In this document: piece after piece, positions 1 through 64,000 of the stretch
Layout: each line of letters starts with the position of its first letter
Numbering within the stretch: the first letter of the stretch is position 1
Assembly (NCBI RefSeq): GCF_040515995.1
Contig: NZ_CP159485.1
Span: forward strand, 1,364,001 to 1,428,000
Source: Proteinivorax hydrogeniformans
GTDB lineage: Bacteria; Bacillota; Proteinivoracia; Proteinivoracales; Proteinivoracaceae
Direction of reading: 5' to 3'
Length of the DNA: 64,000 bases
Translations under genes and position numbers: made by a program
Notes under the pieces: model-generated
What the model saw: only the letters and a program-made list of their open reading frames with translations
The model's database searches: none
What the model was told of the DNA's origin: nothing

Positions 1-40
1 AACCCCAGCTTCATTTTTCACTTTCTACTTTCCACTTCAT

Positions 41-180
41 CAACGATAAAACCAAAACCCTAATTGGCCACGGTAAAGATTACGAAATTAGTTACATGCT
101 TGGTCCAAACTCGTTCATTTATGGTGGTCATTTTTGGAAAGACCCGGTTTTAGATAAAAAAACTTAATGATGTAAAAGTA
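41..180. repeat. Partial copy of the intergenic mosaic repeat
   Basis: The block beginning near 63 (ATTGGCCACGGTAAAGAT) is shared with full copies near 661, 3028 and, inverted, 11530-11806, and with shorter pieces near 5272, 11920-12012, 12077 and 29371. The plus strand is open from 63 to the TAA near 167, with no recognisable protein family. The sequence before it is a TTCCACTT-type low-complexity tract that also flags the ends of the full copies. Confidence 0.7.
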
Positions 181-246
181 TCCTCTCTTAAAAAAACTAT
201 TTTCAGACCCAGTAGAATTATCAAATTTATGGGGTTATCCATCTTC

Positions 247-316
247 GGGACAGAGGGGACAGGTACGACTGTCCCATTGGGAATCGATGGTACAGCATAC
301 CAGTCCCCCTTGTCCC
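247..316. repeat. Nested REP-like inverted repeat with two possible folds
   Basis: GGGACAG (256-262) and CTGTCCC (269-275) form a hairpin with a 6-base loop. Alternatively GGGACAGAGGGGAC (247-260) can pair with GTCCCCCTTGTCCC (303-316), matching at 12 of 14 positions. The GGGACAG...CTGTCCC core resembles palindromes dispersed in many Clostridia. No transposase of the REP-associated type is visible nearby. The rest of 1-1040 shows only repeat fragments. Confidence 0.5.
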
Positions 317-485
317 TTGTGCAAGTTTATAGCATGCCGTTTGGCCCAGCAGAATAAGCAAGTTTATACGTTTTCGTGGCCAGTTGGTTTTTTATTGGCT
401 TTAACAGGATTAAGTGCAAAGCCCTAATTGCCCACTGCTGTAGTTGTTTTTTTTGGTCATTACCATAATGGCTAGCCATTTGTTG

Positions 486-527
486 ATGGGTTGACACAGA
501 GGTCAACCCCTACCTCTTTGAGGGGTA
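486..527. repeat. Double-hairpin intergenic repeat, copy 1
   Basis: GGGTTGAC (488-495) and GTCAACCC (502-509) flank the loop ACAGAG, followed at once by CTACC...GGTAG. The same element occurs at 2883-2920, is split by the IS at 3485-3500/5216-5245, and is degenerate near 29516-29560. All copies sit beside the larger mosaic repeat. Confidence 0.75.
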
Positions 528-660
528 GCTTTAAAATTTTAAAAGCTTAGTTGGACAGTTGGTCAGTGGTCAGGAGATCAAGGGCGGTTTGTTCTGTCTG
601 GCAGAATTTGTTTTTGCTATCTACTAACTACTATCTACTATCTACTACCTGCTAATCCTT

Positions 661-900
661 ATTGGCCACGGTAAACATCACGAAATAAGCTACATACTGG
701 GTCCAAGCCCATTCATTTATGGTATCCATATTGGGAAGGCCCTGTAAGACACACTGGCTATGTGAGCCACCATAACCAAATAGGGAGCTCACATTAATTG
801 ATAAAGTCATCCTGAGGTGCGCCGAAGGATCTAGCTCATAAGAGCGCAGGACCGACACAACGGACTCTACCTTCCACTTTCCACCTTCCACTTTCAACCT
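661..900. repeat. Full copy 1 of the ~240 bp mosaic repeat
   Basis: The unit runs from GGCCACGGTAAA through TAAGACACACTGGC and GCCGAAGGATCTAGCTCATA to a TTCCACTTTCC low-complexity end. It matches 3028-3262 directly and 11530-11806 in inverted orientation. The minus strand stays open across the unit, giving a peptide with the shared phrases LRSYELDPSA and SSLFGYGGSH. It has no ribosome binding site and most copy differences change amino acids, so I treat it as a repeat and not a gene. Confidence 0.8.
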
Positions 901-1057
901 GGAGTGGGGGAGGTTGCTCAATTTCCCAACTTTTTCTGATTTTTGCAGGTATTTTGTTTCGTTTGTGGAAATATTATAAAGAGAGTTTTTATATTAATTT
1001 TATAGCTTTACTGTTATAAAGATGGTAGGCTAAAATAAAAAATAGGGGGTAAGTATT

Positions 1058-2092
1058 TTGGAATTACTTAAAAGGCTGACTGAAGCTAATGGTACACCAG
1101 GCAGAGAAGAGCGGATAAGAAAGATAGTTATTGAGGAAATGGAAGGCTTGATGGATGAAATTAGCGTAGATGCTATGGGAAATGTTATCGGCGTTAAAAA
1201 AGGAAGCGGAAGCAAAAAGGTTATGCTATGTGGACATATGGATGAAATTGGCTTTATCGTATCTCACATAGATGACAAAGGATTTTTACGCTTAAATCCT
1301 GTGGGAGGTTTTGACCCTCGTACGCTTGTAGCTCAAAGAGTTAATGTACATGGTAGAGAAGATCTTAAAGGTGTATTGATGCCTGGCATTAAACCAGCTC
1401 ACTTAATGACTCCTGAAGAGGCTAAAAGAACTTTAAGAGTTCAGGACTTTTTTGTTGATTTAGGTAGGAGTAAAGAAGAGGTAGAAAAGCTTGTTAGAAT
1501 TGGTGATTTTGTAACTTTAGACAGAAACTTCGAGGAAATAGGTGACAATATTTCTGCTAAGGCTTTAGATGATAGAGCAGGGGTTTATATTATGCTTGAA
1601 GCTGTTAAAAAGTTAAAAGATCATGATGTGGACATTTATGCTGTAGCTACTGTACAAGAAGAGCAAGGGCTACGTGGAGCTACCACAGGTGCGTATGGTG
1701 TTAGACCAGATATCGGCCTTGCATTGGACGTTACTATCGCTGGTGATGTTCCTGGTGGCTCTCCTGATTCTGTAGTTACTAAGCTAGGTGAAGGAGCTGC
1801 CATTAAGCTGATGGACTCTGCTTCTATCTCCAATTATAAATTGGTAGACTTTATGAGAGATATAGCGGAAGATAACGATATAAAATATCAAATGGAGATT
1901 CTTCCAAGAGGTGGAACTGATGCAGGCGCAATAGAGCGCTCTCACACAGGGTGTCCTGTTGTAAGTTTGTCCCTTCCTACACGCTATGTTCATAGTAATG
2001 TGGAAACAGCTAATAAAAATGATTTACAAGCAACAATTGATTTATTAGCTAAGTTTTTAGAAAATGTTCATAAAGGTGATTTTAGTTTATAA
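1058..2092 (+). CDS. M42 family metallopeptidase (glutamyl aminopeptidase/endoglucanase-like)
   Basis: This 344-residue protein has the co-catalytic metal site of cytosolic M42 aminopeptidases, which trim peptides as large oligomers. Visible site elements are GHMDEIG near residue 60, SAKALDDRAG near 167, the glutamates of VQEEQGLRGA near 202, ALDV near 225 and YVHS near 315. Length fits the family. The start is TTG at 1058 behind an AGGGGG ribosome binding site at 1044-1049. It is a single gene closed by the terminator at 2101-2130. Exact substrate preference cannot be read from the sequence. Confidence 0.9.
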   Translation: MELLKRLTEANGTPGREERIRKIVIEEMEGLMDEISVDAMGNVIGVKKGSGSKKVMLCGHMDEIGFIVSHIDDKGFLRLNPVGGFDPRTLVAQRVNVHGREDLKGVLMPGIKPAHLMTPEEAKRTLRVQDFFVDLGRSKEEVEKLVRIGDFVTLDRNFEEIGDNISAKALDDRAGVYIMLEAVKKLKDHDVDIYAVATVQEEQGLRGATTGAYGVRPDIGLALDVTIAGDVPGGSPDSVVTKLGEGAAIKLMDSASISNYKLVDFMRDIAEDNDIKYQMEILPRGGTDAGAIERSHTGCPVVSLSLPTRYVHSNVETANKNDLQATIDLLAKFLENVHKGDFSL

Positions 2093-2100
2093 GCTTAAAA

Positions 2101-2130
2101 AGCTGGAGCAACTTTGCTCCAGCTTTTTTT
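2101..2130 (+). terminator. Intrinsic terminator of the M42 peptidase gene
   Basis: AGCTGGAGCA (2101-2110) pairs perfectly with TGCTCCAGCT (2115-2124) around the loop ACTT and is followed by six T residues. Confidence 0.93.
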
Positions 2131-2245
2131 AATTTGGCTCTTTACCTCTTTTTCTAGTACACTAGTTGCTTCCCACGTCTAAAGTGATGGGTTTTGCATA
2201 TACATAATATAAAAGTGGAATACGTGGATAAAAGGGGTGAGGCCG

Positions 2246-2824
2246 TTGAGTGATTTTTCTAGAGATGACCTTGAAAATATACTTAAAAAGTTAATTTCTA
2301 AACGGAGCGTTGAGGTAAATAAAATTAAGGGCAGCATGGATAATACGCAAGATTTAACTAGTTTTTTATCTGATTGCCAAAAAAAAATACTGCACCTTGA
2401 GAGGGCAATTCAACACTATCAGCAATTTTTAAGAGAGTGGACATTATATAGCACTGGTGAGAGGGTTGAGGATGATGAGCCCGCAAAACGAACTACCTGG
2501 ACAATTCACAATGATATCATCACTATAGCTATAAGAAGGCCAAACAGTAAATATGCGACTACAATTAGGTTTCCTGCATTATTAGCCAGAGAAATTTTGA
2601 CTTTTATTTTTAGTTTTATCGAGGAGAACAAAGTTATTAAAAGGTCTGATATATTAGGGGAGTTTGAAAAGGAGATTATACAGCAAACCACGTATAATTC
2701 TAATTCTTCAGGACAGGTGATTTATGCCTTGATTTTAGTTTTATTAAAAGAGGGAGTCTTGCAGGCAAGTAAAAACAACAAACGGGAATATATTTTAAAG
2801 GAGAAAAAAGAGATATTTCTATAA
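2246..2824 (+). CDS. Hypothetical protein, possible C-terminal winged helix
   Basis: I do not recognise this 192-residue protein. The frame can be read from GTG at 2237, but that codon lies inside the ribosome binding site AAGGGGTGAGG (2232-2242), so TTG at 2246 (MSDFSRDDL) is the better start. The N-terminal 80 residues are charged and predicted helical with coiled-coil character. A central stretch (residues ~90-115) looks like beta strands, and the last 60 residues could form a small winged helix. No signal peptide or membrane segment is visible. It stands alone between a terminated gene and a repeat cluster. Confidence 0.6.
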   Translation: MSDFSRDDLENILKKLISKRSVEVNKIKGSMDNTQDLTSFLSDCQKKILHLERAIQHYQQFLREWTLYSTGERVEDDEPAKRTTWTIHNDIITIAIRRPNSKYATTIRFPALLAREILTFIFSFIEENKVIKRSDILGEFEKEIIQQTTYNSNSSGQVIYALILVLLKEGVLQASKNNKREYILKEKKEIFL

Positions 2825-2882
2825 TCTATAATGAAAAAGAGTCTGGGCCAGGCCATCACCATTATGGTTAGCCATTTGCTGA

Positions 2883-2920
2883 GGGGTTGACACAGAGGTC
2901 AACCCCTACCTCTGCGAGGG
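2883..2920. repeat. Double-hairpin intergenic repeat, copy 2
   Basis: GGGGTTGAC (2883-2891) and GTCAACCCC (2898-2906) flank ACAGAG, followed by a CCTACCTCTGCGAGGGGA arm. It lies in a gene-free stretch (2825-3500) that holds only repeats. Confidence 0.75.
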
Positions 2921-3027
2921 GATGAGGCATCAAAAGCACAAAACCTAGTTGGCACGGTAAAGATGTAGTAGTAATAAGTAGTATGAGGTCTGAGGTTGGT
3001 AATAAAACCTACACCCCCTAAGATCTT

Positions 3028-3262
3028 AATTTGCCACGGTAAAGATAACGAAATAATCTACATGCTTGGTACAAACTCGTTCATATATGTCATCCATATT
3101 GGAACGGCCCTGTAAGACACACTGGCAATGTGAACCACCATAACCAAATAGGGAACTCTTATTAATTGATAAAGTCATCCTGAGGCACGCCGAAGGATCT
3201 AGCTCATAAGAGCGCAGGACCCACACAACGAACTCCAGCTTCCACTTTCCACCTTCAACTTT
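3028..3262. repeat. Full copy 2 of the mosaic repeat
   Basis: This is collinear with copy 1 at 661-900, including GCCGAAGGATCTAGCTCATA and the TTCCACTTTCC end. The minus-strand reading frame is again uninterrupted for about 65 codons. Right after it, 3275-3390 repeats the CCCAGCAGAATAAGCAA module also seen at 345-390 and, inverted, at 11483-11515. Confidence 0.8.
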
Positions 3263-3500
3263 ATTAACGAATCAGACCCAGCAGAATAAGCAAGTTTATA
3301 GCATGCCGTTTGGCCCAGCAGAATAAGCAAATTTATACGTTTTCGTGGCTAGTTGGTTTTATATTGGTTCTGCTTTAGGGTCAGCGGAAGGTTGGTTAGT
3401 TGGACAGTTAGAAAAGATTTCGAAATAAGCTACGGTGATGTGGTTTTTTTGGTGTCATTGCCATTACGGTTAGCCATTTGCTGAGGGGTTGACACAGAGG

Positions 3501-5215
3501 CAGACTGTGTCATAATTCATGATATAATAATGTTCATAAAACTCTAAATATGATATAATGTATAGTATACGACCCCATATATATCAGGGGGTTCATTAAG
3601 CTTTTGACTATGTTAAAAAGGGTGATGAAAATGAACATTATTAAAGGTGAAGATCGCGATCAAATAACGCTTTTCCCAGATACAATAGATAACTATATAA
3701 GTGATGATAATCCTGTAAGGGTTATTGATGCCTATATTGACAGTCTAGATTTAAAAAAGTTAGGCTTTGTAAATATTGAACCTAATAAGGTCGGGGCTCC
3801 TATGTATCCTGCTAAAACTATGCTAAAAATATATGTATATGGATATATGAATAAAATTAGATCCTCAAGAAAATTAGAAAATGAAACTATCAGAAACGTT
3901 GAAATGATGTGGCTGACTAAAAAGCTAACCCCTGACCATAAAACAATTTCACGCTTTAGACAAAACAACCCAAGTGCATTAAAAAACGTGTTTAAAAACT
4001 TTAATAGATTAATAAGTAAACTAGGCCTTTTTGGCAAGGAGTTATTAGCTGTAGACGGCAGTAGATTTAAAGCGGTAAATTCTAAAGAAAATAACTATAA
4101 CCAAAAGAAAATCGCCGATAGAATACAAAGATTAGACCAAAAAATCAATACATATATGGAATCACTAGATAAAAATGATGAGGAAGAATCCAATGTTGAT
4201 AAAAAGTTTTCAGCTGAGGAAATAAATCAAATTATCGAAGGTTTAAATGAGCAGAAAAAACAATACGAAGATATGGCTGCAAAATTAGAAGAAACTGAAG
4301 AAACACAAATTTCTACTGTTGATCCCGATGCTAGAAGAATGTCTAGAAAATACGGTAACACAGATGTAGGTTACAATATCCAAACAGCCGTAGATAGTAA
4401 GTACAAAATGTTAGCAGAGTTTGATGTAACTAATAGCATTACTGATTATGGACACTTATCTACAACTGCTGAAAAAGCTAAAGAGTTATTAGAAGTAGAA
4501 AGTATAAAAACTACTGCTGATAAGGGATATGATTCAGCTACTGATATAGCAGAGTGTCTAATGAATGGGATAGAGCCTCATGTTACTATGGATGAAGACA
4601 TTACTATCTGTATTGAAGCAGAAACAGATGAAAGAGAAAAAATAACCACTCAGTCTAACGGTAGAATTGTGTACATAAAAGACCGTAACATTGCAATTTG
4701 TCCAATGGGTAAGATTTTATATCCCAGTTCGTTTAACAAGAAGAAAAAGGAAGCAAGATTTTTGAACAAGAAAGCTTGTAACAGATGCGACAGTAAGTGC
4801 TGTAAAGGTAAACACAAGTTTTTTTCTAAGAGGATGAAACAAAAGGACTGGTCAAAAAGCTATAATGATCAGGACTTAAAGATAAAGCAGGTTACCGTCA
4901 AAAGGGACTTGAGCATACTTAAGAAAAGAAAAGCAATAGTAGAGCACCCTTTTGGAACTATAAAAAGAGCTTTTGACTCAGGATATTGTTTAACTAAAGG
5001 GTTAAATAATGTCGTGGGTGAATTTTCATTGACTTTTTTAGCATACAACCTTAAAAGAGCAATAAATATCCTGGGAAGCAAGCAGTTAGTTGAAGTAATA
5101 ACCACCTTATAAATGAGGGTTATTGCTTCTTTTTCCTCAGCATCATTTTTTAAGTGCATAAACAGACTTTCAAGGTAAAATTCTTGCTTTTTAGTAGTAA
5201 TTCTGACACAGTCTG
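3501..5215 (+). mobile_element. IS1182-family insertion sequence, complete
   Basis: The ends are exact inverted repeats: CAGACTGTGTCA at 3501-3512 and TGACACAGTCTG at 5204-5215, extending to 16 of 17 matched positions. The 4-bp direct repeat GAGG flanks the element at 3497-3500 and 5216-5219. Removing the 1,715-bp element restores the hairpin repeat GGGGTTGAC-ACAGAG-GTCAACCCC. Intact ends, target duplication and an intact transposase suggest a recent insertion. Confidence 0.95.
3631..5112 (+). CDS. IS1182 family transposase (DDE)
   Basis: The N-terminal QITLFPDTIDNYISDDNPVR segment and IYVYGYMNKIRSSRKLE are hallmarks of IS1182-type transposases. Candidate DDE residues are the Asp of LLAVDGS, the Asp of TADKGYD and the Glu of the C-terminal VEHPFGTIKRAF region. 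A cysteine cluster (CNRCDSKCC) precedes the last block. The ATG at 3631 is chosen over the longer TTG start at 3604 because AAAAGGGTG (3616-3624) is correctly spaced before it, giving 493 residues. The frame is intact. Confidence 0.92.
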   Translation: MNIIKGEDRDQITLFPDTIDNYISDDNPVRVIDAYIDSLDLKKLGFVNIEPNKVGAPMYPAKTMLKIYVYGYMNKIRSSRKLENETIRNVEMMWLTKKLTPDHKTISRFRQNNPSALKNVFKNFNRLISKLGLFGKELLAVDGSRFKAVNSKENNYNQKKIADRIQRLDQKINTYMESLDKNDEEESNVDKKFSAEEINQIIEGLNEQKKQYEDMAAKLEETEETQISTVDPDARRMSRKYGNTDVGYNIQTAVDSKYKMLAEFDVTNSITDYGHLSTTAEKAKELLEVESIKTTADKGYDSATDIAECLMNGIEPHVTMDEDITICIEAETDEREKITTQSNGRIVYIKDRNIAICPMGKILYPSSFNKKKKEARFLNKKACNRCDSKCCKGKHKFFSKRMKQKDWSKSYNDQDLKIKQVTVKRDLSILKKRKAIVEHPFGTIKRAFDSGYCLTKGLNNVVGEFSLTFLAYNLKRAINILGSKQLVEVITTL

Positions 5216-5285
5216 GAGGTCAACCCCTACCTCTACGAGGGGATAGGGCATCAAAAGCATAAAACTTTAATTGGCCACGGTGGCT
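5216..5285. repeat. Right half of the repeat split by the IS, plus a mosaic fragment
   Basis: GAGGTCAACCCCTACCTCTA continues the hairpin element interrupted at 3500. A short TTAATTGGCCACGGT piece of the larger mosaic repeat follows near 5272. Confidence 0.7.
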
Positions 5286-5303
5286 GTGGTTGGTTTTGAA
5301 AGT

Positions 5304-5350
5304 AAAAAATGGTTCCAATCATCAAAAGTCGATGATCGGAACCATTTTTT
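5304..5350 (-). terminator. Terminator of the VanY gene, twin of 11409-11452
   Basis: A near-perfect stem joins AAAAAATGGTTCC/ATCATC (5304-5323) to GATGAT/GGAACCATTTTTT (5331-5350). A-runs and T-runs on both sides allow bidirectional use. Read from the minus strand it nearly equals the terminator behind the AbgT gene. Confidence 0.88.
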
Positions 5351-5384
5351 TATTTGTTTTGGCTAGATACGTCTCAGCCTTTTT

Positions 5385-6563
5385 TTAGTTTGTATCAATT
5401 TTTTCAAAGTATTGTTTCTGTTCTTTTAAAAATTCCGTTAAGGTTTTATGTCCTGATTGTTTAAATTTTTGTGCCGTTTCTATGCCGACATATCTAAAGT
5501 GCCATGGTTCATAAATATAACCTGTTATATGTTTTTTATCTTCAGGATAACTCATGATAAAGCCATATTTATGAGCGTTTTCAGCTAACCATTTTCCTTC
5601 TGAAGTATTGGCAAAGCTTTCTGAAAGTACCCCGGAGCTGTCACTAAAGTCAACGGCAGTACCTAATTGGTGCTCTGACTGACCTGGCCTTGCGCTAACT
5701 ATATTTGCTTGTTCTTCACTGCCATGACGTGAAACTTGATTTGCAAAAATCCTCTTTTGAAAATCAAAGGTTCTATATCCTGATCTAGCTACTAGTTCGT
5801 TTATCCCTTCTCTTTTAGCAACATTTAAAAGTACTATTAAATGTTCTAAGGTTTCTTCTCTTAGTTCTAGATGCATACCATCATGAGTATATTCTACCGG
5901 AATTTGTTTTAAATCAGCCGGATGGTATCTTCCTAAATAGGTATCTTTTGTCACTAAAGCTTTAAGATAGTCACCATCAGCTATTACAAGGTTGTTTTCT
6001 ACTGGCGAGTCAACTAGTTTAAAGATTGCAGTTATTTTTTTGTCATTTTCTAAGGTTAGTTCAATTTCTTTATCCGTGGAAATAACGGTGTTATTTTTCT
6101 CCCAGCCCACAAATTCATATCCTGTAGTTGGTTTTGCAATTGCTGATACATTTTCACCCTTTTTATACTGGCCGCTACCTTCAACAGTACCTCCTGGTAT
6201 TTTCCCCTTTTTTATAGTGAGAGTTGCAGCTTCTTGGAATATAGCAGTAATCGTTTTGCTTTGTTTTAAGTTAACGTCGTATATTTTTTGGGTGGAAATG
6301 GTTTCATCATTTTTCTGCCAACCGACAAACTTATAACCTTCTTTAGGTTGAGCTTTAACAGTAACATTTTTACCTTCTTTATATTGACCACCACCGGACA
6401 CTTTTCCGCCTTCTACCTCACCTATTTCTACTGTGAGCAAAGCATAGCCTGAAGGAAGATTGTCTGAATTAAGGTAGGAGTTTGCAAAAAATAAAATTAT
6501 TATAAATGCTATTGCCAAAGCTATACCAGCAAAGTTTTTATATGACTTTTCTAATGTCAACAT
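5385..6563 (-). CDS. D-alanyl-D-alanine carboxypeptidase (VanY, M15B) with two bacterial repeat domains
   Basis: A single N-terminal membrane anchor (residues ~12-32) is followed by two InlB-B-type bacterial repeats (~44-110 and ~113-181), each with YKFVGW/YEFVGW and ITAIF phrases. A VanY peptidase domain (~235-380) comes last. Zinc-site residues are visible in SEHQLGTAVDF and EPWHFRYVG, and RSGYRT is conserved. It should trim peptidoglycan stem peptides outside the membrane, with the repeats as a wall spacer. The ATG follows GGGGAGGTGAT. It diverges from the polymerase gene and ends at the terminator 5304-5350. Confidence 0.92.
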   Translation of the reverse strand: MLTLEKSYKNFAGIALAIAFIIILFFANSYLNSDNLPSGYALLTVEIGEVEGGKVSGGGQYKEGKNVTVKAQPKEGYKFVGWQKNDETISTQKIYDVNLKQSKTITAIFQEAATLTIKKGKIPGGTVEGSGQYKKGENVSAIAKPTTGYEFVGWEKNNTVISTDKEIELTLENDKKITAIFKLVDSPVENNLVIADGDYLKALVTKDTYLGRYHPADLKQIPVEYTHDGMHLELREETLEHLIVLLNVAKREGINELVARSGYRTFDFQKRIFANQVSRHGSEEQANIVSARPGQSEHQLGTAVDFSDSSGVLSESFANTSEGKWLAENAHKYGFIMSYPEDKKHITGYIYEPWHFRYVGIETAQKFKQSGHKTLTEFLKEQKQYFEKIDTN

Positions 6564-6621
6564 ATCACCTCCCCTATTTTACGCTAACACAAATTGCCAT
6601 GGTTAGCAATAGAGAATTAAC

Positions 6622-6650
6622 TTTACATAGAACACTTGTTCGTATATACT
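6622..6650 (+). promoter_or_regulatory. SOS promoter with LexA box for the Y-family polymerase
   Basis: TTTACA (6622-6627) and TATACT (6645-6650) are separated by exactly 17 bp. The spacer contains GAACACTTGTTC (6630-6641), a perfect GAAC-N4-GTTC palindrome of the Bacillus-type LexA operator, so LexA would block RNA polymerase directly. Confidence 0.85.
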
Positions 6651-6683
6651 TAAGTTATAAACATCAAAGGGGTGGCTTTAAAA

Positions 6684-7931
6684 ATGAGCAACATTATATT
6701 TCATGTGGATGTAAATTCTGCATATCTGTCATGGGAGGCTGTACATAGGTTACAAATGGGGGAAGAGGTAGATCTGCGACAGATTCCTTCTGTAGTCGGT
6801 GGCAATGAAAAAAGTCGTCATGGAATTGTGTTAGCAAAGTCGATCCCAGCTAAAAAGTATAATATTCAAACTGGTGAAACTCTTTTTTCTGCTAGACTTA
6901 AATGCCCAGAATTGGTGGTGGCTCCTCCTAGATACCACCTTTACATGAAATGTAGTCAGGAAATGGAGAAGTTATTAAACAGATACTCACCTAATGTGCA
7001 GTTTTATTCGATTGATGAAATGTTTTTAGATTATACCAATATGGAAAAACACTTTGGTGATCCAGTAAGCGCTGCTCACAGCATAAAAAATAGGATTAAA
7101 GAAGAACTGGGATTTACTGTTAATGTAGGTATAGGACCTAATAAGCTGTTAGCTAAAATGGCATCGGATCTTAAAAAGCCAGATAGAGTTCATACTTTGT
7201 TCCACGAAGAGATGGCTGCTAAGATGTGGCCTTTATCTGTAGATAAGTTATTTATGGTGGGGAGTAGAACAGCTAAAAAACTAAAGGCAAAGGGAATTAA
7301 CACCATAGGTGACCTAGCTATAACTGACAGGTCTAAGTTATACAGTATGCTTAAAAGTCATGGTGTGTTAATACATAATTACGCCAATGGCATAGAAAAT
7401 TCAAAAGTTCGCAATGATCTAATGCCTGTAAAGGGATTAGGTAATTCCTCAACCTTTGCATTTGATGTTTGCAGCGAAAAGGAAGCGTTGATGCTGCTAC
7501 TTTCGCTAACGGAAACTGTTACCGCTAGGCTAAGGAGAGGAGACTTTAGGGCAAAAGTTATTAAAATTCATATTAAGGATAAAGATTTTTACTCATTTTC
7601 ACATCAACGGAAGGTCGCCACCGCCATTTCATCTACCGACGCTATATATAAAGTAGTAAAAGAGTTATTTTTAGAGATATGGCATAAAAAGCCTATCCGA
7701 AAGATGGGAGTAGCCCTAAGCGATATATATACTTCTGATTGCGAGCAGCTTTCCTTTTGGGCGGAAGAAGATGAAAGTAAAAGGGAGCTAGATAAAACTA
7801 TAGATAACATAAGAATGAGATATGGCTCTAAAGCAGTTTTTAGATCATGTTTTTTACATTCTGGTATAAAGCCGTTAGAAGGGGGAGTTATTGATAGCGA
7901 GGACTACCCTATGGTTTCAAGTATATTGTAG
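6684..7931 (+). CDS. Y-family DNA polymerase (Pol IV/UmuC-like)
   Basis: This is a translesion polymerase with the Y-family metal-site blocks FHVDVNSAYLSWEA (N-terminus) and YSIDEMFLDYT (residue ~110), then the HhH-bearing thumb (VGSRTAKKLKAKGINTIGDL) and a little-finger domain. The inserted EVDLRQIPSVVGG segment is typical of the Firmicute UmuC-like branch more than classical DinB. ATG at 6684 is chosen because AAAGGGGTGG (6666-6674) is optimally spaced, giving 415 residues. A LexA box in the promoter predicts damage induction. The next gene follows after 15 bp and is probably co-transcribed. Confidence 0.92.
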   Translation: MSNIIFHVDVNSAYLSWEAVHRLQMGEEVDLRQIPSVVGGNEKSRHGIVLAKSIPAKKYNIQTGETLFSARLKCPELVVAPPRYHLYMKCSQEMEKLLNRYSPNVQFYSIDEMFLDYTNMEKHFGDPVSAAHSIKNRIKEELGFTVNVGIGPNKLLAKMASDLKKPDRVHTLFHEEMAAKMWPLSVDKLFMVGSRTAKKLKAKGINTIGDLAITDRSKLYSMLKSHGVLIHNYANGIENSKVRNDLMPVKGLGNSSTFAFDVCSEKEALMLLLSLTETVTARLRRGDFRAKVIKIHIKDKDFYSFSHQRKVATAISSTDAIYKVVKELFLEIWHKKPIRKMGVALSDIYTSDCEQLSFWAEEDESKRELDKTIDNIRMRYGSKAVFRSCFLHSGIKPLEGGVIDSEDYPMVSSIL

Positions 7932-7946
7932 CAGAGGTGAGATTCT

Positions 7947-8207
7947 TTGAAGGTTTTAATGAAGCCTATAGATATGATTGTTTGGTTTGACAAAGATGGC
8001 AATGTAAATCCTTTACGGTATAGAGTTGAGGGAGTGGAGGGAGAATACAAGGTTGTAAAAATAGAAAGAGTTATTTATAAAAAAGAAGAGCGACTAGCGG
8101 GAACGCCAATGCTTATTTTTAGGTGCCAAAGTGTGGTAGAAAACTGCGAAAGACTCTACGAACTTAAATATGATTTTAAAGGAAAATGGTATTTGTATAA
8201 GATGTGA
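7947..8207 (+). CDS. Small protein associated with the Y-family polymerase
   Basis: This 86-residue protein starts with TTG behind AGAGGTGAG and lies 15 bp after the polymerase gene, so it should be in the same SOS operon. It is predicted as mostly beta strands (MIVWFDKDG, PLRYRVEG, YELKYD, KWYLYKM). Similar short proteins sit beside Y-family polymerases in other bacteria, which suggests an accessory role. No motif points to a biochemical activity. Confidence 0.75.
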   Translation: MKVLMKPIDMIVWFDKDGNVNPLRYRVEGVEGEYKVVKIERVIYKKEERLAGTPMLIFRCQSVVENCERLYELKYDFKGKWYLYKM

Positions 8208-8246
8208 GATATCTTTATAATTTAGTAACTTAAATAATAAAAGGCA

Positions 8247-8279
8247 TAAAAAAAAGACTCGATATTATATCGAGTCTTT
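8247..8279 (-). terminator. Terminator of tRNA-Trp
   Basis: AAAGACTCGAT (8253-8263) pairs with ATCGAGTCTTT (8269-8279) around ATTAT. On the minus strand the stem is followed by a run of T residues. It may also slow plus-strand transcription from the polymerase operon, though no T-run follows on that side. Confidence 0.85.
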
Positions 8280-8294
8280 GATAACATATTTATT

Positions 8295-8370
8295 TGGCAG
8301 GGGAGACAGGACTTGAACCCGCAACCAATGGTTTTGGAGACCACTACTCTACCAATTGAGCTACTCCCCT
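8295..8370 (-). tRNA. tRNA-Trp (anticodon CCA)
   Basis: The minus strand folds as a cloverleaf: acceptor AGGGGAG/CTCCCCT, D-arm GCTCAATTGGTAGAGT, anticodon loop CTCCAAA with CCA at positions 34-36, and T-arm GCGGGTTCAAGTCCTGT. The discriminator is G and the 3' CCA is encoded (8295-8297). Confidence 0.96.
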
Positions 8371-8547
8371 GCAACAATGAATATTATATAATAGAATTTG
8401 AGGTTTTGCAAGGGGTTTTTTGCATTTTTTTTGTAGGATTTATTTTTTAAGTGCTTTGCAGCCTGAAATACAAGTGTTAATAACCATTTTAAAGGAATTT
8501 AGTGAGCTTGTCTAGAATAATAATTAAGGGACAAAAGGAGGAGAGCT

Positions 8548-9525
8548 ATGATACCATCTAAACTAAAAAAAGGGGATGAAGTTAGAGTTATATCTCCAGC
8601 TAGCAGCCTAAAAGTTATTGTCGCTGAGCAAAGAGAGTTAGCGATAGAGCGATTAAACAAAATGGGCTTAAATGTGACTTTTTCTAAAAACTCGGAGGAA
8701 ATGGACGACTTTATGTCTTCTTCTATCAGGTCCAGAGTGGACGACATTCATGAAGCTTTTTCTGACGACAATGTTAAAGGAATTTTAACCACCTTAGGTG
8801 GATATAACAGCAATCAAATATTGCGCTATATGGATTATTCTTTGATAAAAAATAATCCAAAGGTATTATGTGGTTTTTCAGATATCACAGCATTGAGTAA
8901 TGCTATATATAGTAAAACCAATCTTGTGGGTTATTCAGGGCCGCATTTTTCCTCTTTCGGTATGTTAAAAGGCATTGAGTACACTATGGAGCATTTTGAA
9001 AACTGCCTTATGCAAGATGAACCATATGAATTAACTCCTAGCAGCTACTGGAGTGACGACATATGGTTTATGGATCAACAAAATCGAAAATTTAGGGAAA
9101 GTCGTGGGTTTAAAACGATTAACCCTGGGGAAGCTGAAGGAGTGGCTATAGGAGGTAATCTATGCACATTTAATCTTCTACACGGAACAGAGTTTATGCC
9201 AGATTTGACTGACAAAATTTTATTTGTGGAAGATGACTATGAGACAAACCCTCAAACCTTTGATAGAGATTTACAATCCATTATACATCAACCAAATTTT
9301 GACAAGGTTAGAGGTCTTATTATTGGACGTTTTGAGAGAAGGTCTCGTTTTGCAGCAGATTTACTGCGAAAAATTATCACAAGTAAAGAGGAATTGAATA
9401 ACATACCGGTTTTAACCGATGTAGACATAAGTCATACTACCCCTAGGGCTACTATTCCCATTGGGGGAAGAATGAGGATGAGTGCAAGTGAAGAAAAAGC
9501 TAAGATTGAAGTTTTAGAACATTAA
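8548..9525 (+). CDS. S66 family peptidase (LD-carboxypeptidase/MccF-like)
   Basis: Serine peptidases of family S66 cleave the L,D bond of murein tetrapeptides or detoxify microcin C. The likely catalytic triad is the Ser of VLCGFSDIT (~residue 113), the Glu of LFVEDDYE (~229) and the His of VDISHTTPRA (~297). The YSGPHFSSFGM insert favours the MccF side of the family, which leaves the substrate open between wall recycling and peptide-nucleotide detoxification. ATG is preceded by AAAGGAGGAGAG. It is a single gene closed by a 16-bp-stem terminator. Confidence 0.88.
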   Translation: MIPSKLKKGDEVRVISPASSLKVIVAEQRELAIERLNKMGLNVTFSKNSEEMDDFMSSSIRSRVDDIHEAFSDDNVKGILTTLGGYNSNQILRYMDYSLIKNNPKVLCGFSDITALSNAIYSKTNLVGYSGPHFSSFGMLKGIEYTMEHFENCLMQDEPYELTPSSYWSDDIWFMDQQNRKFRESRGFKTINPGEAEGVAIGGNLCTFNLLHGTEFMPDLTDKILFVEDDYETNPQTFDRDLQSIIHQPNFDKVRGLIIGRFERRSRFAADLLRKIITSKEELNNIPVLTDVDISHTTPRATIPIGGRMRMSASEEKAKIEVLEH

Positions 9526-9567
9526 AAGGTAACTCCTTACATTAAACGTAAGGAGTTACCTTTTTTT
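9525..9567 (+). terminator. Strong intrinsic terminator after the S66 gene
   Basis: A 16-bp perfect stem pairs AAAGGTAACTCCTTAC (9525-9540) with its complement at 9548-9563 around a 7-base loop, followed by T residues. The left arm begins at the last base of the stop codon. Confidence 0.94.
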
Positions 9568-9672
9568 ATGTCTTGTAAGGTGGTCTATGTTGTTTAAATA
9601 TAAATAAATCTCGATGTGGTTTTGATTAAGTACTTCTATATGTTGCGTTTTGCTTTCAAGAAAATTTATACA

Positions 9673-9700
9673 TTGACTTTTTATAAAAACAGCCTATAAT
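9673..9700 (+). promoter_or_regulatory. Sigma-A promoter for the AbgT gene
   Basis: TTGACT (9673-9678) and TATAAT (9695-9700) are 16 bp apart, predicting a leader of about 118 bases before the ATG at 9825. No riboswitch fold was recognised in that leader. Confidence 0.75.
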
Positions 9701-9824
9701 TAATACTTGTTCTATTTTTTTTGTATTTAATATTTACAAACCTCACATATGTTGCGATATTTCTTTGCAAGCATGAGTGGGCAAGTAATTGCACTATTAA
9801 ATCTAATAAAGGGGGAATTACCAA

Positions 9825-11369
9825 ATGAAACCATCAACAGGAAATCAAAAACCTAAGCAAGGGTGGGGTGACAAGTTTCTAAATGTGGTAGAAAAAACTG
9901 GTAACAAACTACCTCATCCAGTTACTTTGTTCTTTATTTTTGCAGCTACAGTTTTGGTTTTATCATTTGTACTGAGTGCTTTTGATGTTTCAGCTCAACA
10001 CCCGGATCCTGATATTGAGGAGCCGATCCGTGTTATAAATCTTCTTTCCAAAGACGGAATTAGGGATATATTAACGGGAGCTGTAGGAAACTTTACAGGA
10101 TTTGCACCGCTAGGTGTTGTTTTAGTAGCCATGATTGGTGTAGGTGTGGCAGAAAGATCAGGACTTATTGCCGCTATGCTTAAGAAGATTGTCATGGGAG
10201 CGCCAGATAAGTTAATTACAGCAGTTGTTGTATTTGCTGGTGTTATGTCTTCTATGGCGTCAGATGCAGGATACGTTGTGCTAGTGCCCCTTGGCGCTGT
10301 TATCTTTTTAGCTAAAGGCAGACATCCTATAGCTGGTTTGGCAGCTGCATTTGCTGGTGTTTCCGGAGGCTTTAGTTCAAACTTAATTATTACAATGATT
10401 GATCCTCTACTAGGTGGGTTTACTCAGGAAGCAGCTCGTATGTTTGATGCAACCTATTCTGTAACTCCAGCTGCTAACCTTTACTTTATGATTGCATCTA
10501 CATTTTTAATTACTGCTATCGGTGTATTAATTACTGAAAAGGTTGTAGAACCTAGATTAGGATCTTATACTGGTTCTTACAGACAGGATCTAGAACCTAT
10601 TACTAAAAGAGAGTCAAAAGGTCTGAAAGTTGCTTTATTAGCTCTAATTGCATTTATAGTGGTTGTTGCTTTGATGACAATTCCTGAATCAGGTATATTA
10701 AGAACTGATGAAGGTGCGCTTTTAGATGATCCTAACTCACCGTTTATAGGATCTATGATACCGCTAATAGCAGCGTCATTCTTTATTCCTGGCCTTGCAT
10801 ACGGTATTAGTGCAGGTACCATTAAAAAGGATAAAGATGTAGCTAAATTTATGGAAGAAACAATGTCTACCATGGGTGGATATATCGTGCTAGCCTTTGC
10901 TGCAGCTCAGTTTGTTGCTTACTTTGAATGGTCTAATATCGGTCTTATTTTGGCTATAAACGGTGCTGAATTCTTAGAGGCTATTAACCTAACAGGTATT
11001 CCACTTATTTTAGCCTTTATTTTCATTAGTGGTATTATCAACTTATTTGTGGGTAGTGCTTCTGCAAAGTGGGCTATTATGGCCCCAGTATTTGTTCCTA
11101 TGCTTATGACAATGGGATATTCTCCAGAGGTTGCCCAGTTGGCATATCGTATAGGTGACTCTACAACTAACATTATTTCTCCACTTATGCCTTACTTCGC
11201 TATCATAGTAGCTTTTGCTAAAAAGTATGATGAAAAGCTAGGAATTGGTACGCTAATTTCTACAATGGTACCATACTCAATGGCGTTTATGATTGCATGG
11301 ATGATAATGTTAACAATTTGGATGTTAATTGGTCTGCCAATTGGACCTGAAACTCCAGTAATCTACTAA
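9825..11369 (+). CDS. AbgT family transporter
   Basis: This 514-residue protein has about a dozen hydrophobic segments and AbgT-family signatures, including SDAGYVVLVPLGA, GVSGGFSSNLI and the C-terminal SASAKWAIMAPVFVPM and RIGDSTTNIISPLMPYF re-entrant regions. The family was named for p-aminobenzoyl-glutamate uptake, and members such as MtrF and YdaH export sulfonamides or p-aminobenzoate. Import and export cannot be told apart here. The start follows AAAGGGGG. It has its own promoter and terminator. Confidence 0.93.
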   Translation: MKPSTGNQKPKQGWGDKFLNVVEKTGNKLPHPVTLFFIFAATVLVLSFVLSAFDVSAQHPDPDIEEPIRVINLLSKDGIRDILTGAVGNFTGFAPLGVVLVAMIGVGVAERSGLIAAMLKKIVMGAPDKLITAVVVFAGVMSSMASDAGYVVLVPLGAVIFLAKGRHPIAGLAAAFAGVSGGFSSNLIITMIDPLLGGFTQEAARMFDATYSVTPAANLYFMIASTFLITAIGVLITEKVVEPRLGSYTGSYRQDLEPITKRESKGLKVALLALIAFIVVVALMTIPESGILRTDEGALLDDPNSPFIGSMIPLIAASFFIPGLAYGISAGTIKKDKDVAKFMEETMSTMGGYIVLAFAAAQFVAYFEWSNIGLILAINGAEFLEAINLTGIPLILAFIFISGIINLFVGSASAKWAIMAPVFVPMLMTMGYSPEVAQLAYRIGDSTTNIISPLMPYFAIIVAFAKKYDEKLGIGTLISTMVPYSMAFMIAWMIMLTIWMLIGLPIGPETPVIY

Positions 11370-11408
11370 TATTTATAGGCTGATATATATAGCCAAAAAA
11401 ATAAAGAG

Positions 11409-11452
11409 AACGGTTCCGATCATCGACATTTTGATGATTGGAACCGTTTTTT
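11409..11452 (+). terminator. Terminator of the AbgT gene, twin of 5304-5350
   Basis: AACGGTTCCGATCATC (11409-11424) pairs with GATGATTGGAACCGTT (11433-11448), followed by T residues. Relative to its gene it has the same sequence and orientation as the VanY terminator apart from about two loop bases and the outer base pairs. Confidence 0.9.
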
Positions 11453-11469
11453 GCTAAACGAAACCGTTT

Positions 11470-12160
11470 AAAAGCAGTTGGCCGCGAAATCGTATAAATA
11501 TGCTTATTCTGCTGGGGGCAGGTAGGTTAATAAAGTGGAAGGTGGAAATGGAAGGTGGAAGGTGGAAAGTGGAAAGTTGAAGGTAGAAAGTGGAAGGTGG
11601 GGTTCGTTGTGTGGGGCCTGCGCTCTTATGAGCTAGATCCTTCGGCGTGCCTCAGGATGACATTACCAATTAATGAGAGTTCCCTATTTGGTTATGGTGG
11701 TTCACATTGCCATTGTGTTTTACAGGGGCTTTCAGATATGGGTCACATAAATGAACGGGTTTGGATCAAGCATGTAGCTTATTTCATAATCTTTACCGTG
11801 GCCTATAAGGTTTTAGTAGTTAGCAGGTAGCAGGTAGCAAAAGTAAATTCTGCTAGGCAGAACAAACCGTCCTTGATCTCCTGAGCCTTTTGTAATAGGC
11901 TAAGCTTTTTCCTAAACCATCGTTAAACCGGGTCTTTCCAAAATGAGTACCATAAATGAACGGGTTTGGACCCAGTATGTAGCTAGTTTCGTTATCTTCA
12001 CCGTGGCAAATTAAGATCTTAGGGGGTGTAGGTTTTATTACCAACCTCAGACCTCATACTACTTATTACTACTACATCTTTACCGTGGCCAAATAAGGTT
12101 TTGCCCTTAACCTCCTGGCCAACTGTCCAACTAACCAACATTCTACTGACCCTAAAGTAG
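11470..12160. repeat. Intergenic repeat cluster with inverted copy 3 of the mosaic repeat
   Basis: The full unit lies inverted at 11530-11806 (AGGATGAC, GCTCTTATGAGCTAGATCCT, TTTACCGTGGCC), preceded by GTGGAAGGTGGAA low-complexity sequence. Partial units lie at 11920-12012 and 12077-12096. The plus strand is open for about 90 codons through copy 3, in the same frame as the other copies. No gene is supported between 11453 and 12271. Confidence 0.78.
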
Positions 12161-12271
12161 AACCAATATGTCGCGATATATCATATTTAACTGCTAATTG
12201 CAGGATTTGTGCTTTGTAAGTTGAAGTATATTATATTAACTAATTTTAATGGATAGATGAGGTGTGTTAAA

Positions 12272-15148
12272 TTGGCAGATTACAAAGTTGTTATATCTTC
12301 TCTTGATGACTTAGCAAGTGCTGAGCGTTTGCGGGATTTTTATAAACTACAAAAAAAGCAAAAGCATCCTATATATTACTTACTTCCTTCAGTTAAGTGG
12401 TTAAATGCTGCGCGGAAAAGGCAACCCCAAATGGCATTTAAAACCTTTGATGATGTGGCGGAATTGATTCTGCGTAAGTCAAATGCCAGCTATTTACCGG
12501 TATCTGAAAGTGAGCGTATGCTTTTTTTTCAACAGCTTGTTTCAGATGATAACAAAGGGGAGAAAGAGGATTTATACAAAGGCAAGGCATATGCACAGAC
12601 TTATGGTCAGCTTAAAAGATTAGGGTTAAAAATAGATGATCTACCTAAAAGTTTAATTAATATTAAGCCTATACTTAAAGAGTATGAAGATAAGTGGGTC
12701 GAAGATAAAGGGCTGTTAGATCCAGAAAACAGAATTCATAAAGCTGTTAGTTTATCAGAAGAAGAGCAGCTGCCTATTAGTCACGTGGTTATAGATGGAT
12801 ATATGGACTTTAGTCCGTTACAGTACTCATTGCTACGCTGTTTGTATAACCAGGGGATACCTGTAACTGTATTTATTCCCGACGTCAAAGATGCGGGAAT
12901 AATAGATGAAACTATAAAAAACTTGATGGATATTGGATTTTCCAAAAGGGATGAAGCAGCAAGTTATTACCTTAACCCAAAAGTTTCTGTGAAAAAGGCA
13001 GCTTCTAAAGAAGAAGAAATAAGAGGAGTGCTAGCAGAGATAGATGCAAAGGTTAAAAGTGGCGCTGATATTAATGATATTGGCCTGTTACCAGCAGATG
13101 ATAGTTATATGCCTCAAATAGAAAGGGTTTGTAAAGAGTATCACCTGCCTCTAAAAATAACCAAAAAGGCGTCTGTATCCCACTCTATGCTTTATAAAAC
13201 CCTAACACTTACCCTAAGACAACAGTCATTTGCAAATAAGTGGGAAAAAGTAGCTTTAGTAGATCAGCTATTTCAGCTTCTTTTTTATGATAACCAAAAG
13301 TATTGGGAATTAAAAAAAGAGTTTATGAGTAACGGTACTTTACCAGAGGATGTTGAGGAAAAGTTTCTTCGTTGTGTGAGTTTTAGGCAGAGCTTATCTA
13401 GCAAGGTCTCGCTGGTAGAGAGGATAGGCTCCCTTTTAAGCTTTTTAGATGAGCTAGAGTTGTCGAAATCTTGGCGTGAGAACCTTAAATGTGGGGTAGA
13501 TACCAAGAAAGGGCAACAGATAAGACTAGAATGGGCTGTGCTTGATGCGTTAAAAGGTTTACTAGAGGATAAGAAAGAAAGCTTAGAAAGTCAGGGGCTT
13601 GTTGATCTTACTATCAATCATAACCTATTTTTTGAATGGCTTGATGAGTTAATAAAAAGTAAAAGCATATATATCCAAAGAAGGCCTGCTGTTGGTCTAT
13701 CTTTACACTCCTTTAGGGATACCGCTCTCTTTGAAGGTGATACTCTGTATGTACTGGGAATGAATGAAGGTACCTTTCCCAGCCTACATAAGTTAGGGGG
13801 GTATTTTCAGGAAAGTGATTTAAAGGAGCTACCAATACCTTATGGAATGCCCAATTCAGCTACGTTTAGAAAAAAAGATGCAGCTCTATTTTTGCAACTG
13901 TTTTATAAGGCTAGTAATTTAACTTTTTCATATGTGTCAGGGTGCGATCCAGAGCATGAATATCTTCCTTCTCCTTTTATCGAAGAATATTGTAGTAAAG
14001 AAAAAGATCAGTATCTTTCTGCAGAAAAAAGGTATAACAAAAAGGAAGTAATTACAAATCTAGAGGCAGTTGAACAATCTGCATACATGATGGGTGTGGG
14101 AAAAGATGTTAAAAAGGGTGCTAAGCATCTTTATGAGCACCTTGGTTTTATTAAACGCTTAGAAAAAGGGGTAGAGGAAGTAGAGCAAAAGTGGACACAA
14201 GGACTTATAAAACAGGAGATTCCCGTTACCTCTTTGGAGAGATATGTCTCCTGCCCTTTTAGATATGGGTTAGAAACATTGCTACAAGTCAAAGAGCCAG
14301 ATAAAAAACAGGATAGGCTTGACCCAATGCAAACAGGGTCGATGTTGCACAGGGTGATAGAGAGATTTTATAAAAGTATAGACGCCATAGGTAAGCCTTT
14401 TGGAAGTTTAAAGGAGGAAGTTAAGCTTGATGGCGAAGGTATTTTGATGGATATTTTCGAGCAGGAATGGGCAAAAATTGTTAACGCCCATTATGAGTTG
14501 ACGGATTTAGATTTGGAGCTAGAAAAAGAGCGCTGGCAAAAAAAGCTCAGCAAGTGGTGGAAGGCTGAGCTTATGATGTTTTGGAATAACGATAAAATTA
14601 AGGATATGAAATTACACAGCCTAGAACAGCCTTTGACCATTCATTTGGAGGTTGACTCAGAAAATACCGTTGTGCTAACTGGCAAAGTTGACAGACTAGA
14701 TATTGACGATAATGGGTTTGTAATTTATGACTATAAGTCCTCTACTGTTAGGTTTAACTTTGAAAAAGACGTAGCCTGTGGACTTAAGTTGCAGCTGCCG
14801 TTATATATGCTAGCTATAGAGGAAAGGCTTGAAAAAACAGCTTATGGGGCAGCTTATATTTCTTTAAAAGAGCCACACAAACGGGCGACAAATAGTGTTT
14901 GGCAAAGTGAATATGCTCAAAGGGGATCAAAATTTAAGGCAAGTTCAGCTGCAAACAAAGAGGAATGTTTAAACTCAGATGTACTTTTTGATAAATATAA
15001 TCTTACCACTAGGATAGGGGAATTATTTGAAAAGATAAGGTATGACTATTCTGTGACTCCACTTAAATGCTATGGAGGGTGCCCCTATAATATAGTGTGT
15101 CGCGTAACCGATGAATTAATTGAAGAAGCAGAGGGGGAGTGGAAATGA
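12272..15148 (+). CDS. addB: AddB-type helicase/nuclease subunit
   Basis: AddB pairs with AddA to unwind and degrade double-strand ends until a Chi-type site, producing substrate for RecA. The C-terminus holds a PD-(D/E)XK nuclease (VIYDYKSS near residue 830) and the cysteines of an iron-sulfur staple (SLERYVSCPFRYG plus CYGGCPYNIVC). The helicase-like N-terminus is divergent. At 958 residues it is shorter than the B. subtilis protein. TTG at 12272 is preferred over ATG at 12257 because ATGAGGTG is the ribosome binding site. The stop overlaps the addA start. Confidence 0.93.
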   Translation: MADYKVVISSLDDLASAERLRDFYKLQKKQKHPIYYLLPSVKWLNAARKRQPQMAFKTFDDVAELILRKSNASYLPVSESERMLFFQQLVSDDNKGEKEDLYKGKAYAQTYGQLKRLGLKIDDLPKSLINIKPILKEYEDKWVEDKGLLDPENRIHKAVSLSEEEQLPISHVVIDGYMDFSPLQYSLLRCLYNQGIPVTVFIPDVKDAGIIDETIKNLMDIGFSKRDEAASYYLNPKVSVKKAASKEEEIRGVLAEIDAKVKSGADINDIGLLPADDSYMPQIERVCKEYHLPLKITKKASVSHSMLYKTLTLTLRQQSFANKWEKVALVDQLFQLLFYDNQKYWELKKEFMSNGTLPEDVEEKFLRCVSFRQSLSSKVSLVERIGSLLSFLDELELSKSWRENLKCGVDTKKGQQIRLEWAVLDALKGLLEDKKESLESQGLVDLTINHNLFFEWLDELIKSKSIYIQRRPAVGLSLHSFRDTALFEGDTLYVLGMNEGTFPSLHKLGGYFQESDLKELPIPYGMPNSATFRKKDAALFLQLFYKASNLTFSYVSGCDPEHEYLPSPFIEEYCSKEKDQYLSAEKRYNKKEVITNLEAVEQSAYMMGVGKDVKKGAKHLYEHLGFIKRLEKGVEEVEQKWTQGLIKQEIPVTSLERYVSCPFRYGLETLLQVKEPDKKQDRLDPMQTGSMLHRVIERFYKSIDAIGKPFGSLKEEVKLDGEGILMDIFEQEWAKIVNAHYELTDLDLELEKERWQKKLSKWWKAELMMFWNNDKIKDMKLHSLEQPLTIHLEVDSENTVVLTGKVDRLDIDDNGFVIYDYKSSTVRFNFEKDVACGLKLQLPLYMLAIEERLEKTAYGAAYISLKEPHKRATNSVWQSEYAQRGSKFKASSAANKEECLNSDVLFDKYNLTTRIGELFEKIRYDYSVTPLKCYGGCPYNIVCRVTDELIEEAEGEWK

Positions 15149-18100
15149 ATTTTAACCCTGAACAAAAAGAAGCCATATACAGCGAAAATCCTTTGATCCT
15201 TATTTCAGCTGGAGCGGGCTCTGGTAAAACCCGAGTGTTAACTGAAAGGTTTTTAAATATATGCCAGCAAAAACTAAACGAATTTTTAGAGGGGTCAACT
15301 TCTGATATAGGTGCTACGGTAAAAGAAATAGTGGCCATTACCTTTACGGAAAAGGCAGCTAGAGAAATGAAGGAAAGAATCAGAGGGGAACTAAATACAA
15401 AGTTAGAAGAGCTAGACAAGCTAGAGGATGAAAAGAATGTAAATATAGCTAAAAAATTTTGGCAACAACAAAAGGAAGACTTAGATAACGCTTATATAAC
15501 AACTTTTCATAGTTTTTGTCATAAGCTTTTAACTAGGTTTGCTTTTAAAGCTAACTTGCCTCCCACATTTACCATGCTAGATGATATAGACTCTACCTTG
15601 CTTCAAAGCGAGTGCTTAGATGAAATGTTTGCTGATAAAACAAACTACTATAAATGGAAGGATGCTTTTATTTACTACTCAAAAGAGCAGCTAAAAAGAG
15701 CTATAAATTCCGTATATGCACAGATATGTGAAGCGCCAGAGCAAATCGATATAAAAACTTTTTTTGAAGCGGAAGAGATCTTAGCCCTGCAACAAGATCT
15801 ATTGCTAAAACAAAAGGCTTCATTACTTGAAAAGTTTTATCAGAAGGCCCAGCCATGTGTAGAAGAATTTCCCTCATCTAGTGAGTTAAAGGGTAAATTA
15901 CAGGAGTATGTGGAAAATATATCTAATCATTTTGGAAAAGTTGACCTTAACAACATAGATTATGATGAGTGTTATGAGTTGTTGCAGGAGGTAATGCCTA
16001 AAAGGAAGGTAAGTAGCTGGGAGGATAAATGTCCTGCTTTGTTTGAGCTATATGTAGATATCTATAACCCCTTGAAACAAAAATGGAAAAACATACCTGA
16101 TTTTCCTACAGAGAAAAGAGAGCAGTTTCTAAGTATTATTAGTTGCTTTGCAGAAATGCTTTGTATTTTTGATGAAAAATATACAAAGAAAAAGATAGAA
16201 AAAGCAGCCTTGGATTTTTCTGACTTACAAAAAAAGGCCATCAATTTACTAGAAAACGAGGATGTTAGGGCTACTTGCAGGCAGGAATTTAAGCATTTTA
16301 TGGTTGATGAATTTCAAGATACAAATAAACTACAGATGAAGATGTTAGACTATATACAGCCTAGATTTCAGTTTATCGTAGGTGATGAAAAGCAGTCTAT
16401 TTATAGATTTAGAGGTGCTGACGTAACGGTAATGAGAGGATTGCAAAATAAGGTTAAGCAATCTGATGGATATATTAATATGAACAGAAATTATCGAAAC
16501 TGTCACTCTATAATCGGTTTTGTAAATGCCATCTTCTCTGAGGTTATGAGAGAGTCGGAAGACAACGCTCCTTACAGCATTAACTACAGTCCTTTAGTTA
16601 GTAATCGGGATGATAAAGAGGAGCAAGAGGTAAAAGTAGAGCTTATAGAGATGACTGAAAATGACGAGGAAGAAATAGAAAAAGATGATGACTCACAGGT
16701 AAGCGAAGTAGATTGTTATGACAGTGAGTTTGATATGCTAACAGAGCGTATGCTTGAAATCGCCCAAAGTGAGAAAAAGCTTGTAAGAGAAAAGGACACA
16801 GGTGTTTGGCGCAAAGCTCAATGGAGAGACTTTGCAATCTTAGTTCCGTCTAGAACAGGACTTATAGAGTTGGAAAAGTGCCTTAAAGATAAGAACATAC
16901 CCTTTGTGGTACATGGTGGTATAGGTTTTTTCGCAAAACAAGAGGTAAAAGACATGCTGGCATTACTTAGGTGGATTGCAAGGCCCTGGGAATCTACCTA
17001 TATTGCTGCTGTTCTTAGAAGCCCTATTATAGGTATCACGTTAGATGAGATGTTTGCCATAAAAGCATGTGGCGATGTAGATAATTGGCAAGGGTTTGCA
17101 GACTTTATTTATAATAGATGCTATTTCAATGAAAGTGGGCTAGCTACACAAACTAAGGCTAAACTAAATAAGTTTTATAATTTATTTACTATTTTTGTAC
17201 CTCTAACCCCACAGCGAGCGTTTTCGGATACCTTATATGAAGTTTTTAACAATAGCGGATTAAAACAGACCTTGCTTATGCAACCAAACTCGCTACAACT
17301 TATCAAAAACGTTGAAAAGCTAATAGAAACTATGAACGAGCAAAATCCCAGTTCTTTAGAGGAGCTTTTAGAAAAGATTGATGTTTTAGCGATGCTAGGG
17401 GATAGAGAGGGGGAGGCGGAAGCTGAGTTGCCTGAAGGGAACATGGTTCACATAATGACGGTTCATGCTTCTAAAGGTCTAGAGTTTCCCATAGTTTGCC
17501 TGCCCAGACTTAATCGCCAGCTACAAAAAGATAGCGGCTCTTTTAGATTTGACGATAAAATGAGGCTTGTTGCTAAATTTACTCAGGAAAAAAAGAACAA
17601 TCCTTTTTCAGATGAAGAAATAGTTACGCCTGGGTTTAATATAGTTAAAAGCGAAAGTGATATAGCAGCAGCAGAGGAATCCAAACGTTTGTTCTATGTC
17701 GCTGCTACACGAGCACGAGATTATTTAATTATGTCCGCTAAGGACAGACTGCAAAAGAACTCTTGGTATGAGATGCTTTTAGAAAGCTTAGATACAAACC
17801 CCGGTATTTTAAAATGTATGATACGAAAAAATCAAAGTCAAGTTGTAAAACAAAGCAAATGGGAGCAGACAAAAGATGAGTTTGTTGCTCAAACAGTATC
17901 GGAAGAAAAGGTTGCTCCTTACACCTTTTCGGTTTCAGAAATTATGGACTTTATGAATGATCGGCAAAAGTATTACGAAAGTTACGTGCTTAAATTGCAT
18001 CCTGATTGGTTAAGAGAGGAGGAAATAAAAGCTGATGATAAAGCAAAAGCCGATGATAAACAGGATAAGTTTATTATCTCAGCTACAGATTTTGGTACGG

Positions 18101-18615
18101 TGGTCCATAGAGCTTGCGAACTTTATGACCAGGGCTTTGGTGAAGATGAAGCTGTGTTAGAAGCAATATCTGTTTTATTTGATGACGATGAAATTCCCAC
18201 TAATATTAAAGAAATTAAATTAAGAGTGATGAAGCAGCTAGAAAACTATAAAAAGATAGAAAGTCAAATCCCCAAGGATCATATAAGTAGCGAATGGAGC
18301 TTTGCTGTTGAGATTGCTGGGGCCTATATTATAGGTGAGATTGATAAAGTTTTTATAAAAGACGGCAAACACTCGCTAATGGATCTAAAAACTAATAAAA
18401 CAATTGACACAGATAGCTATAAACCCCAAGTTACCCTTTATAAAATGGCATATGAAAAAGAGATGGGTGTAGAAGTAGAAGAGGTATCGCTATTTTTTAT
18501 GAACTTTGGAGAAAAAGGAATCATCAAGCTGAAGCCAGAAGCAGCTTATGAAAAGGAAGTTGAAGAAGCAATTAAAGATATGACCCAATTATGGAGAAGT
18601 CTTGAGGAACAGTAG
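15145..18615 (+). CDS. addA: AddA helicase-nuclease subunit
   Basis: This UvrD-type superfamily 1 helicase with a C-terminal nuclease has 1,157 residues from ATG at 15145, which overlaps the addB stop as ATGA. Visible motifs are Walker A ISAGAGSGKT, motif Ia AITFTEKAAREM, motif II FMVDEFQDTN, motif III GDEKQSIYRFRGA, motif V IMTVHASKGLEF and motif VI LFYVAATRARD. The nuclease has GEIDKVF and LMDLKTNK. A GTG at 15139 lies too close to the ribosome binding site GAGGGGG (15131-15137). No LexA box was seen before addB. Confidence 0.95.
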   Translation: MNFNPEQKEAIYSENPLILISAGAGSGKTRVLTERFLNICQQKLNEFLEGSTSDIGATVKEIVAITFTEKAAREMKERIRGELNTKLEELDKLEDEKNVNIAKKFWQQQKEDLDNAYITTFHSFCHKLLTRFAFKANLPPTFTMLDDIDSTLLQSECLDEMFADKTNYYKWKDAFIYYSKEQLKRAINSVYAQICEAPEQIDIKTFFEAEEILALQQDLLLKQKASLLEKFYQKAQPCVEEFPSSSELKGKLQEYVENISNHFGKVDLNNIDYDECYELLQEVMPKRKVSSWEDKCPALFELYVDIYNPLKQKWKNIPDFPTEKREQFLSIISCFAEMLCIFDEKYTKKKIEKAALDFSDLQKKAINLLENEDVRATCRQEFKHFMVDEFQDTNKLQMKMLDYIQPRFQFIVGDEKQSIYRFRGADVTVMRGLQNKVKQSDGYINMNRNYRNCHSIIGFVNAIFSEVMRESEDNAPYSINYSPLVSNRDDKEEQEVKVELIEMTENDEEEIEKDDDSQVSEVDCYDSEFDMLTERMLEIAQSEKKLVREKDTGVWRKAQWRDFAILVPSRTGLIELEKCLKDKNIPFVVHGGIGFFAKQEVKDMLALLRWIARPWESTYIAAVLRSPIIGITLDEMFAIKACGDVDNWQGFADFIYNRCYFNESGLATQTKAKLNKFYNLFTIFVPLTPQRAFSDTLYEVFNNSGLKQTLLMQPNSLQLIKNVEKLIETMNEQNPSSLEELLEKIDVLAMLGDREGEAEAELPEGNMVHIMTVHASKGLEFPIVCLPRLNRQLQKDSGSFRFDDKMRLVAKFTQEKKNNPFSDEEIVTPGFNIVKSESDIAAAEESKRLFYVAATRARDYLIMSAKDRLQKNSWYEMLLESLDTNPGILKCMIRKNQSQVVKQSKWEQTKDEFVAQTVSEEKVAPYTFSVSEIMDFMNDRQKYYESYVLKLHPDWLREEEIKADDKAKADDKQDKFIISATDFGTVVHRACELYDQGFGEDEAVLEAISVLFDDDEIPTNIKEIKLRVMKQLENYKKIESQIPKDHISSEWSFAVEIAGAYIIGEIDKVFIKDGKHSLMDLKTNKTIDTDSYKPQVTLYKMAYEKEMGVEVEEVSLFFMNFGEKGIIKLKPEAAYEKEVEEAIKDMTQLWRSLEEQ

Positions 18616-18670
18616 TTGAACAATAGTTGAACGATGGTTTTACTATTGTTCTACTATTGTTGTTAATATT

Positions 18671-18780
18671 ATTTCCCGGGGAACACACGTTCGTCATATT
18701 TCTACAGTAATCCCTTTGTTTATTGAAAAAGCTTGTAGAAATGAGCGATATTGGTCAAATTTTGTAGCTTATAATAGCAA
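18671..18780 (+). promoter_or_regulatory. Repeated control element, copy E1, with LexA-type box
   Basis: In order: GGAACACACGTTCG (18680-18693, perfect GAAC-N4-GTTC), TTTCTACA (18699-18706) facing TGTAGAAA (18734-18741), then GATATT (18747-18752) 17 bp before TATAAT (18770-18775). The same parts and spacings occur at 23731-23836 and, decayed, at 19321-19420. The conserved 17-bp spacing supports a promoter. Its GATATT hexamer is a poor sigma-A -35, so an activator may be needed. It faces the small gene at 18878. Confidence 0.7.
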
Positions 18781-18877
18781 GGGAAAGGAAAATATAGAGT
18801 CTCAGGTCATTGTATCCTTTCTTATTTTAGAGGTAGTCCTGTCGGTAATATAAAAAATATAAAAAAGGGTGAACTAA

Positions 18878-19027
18878 GTGGATGATTTAAGGGCGATTTT
18901 ACAAGTAGTAACTTTTATTTTTATGTTATTTATTATCGTAAGAGTTTGGATGAATTTTGCTAATAAAGCTGGCGAGAATATAAGACGATTTCTCATAGAG
19001 CTTTGGAGAAAAATTATAAGTAAATAA
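18878..19027 (+). CDS. 49-residue single-span membrane peptide behind a LexA-box element
   Basis: GTG at 18878 follows AAAAAAGGGTGA with good spacing. The peptide has one hydrophobic span (VVTFIFMLFIIVRVWM, residues ~10-25) and a basic amphipathic tail (ENIRRFLIELWRKIISK). This size and layout are like SOS-induced membrane toxins of the TisB type or holin-like peptides, although I see no sequence family match. The upstream element E1 carries a LexA-type operator. Toxicity and regulation are inference. Confidence 0.6.
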   Translation: MDDLRAILQVVTFIFMLFIIVRVWMNFANKAGENIRRFLIELWRKIISK

Positions 19028-19149
19028 TAAAATGTTATTGCCCTATAAGACAGCAGTGAAAAATTCTTTAGAGTTATTTAACAATACTAGTGGGAGATTA
19101 ACTAGCTCCAAGACTGAATATTGCTATATAAAAAGAAACTAAATTAATA

Positions 19150-19264
19150 ATATCCTATTCAGAACCGAATAACTGCTTCAATAAGTGCTTAAGAAGTTAT
19201 GATAAGAAAGTTGCTGACTTATTGAAAGAGTGGATTTATAAGAATAAAAGAACAGGTGTTCTCA
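19150..19264 (+). pseudogene. 3' remnant of the 96-residue gene family
   Basis: Codons reading roughly EPNNCFNKCL-SYDKKVADLLKE match the C-terminus of the gene at 23256-23546 (ESKNCFNKCL-SYDKKVTDLLKE), with no upstream part or start. A short echo of the same family (GCTGAATTGG...GGTTGACCT) lies near 19907-19930. Both show that the gene was once duplicated here. Confidence 0.65.
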
Positions 19265-19272
19265 ACTAACTA

Positions 19273-19299
19273 AAAAGTAGCCTTAATGGCTGCTTTTTT
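19273..19299 (+). terminator. Terminator after the remnant gene
   Basis: AAGTAGCC pairs with GGCTGCTT across TTAAT and is followed by T residues. It is homologous in place and sequence to the terminator behind the intact gene family member (23576-23605). Confidence 0.7.
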
Positions 19300-19320
19300 G
19301 CTTAATAAAGTTTAAAAGGG

Positions 19321-19420
19321 ATTTACGGGGCATGTTCATCATATTCCTACAATAATTTCTCTATTGATTGTAACGAATTGTAGATGTACGCGAGATTGCA
19401 CAGATTTTGTAGACTAAGAT
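19321..19420 (+). promoter_or_regulatory. Repeated control element, copy E2 (degenerate)
   Basis: It aligns with E1 and E3 but its LexA-type palindrome is damaged (GGGGCATGTTCATC). The GAGATT-17 bp-TAAGAT pair (19392-19397, 19415-19420) keeps the promoter spacing. It precedes the small membrane gene at 19551. Confidence 0.55.
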
Positions 19421-19550
19421 AGGTAAGTAGATAGAAAAAAAGGAAAATTTTGAAGGAGACAACGAGTTTTTGAAGAACATGTAAATAATGCAATAAAATT
19501 TAGAGTGTATTTAAGAGGAAAAATGCAAAGTAGGGGGTAAAAATTAAAAA

Positions 19551-19898
19551 ATGCCAGCTTCAACAACACTGCCTAGTTGGTTTTGGATTTTATTTTATGC
19601 AGTTTTGATAATCACGTTAAGTATTTCTATATTTTGTATTATCCGAAGAATATACTACAGGAGATTAACTATAATAAATTTGTTAGCTGTGATTACTACG
19701 CCTTTTGTTCATTTTTCAGAAAGTTTGGGGAGGCCAGAAGGAATAAATGAATTTGAGCATCTTTTCAGTCATTTAATTCTTCGCAACTTATGGGCAGTTT
19801 ATGTATCAATCGGCTATATATTTATTCTATTTTGGTGGATGCTGTTTTTAAAGACTACTTTTAGCAGTAAGGTTATAACAAAGCTTAAAAAGAAATAA
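19551..19898 (+). CDS. Hypothetical small membrane protein
   Basis: This 115-residue protein has about three hydrophobic spans (residues ~8-30, ~38-54, ~80-103) and a lysine-rich end, with no recognised family. The ribosome binding site is AGTAGGGGGT at somewhat long spacing. It follows the degenerate control element E2, so if expressed it belongs to the same set of small membrane genes as the 49-residue peptide. Coding status is plausible but not proven. Confidence 0.5.
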   Translation: MPASTTLPSWFWILFYAVLIITLSISIFCIIRRIYYRRLTIINLLAVITTPFVHFSESLGRPEGINEFEHLFSHLILRNLWAVYVSIGYIFILFWWMLFLKTTFSSKVITKLKKK

Positions 19899-20172
19899 GA
19901 AATATGCTGAATTGGATTGGTTGACCTCGGATATGAAGACTGGGCAGAACCCTAGAGCAAACTAGGAAAAACTAGTTTTCCTAGTTTATCGATCCCGCAT
20001 ACAGACTCGAAAAGTTATCCAAATATCTTATAGGTATATTGACGACAAAAATGACTCAGTATATAATGCTGAAGTGATTTGCAAGATACTATACTTTATT
20101 GCTGATTCTACGTTAATTAAAAAATTGCAGGACTGTTATAAAATCTATTTTTATAAAAAAGGGGATGGTTAA
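19899..20172. other. Gene-poor stretch with a 12-bp hairpin and a startless frame
   Basis: AAACTAGGAAAA (19959-19970) pairs perfectly with TTTTCCTAGTTT (19976-19987) around ACTAG. After it, about 65 plus-strand codons stay open to the TAA before 20173 but have no start or ribosome binding site. I read this as the end of a decayed gene. Confidence 0.45.
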
Positions 20173-20460
20173 GTGAAGAAATACGGTCTTACTGATATAA
20201 ATTATTATATGAAGAAATACAATTTTACTTATAAAAGATATATACCTATAATAATATCTATAATAGGATTATACCTACTCCTTAATAGTAGCAGTTTAGG
20301 ATTATCTAGAGCTAATAGAATGTTATCTGGAAATATAAATGCAGAAAGATATATGGTACTTTTAAGATCATATATTCAATCATTTCAAATAATAGGTACA
20401 GTTTTTTTAACAATTGGGACTTTTTATTCTATAAAAAATATAAAAAATAAGAGGCATTAA
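20173..20460 (+). CDS. Hypothetical two-span membrane protein
   Basis: This 95-residue protein starts with GTG behind GGGGATGG. Hydrophobic spans lie at residues ~24-39 and ~70-85, and the C-terminus is basic (KNIKNKRH). No family is recognised. It lies in the repeat-rich island, about 100 bases before the terminator at 20559. Confidence 0.5.
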   Translation: MKKYGLTDINYYMKKYNFTYKRYIPIIISIIGLYLLLNSSSLGLSRANRMLSGNINAERYMVLLRSYIQSFQIIGTVFLTIGTFYSIKNIKNKRH

Positions 20461-20545
20461 AAGAAAAGTTATATAAAAAATATAAATTATTAAACTGAAC
20501 TAATACGGTTGACAGTTTTTAACAATTATCAAATAAGTGCAAACA

Positions 20546-20699
20546 GGGGGTATAAAAAAACAACAACTTCAAAAAGGTTGTTGTTTTTATATTTAGCAGT
20601 TGGCAGCTTGCAAAAATACTGATGATCTTGGTCCAAATATCTGTATTTGCATTTTATAGATGTGTTTTTAAGTTCTTAAAGTCTGGTTTTGGAGGTGTG
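20546..20699. repeat. Island tail repeat R-A (left part), interrupted by IS21
   Basis: The block begins GGGGGTATAAAAA, contains a terminator hairpin (AACAACAAC 20559-20567 with GTTGTTGTT 20577-20585 and T tail) and runs through GATCTTGG...CAAATATCT. It matches 27918-28060, and its continuation after the IS (23185-23255) matches 28140-28185. It therefore existed as one unit before the IS21 insertion. Confidence 0.7.
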
Positions 20700-20817
20700 T
20701 GTAAATGCTATCCTAAAAGTGTACCAGTTAGAGCCATTTCGCTAGCGAATTAGTTTACCACCTATCATAAAATTCCTGTAAAATATAGTCAGATATATTT
20801 TCAGGAGGTTGAGGGGT

Positions 20818-22296
20818 GTGAAAATTGAAATGGATATGTATCAACAGATTCGCAAGCGATATCTAAACGGAGAGTCTCAAAGATCTATTGCAAAGAGTTT
20901 AGGCATCTCACGTCAATCGGTAAAAAAGTATTGTGACGGGTCAGCGCATCCAGAAAAAAGAAAGGAGTATAACAGAAGCCCAGTTAAAGTTACAAAAGAA
21001 GTAGAAGACTTTATCATAGGTTGTCTTAAGTCAGATGAAGAGGATAATATTAAAAAGCAAAAACATACTGCTAAACGCATATATGAACGACTTGTTGATG
21101 AGAAAGAATTTACAGGTGGTGAATCAACTATACGAAATGCTGTAAAAAAACTACGTGCAGAACAGTTAGTTCCACCTCAAAGCAATGTTCCTCTATCATA
21201 TGAGCCAGGTGAGGCAATTCAGATAGACTGGGGCGAAGCCACAGCCTACCTCGATGATAAGAAAAGAAAATTGTATACTTTTTGCGCTAGGCTATGTTAC
21301 AGCTGTGATATCTTTGTACAAGTCTTTAGAGCCGCCAATGAACAGGCTTTTTTAGAAGCGCAACAACGTATGTTTGATTTCTTTGGAGGAGTCCCCAGGC
21401 GAGTAATTTTTGATAATGCTAAAGTTGCAGTTAAAGAGGGTTTTGGAACCTATGCAAAACCACAAGATAAGTACTTTTCCTTCAGTGCCCATTATGCCTT
21501 TGAACTAGAGTTTTGTAACCCTGGTAAAGGAAACGAAAAGGGCCTTGTAGAAAACTTAGTTGGCTATTCTAGAAGAAATTTTTTAGTCCCTCTACCTAGG
21601 GTATCAAGTATAGAAGAGTTGAATCAAAAGCTACTGGAAGATTGCTTAAAGTACAGAGAAAAGCACCATATCAAAGGTCGCTCGAATGCTGTAAATGTAA
21701 TGTACCAAGAAGAAAAACAGTTTTTAAATCCGATTCCCCCGTACCGGTTTGATACAAGCAAAACTAAAATTGTTTCCGTTGATGATTACTCCACAGCTTG
21801 CTATGAAAGAAACTACTACTCTGTCCCTACCAAGTATTTAAGAAAGGATGTAACTGTAAAAGGCTACGGTAATGACATCCAAATTTTTTATCAGAATGAA
21901 GAAATAGCTACACATATAAGAAACTACTACTCAGGAAAAACAGAGTATAAGTTAGAACATTACATAGACTTAATTGAAAGAAAACCACGCTCTGTTTTCA
22001 ATGCTAAACCAGTTAAGCAAAATGTTACTGAAGAGCTTTTAATATGGGGCAAACAACTCCCCGGTGGTAACAGAGAAATGGTTAAACTCCTTCGCCTATG
22101 TCTAGACTATGGCGAAGAATATATACTTAGCATTAAAGAGGCGATTCCTGGGCATATTGTGCCAACTGTTGATATGATTAGAGCCCATTTAAGCAAACCT
22201 GTAGACACCCCTGTATTGAATCTAAATAAAGAGATAGCTGTCGAGGAGGTAGATTTAAATAAATACGATAAAAAATATGGAATGGTGGTGCAATAA
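20818..22296 (+). CDS. istA: IS21 family transposase IstA
   Basis: An N-terminal helix-turn-helix (RSIAKSLGISRQSVKKY) is followed by an rve-type catalytic core with Asp in IQIDWGEA, Asp in VIFDNAKVAV and Glu in KGLVENLVGYSRR. About 492 residues is normal for IstA. GTG at 20818 is preferred because AGGAGG at 20803-20808 abuts the alternative TTG at 20809. The frame is intact and ends directly at the istB start. Confidence 0.93.
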   Translation: MKIEMDMYQQIRKRYLNGESQRSIAKSLGISRQSVKKYCDGSAHPEKRKEYNRSPVKVTKEVEDFIIGCLKSDEEDNIKKQKHTAKRIYERLVDEKEFTGGESTIRNAVKKLRAEQLVPPQSNVPLSYEPGEAIQIDWGEATAYLDDKKRKLYTFCARLCYSCDIFVQVFRAANEQAFLEAQQRMFDFFGGVPRRVIFDNAKVAVKEGFGTYAKPQDKYFSFSAHYAFELEFCNPGKGNEKGLVENLVGYSRRNFLVPLPRVSSIEELNQKLLEDCLKYREKHHIKGRSNAVNVMYQEEKQFLNPIPPYRFDTSKTKIVSVDDYSTACYERNYYSVPTKYLRKDVTVKGYGNDIQIFYQNEEIATHIRNYYSGKTEYKLEHYIDLIERKPRSVFNAKPVKQNVTEELLIWGKQLPGGNREMVKLLRLCLDYGEEYILSIKEAIPGHIVPTVDMIRAHLSKPVDTPVLNLNKEIAVEEVDLNKYDKKYGMVVQ

Positions 22297-23046
22297 ATGG
22301 GCGAAATAAATATTAATGAAGAGACAATTGCTTTATATGCAAAGCAACTGCGAGTTCCTACCTTCAATAGATATAAAGACGTAATTCGTCAGCTTGATAA
22401 CAACAAGTCCTATGACGCTTTTCTCATTGAGCTTTTGAAAATGGAGGCAGAATCTAGAAGAGAAAGTAGCCAAAAACGCAAGATTAAAGCTGCTAAATTT
22501 CCATACATGAAAACATTAGACGAGTTAGACCTAAGCAGATATGAGCATGTGTCTGAAGCTTGTTTTCATGAACTTGGTACATGTGACTTTGTAAGAAAAA
22601 GACAAAACATCGTTATGATAGGAAACACTGGGCGAGGCAAAACTCATTTTTCTATAGCATTAGGAATAAAAGCTTGCATGCAAGGTATGAATGTTAAGTT
22701 TTATACTGCAGCCAATCTTTCTAATGAACTTATTGAGGCTACTGAGTATAAGCGCCTGTTAAAACTAGAAAAACAGCTGTCTAAAACAGACCTACTTATC
22801 ATAGATGAAATGTCTTATTTAACCTTTAACAGACATCAGTCTGAACTGCTATTTAAGGTTGTAGCAGATCGTGCTGAAAAGCGAAGTGTAATAGTATCCA
22901 CTAACTTTAAGTTTTCAGAATGGACGAAGCTATTTGAAAATGAAACAATGGTATCTGCGCTTGTTGATAGACTTACATTTCGCTCTCACGTACTAAATAT
23001 GAACGGAACCTCATATCGCGATGAGTACTCTGGTGAGCAAATATAA
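22297..23046 (+). CDS. istB: IS21 helper ATPase IstB
   Basis: This 249-residue DnaC-like AAA+ ATPase has Walker A GNTGRGKTH and Walker B LLIIDEMSYL. It acts with IstA in target selection. The ATG directly abuts the istA stop, so the two are translationally coupled. Confidence 0.93.
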   Translation: MGEININEETIALYAKQLRVPTFNRYKDVIRQLDNNKSYDAFLIELLKMEAESRRESSQKRKIKAAKFPYMKTLDELDLSRYEHVSEACFHELGTCDFVRKRQNIVMIGNTGRGKTHFSIALGIKACMQGMNVKFYTAANLSNELIEATEYKRLLKLEKQLSKTDLLIIDEMSYLTFNRHQSELLFKVVADRAEKRSVIVSTNFKFSEWTKLFENETMVSALVDRLTFRSHVLNMNGTSYRDEYSGEQI

Positions 23047-23255
23047 TATTTTATTATAATAAATTTTTAGGAAATGCTCACAAGGTATTTCCTAAAATTA
23101 GGCTAGTAGTGGTAAACTTTTTCGTTAGCGCCGCTGGTAAACAAATTCGATAGCGGGTGGTAAAGAAATTCATTGACATTCGCAGGTGTGAGCGTTTTTT
23201 TAAAATTATTAGGGTGAAGATGCAGAAAAATCGTTCTAGGGACGTTTAAAGGGCG

Positions 23256-23546
23256 GTGGTATTTAGAAGGGAACCCTTTAAGCTAACAACTTTTGACGAC
23301 TATCATTTGTATAACGATTCTTTTATATCAATATTAAGCGAATACAAAACCGGAGTAAATGACTATGATGTCGTAAATGCTGAATTGGTTGACCTTGGAG
23401 ATGTTATTAGAGAAATTAAAGGATTAACTAATAAAGCGCCAAAATTCATTGTGTCCCATTCAGAATCGAAAAATTGCTTCAATAAGTGCTTAAGCAGCTA
23501 TGATAAGAAAGTTACTGACTTATTGAAAGAGTGTTTAAACTTATAA
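23256..23546 (+). CDS. Hypothetical 96-residue protein, duplicated family of the island
   Basis: No known domain is recognised. The protein is acidic and predicted helical, with DYDVVNAELVDLGDVIREIKG and a C-terminal CFNKCLSSYDKKVTDLLKE. GTG at 23256 is the first usable start after an in-frame stop, and the AAAGGGCG in front of it is close. A degraded second copy of the C-terminus lies at 19150-19264, with the same terminator and then the same control element behind it. The gene sits just after the IS21-split tail repeat, so its promoter may have been separated or replaced. Confidence 0.5.
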   Translation: MVFRREPFKLTTFDDYHLYNDSFISILSEYKTGVNDYDVVNAELVDLGDVIREIKGLTNKAPKFIVSHSESKNCFNKCLSSYDKKVTDLLKECLNL

Positions 23547-23575
23547 TGAAAAAGAACAAGCGTTCCAAAGCAGTT

Positions 23576-23605
23576 AATAAGTAGCCTAGCGGTTGCTTAT
23601 TTTTA
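23576..23605 (+). terminator. Terminator after the 96-residue gene
   Basis: AATAAGTAGCC (23576-23586) pairs with GGTTGCTTATT (23591-23601) and is followed by T residues. It is homologous to 19273-19299. Confidence 0.75.
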
Positions 23606-23730
23606 TTATTGATATAGCTTTTAAAGGGGTTTTAAGAGTTGTTTGATAGCAGGGAGAGAGATGTTCTAAAAGTAGGTAAAAGAAAGATAAGTTTGGAACA
23701 TTTCTTGTTCAGATACATGTAATTACAAAG

Positions 23731-23836
23731 ATATTTCCCGGGGAACAGATGTTCGTCATGTTTCTACAATTTGACTCTTTTTATTAAAAAACATTGTAGA
23801 AATGAACGATATTACTCTAAATTTGTAGTTTAAAAT
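23731..23836 (+). promoter_or_regulatory. Repeated control element, copy E3, with LexA-type box
   Basis: GAACAGATGTTC (23743-23754) is a perfect GAAC-N4-GTTC palindrome. TTTCTACA (23761-23768) faces TGTAGAAA (23795-23802), and GATATT (23808-23813) is 17 bp before TAAAAT (23831-23836). The blocks and spacings match E1. No good protein start follows on the plus strand. The candidate transcript at 23843-24025 would be its product. Confidence 0.7.
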
Positions 23837-23842
23837 GAGGAA

Positions 23843-24025
23843 GTAGCGGTGTTTTGGTAAAAAAAGACCCAAATGTTGCATAGCTTTGCAAAACTCTTGA
23901 ATAGCTTTACAAAACGCTTGCATAATTTCATATTTCGCTTATATAGCCTTGAATAGTTCCTCACCTCCTAAAAAAACGATAAAAGGACCAACCGCCACTG
24001 GCGGAAGGTCCTTTTATCGTTTTTT
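23843..24025 (+). ncRNA. Candidate LexA-controlled RNA with 21-base repeats and anti-SD sequence
   Basis: A transcript from E3 would be about 180 bases and end at the strong hairpin 23972-24025. It holds four imperfect 21-base repeats (TTGCATAGCTTTGCAAAACTC-like) between about 23875 and 23959, then TTCCTCACCTCCTAAA, whose TCACCTCC equals the 3' end of 16S rRNA and could mask ribosome binding sites. No plus-strand reading frame with a ribosome binding site is present. RNA function is inference. Confidence 0.4.
23972..24025. terminator. Strong bidirectional terminator
   Basis: ACGATAAAAGGACC pairs with GGTCCTTTTATCGT, with an inner CCGCCA/TGGCGG stem, and A and T runs outside. It ends the candidate E3 transcript and would also stop minus-strand transcription. 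The following 24026-24430 shows no supported gene and presumably holds the promoter of the AIPR gene. Confidence 0.88.
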
Positions 24026-24430
24026 ATTTCCTTGTATAAGCTATGTGAGCAAGTTATTTTGTCTTCTAGATTTCGACTTTTTACACTTAAATCTGTTTCT
24101 TCACACATCCTACAACTGGCTGAAAGTAGAAGTGAAGGCCAAGCTTTATATAATGAAGTATGTATTTTTCTTTTCATTTTTAACATTCCTTTCGGAGCGT
24201 GGGAGGTTACGCTTATTTTATTTTATGACTATTTTTTGTTTTTGACAATATAAAATATACTAACAAAATATTTATTTAGTGTCTATCATACCCAGACTTT
24301 GGTTAATTATTAAATATTCTCAAATTACGAATTTTAAAACAGGAATTGGAGTAAATGTAAAGAATATAAATATAAAGTGCACTTATCTAAGATGCGATCA
24401 ATAAAAAGTAATTTAGGGAGGCGATGGGGT

Positions 24431-26587
24431 ATGGTTCTTGAAAACCATAGAGAAAATATTATAAGAAATTTTATAAATGAAGTTGTTGAAGAAATGAATG
24501 ATAATGACAGGACATTAGACGCTTCTTATACTAGAGTTGCAGCTAAATGGATTGGTTATGAGCTGGATGAAGAGAATTTTGTTGATGGTTCAGGGGATAG
24601 AGGGCTAGACTTTTGGTATCAATCATACAGCGTATTTGATCTTTTTCAAGTAAAAACCCTTGATAGTACAGAGTCATCAAGAATTAGCGGTGGAAAGTTT
24701 GACAAAGCTGGCTTATTGGATCTAAAAAGAATAAAGGCCTATCTAACCGACGAAGAAGGGATTCCTGAGCATAATAATAAGCTGAAGTTATTTAAAGAAC
24801 GATGGAACCACGTTGTTAGTTCAAAAAGATTAGCGAAGAAAGATAGTGAAGAAAATACAGGCTTAATAACGGTTAACTTAGGATTAATTATTATTGGCAA
24901 CGAACTAACAGTTCAAGCCATGGAAGAATTTGATGCTTTTCAACGCTCTTTAGCAAGCCCAATTAAAATTCATGAGAATGTCGAAATTGAGTTTAATTTA
25001 AATTTATATGATATTTCTTACATCACTGATGCAAAATGGCGGGAAAATAATAGAGAGTGGAGAAATATAGATGGTAAAAAACAAGACTGGATCAAATTAC
25101 AAGCTGAGCGCAACCAGTTTTTAAACAACTCTTTAAGTTCACTCTTCTATTGTCCTGCAATAAACCTTGTTTCTGCTTATCAGGATTTCGGGTATCAATT
25201 ATTCGAACCTAATGTGAGGTGTAATATAAAGAAATCCAAGGTTAACTCAGCTATTAGAGAATCAATAAAGCATTATTCTTCAAGAAAAGAATTTAGATAT
25301 TTGAATAATGGCGTTACTATAATATGTAAAAATTATAGTAGTCCATCAAAAAATAGAGATTCATTTAAAGTTAATGAACCAGGAATTGTTAATGGACTTC
25401 AAACCGTAATTTCACTGAGTGAGGCATATAACAGTTTATCAAACGAAGAAAAAGAAGATTTTGAAGAGAACTGTTATGTCCTTGTTAGATTATTACGGAG
25501 CAATGCTGTTAGAAATGTTGATAAAGTGGTGCGCTCAACCAATACTCAGAATAAAATGGAACCAAGAAATTTATTGTCAAATAATCCTGAACAAATATTG
25601 TACGAAAAACTATTTGCAAAGAAAGAAATAGGTTGGTTTTATGAAAGAAAACAGGGCTCATGGGATGCGTTTGCAAACGATCCTAGAAGATGGCGAACAC
25701 TACAAAATAAAAGAAAAGCAGATTTCCTATCAGATTCAAATGATTTACGTACAAAAGCAAGAGTTGTCGATAATGAAACTATTGCTCAAACTTGGATGTC
25801 TTTTATAGGTTTCTCAGACATTGCAGTTCATGAAAAATCCAAATTATTTGAGAGAGAAGAGTGGTATAATTTAGTTTTTCTCCATAGTCCTATTAAACAT
25901 GGGTATGATTATAAATATAACTTACAAAAGCTAAAGCAAGACGCTAATAATGAAGCTCCACCACCAGAATTGCTGCTTATTTCTCACTTGGCTCGTAGTT
26001 TCGCGAGACAAGTTACACCTTCTAAAAAAGAAAACTTTGAAAGCGCGTGTAAACGACTAAATATTAATCCAAATTCTAGAACTAGAGAAGAAGTAATTGC
26101 TGAATTATCTAATGATAGTGAATATCTTTTAGGATTGGCACTGTCGGGCATGTCATACACATTTGTCGAATATTTGGGATTTGCACTCTTTAGAGCACTC
26201 GGAACGAAATTATACGATAGTGGTCAGGCAATCTTAAAAAATGGTGCTTTTGCCACCATTCACAAAACAAACTCCTTTAAAAAAGTTCAAGAACAGGTTA
26301 AGAAAGAAACATTCAGTAAGGACGATATCTTATGTGTAGCCTGGTTCTCTTTTAAACATGTGCTGAACGAAATGTTAAGTAGCTTTTGGGCAGAGAGTTT
26401 TCGGTCTACTAGCAACAAATCAAGATTTCTTGCTAATAAAGACACCAGGCTTAAAATTGTGCAAGGCTTAGAAGACTTGCATCGTTATACTTGCCAAGTA
26501 CAAATAACAAAACTTTGGGCAGCTGGTATCGAACCAGAAAAAGGTATCTATGGATTTATTAAGGATAAAGCGCGGAAGGGCCGTTAG
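24431..26587 (+). CDS. AIPR family protein with an N-terminal PD-(D/E)XK-like nuclease region
   Basis: AIPR proteins are linked to abortive phage infection and restriction-type defence. The hallmark core is clear: YLNNGVTIICKN near residue 295 and PGIVNGLQTVISL near 317. The N-terminus has SGDRGLD (Asp60) and LFQVK (Gln73, Lys75), the D-x12-QxK layout of Mrr/restriction-endonuclease folds, so it may cut DNA or RNA. ATG at 24431 is chosen for TTAGGGAGG at good spacing, giving 718 residues. No modification methylase is next to it, so it may act alone. The setting among ISs and broken genes suggests horizontal transfer. Confidence 0.8.
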   Translation: MVLENHRENIIRNFINEVVEEMNDNDRTLDASYTRVAAKWIGYELDEENFVDGSGDRGLDFWYQSYSVFDLFQVKTLDSTESSRISGGKFDKAGLLDLKRIKAYLTDEEGIPEHNNKLKLFKERWNHVVSSKRLAKKDSEENTGLITVNLGLIIIGNELTVQAMEEFDAFQRSLASPIKIHENVEIEFNLNLYDISYITDAKWRENNREWRNIDGKKQDWIKLQAERNQFLNNSLSSLFYCPAINLVSAYQDFGYQLFEPNVRCNIKKSKVNSAIRESIKHYSSRKEFRYLNNGVTIICKNYSSPSKNRDSFKVNEPGIVNGLQTVISLSEAYNSLSNEEKEDFEENCYVLVRLLRSNAVRNVDKVVRSTNTQNKMEPRNLLSNNPEQILYEKLFAKKEIGWFYERKQGSWDAFANDPRRWRTLQNKRKADFLSDSNDLRTKARVVDNETIAQTWMSFIGFSDIAVHEKSKLFEREEWYNLVFLHSPIKHGYDYKYNLQKLKQDANNEAPPPELLLISHLARSFARQVTPSKKENFESACKRLNINPNSRTREEVIAELSNDSEYLLGLALSGMSYTFVEYLGFALFRALGTKLYDSGQAILKNGAFATIHKTNSFKKVQEQVKKETFSKDDILCVAWFSFKHVLNEMLSSFWAESFRSTSNKSRFLANKDTRLKIVQGLEDLHRYTCQVQITKLWAAGIEPEKGIYGFIKDKARKGR

Positions 26588-26790
26588 TTAAAATAGAGCT
26601 TGTTGATATCTACTAAAATATGGACTATAAATAACATAAGATGAATGTTGAAGTCGACTTAAAATTTCGATAATGAATGCAGGTGATGGCTATAAGAGAA
26701 GGTGTAAATCCACAGTTGCTTCAGGTGAGGAGTATTAACGATTTTATGAACAAGGCTCATTCATGTATAGCTAAAAAAAGGAGGTATGCT

Positions 26791-26871
26791 ATGAAAAACA
26801 CAAAGATAAGAGAATTAGAAAGCCTTATTAAAAAATATGAAGGCCAGGATTATAAGCAAAATACTTTCTAG
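26791..26871 (+). CDS. Very short open frame with a strong ribosome binding site
   Basis: ATG at 26791 follows AAAAGGAGGTA at ideal spacing, but the frame ends after 26 codons (MKNTKIRELESLIKKYEGQD...). It is a charged helix without a recognised family. It could be the 5' end of the broken gene that follows or a genuine tiny peptide. The 26588-26790 gap holds nothing else I can support. Confidence 0.35.
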   Translation: MKNTKIRELESLIKKYEGQDYKQNTF

Positions 26872-26929
26872 AAACATTCAAAGCAAGCTCGCCCAATAGC
26901 CTATACAAATATATACAATTTATAATTAT

Positions 26930-27673
26930 ATTTTATAATTATATAGCAGTTAAAGAAAAGATAGAGGGCATAGAAGCTGCAAAAAAATTCTTTTTATCAG
27001 CTGATGATTTGTACGATCTTATAGACGAAAAAAAATTAAATGAATCTATATTGAGTTTAGATCAGTACAAGCATATCAAGCATCAGCTTACAGTTTTTAA
27101 TAATGGGACTAAAGGTAATATTAGGGACAAGTTAGTATTTGAACTAGCCTGGCAAGGGTTGAGTAATGATGAGATTAAATTGATTAAAGAAACATTATAC
27201 AGTTCATTAGGAAATCAAATGAAACAGTAGCAGTCCTTCTAAATTTAAATGCTAGGGATAGACTATTTAGAATTGATGATGTAGAAGTTGTAAAAGATAT
27301 TGATAAACGTCTTAAGGAAACAGAGTACTTACTTACACTTAAGAATGGACAAATTAGGAGATTAAAATATAAGTCAAGTAAGTACCTAATAAAACCTTTA
27401 AAAGTTGGTCGCAAAAAGTCGGAAGAGTATATGATAAACCCGAGCCATGCACTAATGACAGTGTTCAGACAAAAAGATATAAAATGCGAAGGCGTGAATG
27501 TTGGAGAGTTAACTGCTGAAGAAATAAAAAGAAGCAAAATTATTCATATGTTTGAGTGTGGTCATAGTATAGAAGAAATAAATTTAATCTATGATAGACA
27601 TTTTTATACCTTATACTGGCTAAGGCAAATTGCAAAATTAAGGAAAAGGAAAACGAATGATAAATTGAACTAA
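26930..27673 (+). pseudogene. Frameshifted phage-type regulator (MrpR/integrase-fold-like)
   Basis: Two consecutive frames together give one protein: EAAKKFFLSADDLYDLIDEKKL...WQGLSNDEIKLIKETLYSS, then after a shift near 27200-27220 ETVAVLLNLNARDRLFRIDDVEVVKDIDKRL...SHALMTVFRQKDIK...HSIEEINLIYDRHFYTLYWLRQI. The LSNDEI and final segments resemble regulators with a tyrosine-recombinase-like fold such as the SPbeta lytic repressor MrpR. That assignment is from memory of the family pattern and is tentative. The start is also missing or shifted. Confidence 0.45.
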
Positions 27674-27917
27674 CCCTGATAACACGCTAAAATGAAAGCG
27701 AGCTGGTCATTCTCGCTAAACTGTGACCAGTTATTTACAAGTTGTGATAAACAACAAAATGGGGCCAAGCCTCTCACTCTAAATTTAAATATTTTAGCTA
27801 TTGGAAAAATAATATACTAATATAAAAATACTTAGTGTTTTAAATTAGCAAAAATGTATTTATAGTAATAAATTAATCAAAATTGGCTGAAACTTATATT
27901 TTATAAATATTCAAAAA

Positions 27918-28185
27918 CGGAGGGTGTAAAAAACAACAACTTAAAAAAAGGTTGTTGTTTTTTGTATTTGGCAATTGGCAGCTGTGAAGAACAAATGATC
28001 TTGGCTCAAATATCTATATTTGTCATTTTAGAGGTGTTTAGATTTATAAAATTTAATTTTAGTGGTGCGATTAATTTTTCAGTGTCGCAGCATAAAAATG
28101 AGGCTTTATTTTGAGATATGAGCCGTTTTTTGAAAAGCATCAGGGTGTTTGCATGCAAAGATGCACAAAAATCATTTTAGAGGCA
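27918..28185. repeat. Island tail repeat R-B, with terminator hairpin
   Basis: It opens with GGAGGGTGTAAAAA and an ACAACAACTT...GGTTGTTGT hairpin, then matches R-A (20546-20699 plus 23185-23255) through CAAATATCT, GAGGTGTTT and GATGCA-AAAAATC. This uninterrupted copy shows what R-A looked like before IS21. The preceding 27674-27917 holds no supported gene. Confidence 0.65.
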
Positions 28186-28295
28186 ATTAAATAGCTGTGA
28201 GAGAAAAAGGTTGATTTTTAGCAAAAACAGAGGTCGATTTAGGACTGATTTAACTGAAACAGAGGAAATGCTGTAAATTTGGAGGAGAAGGTGTC

Positions 28296-28587
<292 letters not shown>

Positions 28588-28673
28588 ATCTTACCAGCCT
28601 CCTTTCTTCCATTTTTAGTATTTGTCTAATGGTCTTAAAAAATGTATTTTTAACAAAAAACAATGAAGACTGC

Positions 28674-29351
<678 letters not shown>

Positions 29352-29370
29352 TTACAACCCTAAGCCTTAA

Positions 29371-29560
29371 TTGGCCATTACGAAATTAGTTATATGCAAG
29401 CTTTAAACTCATTCATTTAGCGTTTATCAGCTTGGGAAAATCCGGTTTAAACCCTCCTAACAAAGATACTTTTTGACAGTTTTTGTTGGTCACTTCCATA
29501 TTGGCACCCATTTGCTGTTGGGTCGACACAGAGGTCCCCCCTACTTCTGAAAGGGAAAGA
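29371..29560. repeat. Degenerate mosaic and hairpin repeat fragments
   Basis: TTAATTGGCCATTACGAAAT near 29368 is a shortened mosaic unit, and GTTGGGTCGACACAGAGGTC near 29514 is the double-hairpin element with its stem partly lost. They fill the gap between the M23 peptidase gene and yneB and may have displaced the yneB promoter. Confidence 0.6.
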
Positions 29561-29611
29561 ATGTCACAACATTTTCTGTCTCCTGCTCTGTTTTTAAAGT
29601 TGCTCCTATAC

Positions 29612-30514
29612 TTAATAGAAATTAGCAGGGTTTACTGGTGTTCCTCTAACTCGAACTTCATAATGGAGGTGGTTCCCTGTGGCTCTTCCTGTTCTTCCCA
29701 TATACCCAATAACTTGACCTCTTGTTACATTTTGACCAGGCCTTACCGCTATCCTTGAAAGATGGGCGTAATATGTAGAATATCCATAACCATGCTCTAT
29801 TACGATTAAGTTGCCATATCCTCCGCTGTAAGAGGCTGAAGCTACTGTGCCATTAGCAGTAGCTATAATAGGTGTTCCTGCAGAGTTTGCTATATCAACA
29901 CCACTATGATGTTGGCGAGCCCCAGTTACGGGGTTTCTTCTATAACCGAAAGGAGATGTCACTCTGCCTCTAGCTGGCCAAATAGAGGGTGTATGAGAGA
30001 GCCTTATTTCCAACTCTCTTTGCCTCTTTTGTTCTGCTATTATTTCATCTACCATACCTTCCATTTTATCTTGATTAGTTGAAAGGGAATTATTAAGAAA
30101 AACAAGGGAAGTTTGGGCTCTATCAAGGGTGGTGGCTCCACGATTGCTGGTATATAAGGTTTTCTTGGTTTGCTTCTCGGGTTCATCGAGTCCGAGGTTA
30201 GTAATTTCGCTGACTTTTCCTTGAAATTCTTGTACAGACTTTAAGTCTTCTAAAATAGACTCTGTTTGTTGAACAAGGTTTTCAATCTGCATATTTTTTT
30301 CGTGATTACTTTTTCTTAAAGCGTGTAATTCATTCATATAGGTATTCATCTCTATATACTTTGCAAAAAAAGCTATAAACCCAATTACAGTTATTAATAT
30401 TATTACCCCTAAACTTTGAATCGCAAACAATGAGAGATTCAAAGAAATAGGTTTAGTATCGTTATTTGAGAAAAACATCAGAGTAAATCTCCCACTCTTT
30501 TTTTCAGAACCCAA
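29612..30514 (-). CDS. Membrane-anchored M23 (LytM) peptidase
   Basis: A transmembrane segment (residues ~24-46) is followed by a coiled coil (~50-90) and a C-terminal LytM domain. Zinc residues are in HHSGVD and HLHYEVR, with YSTYYAHLS between. It should cut or regulate peptidoglycan crosslinks outside the cell, or serve as a sporulation or division factor. The frame can be read from a GTG near 30523, but that codon overlaps the ribosome binding site (GTAGGTGA), so the TTG three codons later is more likely, giving 300 residues. It diverges from lexA. Confidence 0.85.
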   Translation of the reverse strand: MGSEKKSGRFTLMFFSNNDTKPISLNLSLFAIQSLGVIILITVIGFIAFFAKYIEMNTYMNELHALRKSNHEKNMQIENLVQQTESILEDLKSVQEFQGKVSEITNLGLDEPEKQTKKTLYTSNRGATTLDRAQTSLVFLNNSLSTNQDKMEGMVDEIIAEQKRQRELEIRLSHTPSIWPARGRVTSPFGYRRNPVTGARQHHSGVDIANSAGTPIIATANGTVASASYSGGYGNLIVIEHGYGYSTYYAHLSRIAVRPGQNVTRGQVIGYMGRTGRATGNHLHYEVRVRGTPVNPANFY

Positions 30515-30626
30515 AAAAATCACCTACCTGCTATGTATTACCAATATTTAAATCATCCATGTATTATATTCCACACTCTTCTCAAATAACCTTTTATTTT
30601 TATTTGTCCCCACTCATAAATATCAC

Positions 30627-30666
30627 CGAACTAACGTTTGCGCTGTCGCTAAGCAGGTGTTATAAT
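30627..30666 (+). promoter_or_regulatory. lexA promoter with LexA box
   Basis: CGAACTAACGTTTG (30627-30640) matches CGAAC-N4-GTTYG. TTGCGC (30638-30643) and TATAAT (30661-30666) are 17 bp apart, so the operator overlaps the -35 and supports autorepression. Confidence 0.85.
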
Positions 30667-30694
30667 AAAGAAAAGAGTTATAGGAGGTGGAGAA

Positions 30695-31324
30695 ATGGAA
30701 AGTCTAAGTGCTAGACAGAAGGAGATTTTTGAATTTATTTATAAAATGGTAAAAGAAAAAGGATATCCCCCTTCAGTTAGAGAAATTGGACTTGCTGTTG
30801 GTCTAAAGTCAAGTTCTACAGTCCATTCTCATCTAGCAAAGTTGGAACAAAAAGGCTATATTAAAAAAGATGCTACCAAGCCTAGGGCCATCGAAATTCT
30901 AGCAAGCTGTGCCACAGAGGAAGAAGATAAGGTTAATGTAAATTTTAACCCTAGCTTTGCTCCGATAGTTGGGGATGTAACAGCTGGGGAGCCCATTTTA
31001 GCAGAAGAAAGAATAGAAGGATATTTTCCCTTGCCCTCTAACCTTTCAACTGACGCAGAAAGTATGTTTGTCTTATCGGTTAAAGGTGATAGCATGATAA
31101 ATGCCGGAATCTGTGACGGAGACTTGGTTATTGTAAAGCATGCACAGACTGCAACTAATGGAGATATTGTTGTTGCGTTAATTGAGGATGAAGCTACCGT
31201 TAAGAGATTTTTCAAAGAAAAGGACTGTATAAGACTTCAACCAGAAAATGATTTTTATGATCCGATATTGGTAAAAGACCCTATAATTTTAGGTAAAGTA
31301 GCTGGTCTTTTTAGACACTTTTAA
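30695..31324 (+). CDS. lexA: LexA SOS repressor
   Basis: The winged helix-turn-helix ([21 protein letters not shown]) and the S24 autoprotease domain are complete. The cleavage site is Ala97-Gly98 (DVTAGEP), the nucleophile Ser133 (GDSMI) and the general base Lys170. RecA filaments trigger self-cleavage and release SOS genes. The length of 209 residues is typical. ATG follows TATAGGAGGTGG. Matching operators in this window precede the Y-family polymerase, lexA, recA and two island elements. Confidence 0.97.
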
Positions 31325-31405
31325 TCATATTCTAGCAGTTATTTAACCATCGCTTAAAAACTGCTTACCCATAGTTTAAATATCGTTCGGTAAAAACTAC
31401 ATATA

Positions 31406-31450
31406 AAAGGAGGAAGGGAAGCTAGAGTTTAGCTTCCCTCCCTCCTTTTT
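31406..31450. terminator. Bidirectional terminator between lexA and the mag gene
   Basis: AAAGGAGGAAGGGAAGCT pairs with AGCTTCCCTCCCTCCTTT with at most one bulge, followed by T residues, and serves two converging genes. Confidence 0.9.
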
Positions 31451-31454
31451 CTTG

Positions 31455-31781
31455 TCAAACCGATACAAACTTGTTTCCCTTAATGTAAAAGCGCCAAAGT
31501 TTATCTGTATATTCCTGAGCATAGTCAATATTAATTCTTTTAGCTGCTGCTACTTCTAAATTATTAATATCGCTACCTTCTCTTACATATAATCGTTTTC
31601 CATCGGTTAGGCTAAGCCCATTTAAACTTTTATCAATTTTTAGGGCTTTACATAGTTTGCCTGGCCCATTTGTTAGTTCAGTTATGCTTCTCAACTTTTT
31701 TTGCCTGTTTTCCTTCATGGACTCTATGCCTCTTAGTGGCTCTACTGCCCGAATTAACACAGCTTCAGGTTTTTCACTACG
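31455..31781 (-). pseudogene. 3' part of a 3-methyladenine DNA glycosylase gene, cut by IS3
   Basis: It encodes the C-terminal ~106 residues of an alkyladenine (MPG/Mag) glycosylase, with VLIRAVEPLRG and TNGPGKLCKAL. Joined to 33493-33764 through one copy of the CTACG duplication, it reads ...NIVTGRSEKPEAVLIRAVEP... with no gap, giving about 197 residues, the family's normal length. Only the insertion breaks the gene. Confidence 0.9.
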
Positions 31782-31849
31782 GTGTTTGTCAAGAAAGTTG
31801 TCGCATTAAAATTAAAAAGTTTTACGAATTACCTTGTTAGATTGTAAAG

Positions 31850-32935
31850 CTAATCTACATGATCTATAGTATTTTTAAACTGTATGTCTTTTATAGGGTT
31901 TAGAGAAACATATTCGGGTAATGACCAATCTCTGATATTTTTAGACCACCTCTCTGGGTGCTTTTTCCTTGCATGCTCATAGATCCTGATTCTTTTTTCT
32001 ACTATATTAACATCAATTCCATAGTGTCTTTGGTAAGGTGTAACAAATTTTAAGCCACTATGTAAGTGTTCATAGTTATACCATCTAACAAATTCTTTAA
32101 CCCAATTTCTTGCTTCCTCTATGCTTTTAAAACCTTTATAAGGGTATGCTGGGCGATACTTCATGGTCTTAAAGAGCGATTCGGAGTAAGGGTTGTCATT
32201 ACTAACTCTTGGACGGGAAAAAGAGCTTTGAATACCTAGTTTTTCAAGTGTGGCCTGAAATGTTGCTGCTTTCATTGGGCTGCCATTATCGGAGTGTAGT
32301 ACTAAAGGTCGACCTGAAATCTTTTGAGACAATGTTGCTTTTTTAATAAGTCTTTCAGCATATTCTGCTTTCTCTGACTCCCATACTTCATAGGCTACAA
32401 TTAATCTGCTAAACATATCTATTATAAGGTATAACTTATAGAAACTACCTTTAACAGCAGAGTTTAGCCATGTTATATCCCAAGTCCATATTTTATTAGG
32501 GGAAGTAGCTACATGAGTAGGAGGCTCCCTTTTTGTGGGTTTTTTGGCCCTTCCTCGGTGAGCATCCATTTTTTCTTCTTTTAAAACCCTGTAAATTGTT
32601 GATTCAGATGCCAAATATTTGCCTTCGTCTGCCAGCTTAGGAACTATTTGTGATGGAGGTAAGTCGACATACTTAGGATTATTTGCTGTTTTTATTATTT
32701 CTTGGCGTTCTTCATCTGTTAGCTTGTTTTTAGGAGTGGGGCGTTTAGCTGAAGGTCTTTTATCTTCTTTGATCTTCCCTTTTTCCTTAGTCCATCTTTG
32801 ATAGGTACGCACGCTGATACTTAATACTTCACATGCAGGGGCTAACCTTGCACCATTTATTCTTGCTTCATCGATCAGTTCTACTGCTTTTACGCGATCT
32901 GAGCTACTGATCAGTCTTCCTCGGGGTCCCCCCAA
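31850..32935 (-). CDS. IS3 family transposase OrfB (DDE integrase core)
   Basis: An N-terminal helix-turn-helix region (residues ~10-45) precedes HTH_21-type sequence and an rve core. The DDE residues are in WTWDITWL, LHSDNGSPM and NPYSESLFKTMK. It has no ribosome binding site of its own and is expected to be made as an OrfAB fusion by -1 frameshifting on the TTTGGGGGG run at about 32925-32935. Confidence 0.92.
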   Translation of the reverse strand: MGGPRGRLISSSDRVKAVELIDEARINGARLAPACEVLSISVRTYQRWTKEKGKIKEDKRPSAKRPTPKNKLTDEERQEIIKTANNPKYVDLPPSQIVPKLADEGKYLASESTIYRVLKEEKMDAHRGRAKKPTKREPPTHVATSPNKIWTWDITWLNSAVKGSFYKLYLIIDMFSRLIVAYEVWESEKAEYAERLIKKATLSQKISGRPLVLHSDNGSPMKAATFQATLEKLGIQSSFSRPRVSNDNPYSESLFKTMKYRPAYPYKGFKSIEEARNWVKEFVRWYNYEHLHSGLKFVTPYQRHYGIDVNIVEKRIRIYEHARKKHPERWSKNIRDWSLPEYVSLNPIKDIQFKNTIDHVD

Positions 32936-33411
32936 ATCGCGTCTGCTTTTTTTCTTAATACTAGTAATGCAGCCGTTTCTGCCAGTGCCTTCTCTTTTTG
33001 TCTAAGCTGCTTTTTTAATTCTTTTGCTTTTTCCTTTTCTTCCTTTAACTCACTTTTAGTCTTTTGGTAGTCCTGTGTTTCACCTTGGTTTGCCTTTAAA
33101 CATTGCTCTTTCCAACGCTTTATATCTTCAAGGTATATACCTTTACGTCGGCAGTAATCGGCTAGCTCAGCTTCACTTAAAGCTGCTGTTTCTAATACTA
33201 TTTGGAATTTATCTTCTGAGTTCCACCTATTTTGAGGTTTGCGAGATGATAGAGTTTTATTGTTTCTTTTCACCCATGTATAAATGGTTGTTTTGGGAAT
33301 GCCCAGCTCTGCTGCAATAGCAGTAACGGTGTCATTTGAAGGGGGCTCAAGTCTTTTTAATACGGACTCAATAAACTCTTTAGAGTAGTGCTTACTTTTA
33401 GATTTTGACAT
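32911..33411 (-). CDS. IS3 family OrfA
   Basis: This 166-residue protein has a helix-turn-helix (VTAIAAELGIPKTTIYTWVKR), a second recognition-like region and a C-terminal leucine-zipper-like coiled coil (KSELKEEKEKAKELKKQLRQ). It overlaps orfB by 25 bp in the -1 frame. It binds the IS ends and limits transposition in other IS3 members. Confidence 0.88.
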   Translation of the reverse strand: MSKSKSKHYSKEFIESVLKRLEPPSNDTVTAIAAELGIPKTTIYTWVKRNNKTLSSRKPQNRWNSEDKFQIVLETAALSEAELADYCRRKGIYLEDIKRWKEQCLKANQGETQDYQKTKSELKEEKEKAKELKKQLRQKEKALAETAALLVLRKKADAIWGDPEED

Positions 33412-33492
33412 AATTTTATCTCCTTAGGTTTAGTGTCGTAACTTCATTATTGCATTAATTTTCTTATACGACAACTATCCTAACACATAGGG

Positions 33493-33764
33493 CTACGACC
33501 AGTTACGATATTCAAACAATGATGTATGCCGTATATTACATAGACATACGCCACTCCCCCAGGCTCAAACATAACCTCTGTTCTTTTTGTTTTCTTGTTG
33601 TTAAATGCATGACAACCTTTGTCCTCTGGACCGATATATGCTTCTGTTTCCACGATTTTGCTTATCAGAGTTTCATTGTTTACGACCCTCACAAGCTCTT
33701 TACCTAATAAACTTTTTGCAACATCTAGTGCATTACTTCTATAAAAATCTATAGGTAATTTCAT
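33493..33764 (-). pseudogene. 5' part of the 3-methyladenine DNA glycosylase gene
   Basis: This part carries the ATG start and 91 residues, including AKSLLGKELVR, KIVETEAYIGPEDKGCHAFNNKKT (the Glu of ETEAY is the expected catalytic residue), and GVAYVYVIYGIHHCLNIVT. The frame then runs into the IS and stops after four foreign codons. The product lacks much of the DNA-binding half and is very likely inactive. It starts just after the ynbB-like gene. Confidence 0.9.
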
Positions 33765-33771
33765 TTAACCC

Positions 33772-35031
33772 CTACTTTCCTTCTAGTAGTGCGTCAAATG
33801 CCATAGAAGTTGCTATCCTTCCATGCTCATACGATAGCGACCCTTGTATAAACACGGTATAAGGTGGCCTGATAGGAGCGTCTGCACTTAACTCTATTGA
33901 AGATCCTTGAATAAAGGTTCCCGCTGCCATTATAACAGGATCATGATATCCCGGTAAATCATCAGGAACCGGCTCCACAAAAGAATTTATTGGCGAGTGT
34001 CTTTGTATCCCTTGACAAAATGCTAATAACTTTTCTTTATCCTCAAAAGTTATGGTTTGTACAATGTCATATCTGTAGTCAGCATAACTTGGTTCAGCAT
34101 CAAATCCTAGCTTTTGTGCCAAAAAACTAGCAAAAGCTGCTGTTTTTAAGCTGTCGGCTGTTACTTGTGGGCTTTTGAAAAAGCCCTGAAAAAAATCTAA
34201 GTTGTTTTGCAAAGAAGCTCCTACATCAGCACCAAGTCCTGGTGCAGTTAGACTCTCAGCTACTTTATCTACTAACTTTCCCTTTCCGACAACATATCCC
34301 CCAGTTTTGGCCAGTCCGCCACCAGGATTTTTTGTCAGACTTCCAGCTACTACATCTGCCCCTACATCTGCCGGCTCACGAGATTCTACAAACTCACCAT
34401 AGCAATTATCCACGAAAATTATTAGGTCATCTTTGATTCTTTTAACATACCTTACTAAAGCTTCAATTTCAGCTATGGCAATTGAACCTCTTAATGAGTA
34501 GCCTTTTGAGCGTTGTACCCCTATAACCTTGGTATTAGGCTTGATTGCATTTCCTATAGACTCAAAGTCCAACTTGCCATTTCCTGTTAATGGTACCGAA
34601 TTATATTCAACGCCTCTAGAAATCAGCGAATTATTATGAGGTGTGATACCGATTACCTTTTCTAAGGTGTCGTATGGGTCACCTGTAACATAAAGCAGTT
34701 CATCTCCTCCATCTAACAAAGCATTTAGGCAACATGATAAACAGTGGGTACCCGAAACAAACTGAGATCTAACAAACCCTTTTTCAGCCCCAAAAACTGA
34801 GGCATAAACGTTATCTAATGCGTCTCTGCCTAAATCTCCATAACCATACCCTGTAGTACCTATCAAGTGGTTTTCAGTAATTTTATGTTGCTGGAAACCT
34901 TTTAAAACTTTGTATTGATTGGTTTCTAGGTTTTCCTCTATGATCTCGAAGGTCTCTTTTAGGTAGTGATGAGAATCCCTTATTAAAAACCTAAGCTTAT
35001 AGTTTTCTATATCATCTATCCAACTATGCAA
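33772..35031 (-). CDS. ynbB: Methionine gamma-lyase family/aluminium resistance protein (YnbB-like)
   Basis: This PLP-dependent enzyme of the Cys/Met-metabolism fold has the expected PLP lysine in AGSLTKNPGGG and cofactor-contact phrases FVSGTHCLS and IFVDNCYGEF. Its function in Bacillus is unsettled despite the aluminium resistance name. TTG at 35031 (MHSWIDDIEN) behind ATGGAGGG is chosen over a start 11 codons upstream, giving 419 residues. The position near spoVK and hfq matches Bacillus, where ynbA-ynbB follow spoVK. Confidence 0.88.
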   Translation of the reverse strand: MHSWIDDIENYKLRFLIRDSHHYLKETFEIIEENLETNQYKVLKGFQQHKITENHLIGTTGYGYGDLGRDALDNVYASVFGAEKGFVRSQFVSGTHCLSCCLNALLDGGDELLYVTGDPYDTLEKVIGITPHNNSLISRGVEYNSVPLTGNGKLDFESIGNAIKPNTKVIGVQRSKGYSLRGSIAIAEIEALVRYVKRIKDDLIIFVDNCYGEFVESREPADVGADVVAGSLTKNPGGGLAKTGGYVVGKGKLVDKVAESLTAPGLGADVGASLQNNLDFFQGFFKSPQVTADSLKTAAFASFLAQKLGFDAEPSYADYRYDIVQTITFEDKEKLLAFCQGIQRHSPINSFVEPVPDDLPGYHDPVIMAAGTFIQGSSIELSADAPIRPPYTVFIQGSLSYEHGRIATSMAFDALLEGK

Positions 35032-35111
35032 AATAAACCCTCCATAATTTATAATATAAACCATTATATCATATAAAAGGGTTATTTTTTATATTTTTCC
35101 TGTAATCTAAG

Positions 35112-35315
35112 TTAATTCTTGATTCGAGTTGTGCCGATTGTGCTATTATTGCAAATAGGGCATGTTCTATTGGTATTAGCTTTTAGCCTAAGCAGGGCCT
35201 TACCCTGACTATACCCTATTTTTTCACCTTGCTTTAAACCTACTCGCCTGCCTAAAGAATAACCAACTAATAAAACGGTATTAAGAATTAAAAAAGCTAA
35301 AATTACTTTGGACAT
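35112..35315 (-). CDS. Small membrane protein with a CxxC pair
   Basis: This 67-residue protein has one N-terminal hydrophobic span (residues 4-22), glycine-rich GRRVGLKQGEKIGYSQGKA and a C-terminal CPICNN knuckle that may bind metal. ATG follows TAGGAGGCGAG. It overlaps the preceding membrane-protein gene by 35 bp, so the two are coupled. Function unknown. Confidence 0.6.
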   Translation of the reverse strand: MSKVILAFLILNTVLLVGYSLGRRVGLKQGEKIGYSQGKALLRLKANTNRTCPICNNSTIGTTRIKN

Positions 35316-35844
35316 CAGAAACTCGCCTCCTATAATAGTAATAACATTGCAGTAAGGTATAAGCTACTATAGCAATTATTGTATGATACGGATTTAGATA
35401 AATAAGTAATAGTAGAAGATTTAAAGATATGAGCAAGGCCTCTATAGTACCGAACCTTTTTGCATAATTATTGTCAAACTTATCAATGGGGATATCTATT
35501 AAGTCATCCGTTAGTTGGATGAACAACATAAGAATCAAGTAATACAGAAAGTTTAATAAGCCAAAAACTAAGCTACCAGCTATAAAGATCACTGCAAGTT
35601 CCATAACACCACTTAAATTATAAGCATACCTTATTTTTAAGTTTGGCGTCATTCCTATACCATATGCTGCCCACAGCAAGCAAACAGCTACCTCTGTATT
35701 AATAAGGGCGGCACAACTAAAGAGCATTATAAAATAGGGGAAGTTATCCATATTAGCTTCCCTATCAGTGAAATCATCTAAGTATTTAATTACTATACCT
35801 GTAAATATATAAACAAAAAATAGGCTAAACAATTTTATTAACAT
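35281..35844 (-). CDS. Multi-span membrane protein with two Asp-rich motifs (UbiA-like?)
   Basis: Around six to seven hydrophobic spans surround two acidic loops, YLDDFTDRE near residue 20 and QLTDDLIDIPIDKFD near 120. The spacing recalls the two metal-binding motifs of UbiA-type prenyltransferases, but at 187 residues it is far shorter than that family, so I leave the function open. ATG at 35844 behind AAGGAGG is preferred over a TTG three codons earlier. It overlaps the GTPase gene by 20 bp. Confidence 0.55.
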   Translation of the reverse strand: MLIKLFSLFFVYIFTGIVIKYLDDFTDREANMDNFPYFIMLFSCAALINTEVAVCLLWAAYGIGMTPNLKIRYAYNLSGVMELAVIFIAGSLVFGLLNFLYYLILMLFIQLTDDLIDIPIDKFDNNYAKRFGTIEALLISLNLLLLLIYLNPYHTIIAIVAYTLLQCYYYYRRRVSDVQSNFSFFNS

Positions 35845-36412
35845 AATAGGCAACCTCCTTAAGCCCTTTACCTTCTTTAGCGGAAATAGGTAACACTATA
35901 GTGTTTTTGAAGTCGTTCTTTATTTTAGATATGGTCATTTCGGAAAATAACAAGTCTATCTTATTAGCTAAAACAAGATAATAACCTAACTCACTACCAA
36001 AACTATAGATTTCTTCATCCACAGAAGACATTTGTTTATAGTTATGGCTGTCTACAACGTGAAACATGGCATCACAATCACTATAATGGCCAATTGCTTG
36101 AGCTATTCCAGCCCTTACGGTGTTGTCATGGTGAATTTCCGAAGTTATACCACAAGAATCCATAAGTGCTATATTTATATGCCCCTTTCCTTTTTTTATT
36201 GGGATTGTAAAATCATAGATGTTTTTAGTATGATTTGCTGTGCTGTTTATTAGCAATTTACTACAATCACTCAAAGAGAGCTTTCTTTTATGTTTGATGC
36301 CGTTTGTTGCTTTGAATGTGTATATCACGTTTTTCAAGTTATAAAACTGAGCTAAGCTTATAACAAACTGGGTTTTACCTACATTAGGCCTTCCGGTCAC
36401 AAGAATTTTCAA
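35825..36412 (-). CDS. Small Era/TrmE-type GTPase
   Basis: All G motifs are visible: G1 GRPNVGKT at the N-terminus, G3 DSCG near residue 85, G4 NKID near 148 and G5 SAK near 174. G3 has Ser-Cys in place of the usual x-x of DxxG. The 195-residue protein has little outside the G domain. TTG start follows GGAGGGG. It lies 12 bp after spoVK and overlaps a membrane-protein gene, which suggests a sporulation-linked or membrane-linked switch. This is inference from position only. Confidence 0.75.
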   Translation of the reverse strand: MKILVTGRPNVGKTQFVISLAQFYNLKNVIYTFKATNGIKHKRKLSLSDCSKLLINSTANHTKNIYDFTIPIKKGKGHINIALMDSCGITSEIHHDNTVRAGIAQAIGHYSDCDAMFHVVDSHNYKQMSSVDEEIYSFGSELGYYLVLANKIDLLFSEMTISKIKNDFKNTIVLPISAKEGKGLKEVAYYVNKIV

Positions 36413-36424
36413 GTATACCCCTCC

Positions 36425-37351
36425 TTAAATATCCTCTATATCCTGTTCATCAATGGTCAAAAGTTCTTCCTTAGTTAATGTTTTTTTATTAACCAGACGA
36501 ACAGCTTGAAGCCTTATAGCTTTTTCAATGATGTTACGAACTAGTCGAGCATTTGAGAAATTAGAGAAATCTTCTTGCTCTTTGGATTTAAGTATTTTAA
36601 ATAGCTTTAGTTTTGCTTTGGAAGACATTTTATACTGCCTATTTTTTAACATCATACCGGCAATAGACATTAGATTATCTATTGAGTAATCATCGAAATT
36701 TAAGTGTATAGGAAATCTCGATTTAAGTCCTGGATTAGTGGTGAGAAATGATTCCATTTGATAACTATAGCCAGCTAATATTAATATAAATTGATCTTTT
36801 TTATCTTCCATAGCTTTCACTAAGGTGTCGATGGCTTCTTTGCCAAAATCTTTTTCCCCTCCTCTTGCTAGAGAGTATGCCTCGTCAATGAATAAAATCC
36901 CCCCTAGACTTTCCGATATTTTCTCTTTTGTTCTTTGGGCAGTGTGTCCGATGTATTCTCCCACAAGATCAGCCCGTTCCACCTCAACTAAGTGCCCTTT
37001 TTCTAAAAAGTTTAAGTGCTTAAAAATTTTACCTAGTATTCTTGCTACAGTTGTTTTCCCTGTTCCAGGGTTTCCTTTAAAAATCATATGCATAACTACT
37101 GGCTCTGTTAGAAGATTTTCTTCCTCTCTTCTTTTTTGAATTGACAAAAACGCAGTAATCTCAGTAACTAAGCTTTTAACGTTATCTAGTCCAACTAGTT
37201 GATTTAATTCCTTTATGGGGTCTAATTCCCATAGCTGCTCCTTATTATTTGAAAAAGATGTTATGTCTTCACTTCCTCTTAGTTGTTTTAAAGCAAATAT
37301 AGGGGAGATTTTCCCAGTTTGCACATTTGCTAAGATTTTACTTTTATCCAT
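36425..37351 (-). CDS. spoVK: Stage V sporulation protein K (AAA+ ATPase)
   Basis: A CbxX/CfqX-type AAA+ ATPase with Walker A GNPGTGKT, pore-type loop GEYIGHT, Walker B ILFIDEAYSLA and a sensor region ILAGY. At 308 residues it fits SpoVK, which is needed for spore maturation in Bacillus. ATG follows GAGGGAGATG. It is first in a run with the GTPase and two membrane genes. Confidence 0.92.
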   Translation of the reverse strand: MDKSKILANVQTGKISPIFALKQLRGSEDITSFSNNKEQLWELDPIKELNQLVGLDNVKSLVTEITAFLSIQKRREEENLLTEPVVMHMIFKGNPGTGKTTVARILGKIFKHLNFLEKGHLVEVERADLVGEYIGHTAQRTKEKISESLGGILFIDEAYSLARGGEKDFGKEAIDTLVKAMEDKKDQFILILAGYSYQMESFLTTNPGLKSRFPIHLNFDDYSIDNLMSIAGMMLKNRQYKMSSKAKLKLFKILKSKEQEDFSNFSNARLVRNIIEKAIRLQAVRLVNKKTLTKEELLTIDEQDIEDI

Positions 37352-37423
37352 ACCGACATCTCCCTCAGATTTATGTTAGGATGCATAGCATAACATAATA
37401 ATATATATGTTTTTAAAACAAAA

Positions 37424-37460
37424 ATTAAGACCTAGGCAGATGCCTAAGTCTTAATTTTTT
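37424..37460. terminator. Bidirectional terminator between hfq and spoVK
   Basis: AATTAAGAC-TAGGC pairs with GCCTA-GTCTTAATT around AGAT, with A- and T-runs outside. The right arm overlaps the last hfq codons. Confidence 0.85.
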
Positions 37461-37675
37461 ATAAGATTTACTTCTTTTTTGGGTATTATGGTTGAAATAG
37501 CATGCTTATAAATCAATTGTTGCTTGACTCCGTCATCAATTACTACTGTAAAAGGATCGAACCCTTTTACTAAACCTTTAATCTGGTAGCCGCTCATTAA
37601 AAAAATAGTTACCTCAGTATTATCTCTTCTGACATGGTTTAGAAAGTAGTCTTGCAGGTTATGAGCTTTTCCCAT
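37451..37675 (-). CDS. hfq: RNA chaperone Hfq
   Basis: This 74-residue Sm-like protein has the Sm1 region ([27 protein letters not shown]) and the Sm2 signature YKHAIST. It binds U-rich tails and A-rich sequences of sRNAs and mRNAs as a hexamer. ATG follows GAGGAGGGAG. The miaA-hfq order is typical of Firmicutes and Proteobacteria. Confidence 0.96.
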
Positions 37676-37746
37676 TTAGCTCCCTCCTCTTTAAACGGTT
37701 ATTTTGCTAACCTTCAGACAATTACTTGTTTAATTATTCTACTTAT

Positions 37747-38679
37747 TTAACCATTTTCCTGCATTTGCTTAATAATTTTTTCTTTTACTTGATTTATATT
37801 CAAATTGTCTAAGTTATACCATTTAATATTATCCATATTTCTAAACCATGTTAATTGTCTTTTTGCATACCTTCTGGTATCTCTTTTAATTAACCTTACC
37901 ATTTCGTCAAAATCTATTTGATTTTCTAGATACATTACAACCTGCCTATACCCGATGGCCTTTAGAGCATTACAATCTTTTGAAATCCCTTGCTTAAGAA
38001 GCTCACTAACTTCTGTGACAAGCCCGTCTTCAATCATCTGGTCTACTCGATTGTTAATTTGCGTATACAGCCTTTGCCTATCCATATATAGGCCGTAAAA
38101 GTTAATGTTTGTAATATTGCTTGCGAATTGGTTTCTCCTTTGTAATTCATAAATTGACTTACCAGAGAGTTCATACACCTCTAAGGCCCGAATTACACGT
38201 CTATAGTCGTTTGGATGAAGTTTATTATATGCATTATCATCTCTGTTTTTTAAAAGACTATGTATATAGTGATTTCCTTTTTCATCAGCCATATCTTGAT
38301 ACTTCTTTCTTATCGCCTTATCTTCCGGGATACTTACAAGGGTGAAGTCTTCAGTAAGAGCACGAATAAACAGACCTGTCCCTCCCACAACTATTGGGTG
38401 ATTATCTCTTTTCTTAATATCTTTTATAACTTTTTGACTCAATTTTTGAAAATCAAAAACACTAAATTCTTCGCTGGGTAAAACAACATCTATTAGATGA
38501 TGAGGTACATTTGCTTGCTCCTTTATTGTAGGTTTAGCAGTACCGATGTCCATGTACTTATAAACTTGGGCTGAATCAGCTGAAACAATTTCTCCTCTCA
38601 TTTCTGCTGCTAGTTCCATAGCCAAAGAGCTTTTACCACTAGCGGTAGGGCCTAAAATCACGGAATAATTTTCTTCCAA
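37747..38679 (-). CDS. miaA: tRNA dimethylallyltransferase MiaA
   Basis: It prenylates A37 of tRNAs reading UNN codons. P-loop GPTASGKS, SADSAQVYKYMDIGTAK and VGGTGLFI are visible, plus YAKRQLTWFRN near the end. TTG start follows AAGGAGGAG and lies two bases after the RsmJ-like stop. MiaB in the same gene cluster (43978-45330) adds the methylthio group to the same base. Confidence 0.95.
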   Translation of the reverse strand: MEENYSVILGPTASGKSSLAMELAAEMRGEIVSADSAQVYKYMDIGTAKPTIKEQANVPHHLIDVVLPSEEFSVFDFQKLSQKVIKDIKKRDNHPIVVGGTGLFIRALTEDFTLVSIPEDKAIRKKYQDMADEKGNHYIHSLLKNRDDNAYNKLHPNDYRRVIRALEVYELSGKSIYELQRRNQFASNITNINFYGLYMDRQRLYTQINNRVDQMIEDGLVTEVSELLKQGISKDCNALKAIGYRQVVMYLENQIDFDEMVRLIKRDTRRYAKRQLTWFRNMDNIKWYNLDNLNINQVKEKIIKQMQENG

Positions 38680-38681
38680 AG

Positions 38682-39449
38682 CTACTCCTCCTTATTTAGA
38701 TAGATTCCATAACTGACTGAACTAGAAGGTAGTGTAAACTTCTTCAGTCCTATTTCTTCAAAGGGAAAGTTTTTGTTATTTTTCACAATTACAGCTTTTT
38801 TAGCTAGTTTTTTTGCCTTTTCTAAACTTTTAATTGATAGAGGGCTATAATGAGCTAAATCTCTTAAAGGAGAAATGGCTGGAGAATTTTCTATAGGTTT
38901 ATCAAACATGGGATCAAAATATATTAAATCAAAATCTCCATAGTTAAGGCCTTCAATATAATTGTTGAAATCTACATTTTTTAGGGTAATATTTTTAGAA
39001 AGTCCGCTAAGCTCAGGATAACTAGAATCTAACTTCCCTAGCCCATCTTTTACAATTTTATATATTAATTTAGATTTTTCAAGGGAAGTGACTTGCCCTT
39101 TGCAGCTTACTAGCTTGCTCAGAACTAGAGAATCAGAAGCTAACCCTAGTGTGCAGTCTAATACAGCCCAACTAGTAATGTCGCCTAATATTTTGTTAAA
39201 TATGTCTAGCTCCCCATTTTTAATTCTCTTTACCCTGAGCATGGCCATGCTGGGGTGAAAAGCTAGCTTTTGGCCTTTAATATATACATTGAGCGATGAT
39301 TTTGTTACCACAAGAACGCACTCTCGCTCGCTTAGAGAGCCAAGACGCTTTCGTGGTATATATTCTCCTTTAAAGTATTTGCTATGGGTAATAGCTGACT
39401 GTATCATCGAATCTGTAGGTTTTTGAGACGTCGTACATATTATATCCAT
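38682..39449 (-). CDS. RsmJ-like SAM-dependent methyltransferase
   Basis: The class I methyltransferase fold is shown by VLDCTLGLASDSLVLS (SAM-binding loop) and the catalytic motif YFDPMFDKP, which resembles the DPMF motif of RsmJ (16S rRNA m2G1516). The N-terminal ~85 residues differ from enterobacterial RsmJ. It is coupled to mutL (1 bp gap) and to miaA. The exact target base is not certain. Confidence 0.8.
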   Translation of the reverse strand: MDIICTTSQKPTDSMIQSAITHSKYFKGEYIPRKRLGSLSERECVLVVTKSSLNVYIKGQKLAFHPSMAMLRVKRIKNGELDIFNKILGDITSWAVLDCTLGLASDSLVLSKLVSCKGQVTSLEKSKLIYKIVKDGLGKLDSSYPELSGLSKNITLKNVDFNNYIEGLNYGDFDLIYFDPMFDKPIENSPAISPLRDLAHYSPLSIKSLEKAKKLAKKAVIVKNNKNFPFEEIGLKKFTLPSSSVSYGIYLNKEE

Positions 39450-39450
39450 T

Positions 39451-41340
39451 TTATTTCACCCGTTTAAACATCTTTTCTATACTCTTTTTATCTAAAGAGA
39501 CTACTGTTGGTCTTCCATGGGGACAACTATAAGGGTTACTGATTAGACTTAATTGCTCTAATAGACTTGTCATTTCCTTATGACTTAGTTTATGATTTGC
39601 TTTTATAGCTCCTTTACAGGAGATTAACGCTAAAATTGCTTCTTTAAATTTCTTTAAAGAATTTAGCTCATCATCTAAAAATATATCTTCTAGAGAATCA
39701 ATAAGTAGCTGAATGCTTATAGATTTGTTTACGAAAAAGGGAAGACCTCTCACTAGTATATTATTACCATCCATAATTTCTAGGTCAAATCCTAGCTTTT
39801 TTAAAGTATCAGCATTTTCATCCACTATCTGTATTTGTGCTCCATTTAATTTTATTGATTCTGGGATTATACCTTGTATAGCTACTTGATTGCCAAGTTG
39901 GTTGATAGCTTTTTCATAAAATATCTTCTCCTGGGCAGCATGCTGGTCTATTAAATACAGGTTGTCGGAGTCTTTACAAATAACATATGTCTCACTGAAT
40001 TGCCCCAGTATTTGTAAAGTAGTAAAGAATGGGTTAATAATCTCTTGCTGTTTAGCCTCGGCTTTTTGAGGTAGGCTAGACCTTGAAATTAGCTGGTCAC
40101 TTTTTTGACTTGGTGTATCCTCTTTCATAGGTTTAGATGTCGGTGCTTCTTTCGGTGCTTCTTCATGTATTTGAAGATCTTGTGTTAATTTTTCTAAATA
40201 CGATAACTGTTTTTCAGTATTATTGACATTTTTAGGTTTGCTAGTAAATGTATTTAGCTCTTTATTTGATGGCTGTTTTGAAGTTTCGGGGTTAGTTTTT
40301 TCCTTTTGAAGGTTCTTACTTACGTTAGTGTATTTATACTCAGTAACTAAGGGTTTTTCTAGCAATGAAGAGTCAACGGCAGCTTTAAGGCTTTGGTAAA
40401 CTATTCTTTCATTATCAAACTTTACTTCTTGTTTTGAAGGGTGAACGTTAACATCTATACCTTCTGGGGGCAAGTTGATTTTTAGAACTGCAAGTGGATA
40501 TCTGTTTTGAGGCAATAAAGTTTTATAACCATCCTCTAAGGCCTTAGAAAGCAACTTACTTCTAACTATCCTGTTGTTGATAAATATAAACTGCCCAGAT
40601 CTATTACTTTTAGTTATGGAGGGTTTAACAACATAACCTTGTATGTCTATTTTAGAAGATTGATTGTCAACCTTTAAGGCATTCTCTGCAGCGCTAGTGC
40701 CTAAAACATCAGATATTGCTTGTTTTAAGCTGCCGTTCCCAGTAGAGGCAATTAGTCTTCTGTTATTATGGTACAGTTTAAAGGAAATATCCGGGTTACA
40801 AAGCACAAATCTCCCCATAAGATCTGTAATGTATCCTAACTCCGTTGCGGTAGTTTTTAAAAACTTTTTTCTAGCTGGAGTATTAAAAAATAGGTCTTGT
40901 ACTACAAATCTAGTCCCTTTATTTGCTGGGGCTGAGTTAAGGTGTTCATCTATGCCTCCATCTATTTTGTATCTAACTCCTAACTCATCATCAGAAGTTT
41001 TAGTTAGAACTTCTACCTTACTAACAGCAGCTATTGAAGGTAATGCCTCACCTCTAAAACCTAATGAAATAATGCTTTCTAAGTCTTTTTCGTTTTCTAT
41101 TTTGCTAGTGGCGTGACGCTTAAAAGCCAAGTGTACATCTTCGCTTTTTATGCCCACTCCATTATCCACTACCTCAATCTTATCTTTACCACCATTTTCT
41201 ATAAACACTTCAATAACACTGCTTTGCCCATCGATGGAGTTTTCTACTAGCTCTTTTACTATCGAGGCAGGACGCTCCACCACCTCCCCAGCTGCAATCT
41301 TATTTGCTACATTAGAAGGAAGTATATTTATATTTTTCAT
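39451..41340 (-). CDS. mutL: DNA mismatch repair protein MutL (endonuclease type)
   Basis: The GHKL ATPase N-terminus has VVERPASIVKELVENSIDG, DNGVGI and GFRGEALPSI. A linker rich in Lys, Pro and Ser spans ~residues 335-430. The C-terminal domain has the nicking motif DQHAAQEKIFYE (DQHA-x2-E-x4-E) and the metal-site motifs CKGAIKAN and CPHGRP, so this is the MutH-independent nicking type. Length is 629 residues. ATG follows GAGGGGTG, 17 bp after mutS. Confidence 0.97.
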   Translation of the reverse strand: MKNINILPSNVANKIAAGEVVERPASIVKELVENSIDGQSSVIEVFIENGGKDKIEVVDNGVGIKSEDVHLAFKRHATSKIENEKDLESIISLGFRGEALPSIAAVSKVEVLTKTSDDELGVRYKIDGGIDEHLNSAPANKGTRFVVQDLFFNTPARKKFLKTTATELGYITDLMGRFVLCNPDISFKLYHNNRRLIASTGNGSLKQAISDVLGTSAAENALKVDNQSSKIDIQGYVVKPSITKSNRSGQFIFINNRIVRSKLLSKALEDGYKTLLPQNRYPLAVLKINLPPEGIDVNVHPSKQEVKFDNERIVYQSLKAAVDSSLLEKPLVTEYKYTNVSKNLQKEKTNPETSKQPSNKELNTFTSKPKNVNNTEKQLSYLEKLTQDLQIHEEAPKEAPTSKPMKEDTPSQKSDQLISRSSLPQKAEAKQQEIINPFFTTLQILGQFSETYVICKDSDNLYLIDQHAAQEKIFYEKAINQLGNQVAIQGIIPESIKLNGAQIQIVDENADTLKKLGFDLEIMDGNNILVRGLPFFVNKSISIQLLIDSLEDIFLDDELNSLKKFKEAILALISCKGAIKANHKLSHKEMTSLLEQLSLISNPYSCPHGRPTVVSLDKKSIEKMFKRVK

Positions 41341-41356
41341 TAAAACACCCCTCTTC

Positions 41357-43903
41357 TTAATATTTCTTTGTTTTATTCTGTAGTTTTTGTAACACTGTTA
41401 ACGCCTCTATTGGAGTTATGTCATTTAGGTTTATGTCGTTTACTTCCTCGATTAATTCTTGTGCCTTTTGGCTCATGACCTGAAATATATCATCTTGGGT
41501 TGCGCTACTGTCTTGTTTTGCGGTAAAGTCTTCCTCGATAAATTTTAAAATCTCATTAGACCGCTGAATAACTGGAGCTGGCACACCAGCTAATTTGGCC
41601 ACCTGAATACCATAACTTCTGTCGCTACCTCCTTTTTTTATCAAGTGTAAAAAGGTGATAGAATCATTTTCTTCCTTAACCGCTATGGAATAGTTTTTCA
41701 CACCCTTATATCTGTCTTCTAATGAAGTTAGTTGATGATAATGGGTCGCAAATAAAGTCTTAGCCCCTATTTTCTTTTTATCTAATAGGTATTCAATGGC
41801 GCTTTGAGCAATACTCATTCCATCAAAAGTACTTGTTCCTCTACCTACTTCATCTAGGATAATTAAGCTTTTTGAGGTTGCGTTTTTTAGTATGTTGGCT
41901 AACTCATTCATCTCAACCATAAATGTACTTTGTCCAGAGGATAGGTCATCGCTTGCCCCTACTCTTGTAAAAATCCTATCAACTATGCTAATTTTTGCCT
42001 CATCTGCTGGGACATAGCATCCAACTTGTGCTAATAGAGTTATCAGCGCCACTTGTCTCATGTAAGTTGACTTACCTGCCATATTTGGCCCTGTTATAAT
42101 TAACACTTGATTATCAGAGCAATCTAAAACTGTATCGTTTGATATAAAGTTTTTTCGGTCTATAGTTTCTTCGATAACGGGATGTCTGCCGTTAGTTATA
42201 GAAGTTTCATCTCCAACAGTTAGCTCGGGCTTACGATAGTTATTATCGATAGCTAACGTTGCAAATGAGCAAAGACAATCTAGCTCACCTATTACATTAC
42301 TGTTGTTTTGGATTTCTTCAATGCACTCTAGTACAGCTTCTCTAATTTCACAAAATAGCTTATATTCTAGTTCTACGATTTTCTCAGAGGCCCCTAGAAT
42401 TAGTTCCTCATACTTTTTAAGTTCATCTGTAAAATATCTTTCTGCATTGGTTAAGGTTTGTTTTCTTATATAATAGTCAGGAACTAGACTTAAATTGGTT
42501 TTAGTCACCTCGATATAATATCCGAAAACTTTGTTATATCGAACCTTTAGTGATTTTATGCCGGTATTATTTCTTTGATTTTCTTCGTATTCAGCTAAAA
42601 AATTTCTTCCGTTGCTAGCTGTATAGTTTAGCTCATCTAACTCGCTGTTAAAACCTTCTTTTATAACACCGCCATCTTTGATTGTGGTTGGTGGGGAAGG
42701 TACTATCCCTTGTTCGATAATGCTTACTAACTGGTCTAAGGCACATAACCTATTGGCTAAGCTTACTAAACTTTTTGAGTTTGAGCTGATAAGAGTTTCT
42801 TTAATTTTGGGGATATTTTGCAATGAATGCTTTAAAGCTACTAAATCCTTTGGATTAACTGTCTGGTATGCAACCTTAGTGGACAGACGCTCGAGGTCAT
42901 ATATTTTGCCTATAAGTTCTTTTAAGCTTTTTAAAAGCAGGCCATCTTCTAATAATGATTCCACCATGTTAAGTCTATGATCTATTTCTTCACTATTTAA
43001 AAGAGGGTTTAATAGCCATTGTTTAAGTTTTCTTCCGCCCATAGCACTGTCAGTTTTGTCTATAATTGAAAGAAGAGAACCTTTTTTTCTATTTTCCTTT
43101 ATAGTAGTTATAAGTTCGAGATTTCTAATAGAAGTATAGTCTAGATTCATGTATTTATTTAATTCTATAAATTTAATTTTATTTATATGGGACAAGGAAT
43201 TTTTTTGCGTTTCAGATAGGTAACTAATTAATAAGCTTATTGCCTCTTTGCCTGCCTTGTGAGTTGTAGTTTGATTTAAAAGAGTGTCAAAGGATTTAAT
43301 AGTAGTATCGTTTACTTCGTGATTAGATATATTTAAATTAAGGCGTGTTAACTGAGTTCTAAGTGGAAAGTCAGAACTCACTATACATTCAGAAGGTAGG
43401 TACTTTTGGATAATTCGATTAATACTTTCAAAATTTAACCGTTCTTCAGTATAAAAAAACTCACCTGTAGAATTGTCTACAAAAGCTAGGCCAGCTTTAT
43501 TGCCATAACAAGACAGTGCACACATGAAATTATTGTCTTTTGCATCTAAAAGATTTTCGTCAATAATAGTTCCTGGTGTTACAATCTTTACTACCTCTCT
43601 TTTGACAATACCTTTAGCTTGCTTTGGGTCTTCTACTTGGTCACAAATGGCCACTTTATAGCCTTTTTTTAATAGTTTAGCTAGATAAGTATCTAGAGCA
43701 TGGAAAGGTATGCCTGCAAGAGGGATTCCGTCCTCTCCGTCTCTTGATGTGAGGGCAATTTCTAAAGCTTTAGCTCCTATTTTAGCATCTTCAAAAAATA
43801 GCTCATAAAAATCCCCAACTCTAAATAATAGTAAGCAATCTTGATGTTGTTTTTTTATATCAATATATTGTTGAATCATTGGAGTAACAGATTTTTTACC
43901 CAC
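41357..43903 (-). CDS. mutS: DNA mismatch repair protein MutS
   Basis: This 848-residue protein has the mismatch-reading Phe-x-Glu in GDFYELF near residue 30, connector and clamp domains, and a C-terminal ABC ATPase with Walker A GPNMAGKST, SGQSTFMVEM signature, Walker B LIILDEVGRGTSTFDG and ATHYH. GTG start lies behind GGGAGGTCG. It forms an operon with mutL. Confidence 0.97.
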   Translation of the reverse strand: MGKKSVTPMIQQYIDIKKQHQDCLLLFRVGDFYELFFEDAKIGAKALEIALTSRDGEDGIPLAGIPFHALDTYLAKLLKKGYKVAICDQVEDPKQAKGIVKREVVKIVTPGTIIDENLLDAKDNNFMCALSCYGNKAGLAFVDNSTGEFFYTEERLNFESINRIIQKYLPSECIVSSDFPLRTQLTRLNLNISNHEVNDTTIKSFDTLLNQTTTHKAGKEAISLLISYLSETQKNSLSHINKIKFIELNKYMNLDYTSIRNLELITTIKENRKKGSLLSIIDKTDSAMGGRKLKQWLLNPLLNSEEIDHRLNMVESLLEDGLLLKSLKELIGKIYDLERLSTKVAYQTVNPKDLVALKHSLQNIPKIKETLISSNSKSLVSLANRLCALDQLVSIIEQGIVPSPPTTIKDGGVIKEGFNSELDELNYTASNGRNFLAEYEENQRNNTGIKSLKVRYNKVFGYYIEVTKTNLSLVPDYYIRKQTLTNAERYFTDELKKYEELILGASEKIVELEYKLFCEIREAVLECIEEIQNNSNVIGELDCLCSFATLAIDNNYRKPELTVGDETSITNGRHPVIEETIDRKNFISNDTVLDCSDNQVLIITGPNMAGKSTYMRQVALITLLAQVGCYVPADEAKISIVDRIFTRVGASDDLSSGQSTFMVEMNELANILKNATSKSLIILDEVGRGTSTFDGMSIAQSAIEYLLDKKKIGAKTLFATHYHQLTSLEDRYKGVKNYSIAVKEENDSITFLHLIKKGGSDRSYGIQVAKLAGVPAPVIQRSNEILKFIEEDFTAKQDSSATQDDIFQVMSQKAQELIEEVNDINLNDITPIEALTVLQKLQNKTKKY

Positions 43904-43943
43904 GGGTTTACGACCTCCCTACTCAAATTTGTGTTATTAACTT

Positions 43944-43970
43944 TATAAGCCGGAGTAGCTCCGGCTTATT
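43944..43970. terminator. Hairpin between miaB and mutS
   Basis: ATAAGCCGGAG pairs with CTCCGGCTTAT with a very short loop. On the minus strand it is followed by AAAG-rich sequence, not a long T-run, so termination of miaB may be partial, with mutS fed by read-through. Confidence 0.7.
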
Positions 43971-43977
43971 TATCATC

Positions 43978-45330
43978 TTAATCAATTATTTCGCCAGTGA
44001 GGCTCCATGTCTGGCTTCCTGTTATTTTTACTTTTACTTCTTGGCCAATTAAGTCTTTATCGCCATTAAAGTTTACGATTTTAGCAGTTTTAGTTCTTCC
44101 GGAAATAGAGTTAGGGTCATTTTTACTAGTTCCTTCAACAAGCACGTCCCAAACCTGCCCCACATAAGTATCATTTATTTGTCTAGATATTTTATTTTGT
44201 GCTTCTATTAACCTTTGTAATCTATCACTTTTTTGTTGCTGTGGGATTTGGGTATCCATTTTAGCAGCTGGTGTTCCCTCTCTAGGTGAATATGCAAAAG
44301 TGAATGCAGAGTCGTATCTTACCTGTTCTACAACCTTAAGTGTTTCTAAAAAGTCCTCTTCAGTTTCCCCAGGGAAGCCTACTATGATATCGGTAGTAAT
44401 TGAATAATCATTAACTTTTTCCTTAATTTTCCCTACAAGGTCTAAATATGTCTGTTGATCATAGCCTCTGTTCATTGCCTTTAACACCTTACTGCTCCCT
44501 GATTGTACAGGTAGGTGAAAATGGTTACAGATTTTATCGTTGGCGGCAACGACATCAATTAACTTTTCAGTAAAGTCTCGTGGGTGGGGAGTCATATATC
44601 TTATTCTCGTAAGTTCTTTTATTTTAGCTACTTCAGATAATAAATCAGCAAAGTCGTAATCTTCGTCAAAGTCTTTACCGTAGCTATTTACATTCTGACC
44701 TAAAAGAGTAATTTCTTTATAGCCTTTTGCAACAATACCTTCAATTTCCTTCACTATATCTTGGGGGTTTCTACTGCGTTCACGTCCTCGGACATGGGGA
44801 ACAATACAATATGTGCAAAAGTTATTACAACCGTATGTAATAGTTACCCATGCAGTTACACCATCATCTCTAAGCCTGGGTAAACCCTCCACTACTTCCC
44901 CTTCTTCGTTCCACACTTCCAACACTCTCTCATCTTTGAAAAGAACTTTTTCAATCATTTGAGGAAGTTGATGTATATTGTGAGTTCCAAAAAGAAGATC
45001 TACATGTGGAAAATCTTTTTGAAGTCGCTCTGCCACTTTTTGTTGCTGGATCATACAGCCACAGATTCCAATTACTAGGTCATTTTTTATTGCCTTCAGT
45101 TTTTTAAGAGCTCCCACTTTACCAAAAACTTTTTGTTCTGCTTTATCCCTGATAGAGCAGGTGTTTATCAAGATAATATCTGCATCTTCCTCTACAGCTG
45201 CTTCACCATAACCCATTTGGTTAAGCATCCCTGCTAAAATCTCGCTATCATGAACGTTCATTTGGCATCCGTATGTAAGTATTTTGTATAATTTTTCATT
45301 TTTCTCTTGTTTTGTGTCCATTTCAGTCAT
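43978..45330 (-). CDS. miaB: tRNA methylthiotransferase MiaB
   Basis: It adds the 2-methylthio group to i6A37. The N-terminal cluster cysteines lie in YGCQMNVHDSE, NTCSIRDKAE and GICGCM, and the radical-SAM triad in GCNNFCTYC. A C-terminal TRAM domain ends the protein. ATG at 45330 (MTEMDTKQEK) is preferred because GATGGAGGAAC is spaced for it, giving 450 residues, five fewer than from the upstream ATG. Confidence 0.96.
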   Translation of the reverse strand: MTEMDTKQEKNEKLYKILTYGCQMNVHDSEILAGMLNQMGYGEAAVEEDADIILINTCSIRDKAEQKVFGKVGALKKLKAIKNDLVIGICGCMIQQQKVAERLQKDFPHVDLLFGTHNIHQLPQMIEKVLFKDERVLEVWNEEGEVVEGLPRLRDDGVTAWVTITYGCNNFCTYCIVPHVRGRERSRNPQDIVKEIEGIVAKGYKEITLLGQNVNSYGKDFDEDYDFADLLSEVAKIKELTRIRYMTPHPRDFTEKLIDVVAANDKICNHFHLPVQSGSSKVLKAMNRGYDQQTYLDLVGKIKEKVNDYSITTDIIVGFPGETEEDFLETLKVVEQVRYDSAFTFAYSPREGTPAAKMDTQIPQQQKSDRLQRLIEAQNKISRQINDTYVGQVWDVLVEGTSKNDPNSISGRTKTAKIVNFNGDKDLIGQEVKVKITGSQTWSLTGEIID

Positions 45331-45488
45331 TTTTAGTTCCTCCATCTTTGCTAATTAAATCCTTCGATAGTAAGGAAGCTTTGTCCTAATCTTCCTTTAC
45401 TATTATAACATACACTTCCGCAAAAAATAAATTTAACACGCAAATTTTATATCTGTATAGTATATTTGAGCTTAAATTTATGCATAAT

Positions 45489-45515
45489 AAAACCCCTTGC
45501 ATAAAGCAAGGGGTT
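45489..45515 (-). terminator. Terminator of the FMN-binding lipoprotein gene
   Basis: AAACCCCTTGC pairs with GCAAGGGGTTT around ATAAA, with a T-rich minus-strand tail. Confidence 0.88.
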
Positions 45516-45523
45516 TGTTGTTA

Positions 45524-46228
45524 TTAATTTACAGCAGCGTTGTTTAAGGCATCTTGTACAGCTTCCATCCATCCTTCAGATGAACCAGTAGCACCTGTGT
45601 AAGCATCTACATCAGCTGAGTTTTCATTTACGAAACGCTCTTGCATTTCTTCACGTGCTGGTAACCAGTCTTCATATCCATATTCTTCATCTTTTAATTC
45701 TGCTTCGCTACCTACGCCTTGAGTTTCTTCAAGGTTAACCGCAGTGATAGCATCGTTTTCGATAGTCACATGAGCAATGTAGTAACCTCTTTCACCTTCA
45801 TGACGCCCAAAGAAAGTTCCGTCTAGGTAATCTCCTTCAACATCATCATTAGCTTTTGCTAGAGCTCTTTCAACAGCTTGAACAACTTTGTTGCTAGTGC
45901 TAGTAGCACCTGTATGAGCATCTACATCAGCGCTATTTGTTTCTACGATTTGCTCTGCTAAACTCTCGTGAGCCTCTTTTAATTCTTCACCAGAGAAACG
46001 ATCCGGATTACCATATGATGCGTAATCTTTTGCCTCTCCCATGTTTGTGTACTCAACGATGTTTACTTCTACAATTTCATCCCCTTGCATAGTAAGTTCA
46101 ACTTCTGCATATCCTCTACCTTCATCAGAAAGTCCTACAAAAGTTTGTGGTTCTGCGTCGCCTGAGCAACCTGCAAATAAACCTAGTGCCATGACAGAAA
46201 CAACTGCCAAGATTAAAAATTTCTTCAT
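45524..46228 (-). CDS. Lipoprotein with two FMN-binding domains (PplA-like)
   Basis: A lipoprotein signal peptide ends at the lipobox LFAGC (Cys20). Two FMN_bind domains follow, with flavinylation-type motifs DAHTGATSTS (near residue 103) and DAYTGATGSS (near 207). In Listeria the similar PplA receives covalent FMN from ApbE and carries electrons out of the cell. This protein is acidic and 234 residues long, like PplA. No ApbE or Ndh2 gene is adjacent, so the pathway is inferred. ATG follows TTGGGAGGAG. Confidence 0.85.
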   Translation of the reverse strand: MKKFLILAVVSVMALGLFAGCSGDAEPQTFVGLSDEGRGYAEVELTMQGDEIVEVNIVEYTNMGEAKDYASYGNPDRFSGEELKEAHESLAEQIVETNSADVDAHTGATSTSNKVVQAVERALAKANDDVEGDYLDGTFFGRHEGERGYYIAHVTIENDAITAVNLEETQGVGSEAELKDEEYGYEDWLPAREEMQERFVNENSADVDAYTGATGSSEGWMEAVQDALNNAAVN

Positions 46229-46511
46229 TATAAATCTCCTCCCAATTAAATAAAAAATTTATTAAATAAAAGGCTAAGCCCTTCATTACTATTAAATAAA
46301 GTGTGATATGTACTAGTAGTCACACCCTTACTTCAATGATAATTATATCACATGGATTAAGACTTTAGAACTGGCAAAATAGAGTAATTAGAAGCATTTA
46401 TTGAAAATAGATGAATAATTTATCGGTTTTTCTTGCACTTACTTTGTTTTATGGCATTTTCCTATATTTGTTTGTTTAATAAACTGATAAAATGTCAAAC
46501 CTATAAATGAC

Positions 46512-46594
46512 GATGAAAAAGGCGATAGCGTATTCCTGCAGGGAGATATAAAAAAAGTATGATAAGTCAGCTGTAGACGCGAGTCTTTTTCATC
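46512..46594 (-). other. Long imperfect hairpin upstream of the lipoprotein gene
   Basis: GATGAAAAAG (46512-46521) and CTTTTTCATC (46585-46594) form a perfect 10-bp base, with further CGT/ACG-type pairing inside. It lies in a 400-base gene-free stretch (46229-46630) and could be a leader RNA of the lipoprotein gene. It resembles no riboswitch I know; the FMN riboswitch core is absent. Confidence 0.4.
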
Positions 46595-46640
46595 AAATAA
46601 TAAAAGAGGTGGATTTCTCCACCTCTTTTATTATTTGATG
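46591..46640. terminator. 23-bp perfect hairpin terminator of pduL
   Basis: The arms 46591-46613 and 46618-46640 are perfectly complementary around TTTC (inner AGAGGTGGA/TCCACCTCT). The arm on the gene side covers the pduL stop codon. The outer CATC is shared with the next hairpin (46585-46594). Confidence 0.85.
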
Positions 46641-47203
46641 ATTTCTACAAGCTCCCCATTTTTCAACTCTGCACAGTTAGCTTCATCTGTATCAATATGA
46701 AATTCTAAAGCAAAGGAGTCTTTAACTCTTGCTAATACATTATTGAAAATAACTGATCTTTTACCTTCGGTTTTTACAGAGACTAATTGCTTATCTTTTA
46801 GGCCTAGCTTTTCGGCATCAGAAGTGTGCATATGTATATGCCTTTGCGCGATGATAGCACCTTCTTTTAATTCTACTTGGCCCTTTGGCCCTTTAAGTAT
46901 TATGCTAGAACTTTCACTTAGATCACCTGAGTCCCTTACTGGAGGTGTGATACCTAGCTTAAAAGAATCTGTTTTAGAAACTTCTACTTGAGTTTGATTT
47001 CTAGCAGGTCCTAGCACTCTTACTTTTTCAATTGAACCTTTAGGTCCTAAAACGGTAACTACTTCTTCAGCTGCATATTGACCTGGTTGCGAAAGTTCCT
47101 TTAAAGGCTTTAGCTCATAGCCTGCTCCAAATAATGTCTCAATATCTGCAGAAGATAGATGCAAGTGACGATTTGATACGCCCACTGGTACTTTATTTGT
47201 CAT
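46631..47203 (-). CDS. pduL: PduL-type phosphate acyltransferase
   Basis: Two beta-barrel halves carry the zinc-binding motifs VSNRHLHLS (near residue 9) and AQRHIHMHT (near 118), with GPARNQTQVE between. It interconverts acyl-CoA and acyl phosphate, and in Clostridia lacking Pta it can serve acetate formation. There is no N-terminal encapsulation extension and no shell gene nearby, so a cytosolic housekeeping role is more likely than a microcompartment. ATG follows AAAGGGGG. Confidence 0.9.
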   Translation of the reverse strand: MTNKVPVGVSNRHLHLSSADIETLFGAGYELKPLKELSQPGQYAAEEVVTVLGPKGSIEKVRVLGPARNQTQVEVSKTDSFKLGITPPVRDSGDLSESSSIILKGPKGQVELKEGAIIAQRHIHMHTSDAEKLGLKDKQLVSVKTEGKRSVIFNNVLARVKDSFALEFHIDTDEANCAELKNGELVEIIK

Positions 47204-47329
47204 ATAAATAACCCCCTTTAATTTAACCGAACAAAATCTACTAAATATAGGATGTTCAGTTCATACGTAAATTATTACATGAAACAGGAATGATTTCAAG
47301 GTATATAACAGGATATTTTTTTAAGATTC

Positions 47330-48673
47330 TCAGCGGATATCAATAGGGTGCTTTTCTACTATTTTTGAAACAGGCTTATAAAAGTCCTCAAATAACTTTT
47401 CTTTATAAACGGTTCCGTCAGATAAATGGATATTTCTCCAAGTAGTAACTTTGTACCCCTTTTTACCTTCTGACTTAATAATTTTCTTGCCTTTAGTTAT
47501 ATCAGAGTTTTCTACATATTCCACTTTATAATCAACTTCTTTAAAATCTGTCTGAGTTAACTCAACCTTAGGAAACGCTGGAGGAAAGCTGTAGATATAG
47601 GTGCTAATTTCAGTATCGGTATAATCAATATCAATTAAAATACCAAATGGGGTGTTATTTTTGAATTTAAGGTCTAGGTACGGATAAGCAATTGTTGCAT
47701 CCCATCCAACATCGAAATAGCTTACTGGCCTTCCATGTTTATGGCGCTCCACTATTTTTAGGTTAGCTTTTAAGGCAGCATTATAAAGGTTGGAAGAAAC
47801 CTGACATACACCGCCACCATAACCTGGTACAAATTGATTATTTATAATTATTGTGGACTCTTTATATCCATTCTCTTTATTGGCCTCCCCTACCACGTCG
47901 TTAAAGGAAAAAGTTTCCCCTGGCCATAAAAGGTGGTTTTTGACCTTGTTACCAGCTTTTTTTACGTTGTAAATTCTATTATCTGCGCTATTAGCATAAG
48001 AGCTTGAAACCGATGACACTTTATCTGTAATTTTTAACGCACTAAGCATATCTTCAGTGATTTCAGGCGGGATTTCTTCTATAATAACTTCTGTTACAAC
48101 TTTACCAGACTGAAGGTTAGTTATTATCTCTTCGGCTGTTTTACTGTTATTTAGTTTGACTCCTTTTTTGTGGACCGTGGTCTTTATCTTTTTATCTTCG
48201 ATATAAATACTTGCATTTATAGGTTTAACGCTAATTTCTTTAGCTACTTTGTTAAGTTCATCATCAAGAGTATCGAGATTGACAGGGTTTAATTCGTAAA
48301 CCACATCTTCCTTTTGATGAGTTAAAAGTAAGTTAATAAACCTTATGGGGCTTAGGGTTCTTTGTTTATCTTTAATCTCTACTAAAGCATTATTTAAAGT
48401 GTCAGTTTGTAAAGAATACAGCGAATCAAATGGGATATCCCAGCTTTGTTCTTTAAGTTTAATGGTTATATAATCCTTTTGTGAGTATTTCTCACTGACC
48501 ATTTCTAAGCTATCTTCTACAGACATTTTGCCGACGTAAATATTATTGATGTAAGTGCCCGGCAAGTAGTTATTTCTATAAAATGCCGTATGAATTGAGC
48601 TACCGCTTATCAAGATTACTAAAGTGGATAATAAAAAAAAGGTTAAGGGACGCGTTTTAATATAATTTAACAA
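47330..48673 (-). CDS. VanW family protein
   Basis: One N-terminal span (residues ~9-29) is followed by a peptidoglycan-binding-type domain (~35-210) and a VanW domain with WPGETFSFNDVVG, YGGGVCQVSSNLYNAAL and GRPVSYFDVGWDATI. The family is extracellular and of uncertain biochemical role in wall metabolism. The start is TTG at 48673, and its ribosome binding site AAGGAGGTGA forms one arm of a perfect hairpin (48678-48709), which may control translation. Confidence 0.88.
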   Translation of the reverse strand: MLNYIKTRPLTFFLLSTLVILISGSSIHTAFYRNNYLPGTYINNIYVGKMSVEDSLEMVSEKYSQKDYITIKLKEQSWDIPFDSLYSLQTDTLNNALVEIKDKQRTLSPIRFINLLLTHQKEDVVYELNPVNLDTLDDELNKVAKEISVKPINASIYIEDKKIKTTVHKKGVKLNNSKTAEEIITNLQSGKVVTEVIIEEIPPEITEDMLSALKITDKVSSVSSSYANSADNRIYNVKKAGNKVKNHLLWPGETFSFNDVVGEANKENGYKESTIIINNQFVPGYGGGVCQVSSNLYNAALKANLKIVERHKHGRPVSYFDVGWDATIAYPYLDLKFKNNTPFGILIDIDYTDTEISTYIYSFPPAFPKVELTQTDFKEVDYKVEYVENSDITKGKKIIKSEGKKGYKVTTWRNIHLSDGTVYKEKLFEDFYKPVSKIVEKHPIDIR

Positions 48674-48677
48674 AAAA

Positions 48678-48709
48678 TCACCTCCTTTTATTATTTATCA
48701 AGGAGGTGA
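48678..48709 (-). promoter_or_regulatory. Hairpin that sequesters the vanW ribosome binding site and resembles a terminator
   Basis: On the minus strand, TCACCTCCTT pairs perfectly with AAGGAGGTGA over a 12-base loop, and TTTTTTG follows. The second arm is the full Shine-Dalgarno sequence and the final TTG is the start codon. The structure could terminate read-through from the GntR gene, block translation, or both. Confidence 0.7.
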
Positions 48710-48725
48710 AACATTTATACGACAA

Positions 48726-49739
48726 TTATAAAGATATTGAAGTTTTTTTGTCTTTTTGTTCTAAAATGGCGCTTTTTAAAAGATTAATTGAAGCTAGGTC
48801 TGGCTTGAAGTTAAACTCTAAAACTTCTTGTTGCAGATTATTTAAACTTATCATCTGAGATAATGTGCTCTGATACCCAGGGGAAGTAATGATATACTTA
48901 TAGTCCTCTAACCTTCTTTCAAGCTCTTCTTCGTTATCTTTTGTTTTTATAAAAGTTTCAATTTCTAGGTGAGTTATGCCAGCACTTTTTAGACTAGAAA
49001 CAACTTTACTTGAAAATGTCTGAGATTTACACACTAGTAGCACTTTTTGATCTGCAGGAAATCTAGCTATCTTAACTATGGTTTCAAGGTGAGGTGACAA
49101 TGCTATAGGTATAATATTTTTGTTAGCGAATTCACTTAGTTTCTTAACTTGTTCTATATGAAAAAATGTAGTGATAATAATACTAGCCTGAGAAATTAGA
49201 AAATTAAACTTTTCTGGATTAGATACCAAGTCATCAAGTACAATTGGTTCAACGCTGATGCTTAGATCAGCAGATAGTTGTTTTGATATATACTCTCCTT
49301 GTTCTTTGTTGCACTCTATAAAAAGCACTTTAATTTTATGAAGTATTTCTTTTTTTTCTCTTCCTCTTACATAAGCGATAGCAAGTATTTCATCAATGGA
49401 GAAACCTAAAGCTCTGCCTTCATCTAACGTAATATCAATCATTTTAAGCAGACGTTCTTTTCTACTCTCTTTTTTTAAAGCTTCATCGATTTCAGCTACA
49501 AAAGTACCTTTCCCTTGTTTGCAAGCTAAATATCCTTCACTTTCAAGTTCTTGAAAAGCTACACTTACTGTATTTCTGCTGACATTAAGGTCTTTAGATA
49601 ACTCTCTTTCAGTTGGGATTTTGGCACCTGGTTTCCACTTTCCCTTTTTAATTAACTCCTTTATGTTATTTTTAACTTGAACATACAATGGAATTTTTGC
49701 ACTTTTTTCTATTTTAAACTCTATGTTAATCCCTCCCAC
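48726..49739 (-). CDS. GntR family transcriptional regulator
   Basis: A winged helix-turn-helix (IPLYVQVKNNIKELIKKGKW...IPTERELSKDLNVSRNTVSVAFQELESEGYL) occupies residues ~13-80. The remaining ~250 residues look like a Rossmann/periplasmic-binding-type sensor domain with no PLP lysine, so this is not an MocR member. The start is ambiguous: GTG at 49739 lies inside the overlapping PHP gene end, while the best Shine-Dalgarno (GGGAGGG) points to a non-canonical ATA six bases on, at 49727. The ligand is unknown. Confidence 0.82.
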   Translation of the reverse strand: MGGINIEFKIEKSAKIPLYVQVKNNIKELIKKGKWKPGAKIPTERELSKDLNVSRNTVSVAFQELESEGYLACKQGKGTFVAEIDEALKKESRKERLLKMIDITLDEGRALGFSIDEILAIAYVRGREKKEILHKIKVLFIECNKEQGEYISKQLSADLSISVEPIVLDDLVSNPEKFNFLISQASIIITTFFHIEQVKKLSEFANKNIIPIALSPHLETIVKIARFPADQKVLLVCKSQTFSSKVVSSLKSAGITHLEIETFIKTKDNEEELERRLEDYKYIITSPGYQSTLSQMISLNNLQQEVLEFNFKPDLASINLLKSAILEQKDKKTSISL

Positions 49740-50541
49740 AGTTAAAATTATCCCAAAACTGAATAAATTTATCAGGTACAGAAACAGTTCCAAGCAAAGC
49801 TTTCATTCCCTTAGCCCCACCATGACAGTCAGATCCCCCTGACACTATTAAACTATTTTTTTGAGCATATGACAAATATTTTTTTATATCATCTGGAGTA
49901 TGATCGCTATGGTACACTTCTATGCCATCTACGATTTTTGCTAATCTGCCTACTAAATTATCGTCTTTAACCTGAACAGGGTGTGCCAGCACTGCAGTTC
50001 CCCCTGCCTCGTGAATTAAATCAACAGCCTGGCTTGGGCTAAGTTTGTACCTTGGAACATATGCTTTTTGGCCAGAGGCTAAGAAGCTGTCGAACGCTTC
50101 TCTTACGCTAGTTACATATCCTTTTTCAATCATGGCTTTAGCAACGTGTACTCTACCTATAGACTTACCTTTCGCATCTCTTGCCACATCTTCATAACTT
50201 AGGGGATATCCTACTTCAGTTAATTTTTGGGCAATTTTTTTTACTCTTCCTTCCCGTTGCTTTCTAAGGTTTTCCAATGCACTATTTAAGCCTTTATCAT
50301 CAACATCTATGCCATAGCCCAATATATGAACTTCCTTTTTATTTACTTCGGTGTTTATCTCTACGCCAGGAATTAAGTTTATTCCTAATTGTATAGCCTT
50401 TTGTTTAGCTAAATTATAAGCTGAAATTTCATCATGGTCAGTTATTGAAATAATTTTTAAATTCTTTTCTTTGGATTTTACTACAATCTCATTAGGGGTT
50501 AAAGCTCCATCTGAGCAAGTTGAATGAATATGTAAGTCCAT
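49726..50541 (-). CDS. PHP-domain phosphoesterase (RNase AM/YciV-like)
   Basis: The PHP metal sites are complete: DLHIHSTCSDG, ITDHDE, PGVEINTE, AHPVQ and SGGSDCHG. Relatives hydrolyse 3',5'-nucleoside bisphosphates or trim RNA 5' ends. ATG at 50541 behind TTGGAGG is preferred over the TTG four codons upstream, giving 271 residues. Its end overlaps the start of the GntR gene. Confidence 0.9.
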   Translation of the reverse strand: MDLHIHSTCSDGALTPNEIVVKSKEKNLKIISITDHDEISAYNLAKQKAIQLGINLIPGVEINTEVNKKEVHILGYGIDVDDKGLNSALENLRKQREGRVKKIAQKLTEVGYPLSYEDVARDAKGKSIGRVHVAKAMIEKGYVTSVREAFDSFLASGQKAYVPRYKLSPSQAVDLIHEAGGTAVLAHPVQVKDDNLVGRLAKIVDGIEVYHSDHTPDDIKKYLSYAQKNSLIVSGGSDCHGGAKGMKALLGTVSVPDKFIQFWDNFNCGRD

Positions 50542-50558
50542 AATTGCCTCCAAAATTT

Positions 50559-51503
50559 CTACAGATTTGATTTTAAAAAACTATAATAATTATTATAAGA
50601 TATATCCTCTATTTCCTTATCTGTAAATTTATGTTTTTGCATTTTTAAAAATAGGTCGTCAAAACTACAAACATCGTTAATTCCCTTAGGTAGTTGCGAA
50701 ACACCATCAAAATCGCTGCCTAAGGCAATGTATTTAGTTCCAACGACTTTCTTTAAATACTTTATATGCTGTATTATTGTATCAAGATCAGCGTTTTCTG
50801 CCACTGAGAGCTGATGTGGGGCAAAGTTAACGCCAACAAGACCGTTACATTCGGCGATAGCTTTAATTTGTTTATCATCTAAGCTTCTTTTGTGATTATA
50901 AACAGTTTTACAGTTAGAATGCGAAGCTATTATTGGCTTTTTATAACAGTTTACAACATCCCAAAAACCTGCAACAGATAGATGGGATACATCTAGAATG
51001 ATATTTTTTTCTTCCATTCTTTCTATAACTTCTATCCCAAAATTAGTAAGGCCACCGTTTCTTTTATCCGCGATACCATCAGCAATGTAATTATTATTAC
51101 TCCATGTGAGGGTTAAAGAGCGCATGCCAAGTCTATAGAAAATATCAAGCATCTCGATATTTTGACCTAGAACGTCTCCTCCTTCTACACTAATTAATAT
51201 CCCCAATTTTTCTTTTTGTAACTTGTTTAAGTCATTTTTTTCCCTTACTAGAAAAATATCATCATGACTTTCGGCTACATTTAAAATTTGATTAACTTTT
51301 TGTAAACCCTTTTCTAAAACGTTAAACTGATGTAGTTGAGGGTCTACAAACACGGCAAAAAATTGTAGCCTAACGTCTGCTTGTTTTAAACGATTAAAAT
51401 CGATGTGCCCCTTCTTGTTTTGACCAAAAAAATCATACTCTTTACTATCAAAAAGTAAGGCGGTGTCACAATGGCCATCAATAACAGGAAATTGCTTGTC
51501 CAT
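50559..51503 (-). CDS. Membrane dipeptidase family (M19) peptidase
   Basis: The M19 zinc site is visible as IDGHCDT (residues ~9-14), the bridging Glu of ISVEGGD (~125) and the histidines of ASHSNCKTVYNHKR. LGSDFDG is near the C-terminus. It should hydrolyse dipeptides, including ones with a D- or dehydro-residue. Despite the family name it has no signal peptide here and is likely cytosolic. It has 314 residues and a GAGGAGG ribosome binding site. Confidence 0.93.
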   Translation of the reverse strand: MDKQFPVIDGHCDTALLFDSKEYDFFGQNKKGHIDFNRLKQADVRLQFFAVFVDPQLHQFNVLEKGLQKVNQILNVAESHDDIFLVREKNDLNKLQKEKLGILISVEGGDVLGQNIEMLDIFYRLGMRSLTLTWSNNNYIADGIADKRNGGLTNFGIEVIERMEEKNIILDVSHLSVAGFWDVVNCYKKPIIASHSNCKTVYNHKRSLDDKQIKAIAECNGLVGVNFAPHQLSVAENADLDTIIQHIKYLKKVVGTKYIALGSDFDGVSQLPKGINDVCSFDDLFLKMQKHKFTDKEIEDISYNNYYSFLKSNL

Positions 51504-51663
51504 ATTTTTTTCCTCCTCATTAATTTTTAAAGGAAACTAATTTTTTATAATTTAATTAACTATTTTGTTTATAGTGGATTTTAAGCTTTATATTATAATA
51601 TTTTAACATTTGGGTAACAAAAGTTCCACAACTTCTAGTAAAATAACTAAAAAACTAAGCATA

Positions 51664-51701
51664 AATAAAGACCTGCTTACCTTAGTAAACAGGTCTTTAT
51701 T
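51664..51701. terminator. Terminator between spoVS and the dipeptidase gene
   Basis: AATAAAGACCTG (51664-51675) pairs with CAGGTCTTTATT (51690-51701), with an extra TAC/GTA inside. Confidence 0.88.
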
Positions 51702-51703
51702 GC

Positions 51704-51964
51704 TTAACGAGGTTCTACTATAAGTTTAATAGCAGTTCTCTCTTCTCCGTCAATCTGGATATCGGTGAACGCAGGAATGCAAATTAGGTCTACTCCACTA
51801 GGGGCTACAAAGCCTCTTGCGATAGCTACAGCCTTAACAGCTTGGTTTAAGGCTCCTGCACCAATTGCTTGTATCTCCGCTCCTCCTTTTTCTCTTAGAA
51901 CTCCGGCTAAAGCGCCTGCAACTGAATTAGGGTTTGATTTTGCTGATACTTTTAATACTTCCAC
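51704..51964 (-). CDS. spoVS: Stage V sporulation protein S
   Basis: This 86-residue protein is close to the highly conserved SpoVS: VLKVSAKSNPNSVAGALAG, IGAGALNQAVKA and PAFTDIQIDGEERTAIKLIVEPR. It is an Alba-like fold with roles in septation and coat assembly in Bacillus. GTG start follows GAGGGGGAA. The rny-ymdB-spoVS order is as in Bacillus. Confidence 0.97.
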   Translation of the reverse strand: MEVLKVSAKSNPNSVAGALAGVLREKGGAEIQAIGAGALNQAVKAVAIARGFVAPSGVDLICIPAFTDIQIDGEERTAIKLIVEPR

Positions 51965-52067
51965 TAGATATTTCCCCCTCTGTAGTTATTTAGTTATTAC
52001 TCTGTAATATATATTCAACGGCGGGGAAAAAATACCTGCTTTTTTTTGAAAATTTTTCTATATTTGG

Positions 52068-52826
52068 TTAATCAACAATTTGGATTGGTGAGATGTATTT
52101 TGCCTTTAAATCTAAGAAAACAGCATTTAATTGCTTAGGACCATTAGGCTCCACATTAAATCTTGTAGGCATCTTAGTAATAAACTTGTTAATAACATCT
52201 TCCTTTTTTACTCCTAAAATCGCATTATAAGGTCCTGTCATCCCAACATCTGATATGTATAAAGTGCCTTTGTCTAATGCTCGATGGTCAGCAGTTTGCA
52301 CATGAGTGTGAGTACCAACTACTGCATTTACTTTACCGTCTAAATACCAACCCATTGCGATTTTTTCTGAAGTTGCTTCAGCATGAAAATCTAAGAGACT
52401 GTAGTCATAGTCATTACTAGCTAACATTTCGTCTATACACTTAAATGGACAGCTAAGAGGTGGCATATAGACAAGACCAGAAATATTTACAATTAGTAAA
52501 GTTTTTCCTTCAATTGTAACCTTTGTATAGCCTTTTCCAGGTGTTCCTGTAGGGTAGTTTGCAGGACGTACAATTCTATCATCACCCTCGATAAAGTTCA
52601 ATATCTCTTTTTTATCCCAAACATGGTTTCCCATAGTAAGTATGTCAATACCAGCTTCAAAAAGTTCGTCAGAAGCTTTTTGGCTCAACCCTTTGCCGCC
52701 AGCTGCATTTTCCCCGTTTGCTATTATTAAGTCAGGTTCATACTTTTCAATTATCTCTGGTAAATGGGTTTTTATAATTTTTCTCCCTGGCTTACCTACT
52801 ATATCACCAATAAAAATAATTTTCAT
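52068..52826 (-). CDS. ymdB: YmdB-type metallophosphoesterase (2',3'-cyclic nucleotide phosphodiesterase)
   Basis: Metal-binding residues are in IFIGDIVGKPGR (Asp8), NGENAAGGKG, GNHVWDK and VGTHTHVQTAD. In B. subtilis YmdB affects biofilm versus motility gene expression. The length of 252 residues fits. It lies directly behind rny in the usual order. Confidence 0.95.
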   Translation of the reverse strand: MKIIFIGDIVGKPGRKIIKTHLPEIIEKYEPDLIIANGENAAGGKGLSQKASDELFEAGIDILTMGNHVWDKKEILNFIEGDDRIVRPANYPTGTPGKGYTKVTIEGKTLLIVNISGLVYMPPLSCPFKCIDEMLASNDYDYSLLDFHAEATSEKIAMGWYLDGKVNAVVGTHTHVQTADHRALDKGTLYISDVGMTGPYNAILGVKKEDVINKFITKMPTRFNVEPNGPKQLNAVFLDLKAKYISPIQIVD

Positions 52827-52852
52827 TACAGTACCTCCATATTTTGTGTAAA

Positions 52853-52880
52853 AAAATAAAGGGATTTCTCCCTTTATTTT
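52853..52880. terminator. Hairpin at the end of rny
   Basis: AAAATAAAGGGA (52853-52864) pairs with TCCCTTTATTTT (52869-52880) around TTTC. It overlaps the last codons of rny. Confidence 0.8.
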
Positions 52881-54418
52881 GCATATTCAACAACTCTAGT
52901 TTCTCTAATTAAGATAACCTTTATTTGACCAGGATATTCTAATTCATCTTCTATTTTCTTAGTTATATCCCTAGCTATTGAAGATGCCATTGCATCATCA
53001 ATTTGATCAGGCTTAACCATTATTCTAACTTCTCTACCTGCTTGTATGGCAAATGACTTTTCTACACCTTCAAAAGAATCTGCGATGTTCTCAAGATTTT
53101 CTAGACGTTTTATATAGTTTTCTAGAGTTTCCCTGCGAGCACCTGGCCTTGCGGCAGAAATTGCGTCTGCTGCTTGTACAATCACAGCTTCAACAGTTTG
53201 AGGTTCGATATCACCATGGTGAGCAGCAATAGCGTGTATAACCTCTTTCGACTCTTTGTACTTCTTAGCTAACTCAGCACCAATGGCAACATGAGGACCT
53301 TCCATTTCATGGTCAACTGCTTTTCCAATATCATGAAGTAAACCGCCCCGCTTAGCTAGCTTAATATCAGCGTTTAATTCAGCAGCCATAACTCCCGCTA
53401 AGTGAGAAACTTCTAAAGAGTGTTTTAATATGTTCTGCCCATAACTTGTTCTGAATTTCAACCTGCCTAATAGCTTAATAAGTTCGGGATGGATGCCGTG
53501 TACCCCAGTTTCAAAAGTGGCTTGTTCCCCTTCTTCACGAATCTGGTTGTCCACCTCTTTTTTAGCCTTATTAACCATTTCTTCAATACGTCCAGGATGA
53601 ATTCTACCGTCAACTATAAGCTTTTCTAAAGCTACTCTTGCAATTTCTCTTCGAACAGGATCAAAACCTGATAAAATAACAGCTTCTGGCGTGTCATCGA
53701 TAATTAAATCTATGCCAGTTAATGTTTCAAGTGCTCTTATGTTTCTACCTTCACGTCCGATTATTCGTCCCTTCATCTCATCATTAGGTAAAGGAACTAC
53801 AGAAACAGTACTTTCAGCAACATGATCGGCAGCGCACCGTTGAATTGCAGTTGCTATGATTCGATTTGCTTTCTTTTCAGCTTCATCTTTAGCCTGATTT
53901 TCAGCTTCTTTAATCATTACTGCCATTTCGTGCTGTATCTCTTTTTCAACTTGTGACAATAATTGCTCTTTAGCTTCGTCAGTAGTTAAAGAAGAAATCC
54001 TTTCAAGCTCTTTAGTCTGCTCTTTTTGAGCATTTCTTACTTGTTCCTCTTGCTTTTTAATTGCATTTTCTCTGTTTGCTAAATTTTCTTCTCTTTTTTC
54101 AACACTTTCTGACTTTCTATCCAAAGACTCTTCTTTTTGCATTACTCTTTTTTCCAGCCTTTGAACTTCAACTCTTCGCTCTTTTGATTCTTTTTCAAAC
54201 TCGCTACGAAGTTTTAGTATCTCTTCTTTTGCTTCAAGAATCATCTCACGCTTTTTGCCCTCTGCTTCACGCTCAGCATCAGAAACAATGTTTTTTGCTG
54301 CTTGCTCAGCAGATGCAATTTTCGCTTCTGCGATGAGTTTGCGTATCAAATAACCCAACCCTAAGCCAATCAACAAAGCTATGGGAATGATTATCCAAAA
54401 TAGTGTAGTTGAAATCAT
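52874..54418 (-). CDS. rny: Ribonuclease Y
   Basis: A membrane anchor (residues ~5-25) is followed by a long coiled coil (~30-200), a KH domain ([23 protein letters not shown]) and an HD domain (LLHDIGKA). It starts mRNA decay at the membrane. ATG at 54418 is preferred since the upstream GTG lies inside the ribosome binding site AAGGGGGTG, giving 514 residues. Confidence 0.97.
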
Positions 54419-54539
54419 GTTCACCCCCTTAATAAACTATAAAAATATTACGAACTTTCAGGTTACACAAGAACTAATACTATGTAAGTATTAACCCCCA
54501 CAAAATTAACATTAACAAAAATTATAACCTCTTTACATT

Positions 54540-55217
54540 TTATATTTTTTTACAGATAGTGTCAAGTAAGTTACCTTCCCGTACTGAACTTATGCCATTT
54601 TTCAACTCAACCTGGAAAGATTTATCTGAAGCTTCCATTATATAAGGATTATGGGTAATTAAGATGATTTGCCTATTAAAACCACTACTTATATGATTTA
54701 AAAATTCTACAACTTTGTCAACGTAATCTTCGCTGACATGCTTTGCTGGTTCATCAAGTACCAATGGACCTTTTAACATGGGACGATAAGTCTGTAATAG
54801 TGCAATTCTTAGCGCAAGCGAAACGATATCCACCACTCCGCCTCCCCTTGAGTCTTCTGGGTTGGTCTTAACTTCCTTTCCGTTATAGGTCGAACATACA
54901 AAAAAGTGAGCTTCTACCCTATTTCTAACTTCTTTAAATTCAATTTTAAAGCTATAGCTTTCATCAAAAATAAACTGTAAGGCGTTCGTTACCAAAATCT
55001 CAATTTGCTCTTTAGCCTGGGTTCTACCATGGTCCGCTGACTTATTAAGTAGAACTCTCACTTGTGAATATACATCCATTTCATCTTTTAAATTGTTTAC
55101 TTTTTGTTCTATTGATTTTTTTTGTCTTGTTAACTGGCTTTTCTCCCCATCGAGAATGGCGATCTTAGTATTTGCTTTGTTAAGTAAGCTTTTTAATATT
55201 TTTATACTTTCTTCCAT
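54540..55217 (-). CDS. Split Rad50/SbcC: C-terminal ATPase half
   Basis: This 225-residue protein has a short coiled coil (~1-60), an ABC signature-like SRGGGVVDIVSLALRIALL near residue 125, Walker B LVLDEPAKHVS and the His switch THNPYI. It lacks Walker A, which lies in the product of 55475-56920. Together they would form one SMC-type ATPase head. ATG follows GTAGGGGGC, 12 bp after the small coiled-coil gene. It could instead be a RecF/RecN-like ATPase, but the SbcD-like neighbour favours Rad50. Confidence 0.8.
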   Translation of the reverse strand: MEESIKILKSLLNKANTKIAILDGEKSQLTRQKKSIEQKVNNLKDEMDVYSQVRVLLNKSADHGRTQAKEQIEILVTNALQFIFDESYSFKIEFKEVRNRVEAHFFVCSTYNGKEVKTNPEDSRGGGVVDIVSLALRIALLQTYRPMLKGPLVLDEPAKHVSEDYVDKVVEFLNHISSGFNRQIILITHNPYIMEASDKSFQVELKNGISSVREGNLLDTICKKI

Positions 55218-55229
55218 AAGTATAGCCCC

Positions 55230-55472
55230 CTACCTAACTAAATCTTCGGGAATCATCTTTTTCACTTCGGCAATTAAATTGCTAACTTCTTTTTCTAACC
55301 TTTTAATCTCTTCATCTAAGTTATCAGGATCCACACCCATTTCTTGAATCTCCTTAAGCAAATCTTCTTTTTGTTGTTTTAACGAATCCATTTTAGCTTC
55401 AGCTTTGTACCTGTCAGCCTGTAATTTTTCTAAGTCTTTTTTAAGTTTGTTTATCTCATTTGATATAGACAT
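55230..55472 (-). CDS. Small coiled-coil protein within the split SbcC operon
   Basis: The 80 residues from ATG at 55472 (MSISNEINKLKKDLEKLQAD) are almost wholly heptad-patterned with many Lys and Glu, broken at GVDPDN. AGAGGTG provides the ribosome binding site, and the ATG is two bases after the stop of the N-terminal half. It lies between the two ATPase halves and could be a separate arm or bridge of the coiled coil. No known family was recognised. Confidence 0.7.
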   Translation of the reverse strand: MSISNEINKLKKDLEKLQADRYKAEAKMDSLKQQKEDLLKEIQEMGVDPDNLDEEIKRLEKEVSNLIAEVKKMIPEDLVR

Positions 55473-55474
55473 TT

Positions 55475-56920
55475 TTACACCTCTTTCCATTTGCTTAATA
55501 TTTTGTTTTTCTGTGAATCCGGTATGTCTTGTTCACATAAAGGACAATGGTTTATAGAGTTTAACAGCCGATTAAGGTCATTAACTAACAGTTTATGTTT
55601 ATGACTTAAGTTTAATAGGTATTTAGCTCCTTTATTTCTTCTAGACTCTATTGTCCTTATTTCAGCGTAAACTTCTTTGACTTTTTTATTTTCTTCTACC
55701 TTTAATTCGATAGAGTTGATTTTTCGTGTTATTTCTTTTTCTACACCTTTATCAAATAGTTTTTGTTCGATGCTTTTAAGCTCTCGGTTATATGCAGAAA
55801 GTTTAGAGTAAAGCTGCTTAAAGGTAGCAAGCTTATCATTTAAAAATATTACTTGCTGCAATTTTTCTAAGTTGGTAGGTAGTTCGTTCGTTTTTTCTAT
55901 TATTTTTTGACTGGCTAGCATTTCTTTATTTACGGCATCTAGCTTACTCTTTGCTTTTATAGTGGAATTTAAATCCTCTAAAGTGTTTTGAGCCATTTTT
56001 GTTTTTTTAAAACCCTTATCAACAAATGAAGCTTTCTCTAAAAAAGTAAGTGATCTTTTAATTCCTTGGTTACAAGCGTATAATTTAGTCGATATACTGT
56101 TAAGGCTTGAGAGTCTATGTCCATAATTTTCTGCTTGTTGGATAAGAGTTAATGCAGAACTAACCTGTTTGGTTTTTGCTAAGGTGACGTCTAGCTCATC
56201 TATGGCTTTGTTATGACTAGATAATCTCTTTTTTAGCAAATTTAAGGCTTTAAGCCTTTTAATTTTATTTTCTACTTCTTCATAAGTCTTGTTAGCTTTA
56301 TCGATCTGTATTTTTTGTCTTTCTAAGTTTGAATACTTGTCTAACTGCTCGTCTATTGATTGCAGCTCTTCTGCTTTATAATTTAATTTAGAATTTATTT
56401 CCTTTATATTTGAAGATACGTTTCTTGAAGCTGCATCGATAAAATGCACTCCAACTATGGTGCCTATGGCCTTTGCCCTTACACTTCCCGACCCACTTAA
56501 TAAAAATGGTGGGTCTAACTGTTTTGCGATATTAATTTCAGGTTTTTGATCTTTATCTAAAAATACGGGGCTTATATGTAAAACCGCCTGAACTATTCTT
56601 AGGACCTCATTACTAACACCGCTGTACTCGGCTTTATTTCCATCAGTAATAATGATGTATTTATTGGAGTTATTTTGACGCACACGGGTAACTTCGGTGC
56701 CATTGTCTAGCTTAACAGATACCGAGCATTTATTTTGTCCGTGGTGTATAATATCTCCGCCTTTAGGTTGATTATATAAAACCCACCTTAATGCCCTAAT
56801 AATAGAAGACTTGCCCTGATCTGAAGGGCCAGTGATGACATTGACTCCATCATGAAACTCTAGTTTGCTATCTGTATGAGATTGAAAGTTAATAAGGTGT
56901 ATTGATTTTATAACTGACAC
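55475..56920 (-). CDS. Split Rad50/SbcC: N-terminal ATPase half ending in a zinc-hook CxxC
   Basis: The head begins IKSIHLINFQSHTDSKLEF and has Walker A GPSDQGKSSII near residue 31. A long predicted coiled coil (~170-450) follows, and the protein stops soon after CPLCEQD (near residue 463), which looks like half of a Rad50 zinc hook. A full SbcC would continue back through a second coil to Walker B. Here that part is in the next two genes. GTG follows AGGAGGGAGG. It lies 26 bp after the SbcD-like gene. Confidence 0.82.
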   Translation of the reverse strand: MSVIKSIHLINFQSHTDSKLEFHDGVNVITGPSDQGKSSIIRALRWVLYNQPKGGDIIHHGQNKCSVSVKLDNGTEVTRVRQNNSNKYIIITDGNKAEYSGVSNEVLRIVQAVLHISPVFLDKDQKPEINIAKQLDPPFLLSGSGSVRAKAIGTIVGVHFIDAASRNVSSNIKEINSKLNYKAEELQSIDEQLDKYSNLERQKIQIDKANKTYEEVENKIKRLKALNLLKKRLSSHNKAIDELDVTLAKTKQVSSALTLIQQAENYGHRLSSLNSISTKLYACNQGIKRSLTFLEKASFVDKGFKKTKMAQNTLEDLNSTIKAKSKLDAVNKEMLASQKIIEKTNELPTNLEKLQQVIFLNDKLATFKQLYSKLSAYNRELKSIEQKLFDKGVEKEITRKINSIELKVEENKKVKEVYAEIRTIESRRNKGAKYLLNLSHKHKLLVNDLNRLLNSINHCPLCEQDIPDSQKNKILSKWKEV

Positions 56921-56946
56921 TTAGCCTCCCTCCTTTTGAAAGACTG

Positions 56947-57927
56947 CTAGAAATCTTCGTTATCATTAAAGCTTTGTTGAACAGTTGAGACTATTGATAA
57001 GGCCTTTTCCTTTACTTTTGGAGATATGTCTTCATTGTTTGCAATTAAACTAATTATCTGTTCAGCACTGACGTGCTGATTAGATGTTATGTCCGTTATG
57101 TTTGTTAGAAAATCATCTAGCTTATCAGTTTGAATTTGTTTTTCCTCTAGCTGGCTTCTATCTAAAACTATGTCACCACGTTGTGCAGCTTTAATTGGTA
57201 TAAATTTGATTTCAGGTACTTTACCTTTGGTTAATTGTATTTCTAGCATCTGAGGGCTTCTACTTAACTCTGACAAACTATTATCAACCCTTAGTAATGA
57301 TCCTGGGTTTATAAACTTTTTCCCATTGTAGTCTACGCATCCAAATCCATGGTGATAGTGGCCAGCTAAAGTTATGTCAGCTTCTGTGTTGCTGATTGAT
57401 TCAACTAAGGTCATTTTATCTACAGGAACACTTTTTTTAGGCAAAAGCATACCATGGACAAGGTGAATAGAAAAATCACAATCAAACTGTTTTTTAACAA
57501 TATATTGTTCTTTGCTTTCATAATCATAAATGTAGTTGGCCCCTGTTAATTGAACACCAACATCCTTTGTGTTAACGATTTTACCGTCATGACTTAATAG
57601 ATCAATTATACCTAGCTTAGACATAAGCCCTAACATTGTACGCGGAAGTGTTTTAGGATTATGTCCATAAATGTCATGGTTACCAGCTATCCCCATGATA
57701 GGGCATTTACATTTTTGTAAAATACCTACTATCTCCCCTAAAACTGAAAGGGAAATGTTAGGTCTATCAAAAAAATCACCACCATGTAACAATAAGTTAA
57801 CTTCGTGTAAATTACAATAATTCACCACTTCATCTAGCTTATTGTAACAGGTATTAACAAAGTCATCGGTCCTACTTCTAGGTCCACCACCCCGAAAATG
57901 AGTGTCTGTAATATAGACAATCTTCAT
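56947..57927 (-). CDS. SbcD/Mre11-like metallophosphoesterase
   Basis: The nuclease-type phosphoesterase motifs are in order: YITDTHFRG, LLHGGDFFDRP, GIAGNHDIYGH, LVHGM and LAGHYHHG. This resembles the SbcD/Mre11 subunit that pairs with SbcC/Rad50 to cut hairpins and blocked ends. A C-terminal ~80-residue region may contact the ATPase. The 326-residue gene is coupled to recX upstream and to the split ATPase downstream. Confidence 0.85.
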   Translation of the reverse strand: MKIVYITDTHFRGGGPRSRTDDFVNTCYNKLDEVVNYCNLHEVNLLLHGGDFFDRPNISLSVLGEIVGILQKCKCPIMGIAGNHDIYGHNPKTLPRTMLGLMSKLGIIDLLSHDGKIVNTKDVGVQLTGANYIYDYESKEQYIVKKQFDCDFSIHLVHGMLLPKKSVPVDKMTLVESISNTEADITLAGHYHHGFGCVDYNGKKFINPGSLLRVDNSLSELSRSPQMLEIQLTKGKVPEIKFIPIKAAQRGDIVLDRSQLEEKQIQTDKLDDFLTNITDITSNQHVSAEQIISLIANNEDISPKVKEKALSIVSTVQQSFNDNEDF

Positions 57928-57931
57928 ATTA

Positions 57932-58366
57932 TCAATCTTCCTTTTCTAAAAACTTAATTGCTTGCATAGAATGGTTATGGTTAAAGCCCCTACGGCGAAG
58001 GAACCCATAAAGTTGTTGAAAGGTTTTGTTACTAGATTGCTTTTTCTCAACTAACCTTTTTGCAGTGGTAAAAAAATCAATATCTAATGAGTCAAAAGCC
58101 TTGTCTACTTTATCATTTTCTACCCCTCTTTTGAATAGCTCAAATCTTATTTTCTGTGGCCCGTTTAGTTTGCTTTGCGCATGATAATTTATGAATTGTA
58201 CTGCATAGTCATCGTCGTTTATATATCCATATCCTTCTAGCTTTTGTACAACTTCTTCGATATTCAAGCTAGAAATACCTTTGTTACTTAGATAATCCTG
58301 AAGTTCTTTTTTTGTCCTTGGTTTATATGATAAGTACCGTAAAGCCATGTTTTGTGCTTTATTCAT
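57932..58366 (-). CDS. recX: RecX regulator of RecA
   Basis: Three-helix repeats typical of RecX are visible: ALRYLSYKPRTKKELQDYL, VVQKLEGYGYINDDDYAVQFI and RFELFKRGVENDKVDKAF, plus LYGFLRRRGFNHNHSMQAI. At 144 residues it is short but complete. It lies 95 bp after recA, beyond the recA hairpin. RecX limits or remodels RecA filaments. Confidence 0.9.
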   Translation of the reverse strand: MNKAQNMALRYLSYKPRTKKELQDYLSNKGISSLNIEEVVQKLEGYGYINDDDYAVQFINYHAQSKLNGPQKIRFELFKRGVENDKVDKAFDSLDIDFFTTAKRLVEKKQSSNKTFQQLYGFLRRRGFNHNHSMQAIKFLEKED

Positions 58367-58409
58367 CAGTATTACTCCCCCTAACTCATTACCCAGTGTA
58401 TTAACAAAA

Positions 58410-58448
58410 GCCCAGCCACCCGGCGTTTTAACCGCTAGGTGCTGGGCT
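58410..58448 (-). terminator. Terminator after recA
   Basis: AGCCCAGC-ACC pairs with GGTGCTGGGCT over a loop that can itself pair (GGCG...CGCT). On the minus strand the tail is TTTTGTTAA, so some read-through into recX is likely. Confidence 0.75.
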
Positions 58449-58461
58449 GTAATGATTTTTT

Positions 58462-59481
58462 CTACTCCTCTTTAGCATCCGCCTCTTCATTAGACTCTAC
58501 TAGAAGGTTGTAGTGTTGCCTTATCATTTTTTCTATTGTTTCTAACATATCAGTATTTTCTTTTAAATATTGCTTTGCATTTTCTCTACCTTGTCCTAAA
58601 CGCTCTTTTTCAAATGAATACCAAGCACCACTTTTATTTACAATATCTATACCAGCAGCTAAGTCTAATATGCACCCTTCTTTTGAAATTCCTTCACCGT
58701 ACATTATATCAAACTCTGCCTTTTTAAATGGAGGGGCTAGTTTGTTTTTAACAATTTTTACCCTTGTCCTATTTCCAACCATATCTTGACCTTGCTTTAA
58801 CGTCTCAATTCTTCTTACATCTAACCTGACAGAGGAGTAAAATTTAAGCGCTCTACCACCAGTTGTAGTTTCTGGGTTACCAAACATGACACCAACCTTT
58901 TCACGGAGTTGGTTTATAAAAATAGCTGTTGTTTTGGACTTGCTAATGGCACCTGATAGCTTACGTAAAGCTTGACTCATCAGGCGTGCTTGTAGTCCAA
59001 CATGAGAATCACCCATTTCGCCTTCAATCTCGGCTTTAGGTACTAAAGCTGCAACTGAGTCAACAACTACAATATCTACAGCACCACTTCTTACTAAAGC
59101 TTCAGCTATCTCTAAAGCTTGCTCTCCAGTATCCGGTTGAGAAACGTATAGTTCATCAATATTAACACCTAAAGCTTTTGCATAAACCGGATCTAAGGCA
59201 TGCTCTGCATCGATAAAAGCTGCCGTGCCACCAATCTTTTGAGCTTCGGCTATAGCGTGTAAGGCAACTGTCGTTTTTCCCGAAGATTCCGGACCATAAA
59301 TCTCTATAATTCTTCCTCTAGGAAACCCTCCGGTCCCTAATGCTATATCTAAGTCGAGGCATCCTGATGGTACTGTAGAAACTGAAAAGTTAGTGTTTTC
59401 ACCCAACTTCATTACAGAGCCTTTACCAAACTGCCTTTCAATTTGATGTAAGGCCATATCTAATGCTTTTTTCTTTTCCAT
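58462..59481 (-). CDS. recA: RecA recombinase
   Basis: Walker A GPESSGKT, the Walker B region [12 protein letters not shown] and the L2 loop region [15 protein letters not shown] are intact. It makes the nucleoprotein filament for strand exchange and LexA cleavage. ATG at 59481 ([11 protein letters not shown]) lies correctly behind GGGGAGGAG, giving 339 residues; a longer frame upstream would run through the promoter. It is controlled by the LexA-box promoter at 59515-59543. Confidence 0.98.
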
Positions 59482-59514
59482 ATGTAACTCCTCCCCACAA
59501 TTCAACTTATCCCC

Positions 59515-59543
59515 ATTATAGAACATATTTTCGATTTAATCAA
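59515..59543 (-). promoter_or_regulatory. recA promoter with LexA box
   Basis: On the minus strand TTGATT (59543-59538) and TATAAT (59520-59515) are 17 bp apart. The spacer holds CGAAAATATGTTC (59533-59521), one base away from CGAAC-N4-GTTC. The -35 lies inside the end of the upstream phosphoesterase gene. Confidence 0.88.
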
Positions 59544-60942
59544 GGTTATTTTCTGTTTGATCTAATATTAACTGCCTGTTTAATGAAAAACCAGAACTAA
59601 GGTTAAATACGTCTATAGAGTCTATTGCTGCCACTTTATAGTTAGCTTCACCGTCTTGTTTAAGGTGTATCAAAACCAAGCTGTACGGAACCTCGTTTTT
59701 ACTAAGAAGTCCCCGAATACCAGATGCACCTGTACTTCCTGGATTTATAATTATGCTATCATTATCCCCAGCATTTACCTCCAGCCTATGTGTATGCCCT
59801 TGGAAAAGTAAAGGGTACTCGCCCTGTAGCTCTTGTGATATTAACGGGTGGTGAGTATTTATAATTAACGGTTCTTTGCCGCTTTGTTCAATTGTTTGTC
59901 TAAGCTTATCAACCTGTTGTATATAAACCTCATCAGGTTCTACTGCCATGGCTGTAGACTCCGAGGATGGGTCGGCAACACCGGCAATTACAACCCCATT
60001 AACATCTACAACATCATCTACAAGAACGATTACATCCTCCATTTGCTGTAAACGCTCTATTACTGCAGGGGAGTCATGATTACCTGGGGATATAACGTAA
60101 GGTATGTCAATATTATCAAGCTTAGATATAAGCTCAGCCTCCAAAGAAGTGCCGTAATCAGTTATATCACCTGTATCCACCACCATATCAACATTAAATG
60201 ACCTGATGACCTGACCAATAAAATCATAGGCTACGGGATGATTATGAATATCTGATACATGGAGGATCTTAACATCACCGTCTACTGTCCCTAAAGGATC
60301 TAGATACTGTATACTTTCAAAGAGAGTGTACAAATTTACGGTAAGCATTTCTAATTGTTGAGAAAAATCCTCAAGTTTCTCAAAGCTTTCCTCTAGCAGA
60401 CCGAACATCCAGGGGGCCGCGTAGAGAATTCCTTCAAATTCAGGGTTTTCAAAGGCTTTATCATCATAGGTGGAAAAAGTAACACCTATCAAAATCCCCA
60501 TCAAAACAAGTCCTATTACTCCACCTAAAAGAACATGTTTGGGCTTTTTGTAAAAAACCCCTACAGCAAGACACCCGCCTAAAGTAGCTAAAACTAACAA
60601 TCTAACAATGAACACTCTAAATCTTTCAGTTATTGTCGCTATTACTAATGCCATAATTTCTTCAGTTTTTTCCGGATCTGTAATTTCCTCCATAACGTCT
60701 AGATTAATATTGGTCAAATTTACAGCTAGTTTAAGTGGAGGTATATGAGTTTGGGCTCTAACAGTTCCGATTGGAGGGATATTTACCTCGGTATATCCCC
60801 TATCAAAGATTTGTATTGCTAAATCAATTTCAAAAGCAAAAACTTGAAATGATGTTGTGCTTAACAACGAGACCATAATGATTGACCCAATTAATGCTAG
60901 AAGGATTATTTGGAATAAATCTTTATGTTTTTTTATCCACAA
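59536..60942 (-). CDS. Membrane metallophosphoesterase
   Basis: Three hydrophobic segments (residues ~10-30, ~113-130, ~136-155) precede a calcineurin-type phosphoesterase with HVSDIHNHP, VDTGDITDYG, SPGNHDSP, INTHHP and FQGHTHR. The part between residues 30 and 110 probably lies outside the cell, and the topology may place the enzyme there too. The substrate is unknown. It sits between cinA and recA, and its end overlaps the recA promoter. Confidence 0.82.
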   Translation of the reverse strand: MWIKKHKDLFQIILLALIGSIIMVSLLSTTSFQVFAFEIDLAIQIFDRGYTEVNIPPIGTVRAQTHIPPLKLAVNLTNINLDVMEEITDPEKTEEIMALVIATITERFRVFIVRLLVLATLGGCLAVGVFYKKPKHVLLGGVIGLVLMGILIGVTFSTYDDKAFENPEFEGILYAAPWMFGLLEESFEKLEDFSQQLEMLTVNLYTLFESIQYLDPLGTVDGDVKILHVSDIHNHPVAYDFIGQVIRSFNVDMVVDTGDITDYGTSLEAELISKLDNIDIPYVISPGNHDSPAVIERLQQMEDVIVLVDDVVDVNGVVIAGVADPSSESTAMAVEPDEVYIQQVDKLRQTIEQSGKEPLIINTHHPLISQELQGEYPLLFQGHTHRLEVNAGDNDSIIINPGSTGASGIRGLLSKNEVPYSLVLIHLKQDGEANYKVAAIDSIDVFNLSSGFSLNRQLILDQTENNLD

Positions 60943-60959
60943 TTTTTAAATCCCCTCAA

Positions 60960-62189
60960 TTAGTTAGTCTTTTTTAGCTCCTTTAAAATACAAAATAGAG
61001 CGGAAAGCACAGCTCTCTTTTTTATTGTTTCCCTACTTCCTTTAAATTTAAACTTATGGGATTTCAAATTCTTCATTACAAGTGTGGATATATATATTTC
61101 TCCGACAGAGACATCAACATGAGGGGAGGAAGGTCCTAGAGCGCCGGTGATGGCTATACAGACATCGCTGCCAGTGTTATGATAAAGTCTTTCAGCTAGT
61201 TTGTCGGTGAGGTTTTGTTCAACACCCCCGTTTTTAATATCTTCTTGTGACTGTAGAAATTCTTTTTTTGCGCCTTCCGTATAAACAACGTTCCCACCTG
61301 TGAAAACCTTTGAGCTACCGCTTACATCAGTTAAAACGGAAGCTATGGCACCCGCTGTGCAGGACTCCACTGTGGAAATTTTAAGTTTTTTGTCAATGCA
61401 AGTATCAATAATGATTTCATTTAACTCTTGACTGTCATATCCCCAAATATAACTGCCTACTCGTTCATTTAAGAGGTCTTTATATTTGGAGAAATGCTCT
61501 TTAGCTTTTTTGTGGTCGCCTTTATAAGTTAAGCGCAGATGAACTCCGTCATCTTTAGCTAAGGGAGCGATAGTTGGATTGGTTTGATTATTAAGAATGT
61601 CTTCAATTTCTTCAACCAATTGAGATTCTCCGATGCCGTAAGTTTTAACTGTTGTAGATAAAATGGGTTTAGCTAAGCTAAACATTTTAAGTGGTAATAA
61701 TGACTCTTCTAAAACAGCTTTAAGTTCATGAGGGGGTCCCGGAAGCAAGACAATATTTTTGTTGTTTTGTTCTATAAGTAAACCAGGTGCTGTTCCACTA
61801 CTATTTTTTAATATCTTAGCTCCTTTTGGGACTTTAGCTTGCCGCAAATTGTTTTGTGGCATTTTTATACCTCTTTCCTCAAAGAAACTTCCAATTTCTT
61901 CAGCTAACTCATCACAAAGCTCTAAAGGTAACCCTAAAAGATCACTTGTTACTTCTCTTGTAATATCATCTTGTGTCGGCCCTAGTCCTCCAGAGACAAA
62001 AATAAAGTCAGATCTATTTAACGCTAAAGAGAGTATGGACTTTAACCTGTCTGCATTATCCCCCACCGAAGTCTGATAGTATATGCTAAAACCATACTCA
62101 TTTAGTTTAGAGCTTAAATATTTTGCATTTGTATTTAAAATATCACCTAGAAGTATTTCACTGCCAACATTTATTATCTCTGATTTCAC
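60960..62189 (-). CDS. cinA: CinA family protein (nicotinamide-nucleotide amidase/pyrophosphatase)
   Basis: The N-terminal MoaB/MogA-like domain (IINVGSEILLGDILNTNAKYLS, SGGLGPTQDDIT, LLPGPPHELKAVL) is joined to the C-terminal PncC deamidase domain (STVESCTAGAIASVLTDVSGSS). GTG at 62189 behind ACGAGGAG is the best start, giving 409 residues. The cinA-recA neighbourhood is typical of Firmicutes. Confidence 0.93.
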   Translation of the reverse strand: MKSEIINVGSEILLGDILNTNAKYLSSKLNEYGFSIYYQTSVGDNADRLKSILSLALNRSDFIFVSGGLGPTQDDITREVTSDLLGLPLELCDELAEEIGSFFEERGIKMPQNNLRQAKVPKGAKILKNSSGTAPGLLIEQNNKNIVLLPGPPHELKAVLEESLLPLKMFSLAKPILSTTVKTYGIGESQLVEEIEDILNNQTNPTIAPLAKDDGVHLRLTYKGDHKKAKEHFSKYKDLLNERVGSYIWGYDSQELNEIIIDTCIDKKLKISTVESCTAGAIASVLTDVSGSSKVFTGGNVVYTEGAKKEFLQSQEDIKNGGVEQNLTDKLAERLYHNTGSDVCIAITGALGPSSPHVDVSVGEIYISTLVMKNLKSHKFKFKGSRETIKKRAVLSALFCILKELKKTN

Positions 62190-62346
62190 TATAATCACTC
62201 CTCGTTTTACTAGAAAAGAAAATGGACTTATAATCATATTGTTCCCGCTTATATATTGTTAATCTCTATACATTTACAAAAGGGTATACTTCTTTTTTTA
62301 TTTTCTCTAAAAGTTGCAAGTTTTCCTTTAAACAAGGCATAAAATT

Positions 62347-62383
62347 ATAGAGGTTATCGACATAGTTTGCCGATAACCTCTAT
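62347..62383 (-). terminator. Terminator of the FtsH-like gene
   Basis: ATAGAGGTTATCG (62347-62359) pairs perfectly with CGATAACCTCTAT (62371-62383) over 11 bases, with a moderately T-rich minus-strand tail. Confidence 0.85.
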
Positions 62384-62386
62384 TGT

Positions 62387-63883
62387 CTAACACAAAGCTG
62401 TGCTATCATTGCTTGCTGCAATTTTTTCTCTTAGCTGCTCTCCTGTTATTGTTTCATTTTGGATAACAAAATCAGCTATCTCACTTATAAGTTCTTTATT
62501 ATTTTCAATAACATTTAATGTTTCTTGCTTGACTTCTTCTATCAAGTTAGATATTTCTTTTTGCAGCATGTTTGAATCTACCATTTCACAATTAGTGGTT
62601 CCTAAATGTGATAGGCCGCTATCGATTAACTGTTTACATTGAGAAATAGCTTGCTTAAAATCATTAGTTGCACCTGTGCTAAACTCTCCAAAGAAAGCCT
62701 GCTCAGCCATTGCGCCACCTACAGTCATAGCTACCTTATTAAGAATATTTTTCTTTGTTTGGATATATTGTTCTTTGCTGGTTTGGCGCATATATCCCAT
62801 GGCCTGCCCCCTTGGAGCAATAGTAATGGAAGCTACGGATTTTTCTTCATAGTATTCGCTTATAAATCCATGGCCTACTTCATGGATAGCAACCCTAAAA
62901 AGTTCATCTTTTGAAGGTACTCTATCGACTTTTTCACCCATAATAACTTTCTCTATAGCTGTAGTAAAATGCTTTTGTAAAATTACTGCGCTGCCATCTC
63001 GCATAGCCATAATTGCAGCTTCATTTGCTATATTTTCTAGGTGCGCCCCTGAAAATCCAAAGGTTTGTTCAGCAATTTCTACAATATTTACCTCTTTGGC
63101 TAAAGGTTTATTTTTACAATGTATTTTTAGTATTTCTTCCCTGCCTGTTTTTGAAGGAAGGGGAATATTTACCACGCGATCAAACCTTCCTGGTCGCAAT
63201 AATGCATCATCTAGCATGTCAACACGATTTGTTGCGGCCATGATTAATACCTGTACTTCATCACTAACCTTTACACCATCCATCTGAACTAGTAGTTCGT
63301 TAAGAGTTTGGTCATATTCCATATGTGATGAGTTTGAACCTCTTTTGACACCGAGAACATCAATCTCATCTATAAAAATCAGTGTAGAATTTTTGTTTTC
63401 TTTTTTAGCCTTAGTCACAGCGTCTTTAAATAGTTTTCTTATTCTTTTTGCCCCAACCCCGGCATACATCTCAACAAACTCTGATCCAGAAGCTGAAAGA
63501 AATGCAGAGCCGGTATATTTTGCAGCTGCTTTAGCTAGCAACGTCTTTCCCGTGCCAGGAGGTCCTGCTAGTATAATTCCCTTTAATGGCCTTATTCCTA
63601 ACTTTTTAACTTTTTCTCGATCGACTATAAAGTCTAAGGCTTCAATTAATTCATTCTTTGCAGAAAGTTGCCCTCCAATTTCATCGAAACTAATTTGACT
63701 AATATTTTTATGGCCTTTTCCTTTGTTGTTTAGCGACTCTACTTTGTCCACTATTTCATTTCTAAAGATTAGAAATAGTAAAACACTGGCAATTAAAACT
63801 ACAGGAAAAACATTTATGCCATAAAAAGATAGAACAATCACAGTTGCTATCGAAGTACCAACAACAAGTTCTTTAATTACCAT
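62387..63883 (-). CDS. Short FtsH-like AAA+ zinc protease
   Basis: It has Walker A GPPGTGKT near residue 111, pore loop FVEMYAGVG, Walker B LIFIDEIDVLG, SRH motif LLRPGRFDR and the zinc site HEVGH near 338 with a later acidic ligand region (GATNDFKQA). Two adjacent N-terminal spans have almost no segment between them, so the usual ~70-residue outer domain of FtsH is missing, and the whole is 498 residues versus ~600-650. It is likely a second, specialised membrane protease. ATG follows GGAGAGGAGGGGG. Confidence 0.87.
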   Translation of the reverse strand: MVIKELVVGTSIATVIVLSFYGINVFPVVLIASVLLFLIFRNEIVDKVESLNNKGKGHKNISQISFDEIGGQLSAKNELIEALDFIVDREKVKKLGIRPLKGIILAGPPGTGKTLLAKAAAKYTGSAFLSASGSEFVEMYAGVGAKRIRKLFKDAVTKAKKENKNSTLIFIDEIDVLGVKRGSNSSHMEYDQTLNELLVQMDGVKVSDEVQVLIMAATNRVDMLDDALLRPGRFDRVVNIPLPSKTGREEILKIHCKNKPLAKEVNIVEIAEQTFGFSGAHLENIANEAAIMAMRDGSAVILQKHFTTAIEKVIMGEKVDRVPSKDELFRVAIHEVGHGFISEYYEEKSVASITIAPRGQAMGYMRQTSKEQYIQTKKNILNKVAMTVGGAMAEQAFFGEFSTGATNDFKQAISQCKQLIDSGLSHLGTTNCEMVDSNMLQKEISNLIEEVKQETLNVIENNKELISEIADFVIQNETITGEQLREKIAASNDSTALC

Positions 63884-64000
63884 CTTCCCCCTCCTCTCCT
63901 ACATAAATAACATTACTGTACTCATAGTCTCCTAGGTTCCAACTGTAATAAGTCCAATTGTTTTTTAAGTCAAAAAAATAGCTACCCTCTTCTAAAAGCT
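63873..64000 (-). CDS. C-terminal end of a gene running off the window
   Basis: Forty-two in-frame codons (ending DYEYSNVIYVGEEGEDGN) run from the window edge to a TAA at 63875-63873, overlapping the FtsH-like start by 11 bp, which implies coupling. The tail is rich in aromatic and acidic residues. No family can be named from this piece. Confidence 0.6.
   Translation of the reverse strand, partial: LLEEGSYFFDLKNNWTYYSWNLGDYEYSNVIYVGEEGEDGN

Follow-up and report, generated by a model that had tools for sequence, protein, structure and literature searches.

A predicted Mre11-Rad50-type ATPase-nuclease of Bacillota and phages with its SbcC/Rad50 part divided among three polypeptides

Described relatives of the locus

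Textbook accounts present Rad50/SbcC as a single chain that doubles back at a zinc hook. The locus described here lies within a 64,000-nucleotide stretch of Proteinivorax hydrogeniformans DNA (the window) and shares with the described SbcCD/Mre11-Rad50 systems (E. coli SbcCD and archaeal Mre11-Rad50) the ATPase motifs, a CxxC hook, and an adjacent gene for an Mre11-type nuclease. It departs from them in being a split set of three chains (here the N half, the coil, and the C half) with the break right after the hook, and in having an extra 80-aa subunit, an arm of 47-aa repeats, and a location between recA and rny. The split set also falls far below the curated cut-offs of the SbcD and Rad50 models.

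The same division is found in phage families phrog_16465, phrog_18563, and phrog_15167 (gp32, gp34, and gp35 of Bacillus phage vB_BboS-125), with an SbcD-like gene nearby, although the phage SbcD gene follows the C half instead of preceding the N half, and an extra gene is inserted. The phage pieces are annotated apart as an exonuclease, a hypothetical protein, and an ATPase, and not as one enzyme. Mre11/Rad50 fusion proteins are also known, among them one in Bacillus phage 0305phi8-36 that lacks one P-loop segment (Yoshida et al. 2011, PMC3175470). In the available text of that paper, SbcD is joined to SbcC in the same order as in the SbcD-N fusions described below, and a split or separate C gene is not recognized there; the missing P-loop segment is probably the missing C half, encoded by a separate gene. 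No description of a split SbcC/Rad50 was found in the open-access literature searched. The machine is of a known kind, and its split form, the spread of that form, and the stepped arm appear to be undescribed in that literature.

Motifs and architecture of the split set

The minus strand of the window carries recA (58462..59526), recX (57932..58366; 144 aa, with Pfam RecX_HTH1 and RecX_HTH2), the SbcD-like gene (56947..57927), the N half (55475..56920), the coil (55230..55472), the C half (54540..55217), rny coding for RNase Y (52874..54424), and a ymdB-like phosphodiesterase gene (52068..52826). The first six are closely spaced, with intergenic gaps of 4 nt (recX-SbcD), 26 nt (SbcD-N), 2 nt (N-coil), and 12 nt (coil-C), and the four reading frames of the split set lie where a preliminary description of this DNA had placed them. 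Locus comparison identifies recA as the conserved upstream neighbor and rny and the ymdB-like gene as conserved downstream neighbors. A LexA box was sought before recA, and the best site (59520-59533, two mismatches) is no better than chance.

The SbcD/Mre11-like protein (326 aa) is a calcineurin-type phosphoesterase subunit with the motifs DTH, GGD, GNHD, HxxHG, and GHYHHG. It matches Pfam Metallophos (E 1e-12), its family profile matches Mre11 structures, and D8, H10, D51, N83, H84, D85, H190, and H192, including the Mre11-type metal ligands, are invariant (alignment A4), in good agreement with the earlier proposal that all Mre11-type motifs are present. Natural fusions, described below, add to this assignment. 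Against TIGR00619 (sbcd) the protein scores 24.9 bits, below the curated cut-off of 77.65 bits.

The N half (481 aa, GTG start) contains ABC lobe I with Walker A and Q-loop, a long helical arm of 47-aa repeats, and a terminal half zinc hook. It matches Pfam AAA_23 (E 3e-17) and phrog_16465 (491 positions, same borders; E 1e-64). Within Walker A (GPSDQGKS; 56807..56830, minus strand), G31, G36, and K37 are invariant and D34 nearly so among 62 sequences, and the same sequences have invariant hook residues C459, P460, and C462 (CPLC; 55535..55546, minus strand), about 20 residues before the chain end. The CxxC lies no more than 60 aa from the end in 128 of 130 N chains, both exceptions being broken frames, and is absent from all coil chains (n=119) and C chains (n=151) checked. 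The N family profile matches the Rad50 lobe I/head, and its terminal part matches structures 1l8d and 6zff of the Rad50 hook. A single-chain AF2 model (mean pLDDT 79.9, pTM 0.39) predicts lobe I, long helices, and a terminal hook with a short returning helix, and Mre11-Rad50 ranks first in a Foldseek search with this model. Both the Walker A followed by a long coil ending at CPLC and the natural break at the zinc hook had been proposed from the window alone, and both are upheld, the first by the motifs and AAA_23 and the second by the position of the break directly after the hook motif.

The coil gene codes for an 80-aa helix-turn-helix subunit from an ATG at 55472; an in-frame ATG upstream at 55490 would give 86 aa, but by eye the 55472 start has the better ribosome-binding site. 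The protein matches phrog_18563 (77 positions, same borders; E 1e-8). It had been called a pure coiled coil, which is correct in that it is helical, but it is not featureless, and a conserved GVxPExLDxEI break separates two helices throughout the family. AF2 (single chain, pLDDT 85) places these helices at residues 2-44 and 49-73 around the conserved GVxPE turn, and a Foldseek search with the coil model returned no matches.

The C half (225 aa) has a short helical strand followed by ABC lobe II, with a signature (SRGGGVVDIVSLALR; signature glycines of RGGGVVD at 54837..54845, minus strand), Walker B (LVLDEP; Asp-Glu at 54750..54755, minus strand), a D-loop, and an H-loop (ITHN). G125, G127, D155, E156, and H189 are invariant in alignment A1, and G125-G127 in alignment A5. 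It matches phrog_15167 (211 positions, same borders; E 2e-61), and the C family profile matches the C-terminal half of archaeal Rad50 in PDB, extending the signature and Walker B already recognized here to an H-loop and a structural relative. At the sequence level the set thus has the SbcC/Rad50 features of lobe I with Walker A, lobe II with signature, Walker B, and H-loop, and a CxxC hook at the arm tip, but not both lobes on a single chain. We file it as a split variant and not an ordinary SbcC because the lobes sit on separate chains and the hook is not mid-chain.

Distribution, linkage, and origin

A scan for the C half across one genome per species returned 280 relatives, the best 80 being examined, and a scan of viruses returned 59. 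Of 249 sampled genomes of the phylum, 41 from 22 families have a clear C half (over 120 bits); the next match down is a fragment at a contig end (72 bits), followed by RecN, SMC, and transporter ATPases, none above 52 bits. Separate split genes are also present in many named Bacillota and on 59 viral contigs. A search for the gene order, as had been suggested, finds recA-(recX)-SbcD-N-coil-C followed by rny at about 65 cellular loci including the window, the cellular side being the best 80 of the 280 relatives (two loci, L034 and L083, are on the same contig). Approximately 42 viral loci are ordered N-coil-C-SbcD, and about a dozen distant viral loci are ordered N-SbcD-C, most behind recA; in those inspected, a similar-looking ORF of about 80 aa precedes the C half by eye. 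By these comparisons the four-gene set is far beyond chance, with a phage family of matching borders for each piece and the same order in dozens of genomes, and the split is conserved and widespread across many Bacillota and phages. The preliminary framing of a split, recA-adjacent set with phage counterparts holds up, whereas its treatment as a local oddity is too narrow for what is a widespread family.

A single sbcC gene broken up by frameshifts or decay, or pieces that programmed frameshifting joins, would be an extremely improbable explanation. In the window the coil frame does extend open beyond its ATG on the upstream side and runs over the end of N, as such a reading might predict, but in 117 loci where one strand carries all three genes, the coil occupies every possible frame relative to N (52/33/32) and the N-coil gaps range from -128 to +3526 nt, with phage insertions of up to 3.5 kb. 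In phage vB_BboS-125 an AP2-domain gene separates N and coil, each piece in the window has its own ribosome-binding site (by eye), and no single N-coil-C ORF is present in the 249-genome sample. With the pieces separate in more than 100 loci, and N and C unlinked in 11 genomes (see below), we consider the frameshift explanation that was raised at the outset to be excluded.

Those 11 genomes are Clostridia, including Acetivibrio and Pseudobacteroides, and in all 11 checked the C gene is unlinked from SbcD-N-coil and both are kept. The lone C gene is mostly between folD and rny, and SbcD-N-coil precedes rimO (folD and rimO being named by eye). Some genomes appeared to carry C only, and these were rejected as such when N was located elsewhere in them. 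Such unlinking could suggest that N and C each pair with themselves or with other SMC-like proteins to form separate machines, but we regard this as very unlikely. N has Walker A without Walker B and C the reverse, such that neither alone can form an ATP site, and both halves are kept together where examined. Natural fusions also argue for a joint function: SbcD-N fusions of 772, 707, and 769 aa are present on three viral contigs, and one genome of the phylum sample (G055) has a single 700-aa ORF combining SbcD with the N and C heads, from which the arm, hook, and coil are gone. These fusions point to one complex of N, C, and SbcD, in which the ATP site may be split over two chains or joined. 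The 700-aa ORF is beside addB-addA; in B. subtilis sbcDC is next to addB-addA.

Of the 41 split genomes, 1 has canonical SbcD (TIGR00619, scored above the curated cut-off), compared with 94 of the 208 remaining genomes (Fisher p 1e-8, a value that overstates independence because the sampled genomes share ancestry); among named split genomes the count is 3 of 30. In this genome a search for an intact sbcC elsewhere yields no SbcC_Walker_B match and no SbcD over the TIGR00619 cut-off. From these gene counts the split set appears mostly to stand in for canonical SbcCD, and the replacement is not absolute. PF13558 was dropped as a marker of canonical SbcC, and TIGR00619 was chosen for the co-occurrence test, because its strong matches, which score 85-99 bits and often fall in ORFs of 1100-1500 aa, look like Wadjet-type JetC. 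AddAB is encoded in the same window as the split set, and the split genomes examined have AddA-like proteins, most of them scoring under the curated cut-off, so there is no sign of the split set replacing AddAB in them. This genome also codes for a 972-aa ABC protein behind another SbcD-like gene (C1:2749370; L005), which resembles YhaO-YhaN of the B. subtilis type in pairing an SbcD-like protein with a large ABC-ATPase. This look-alike, identified by architecture only, has one ATPase chain and another genome site and is a second, separate system.

In a tree of SbcD and C, 73 chromosomal loci group together with the phages outside, and one likely prophage copy (L039) falls among the phages. 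A phage origin of the split set is compatible with this tree, which offers only a suggestion because the support for the grouping is 0.13 and the midpoint root is arbitrary. Some split copies resemble prophage genes. It is possible, but unlikely, that the set is a phage-type counter-defense or anti-phage module captured beside recA and not a housekeeping end-processing enzyme. Viral contigs carry the same set, the phages are outside the chromosomal group, and there are distant profile matches to LmuB, GajA, and PtuA; however, the part matched is limited to the generic ABC head. Moreover, the recA-rny site is fixed in the chromosomes of isolates of many families, the chromosomal loci cluster and are not scattered among phages, and the split loci anticorrelate with canonical SbcD. 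Nor does the set classify as a Lamassu-, Gabija-, or Wadjet-type system: the matches are weak and mostly to the ABC head, and the neighbors are recA, recX, rny, and ymdB.

The arm and the proposed machine

Self-comparison of 106 N arms reveals a 47-residue repeat (z of 53 against shuffles at lag 47, the next best being 37). Lobe I and the hook are separated by a stepped distance, about 245, 291, or 340 residues in the main group and, in distant loci, about 120, 175, or 225. Arm length spans about 117 to 346 residues, and the 80-aa subunit is constant at 81 +/- 4 aa (121 loci). The descending strand available from N (about 20 residues), coil (80), and C (60) is about 160 residues compared with about 290 ascending; it fits the shortest arms, and in a 1:1:1 assembly the common 291-residue arm would have about 130 residues unpaired. 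Because arm length steps by 47-residue repeats and the 80-aa subunit is constant, the predicted arm is not a simple 1:1:1 two-stranded coil. The extra repeats may self-fold or pair across the two N chains, or one arm may be lined by several coil subunits. The N arm might instead be folded from short zigzag helices, but AF2 draws long N helices (199-343, 352-390, and 393-455) and the repeat is without a Gly/Pro turn. The first coil helix (43 aa) is about one 47-residue repeat long. A second coil gene was sought in seven genomes and none was found, with one per genome in all seven. We consider it conceivable, if rather doubtful, that several 80-aa copies clad one arm, one per 47-residue repeat, forming a modular self-assembled lever that the split allows; were this so, the separate 80-aa gene would exist because several copies are needed per arm.

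Taken together, the locus very probably codes for a complete DNA-end-processing ATPase-nuclease of the Mre11-Rad50 (SbcCD) type in which three polypeptides make up the Rad50/SbcC part. N and C would associate to form one ABC head, and two N:C heads would close on ATP, with the SbcD-like protein present as a dimer at the base of the arms and one zinc shared by two N hooks. Head opening would gate the nuclease at blocked or hairpin ends and pass the ends to RecA, encoded just upstream. These features are modeled on the known Mre11-Rad50 mechanism. On its hook side the arm would be clad by the 80-aa protein and on its head side by the first 60 residues of C, the two replacing the missing descending strand. 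With the hook at its own chain end, the arm would be free to vary in length by whole 47-residue modules. We note that the mismatch between arm strands of about 290 and 160 residues counts against this explanation, and that the sole SbcD-N-C fusion, without arm, hook, and coil, counts against the full model.

A natural split would mean that the hook and arm can be changed, exchanged, or omitted with lobe II untouched, and the role of both in ATP-gated nuclease action becomes directly testable, with arms of stepped length and the SbcD-N-C fusion that has no hook serving as natural experiments. The split set would also explain a number of genomes that seemingly lack SbcCD, and the annotation of many phages and hundreds of bacteria would be corrected.

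Genes around recA

Immediately upstream of recA lies a gene for a membrane-anchored calcineurin-like phosphoesterase of 468 aa (window 59536-60942, reverse strand), and a similar gene occupies the equivalent place in four of the compared loci (L032, L033, L065, and L098). The window recX (57932-58366, reverse strand) is short, coding for 144 aa versus ~205 to 220 aa in most relatives, and lacks the region preceding the first three-helix domain.

Variation at the split point and in the arm

In Bacillus phage vB_BboS-125 (locus L029), an AP2-domain gene (7416-7988) has been inserted precisely at the junction of the N-half and coil genes and is possibly a homing element exploiting the split point. 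The 590-aa N half of locus L207 (1465-3237) has likely gained arm repeats, as the profile matches part of its arm twice (positions 222 to 422).

addB-addA and SbcCD-related systems

The window also carries an IS21-family transposase-like (IstA) ORF, identified by eye (20809-22296, forward strand), and an addB-addA pair (963 and 1,158 aa; 12257-18615, forward strand); no canonical SbcD above the curated TIGR00619 threshold was found in this genome. Its second SbcCD-related system, at C1:2749370 (loci L005 and L040), is a 972-aa AAA_27-type ATPase gene adjoined by a 438-aa SbcD-like gene, a pair resembling YhaN/YhaO by architecture.

Genome G055, of the same phylum, codes for a single 700-aa SbcD-N-C chain (L190 5652-7754, reverse strand), and addB-addA adjoins this gene. 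Arm, hook, and coil are all absent from the chain, which is a naturally occurring hookless Mre11-Rad50.
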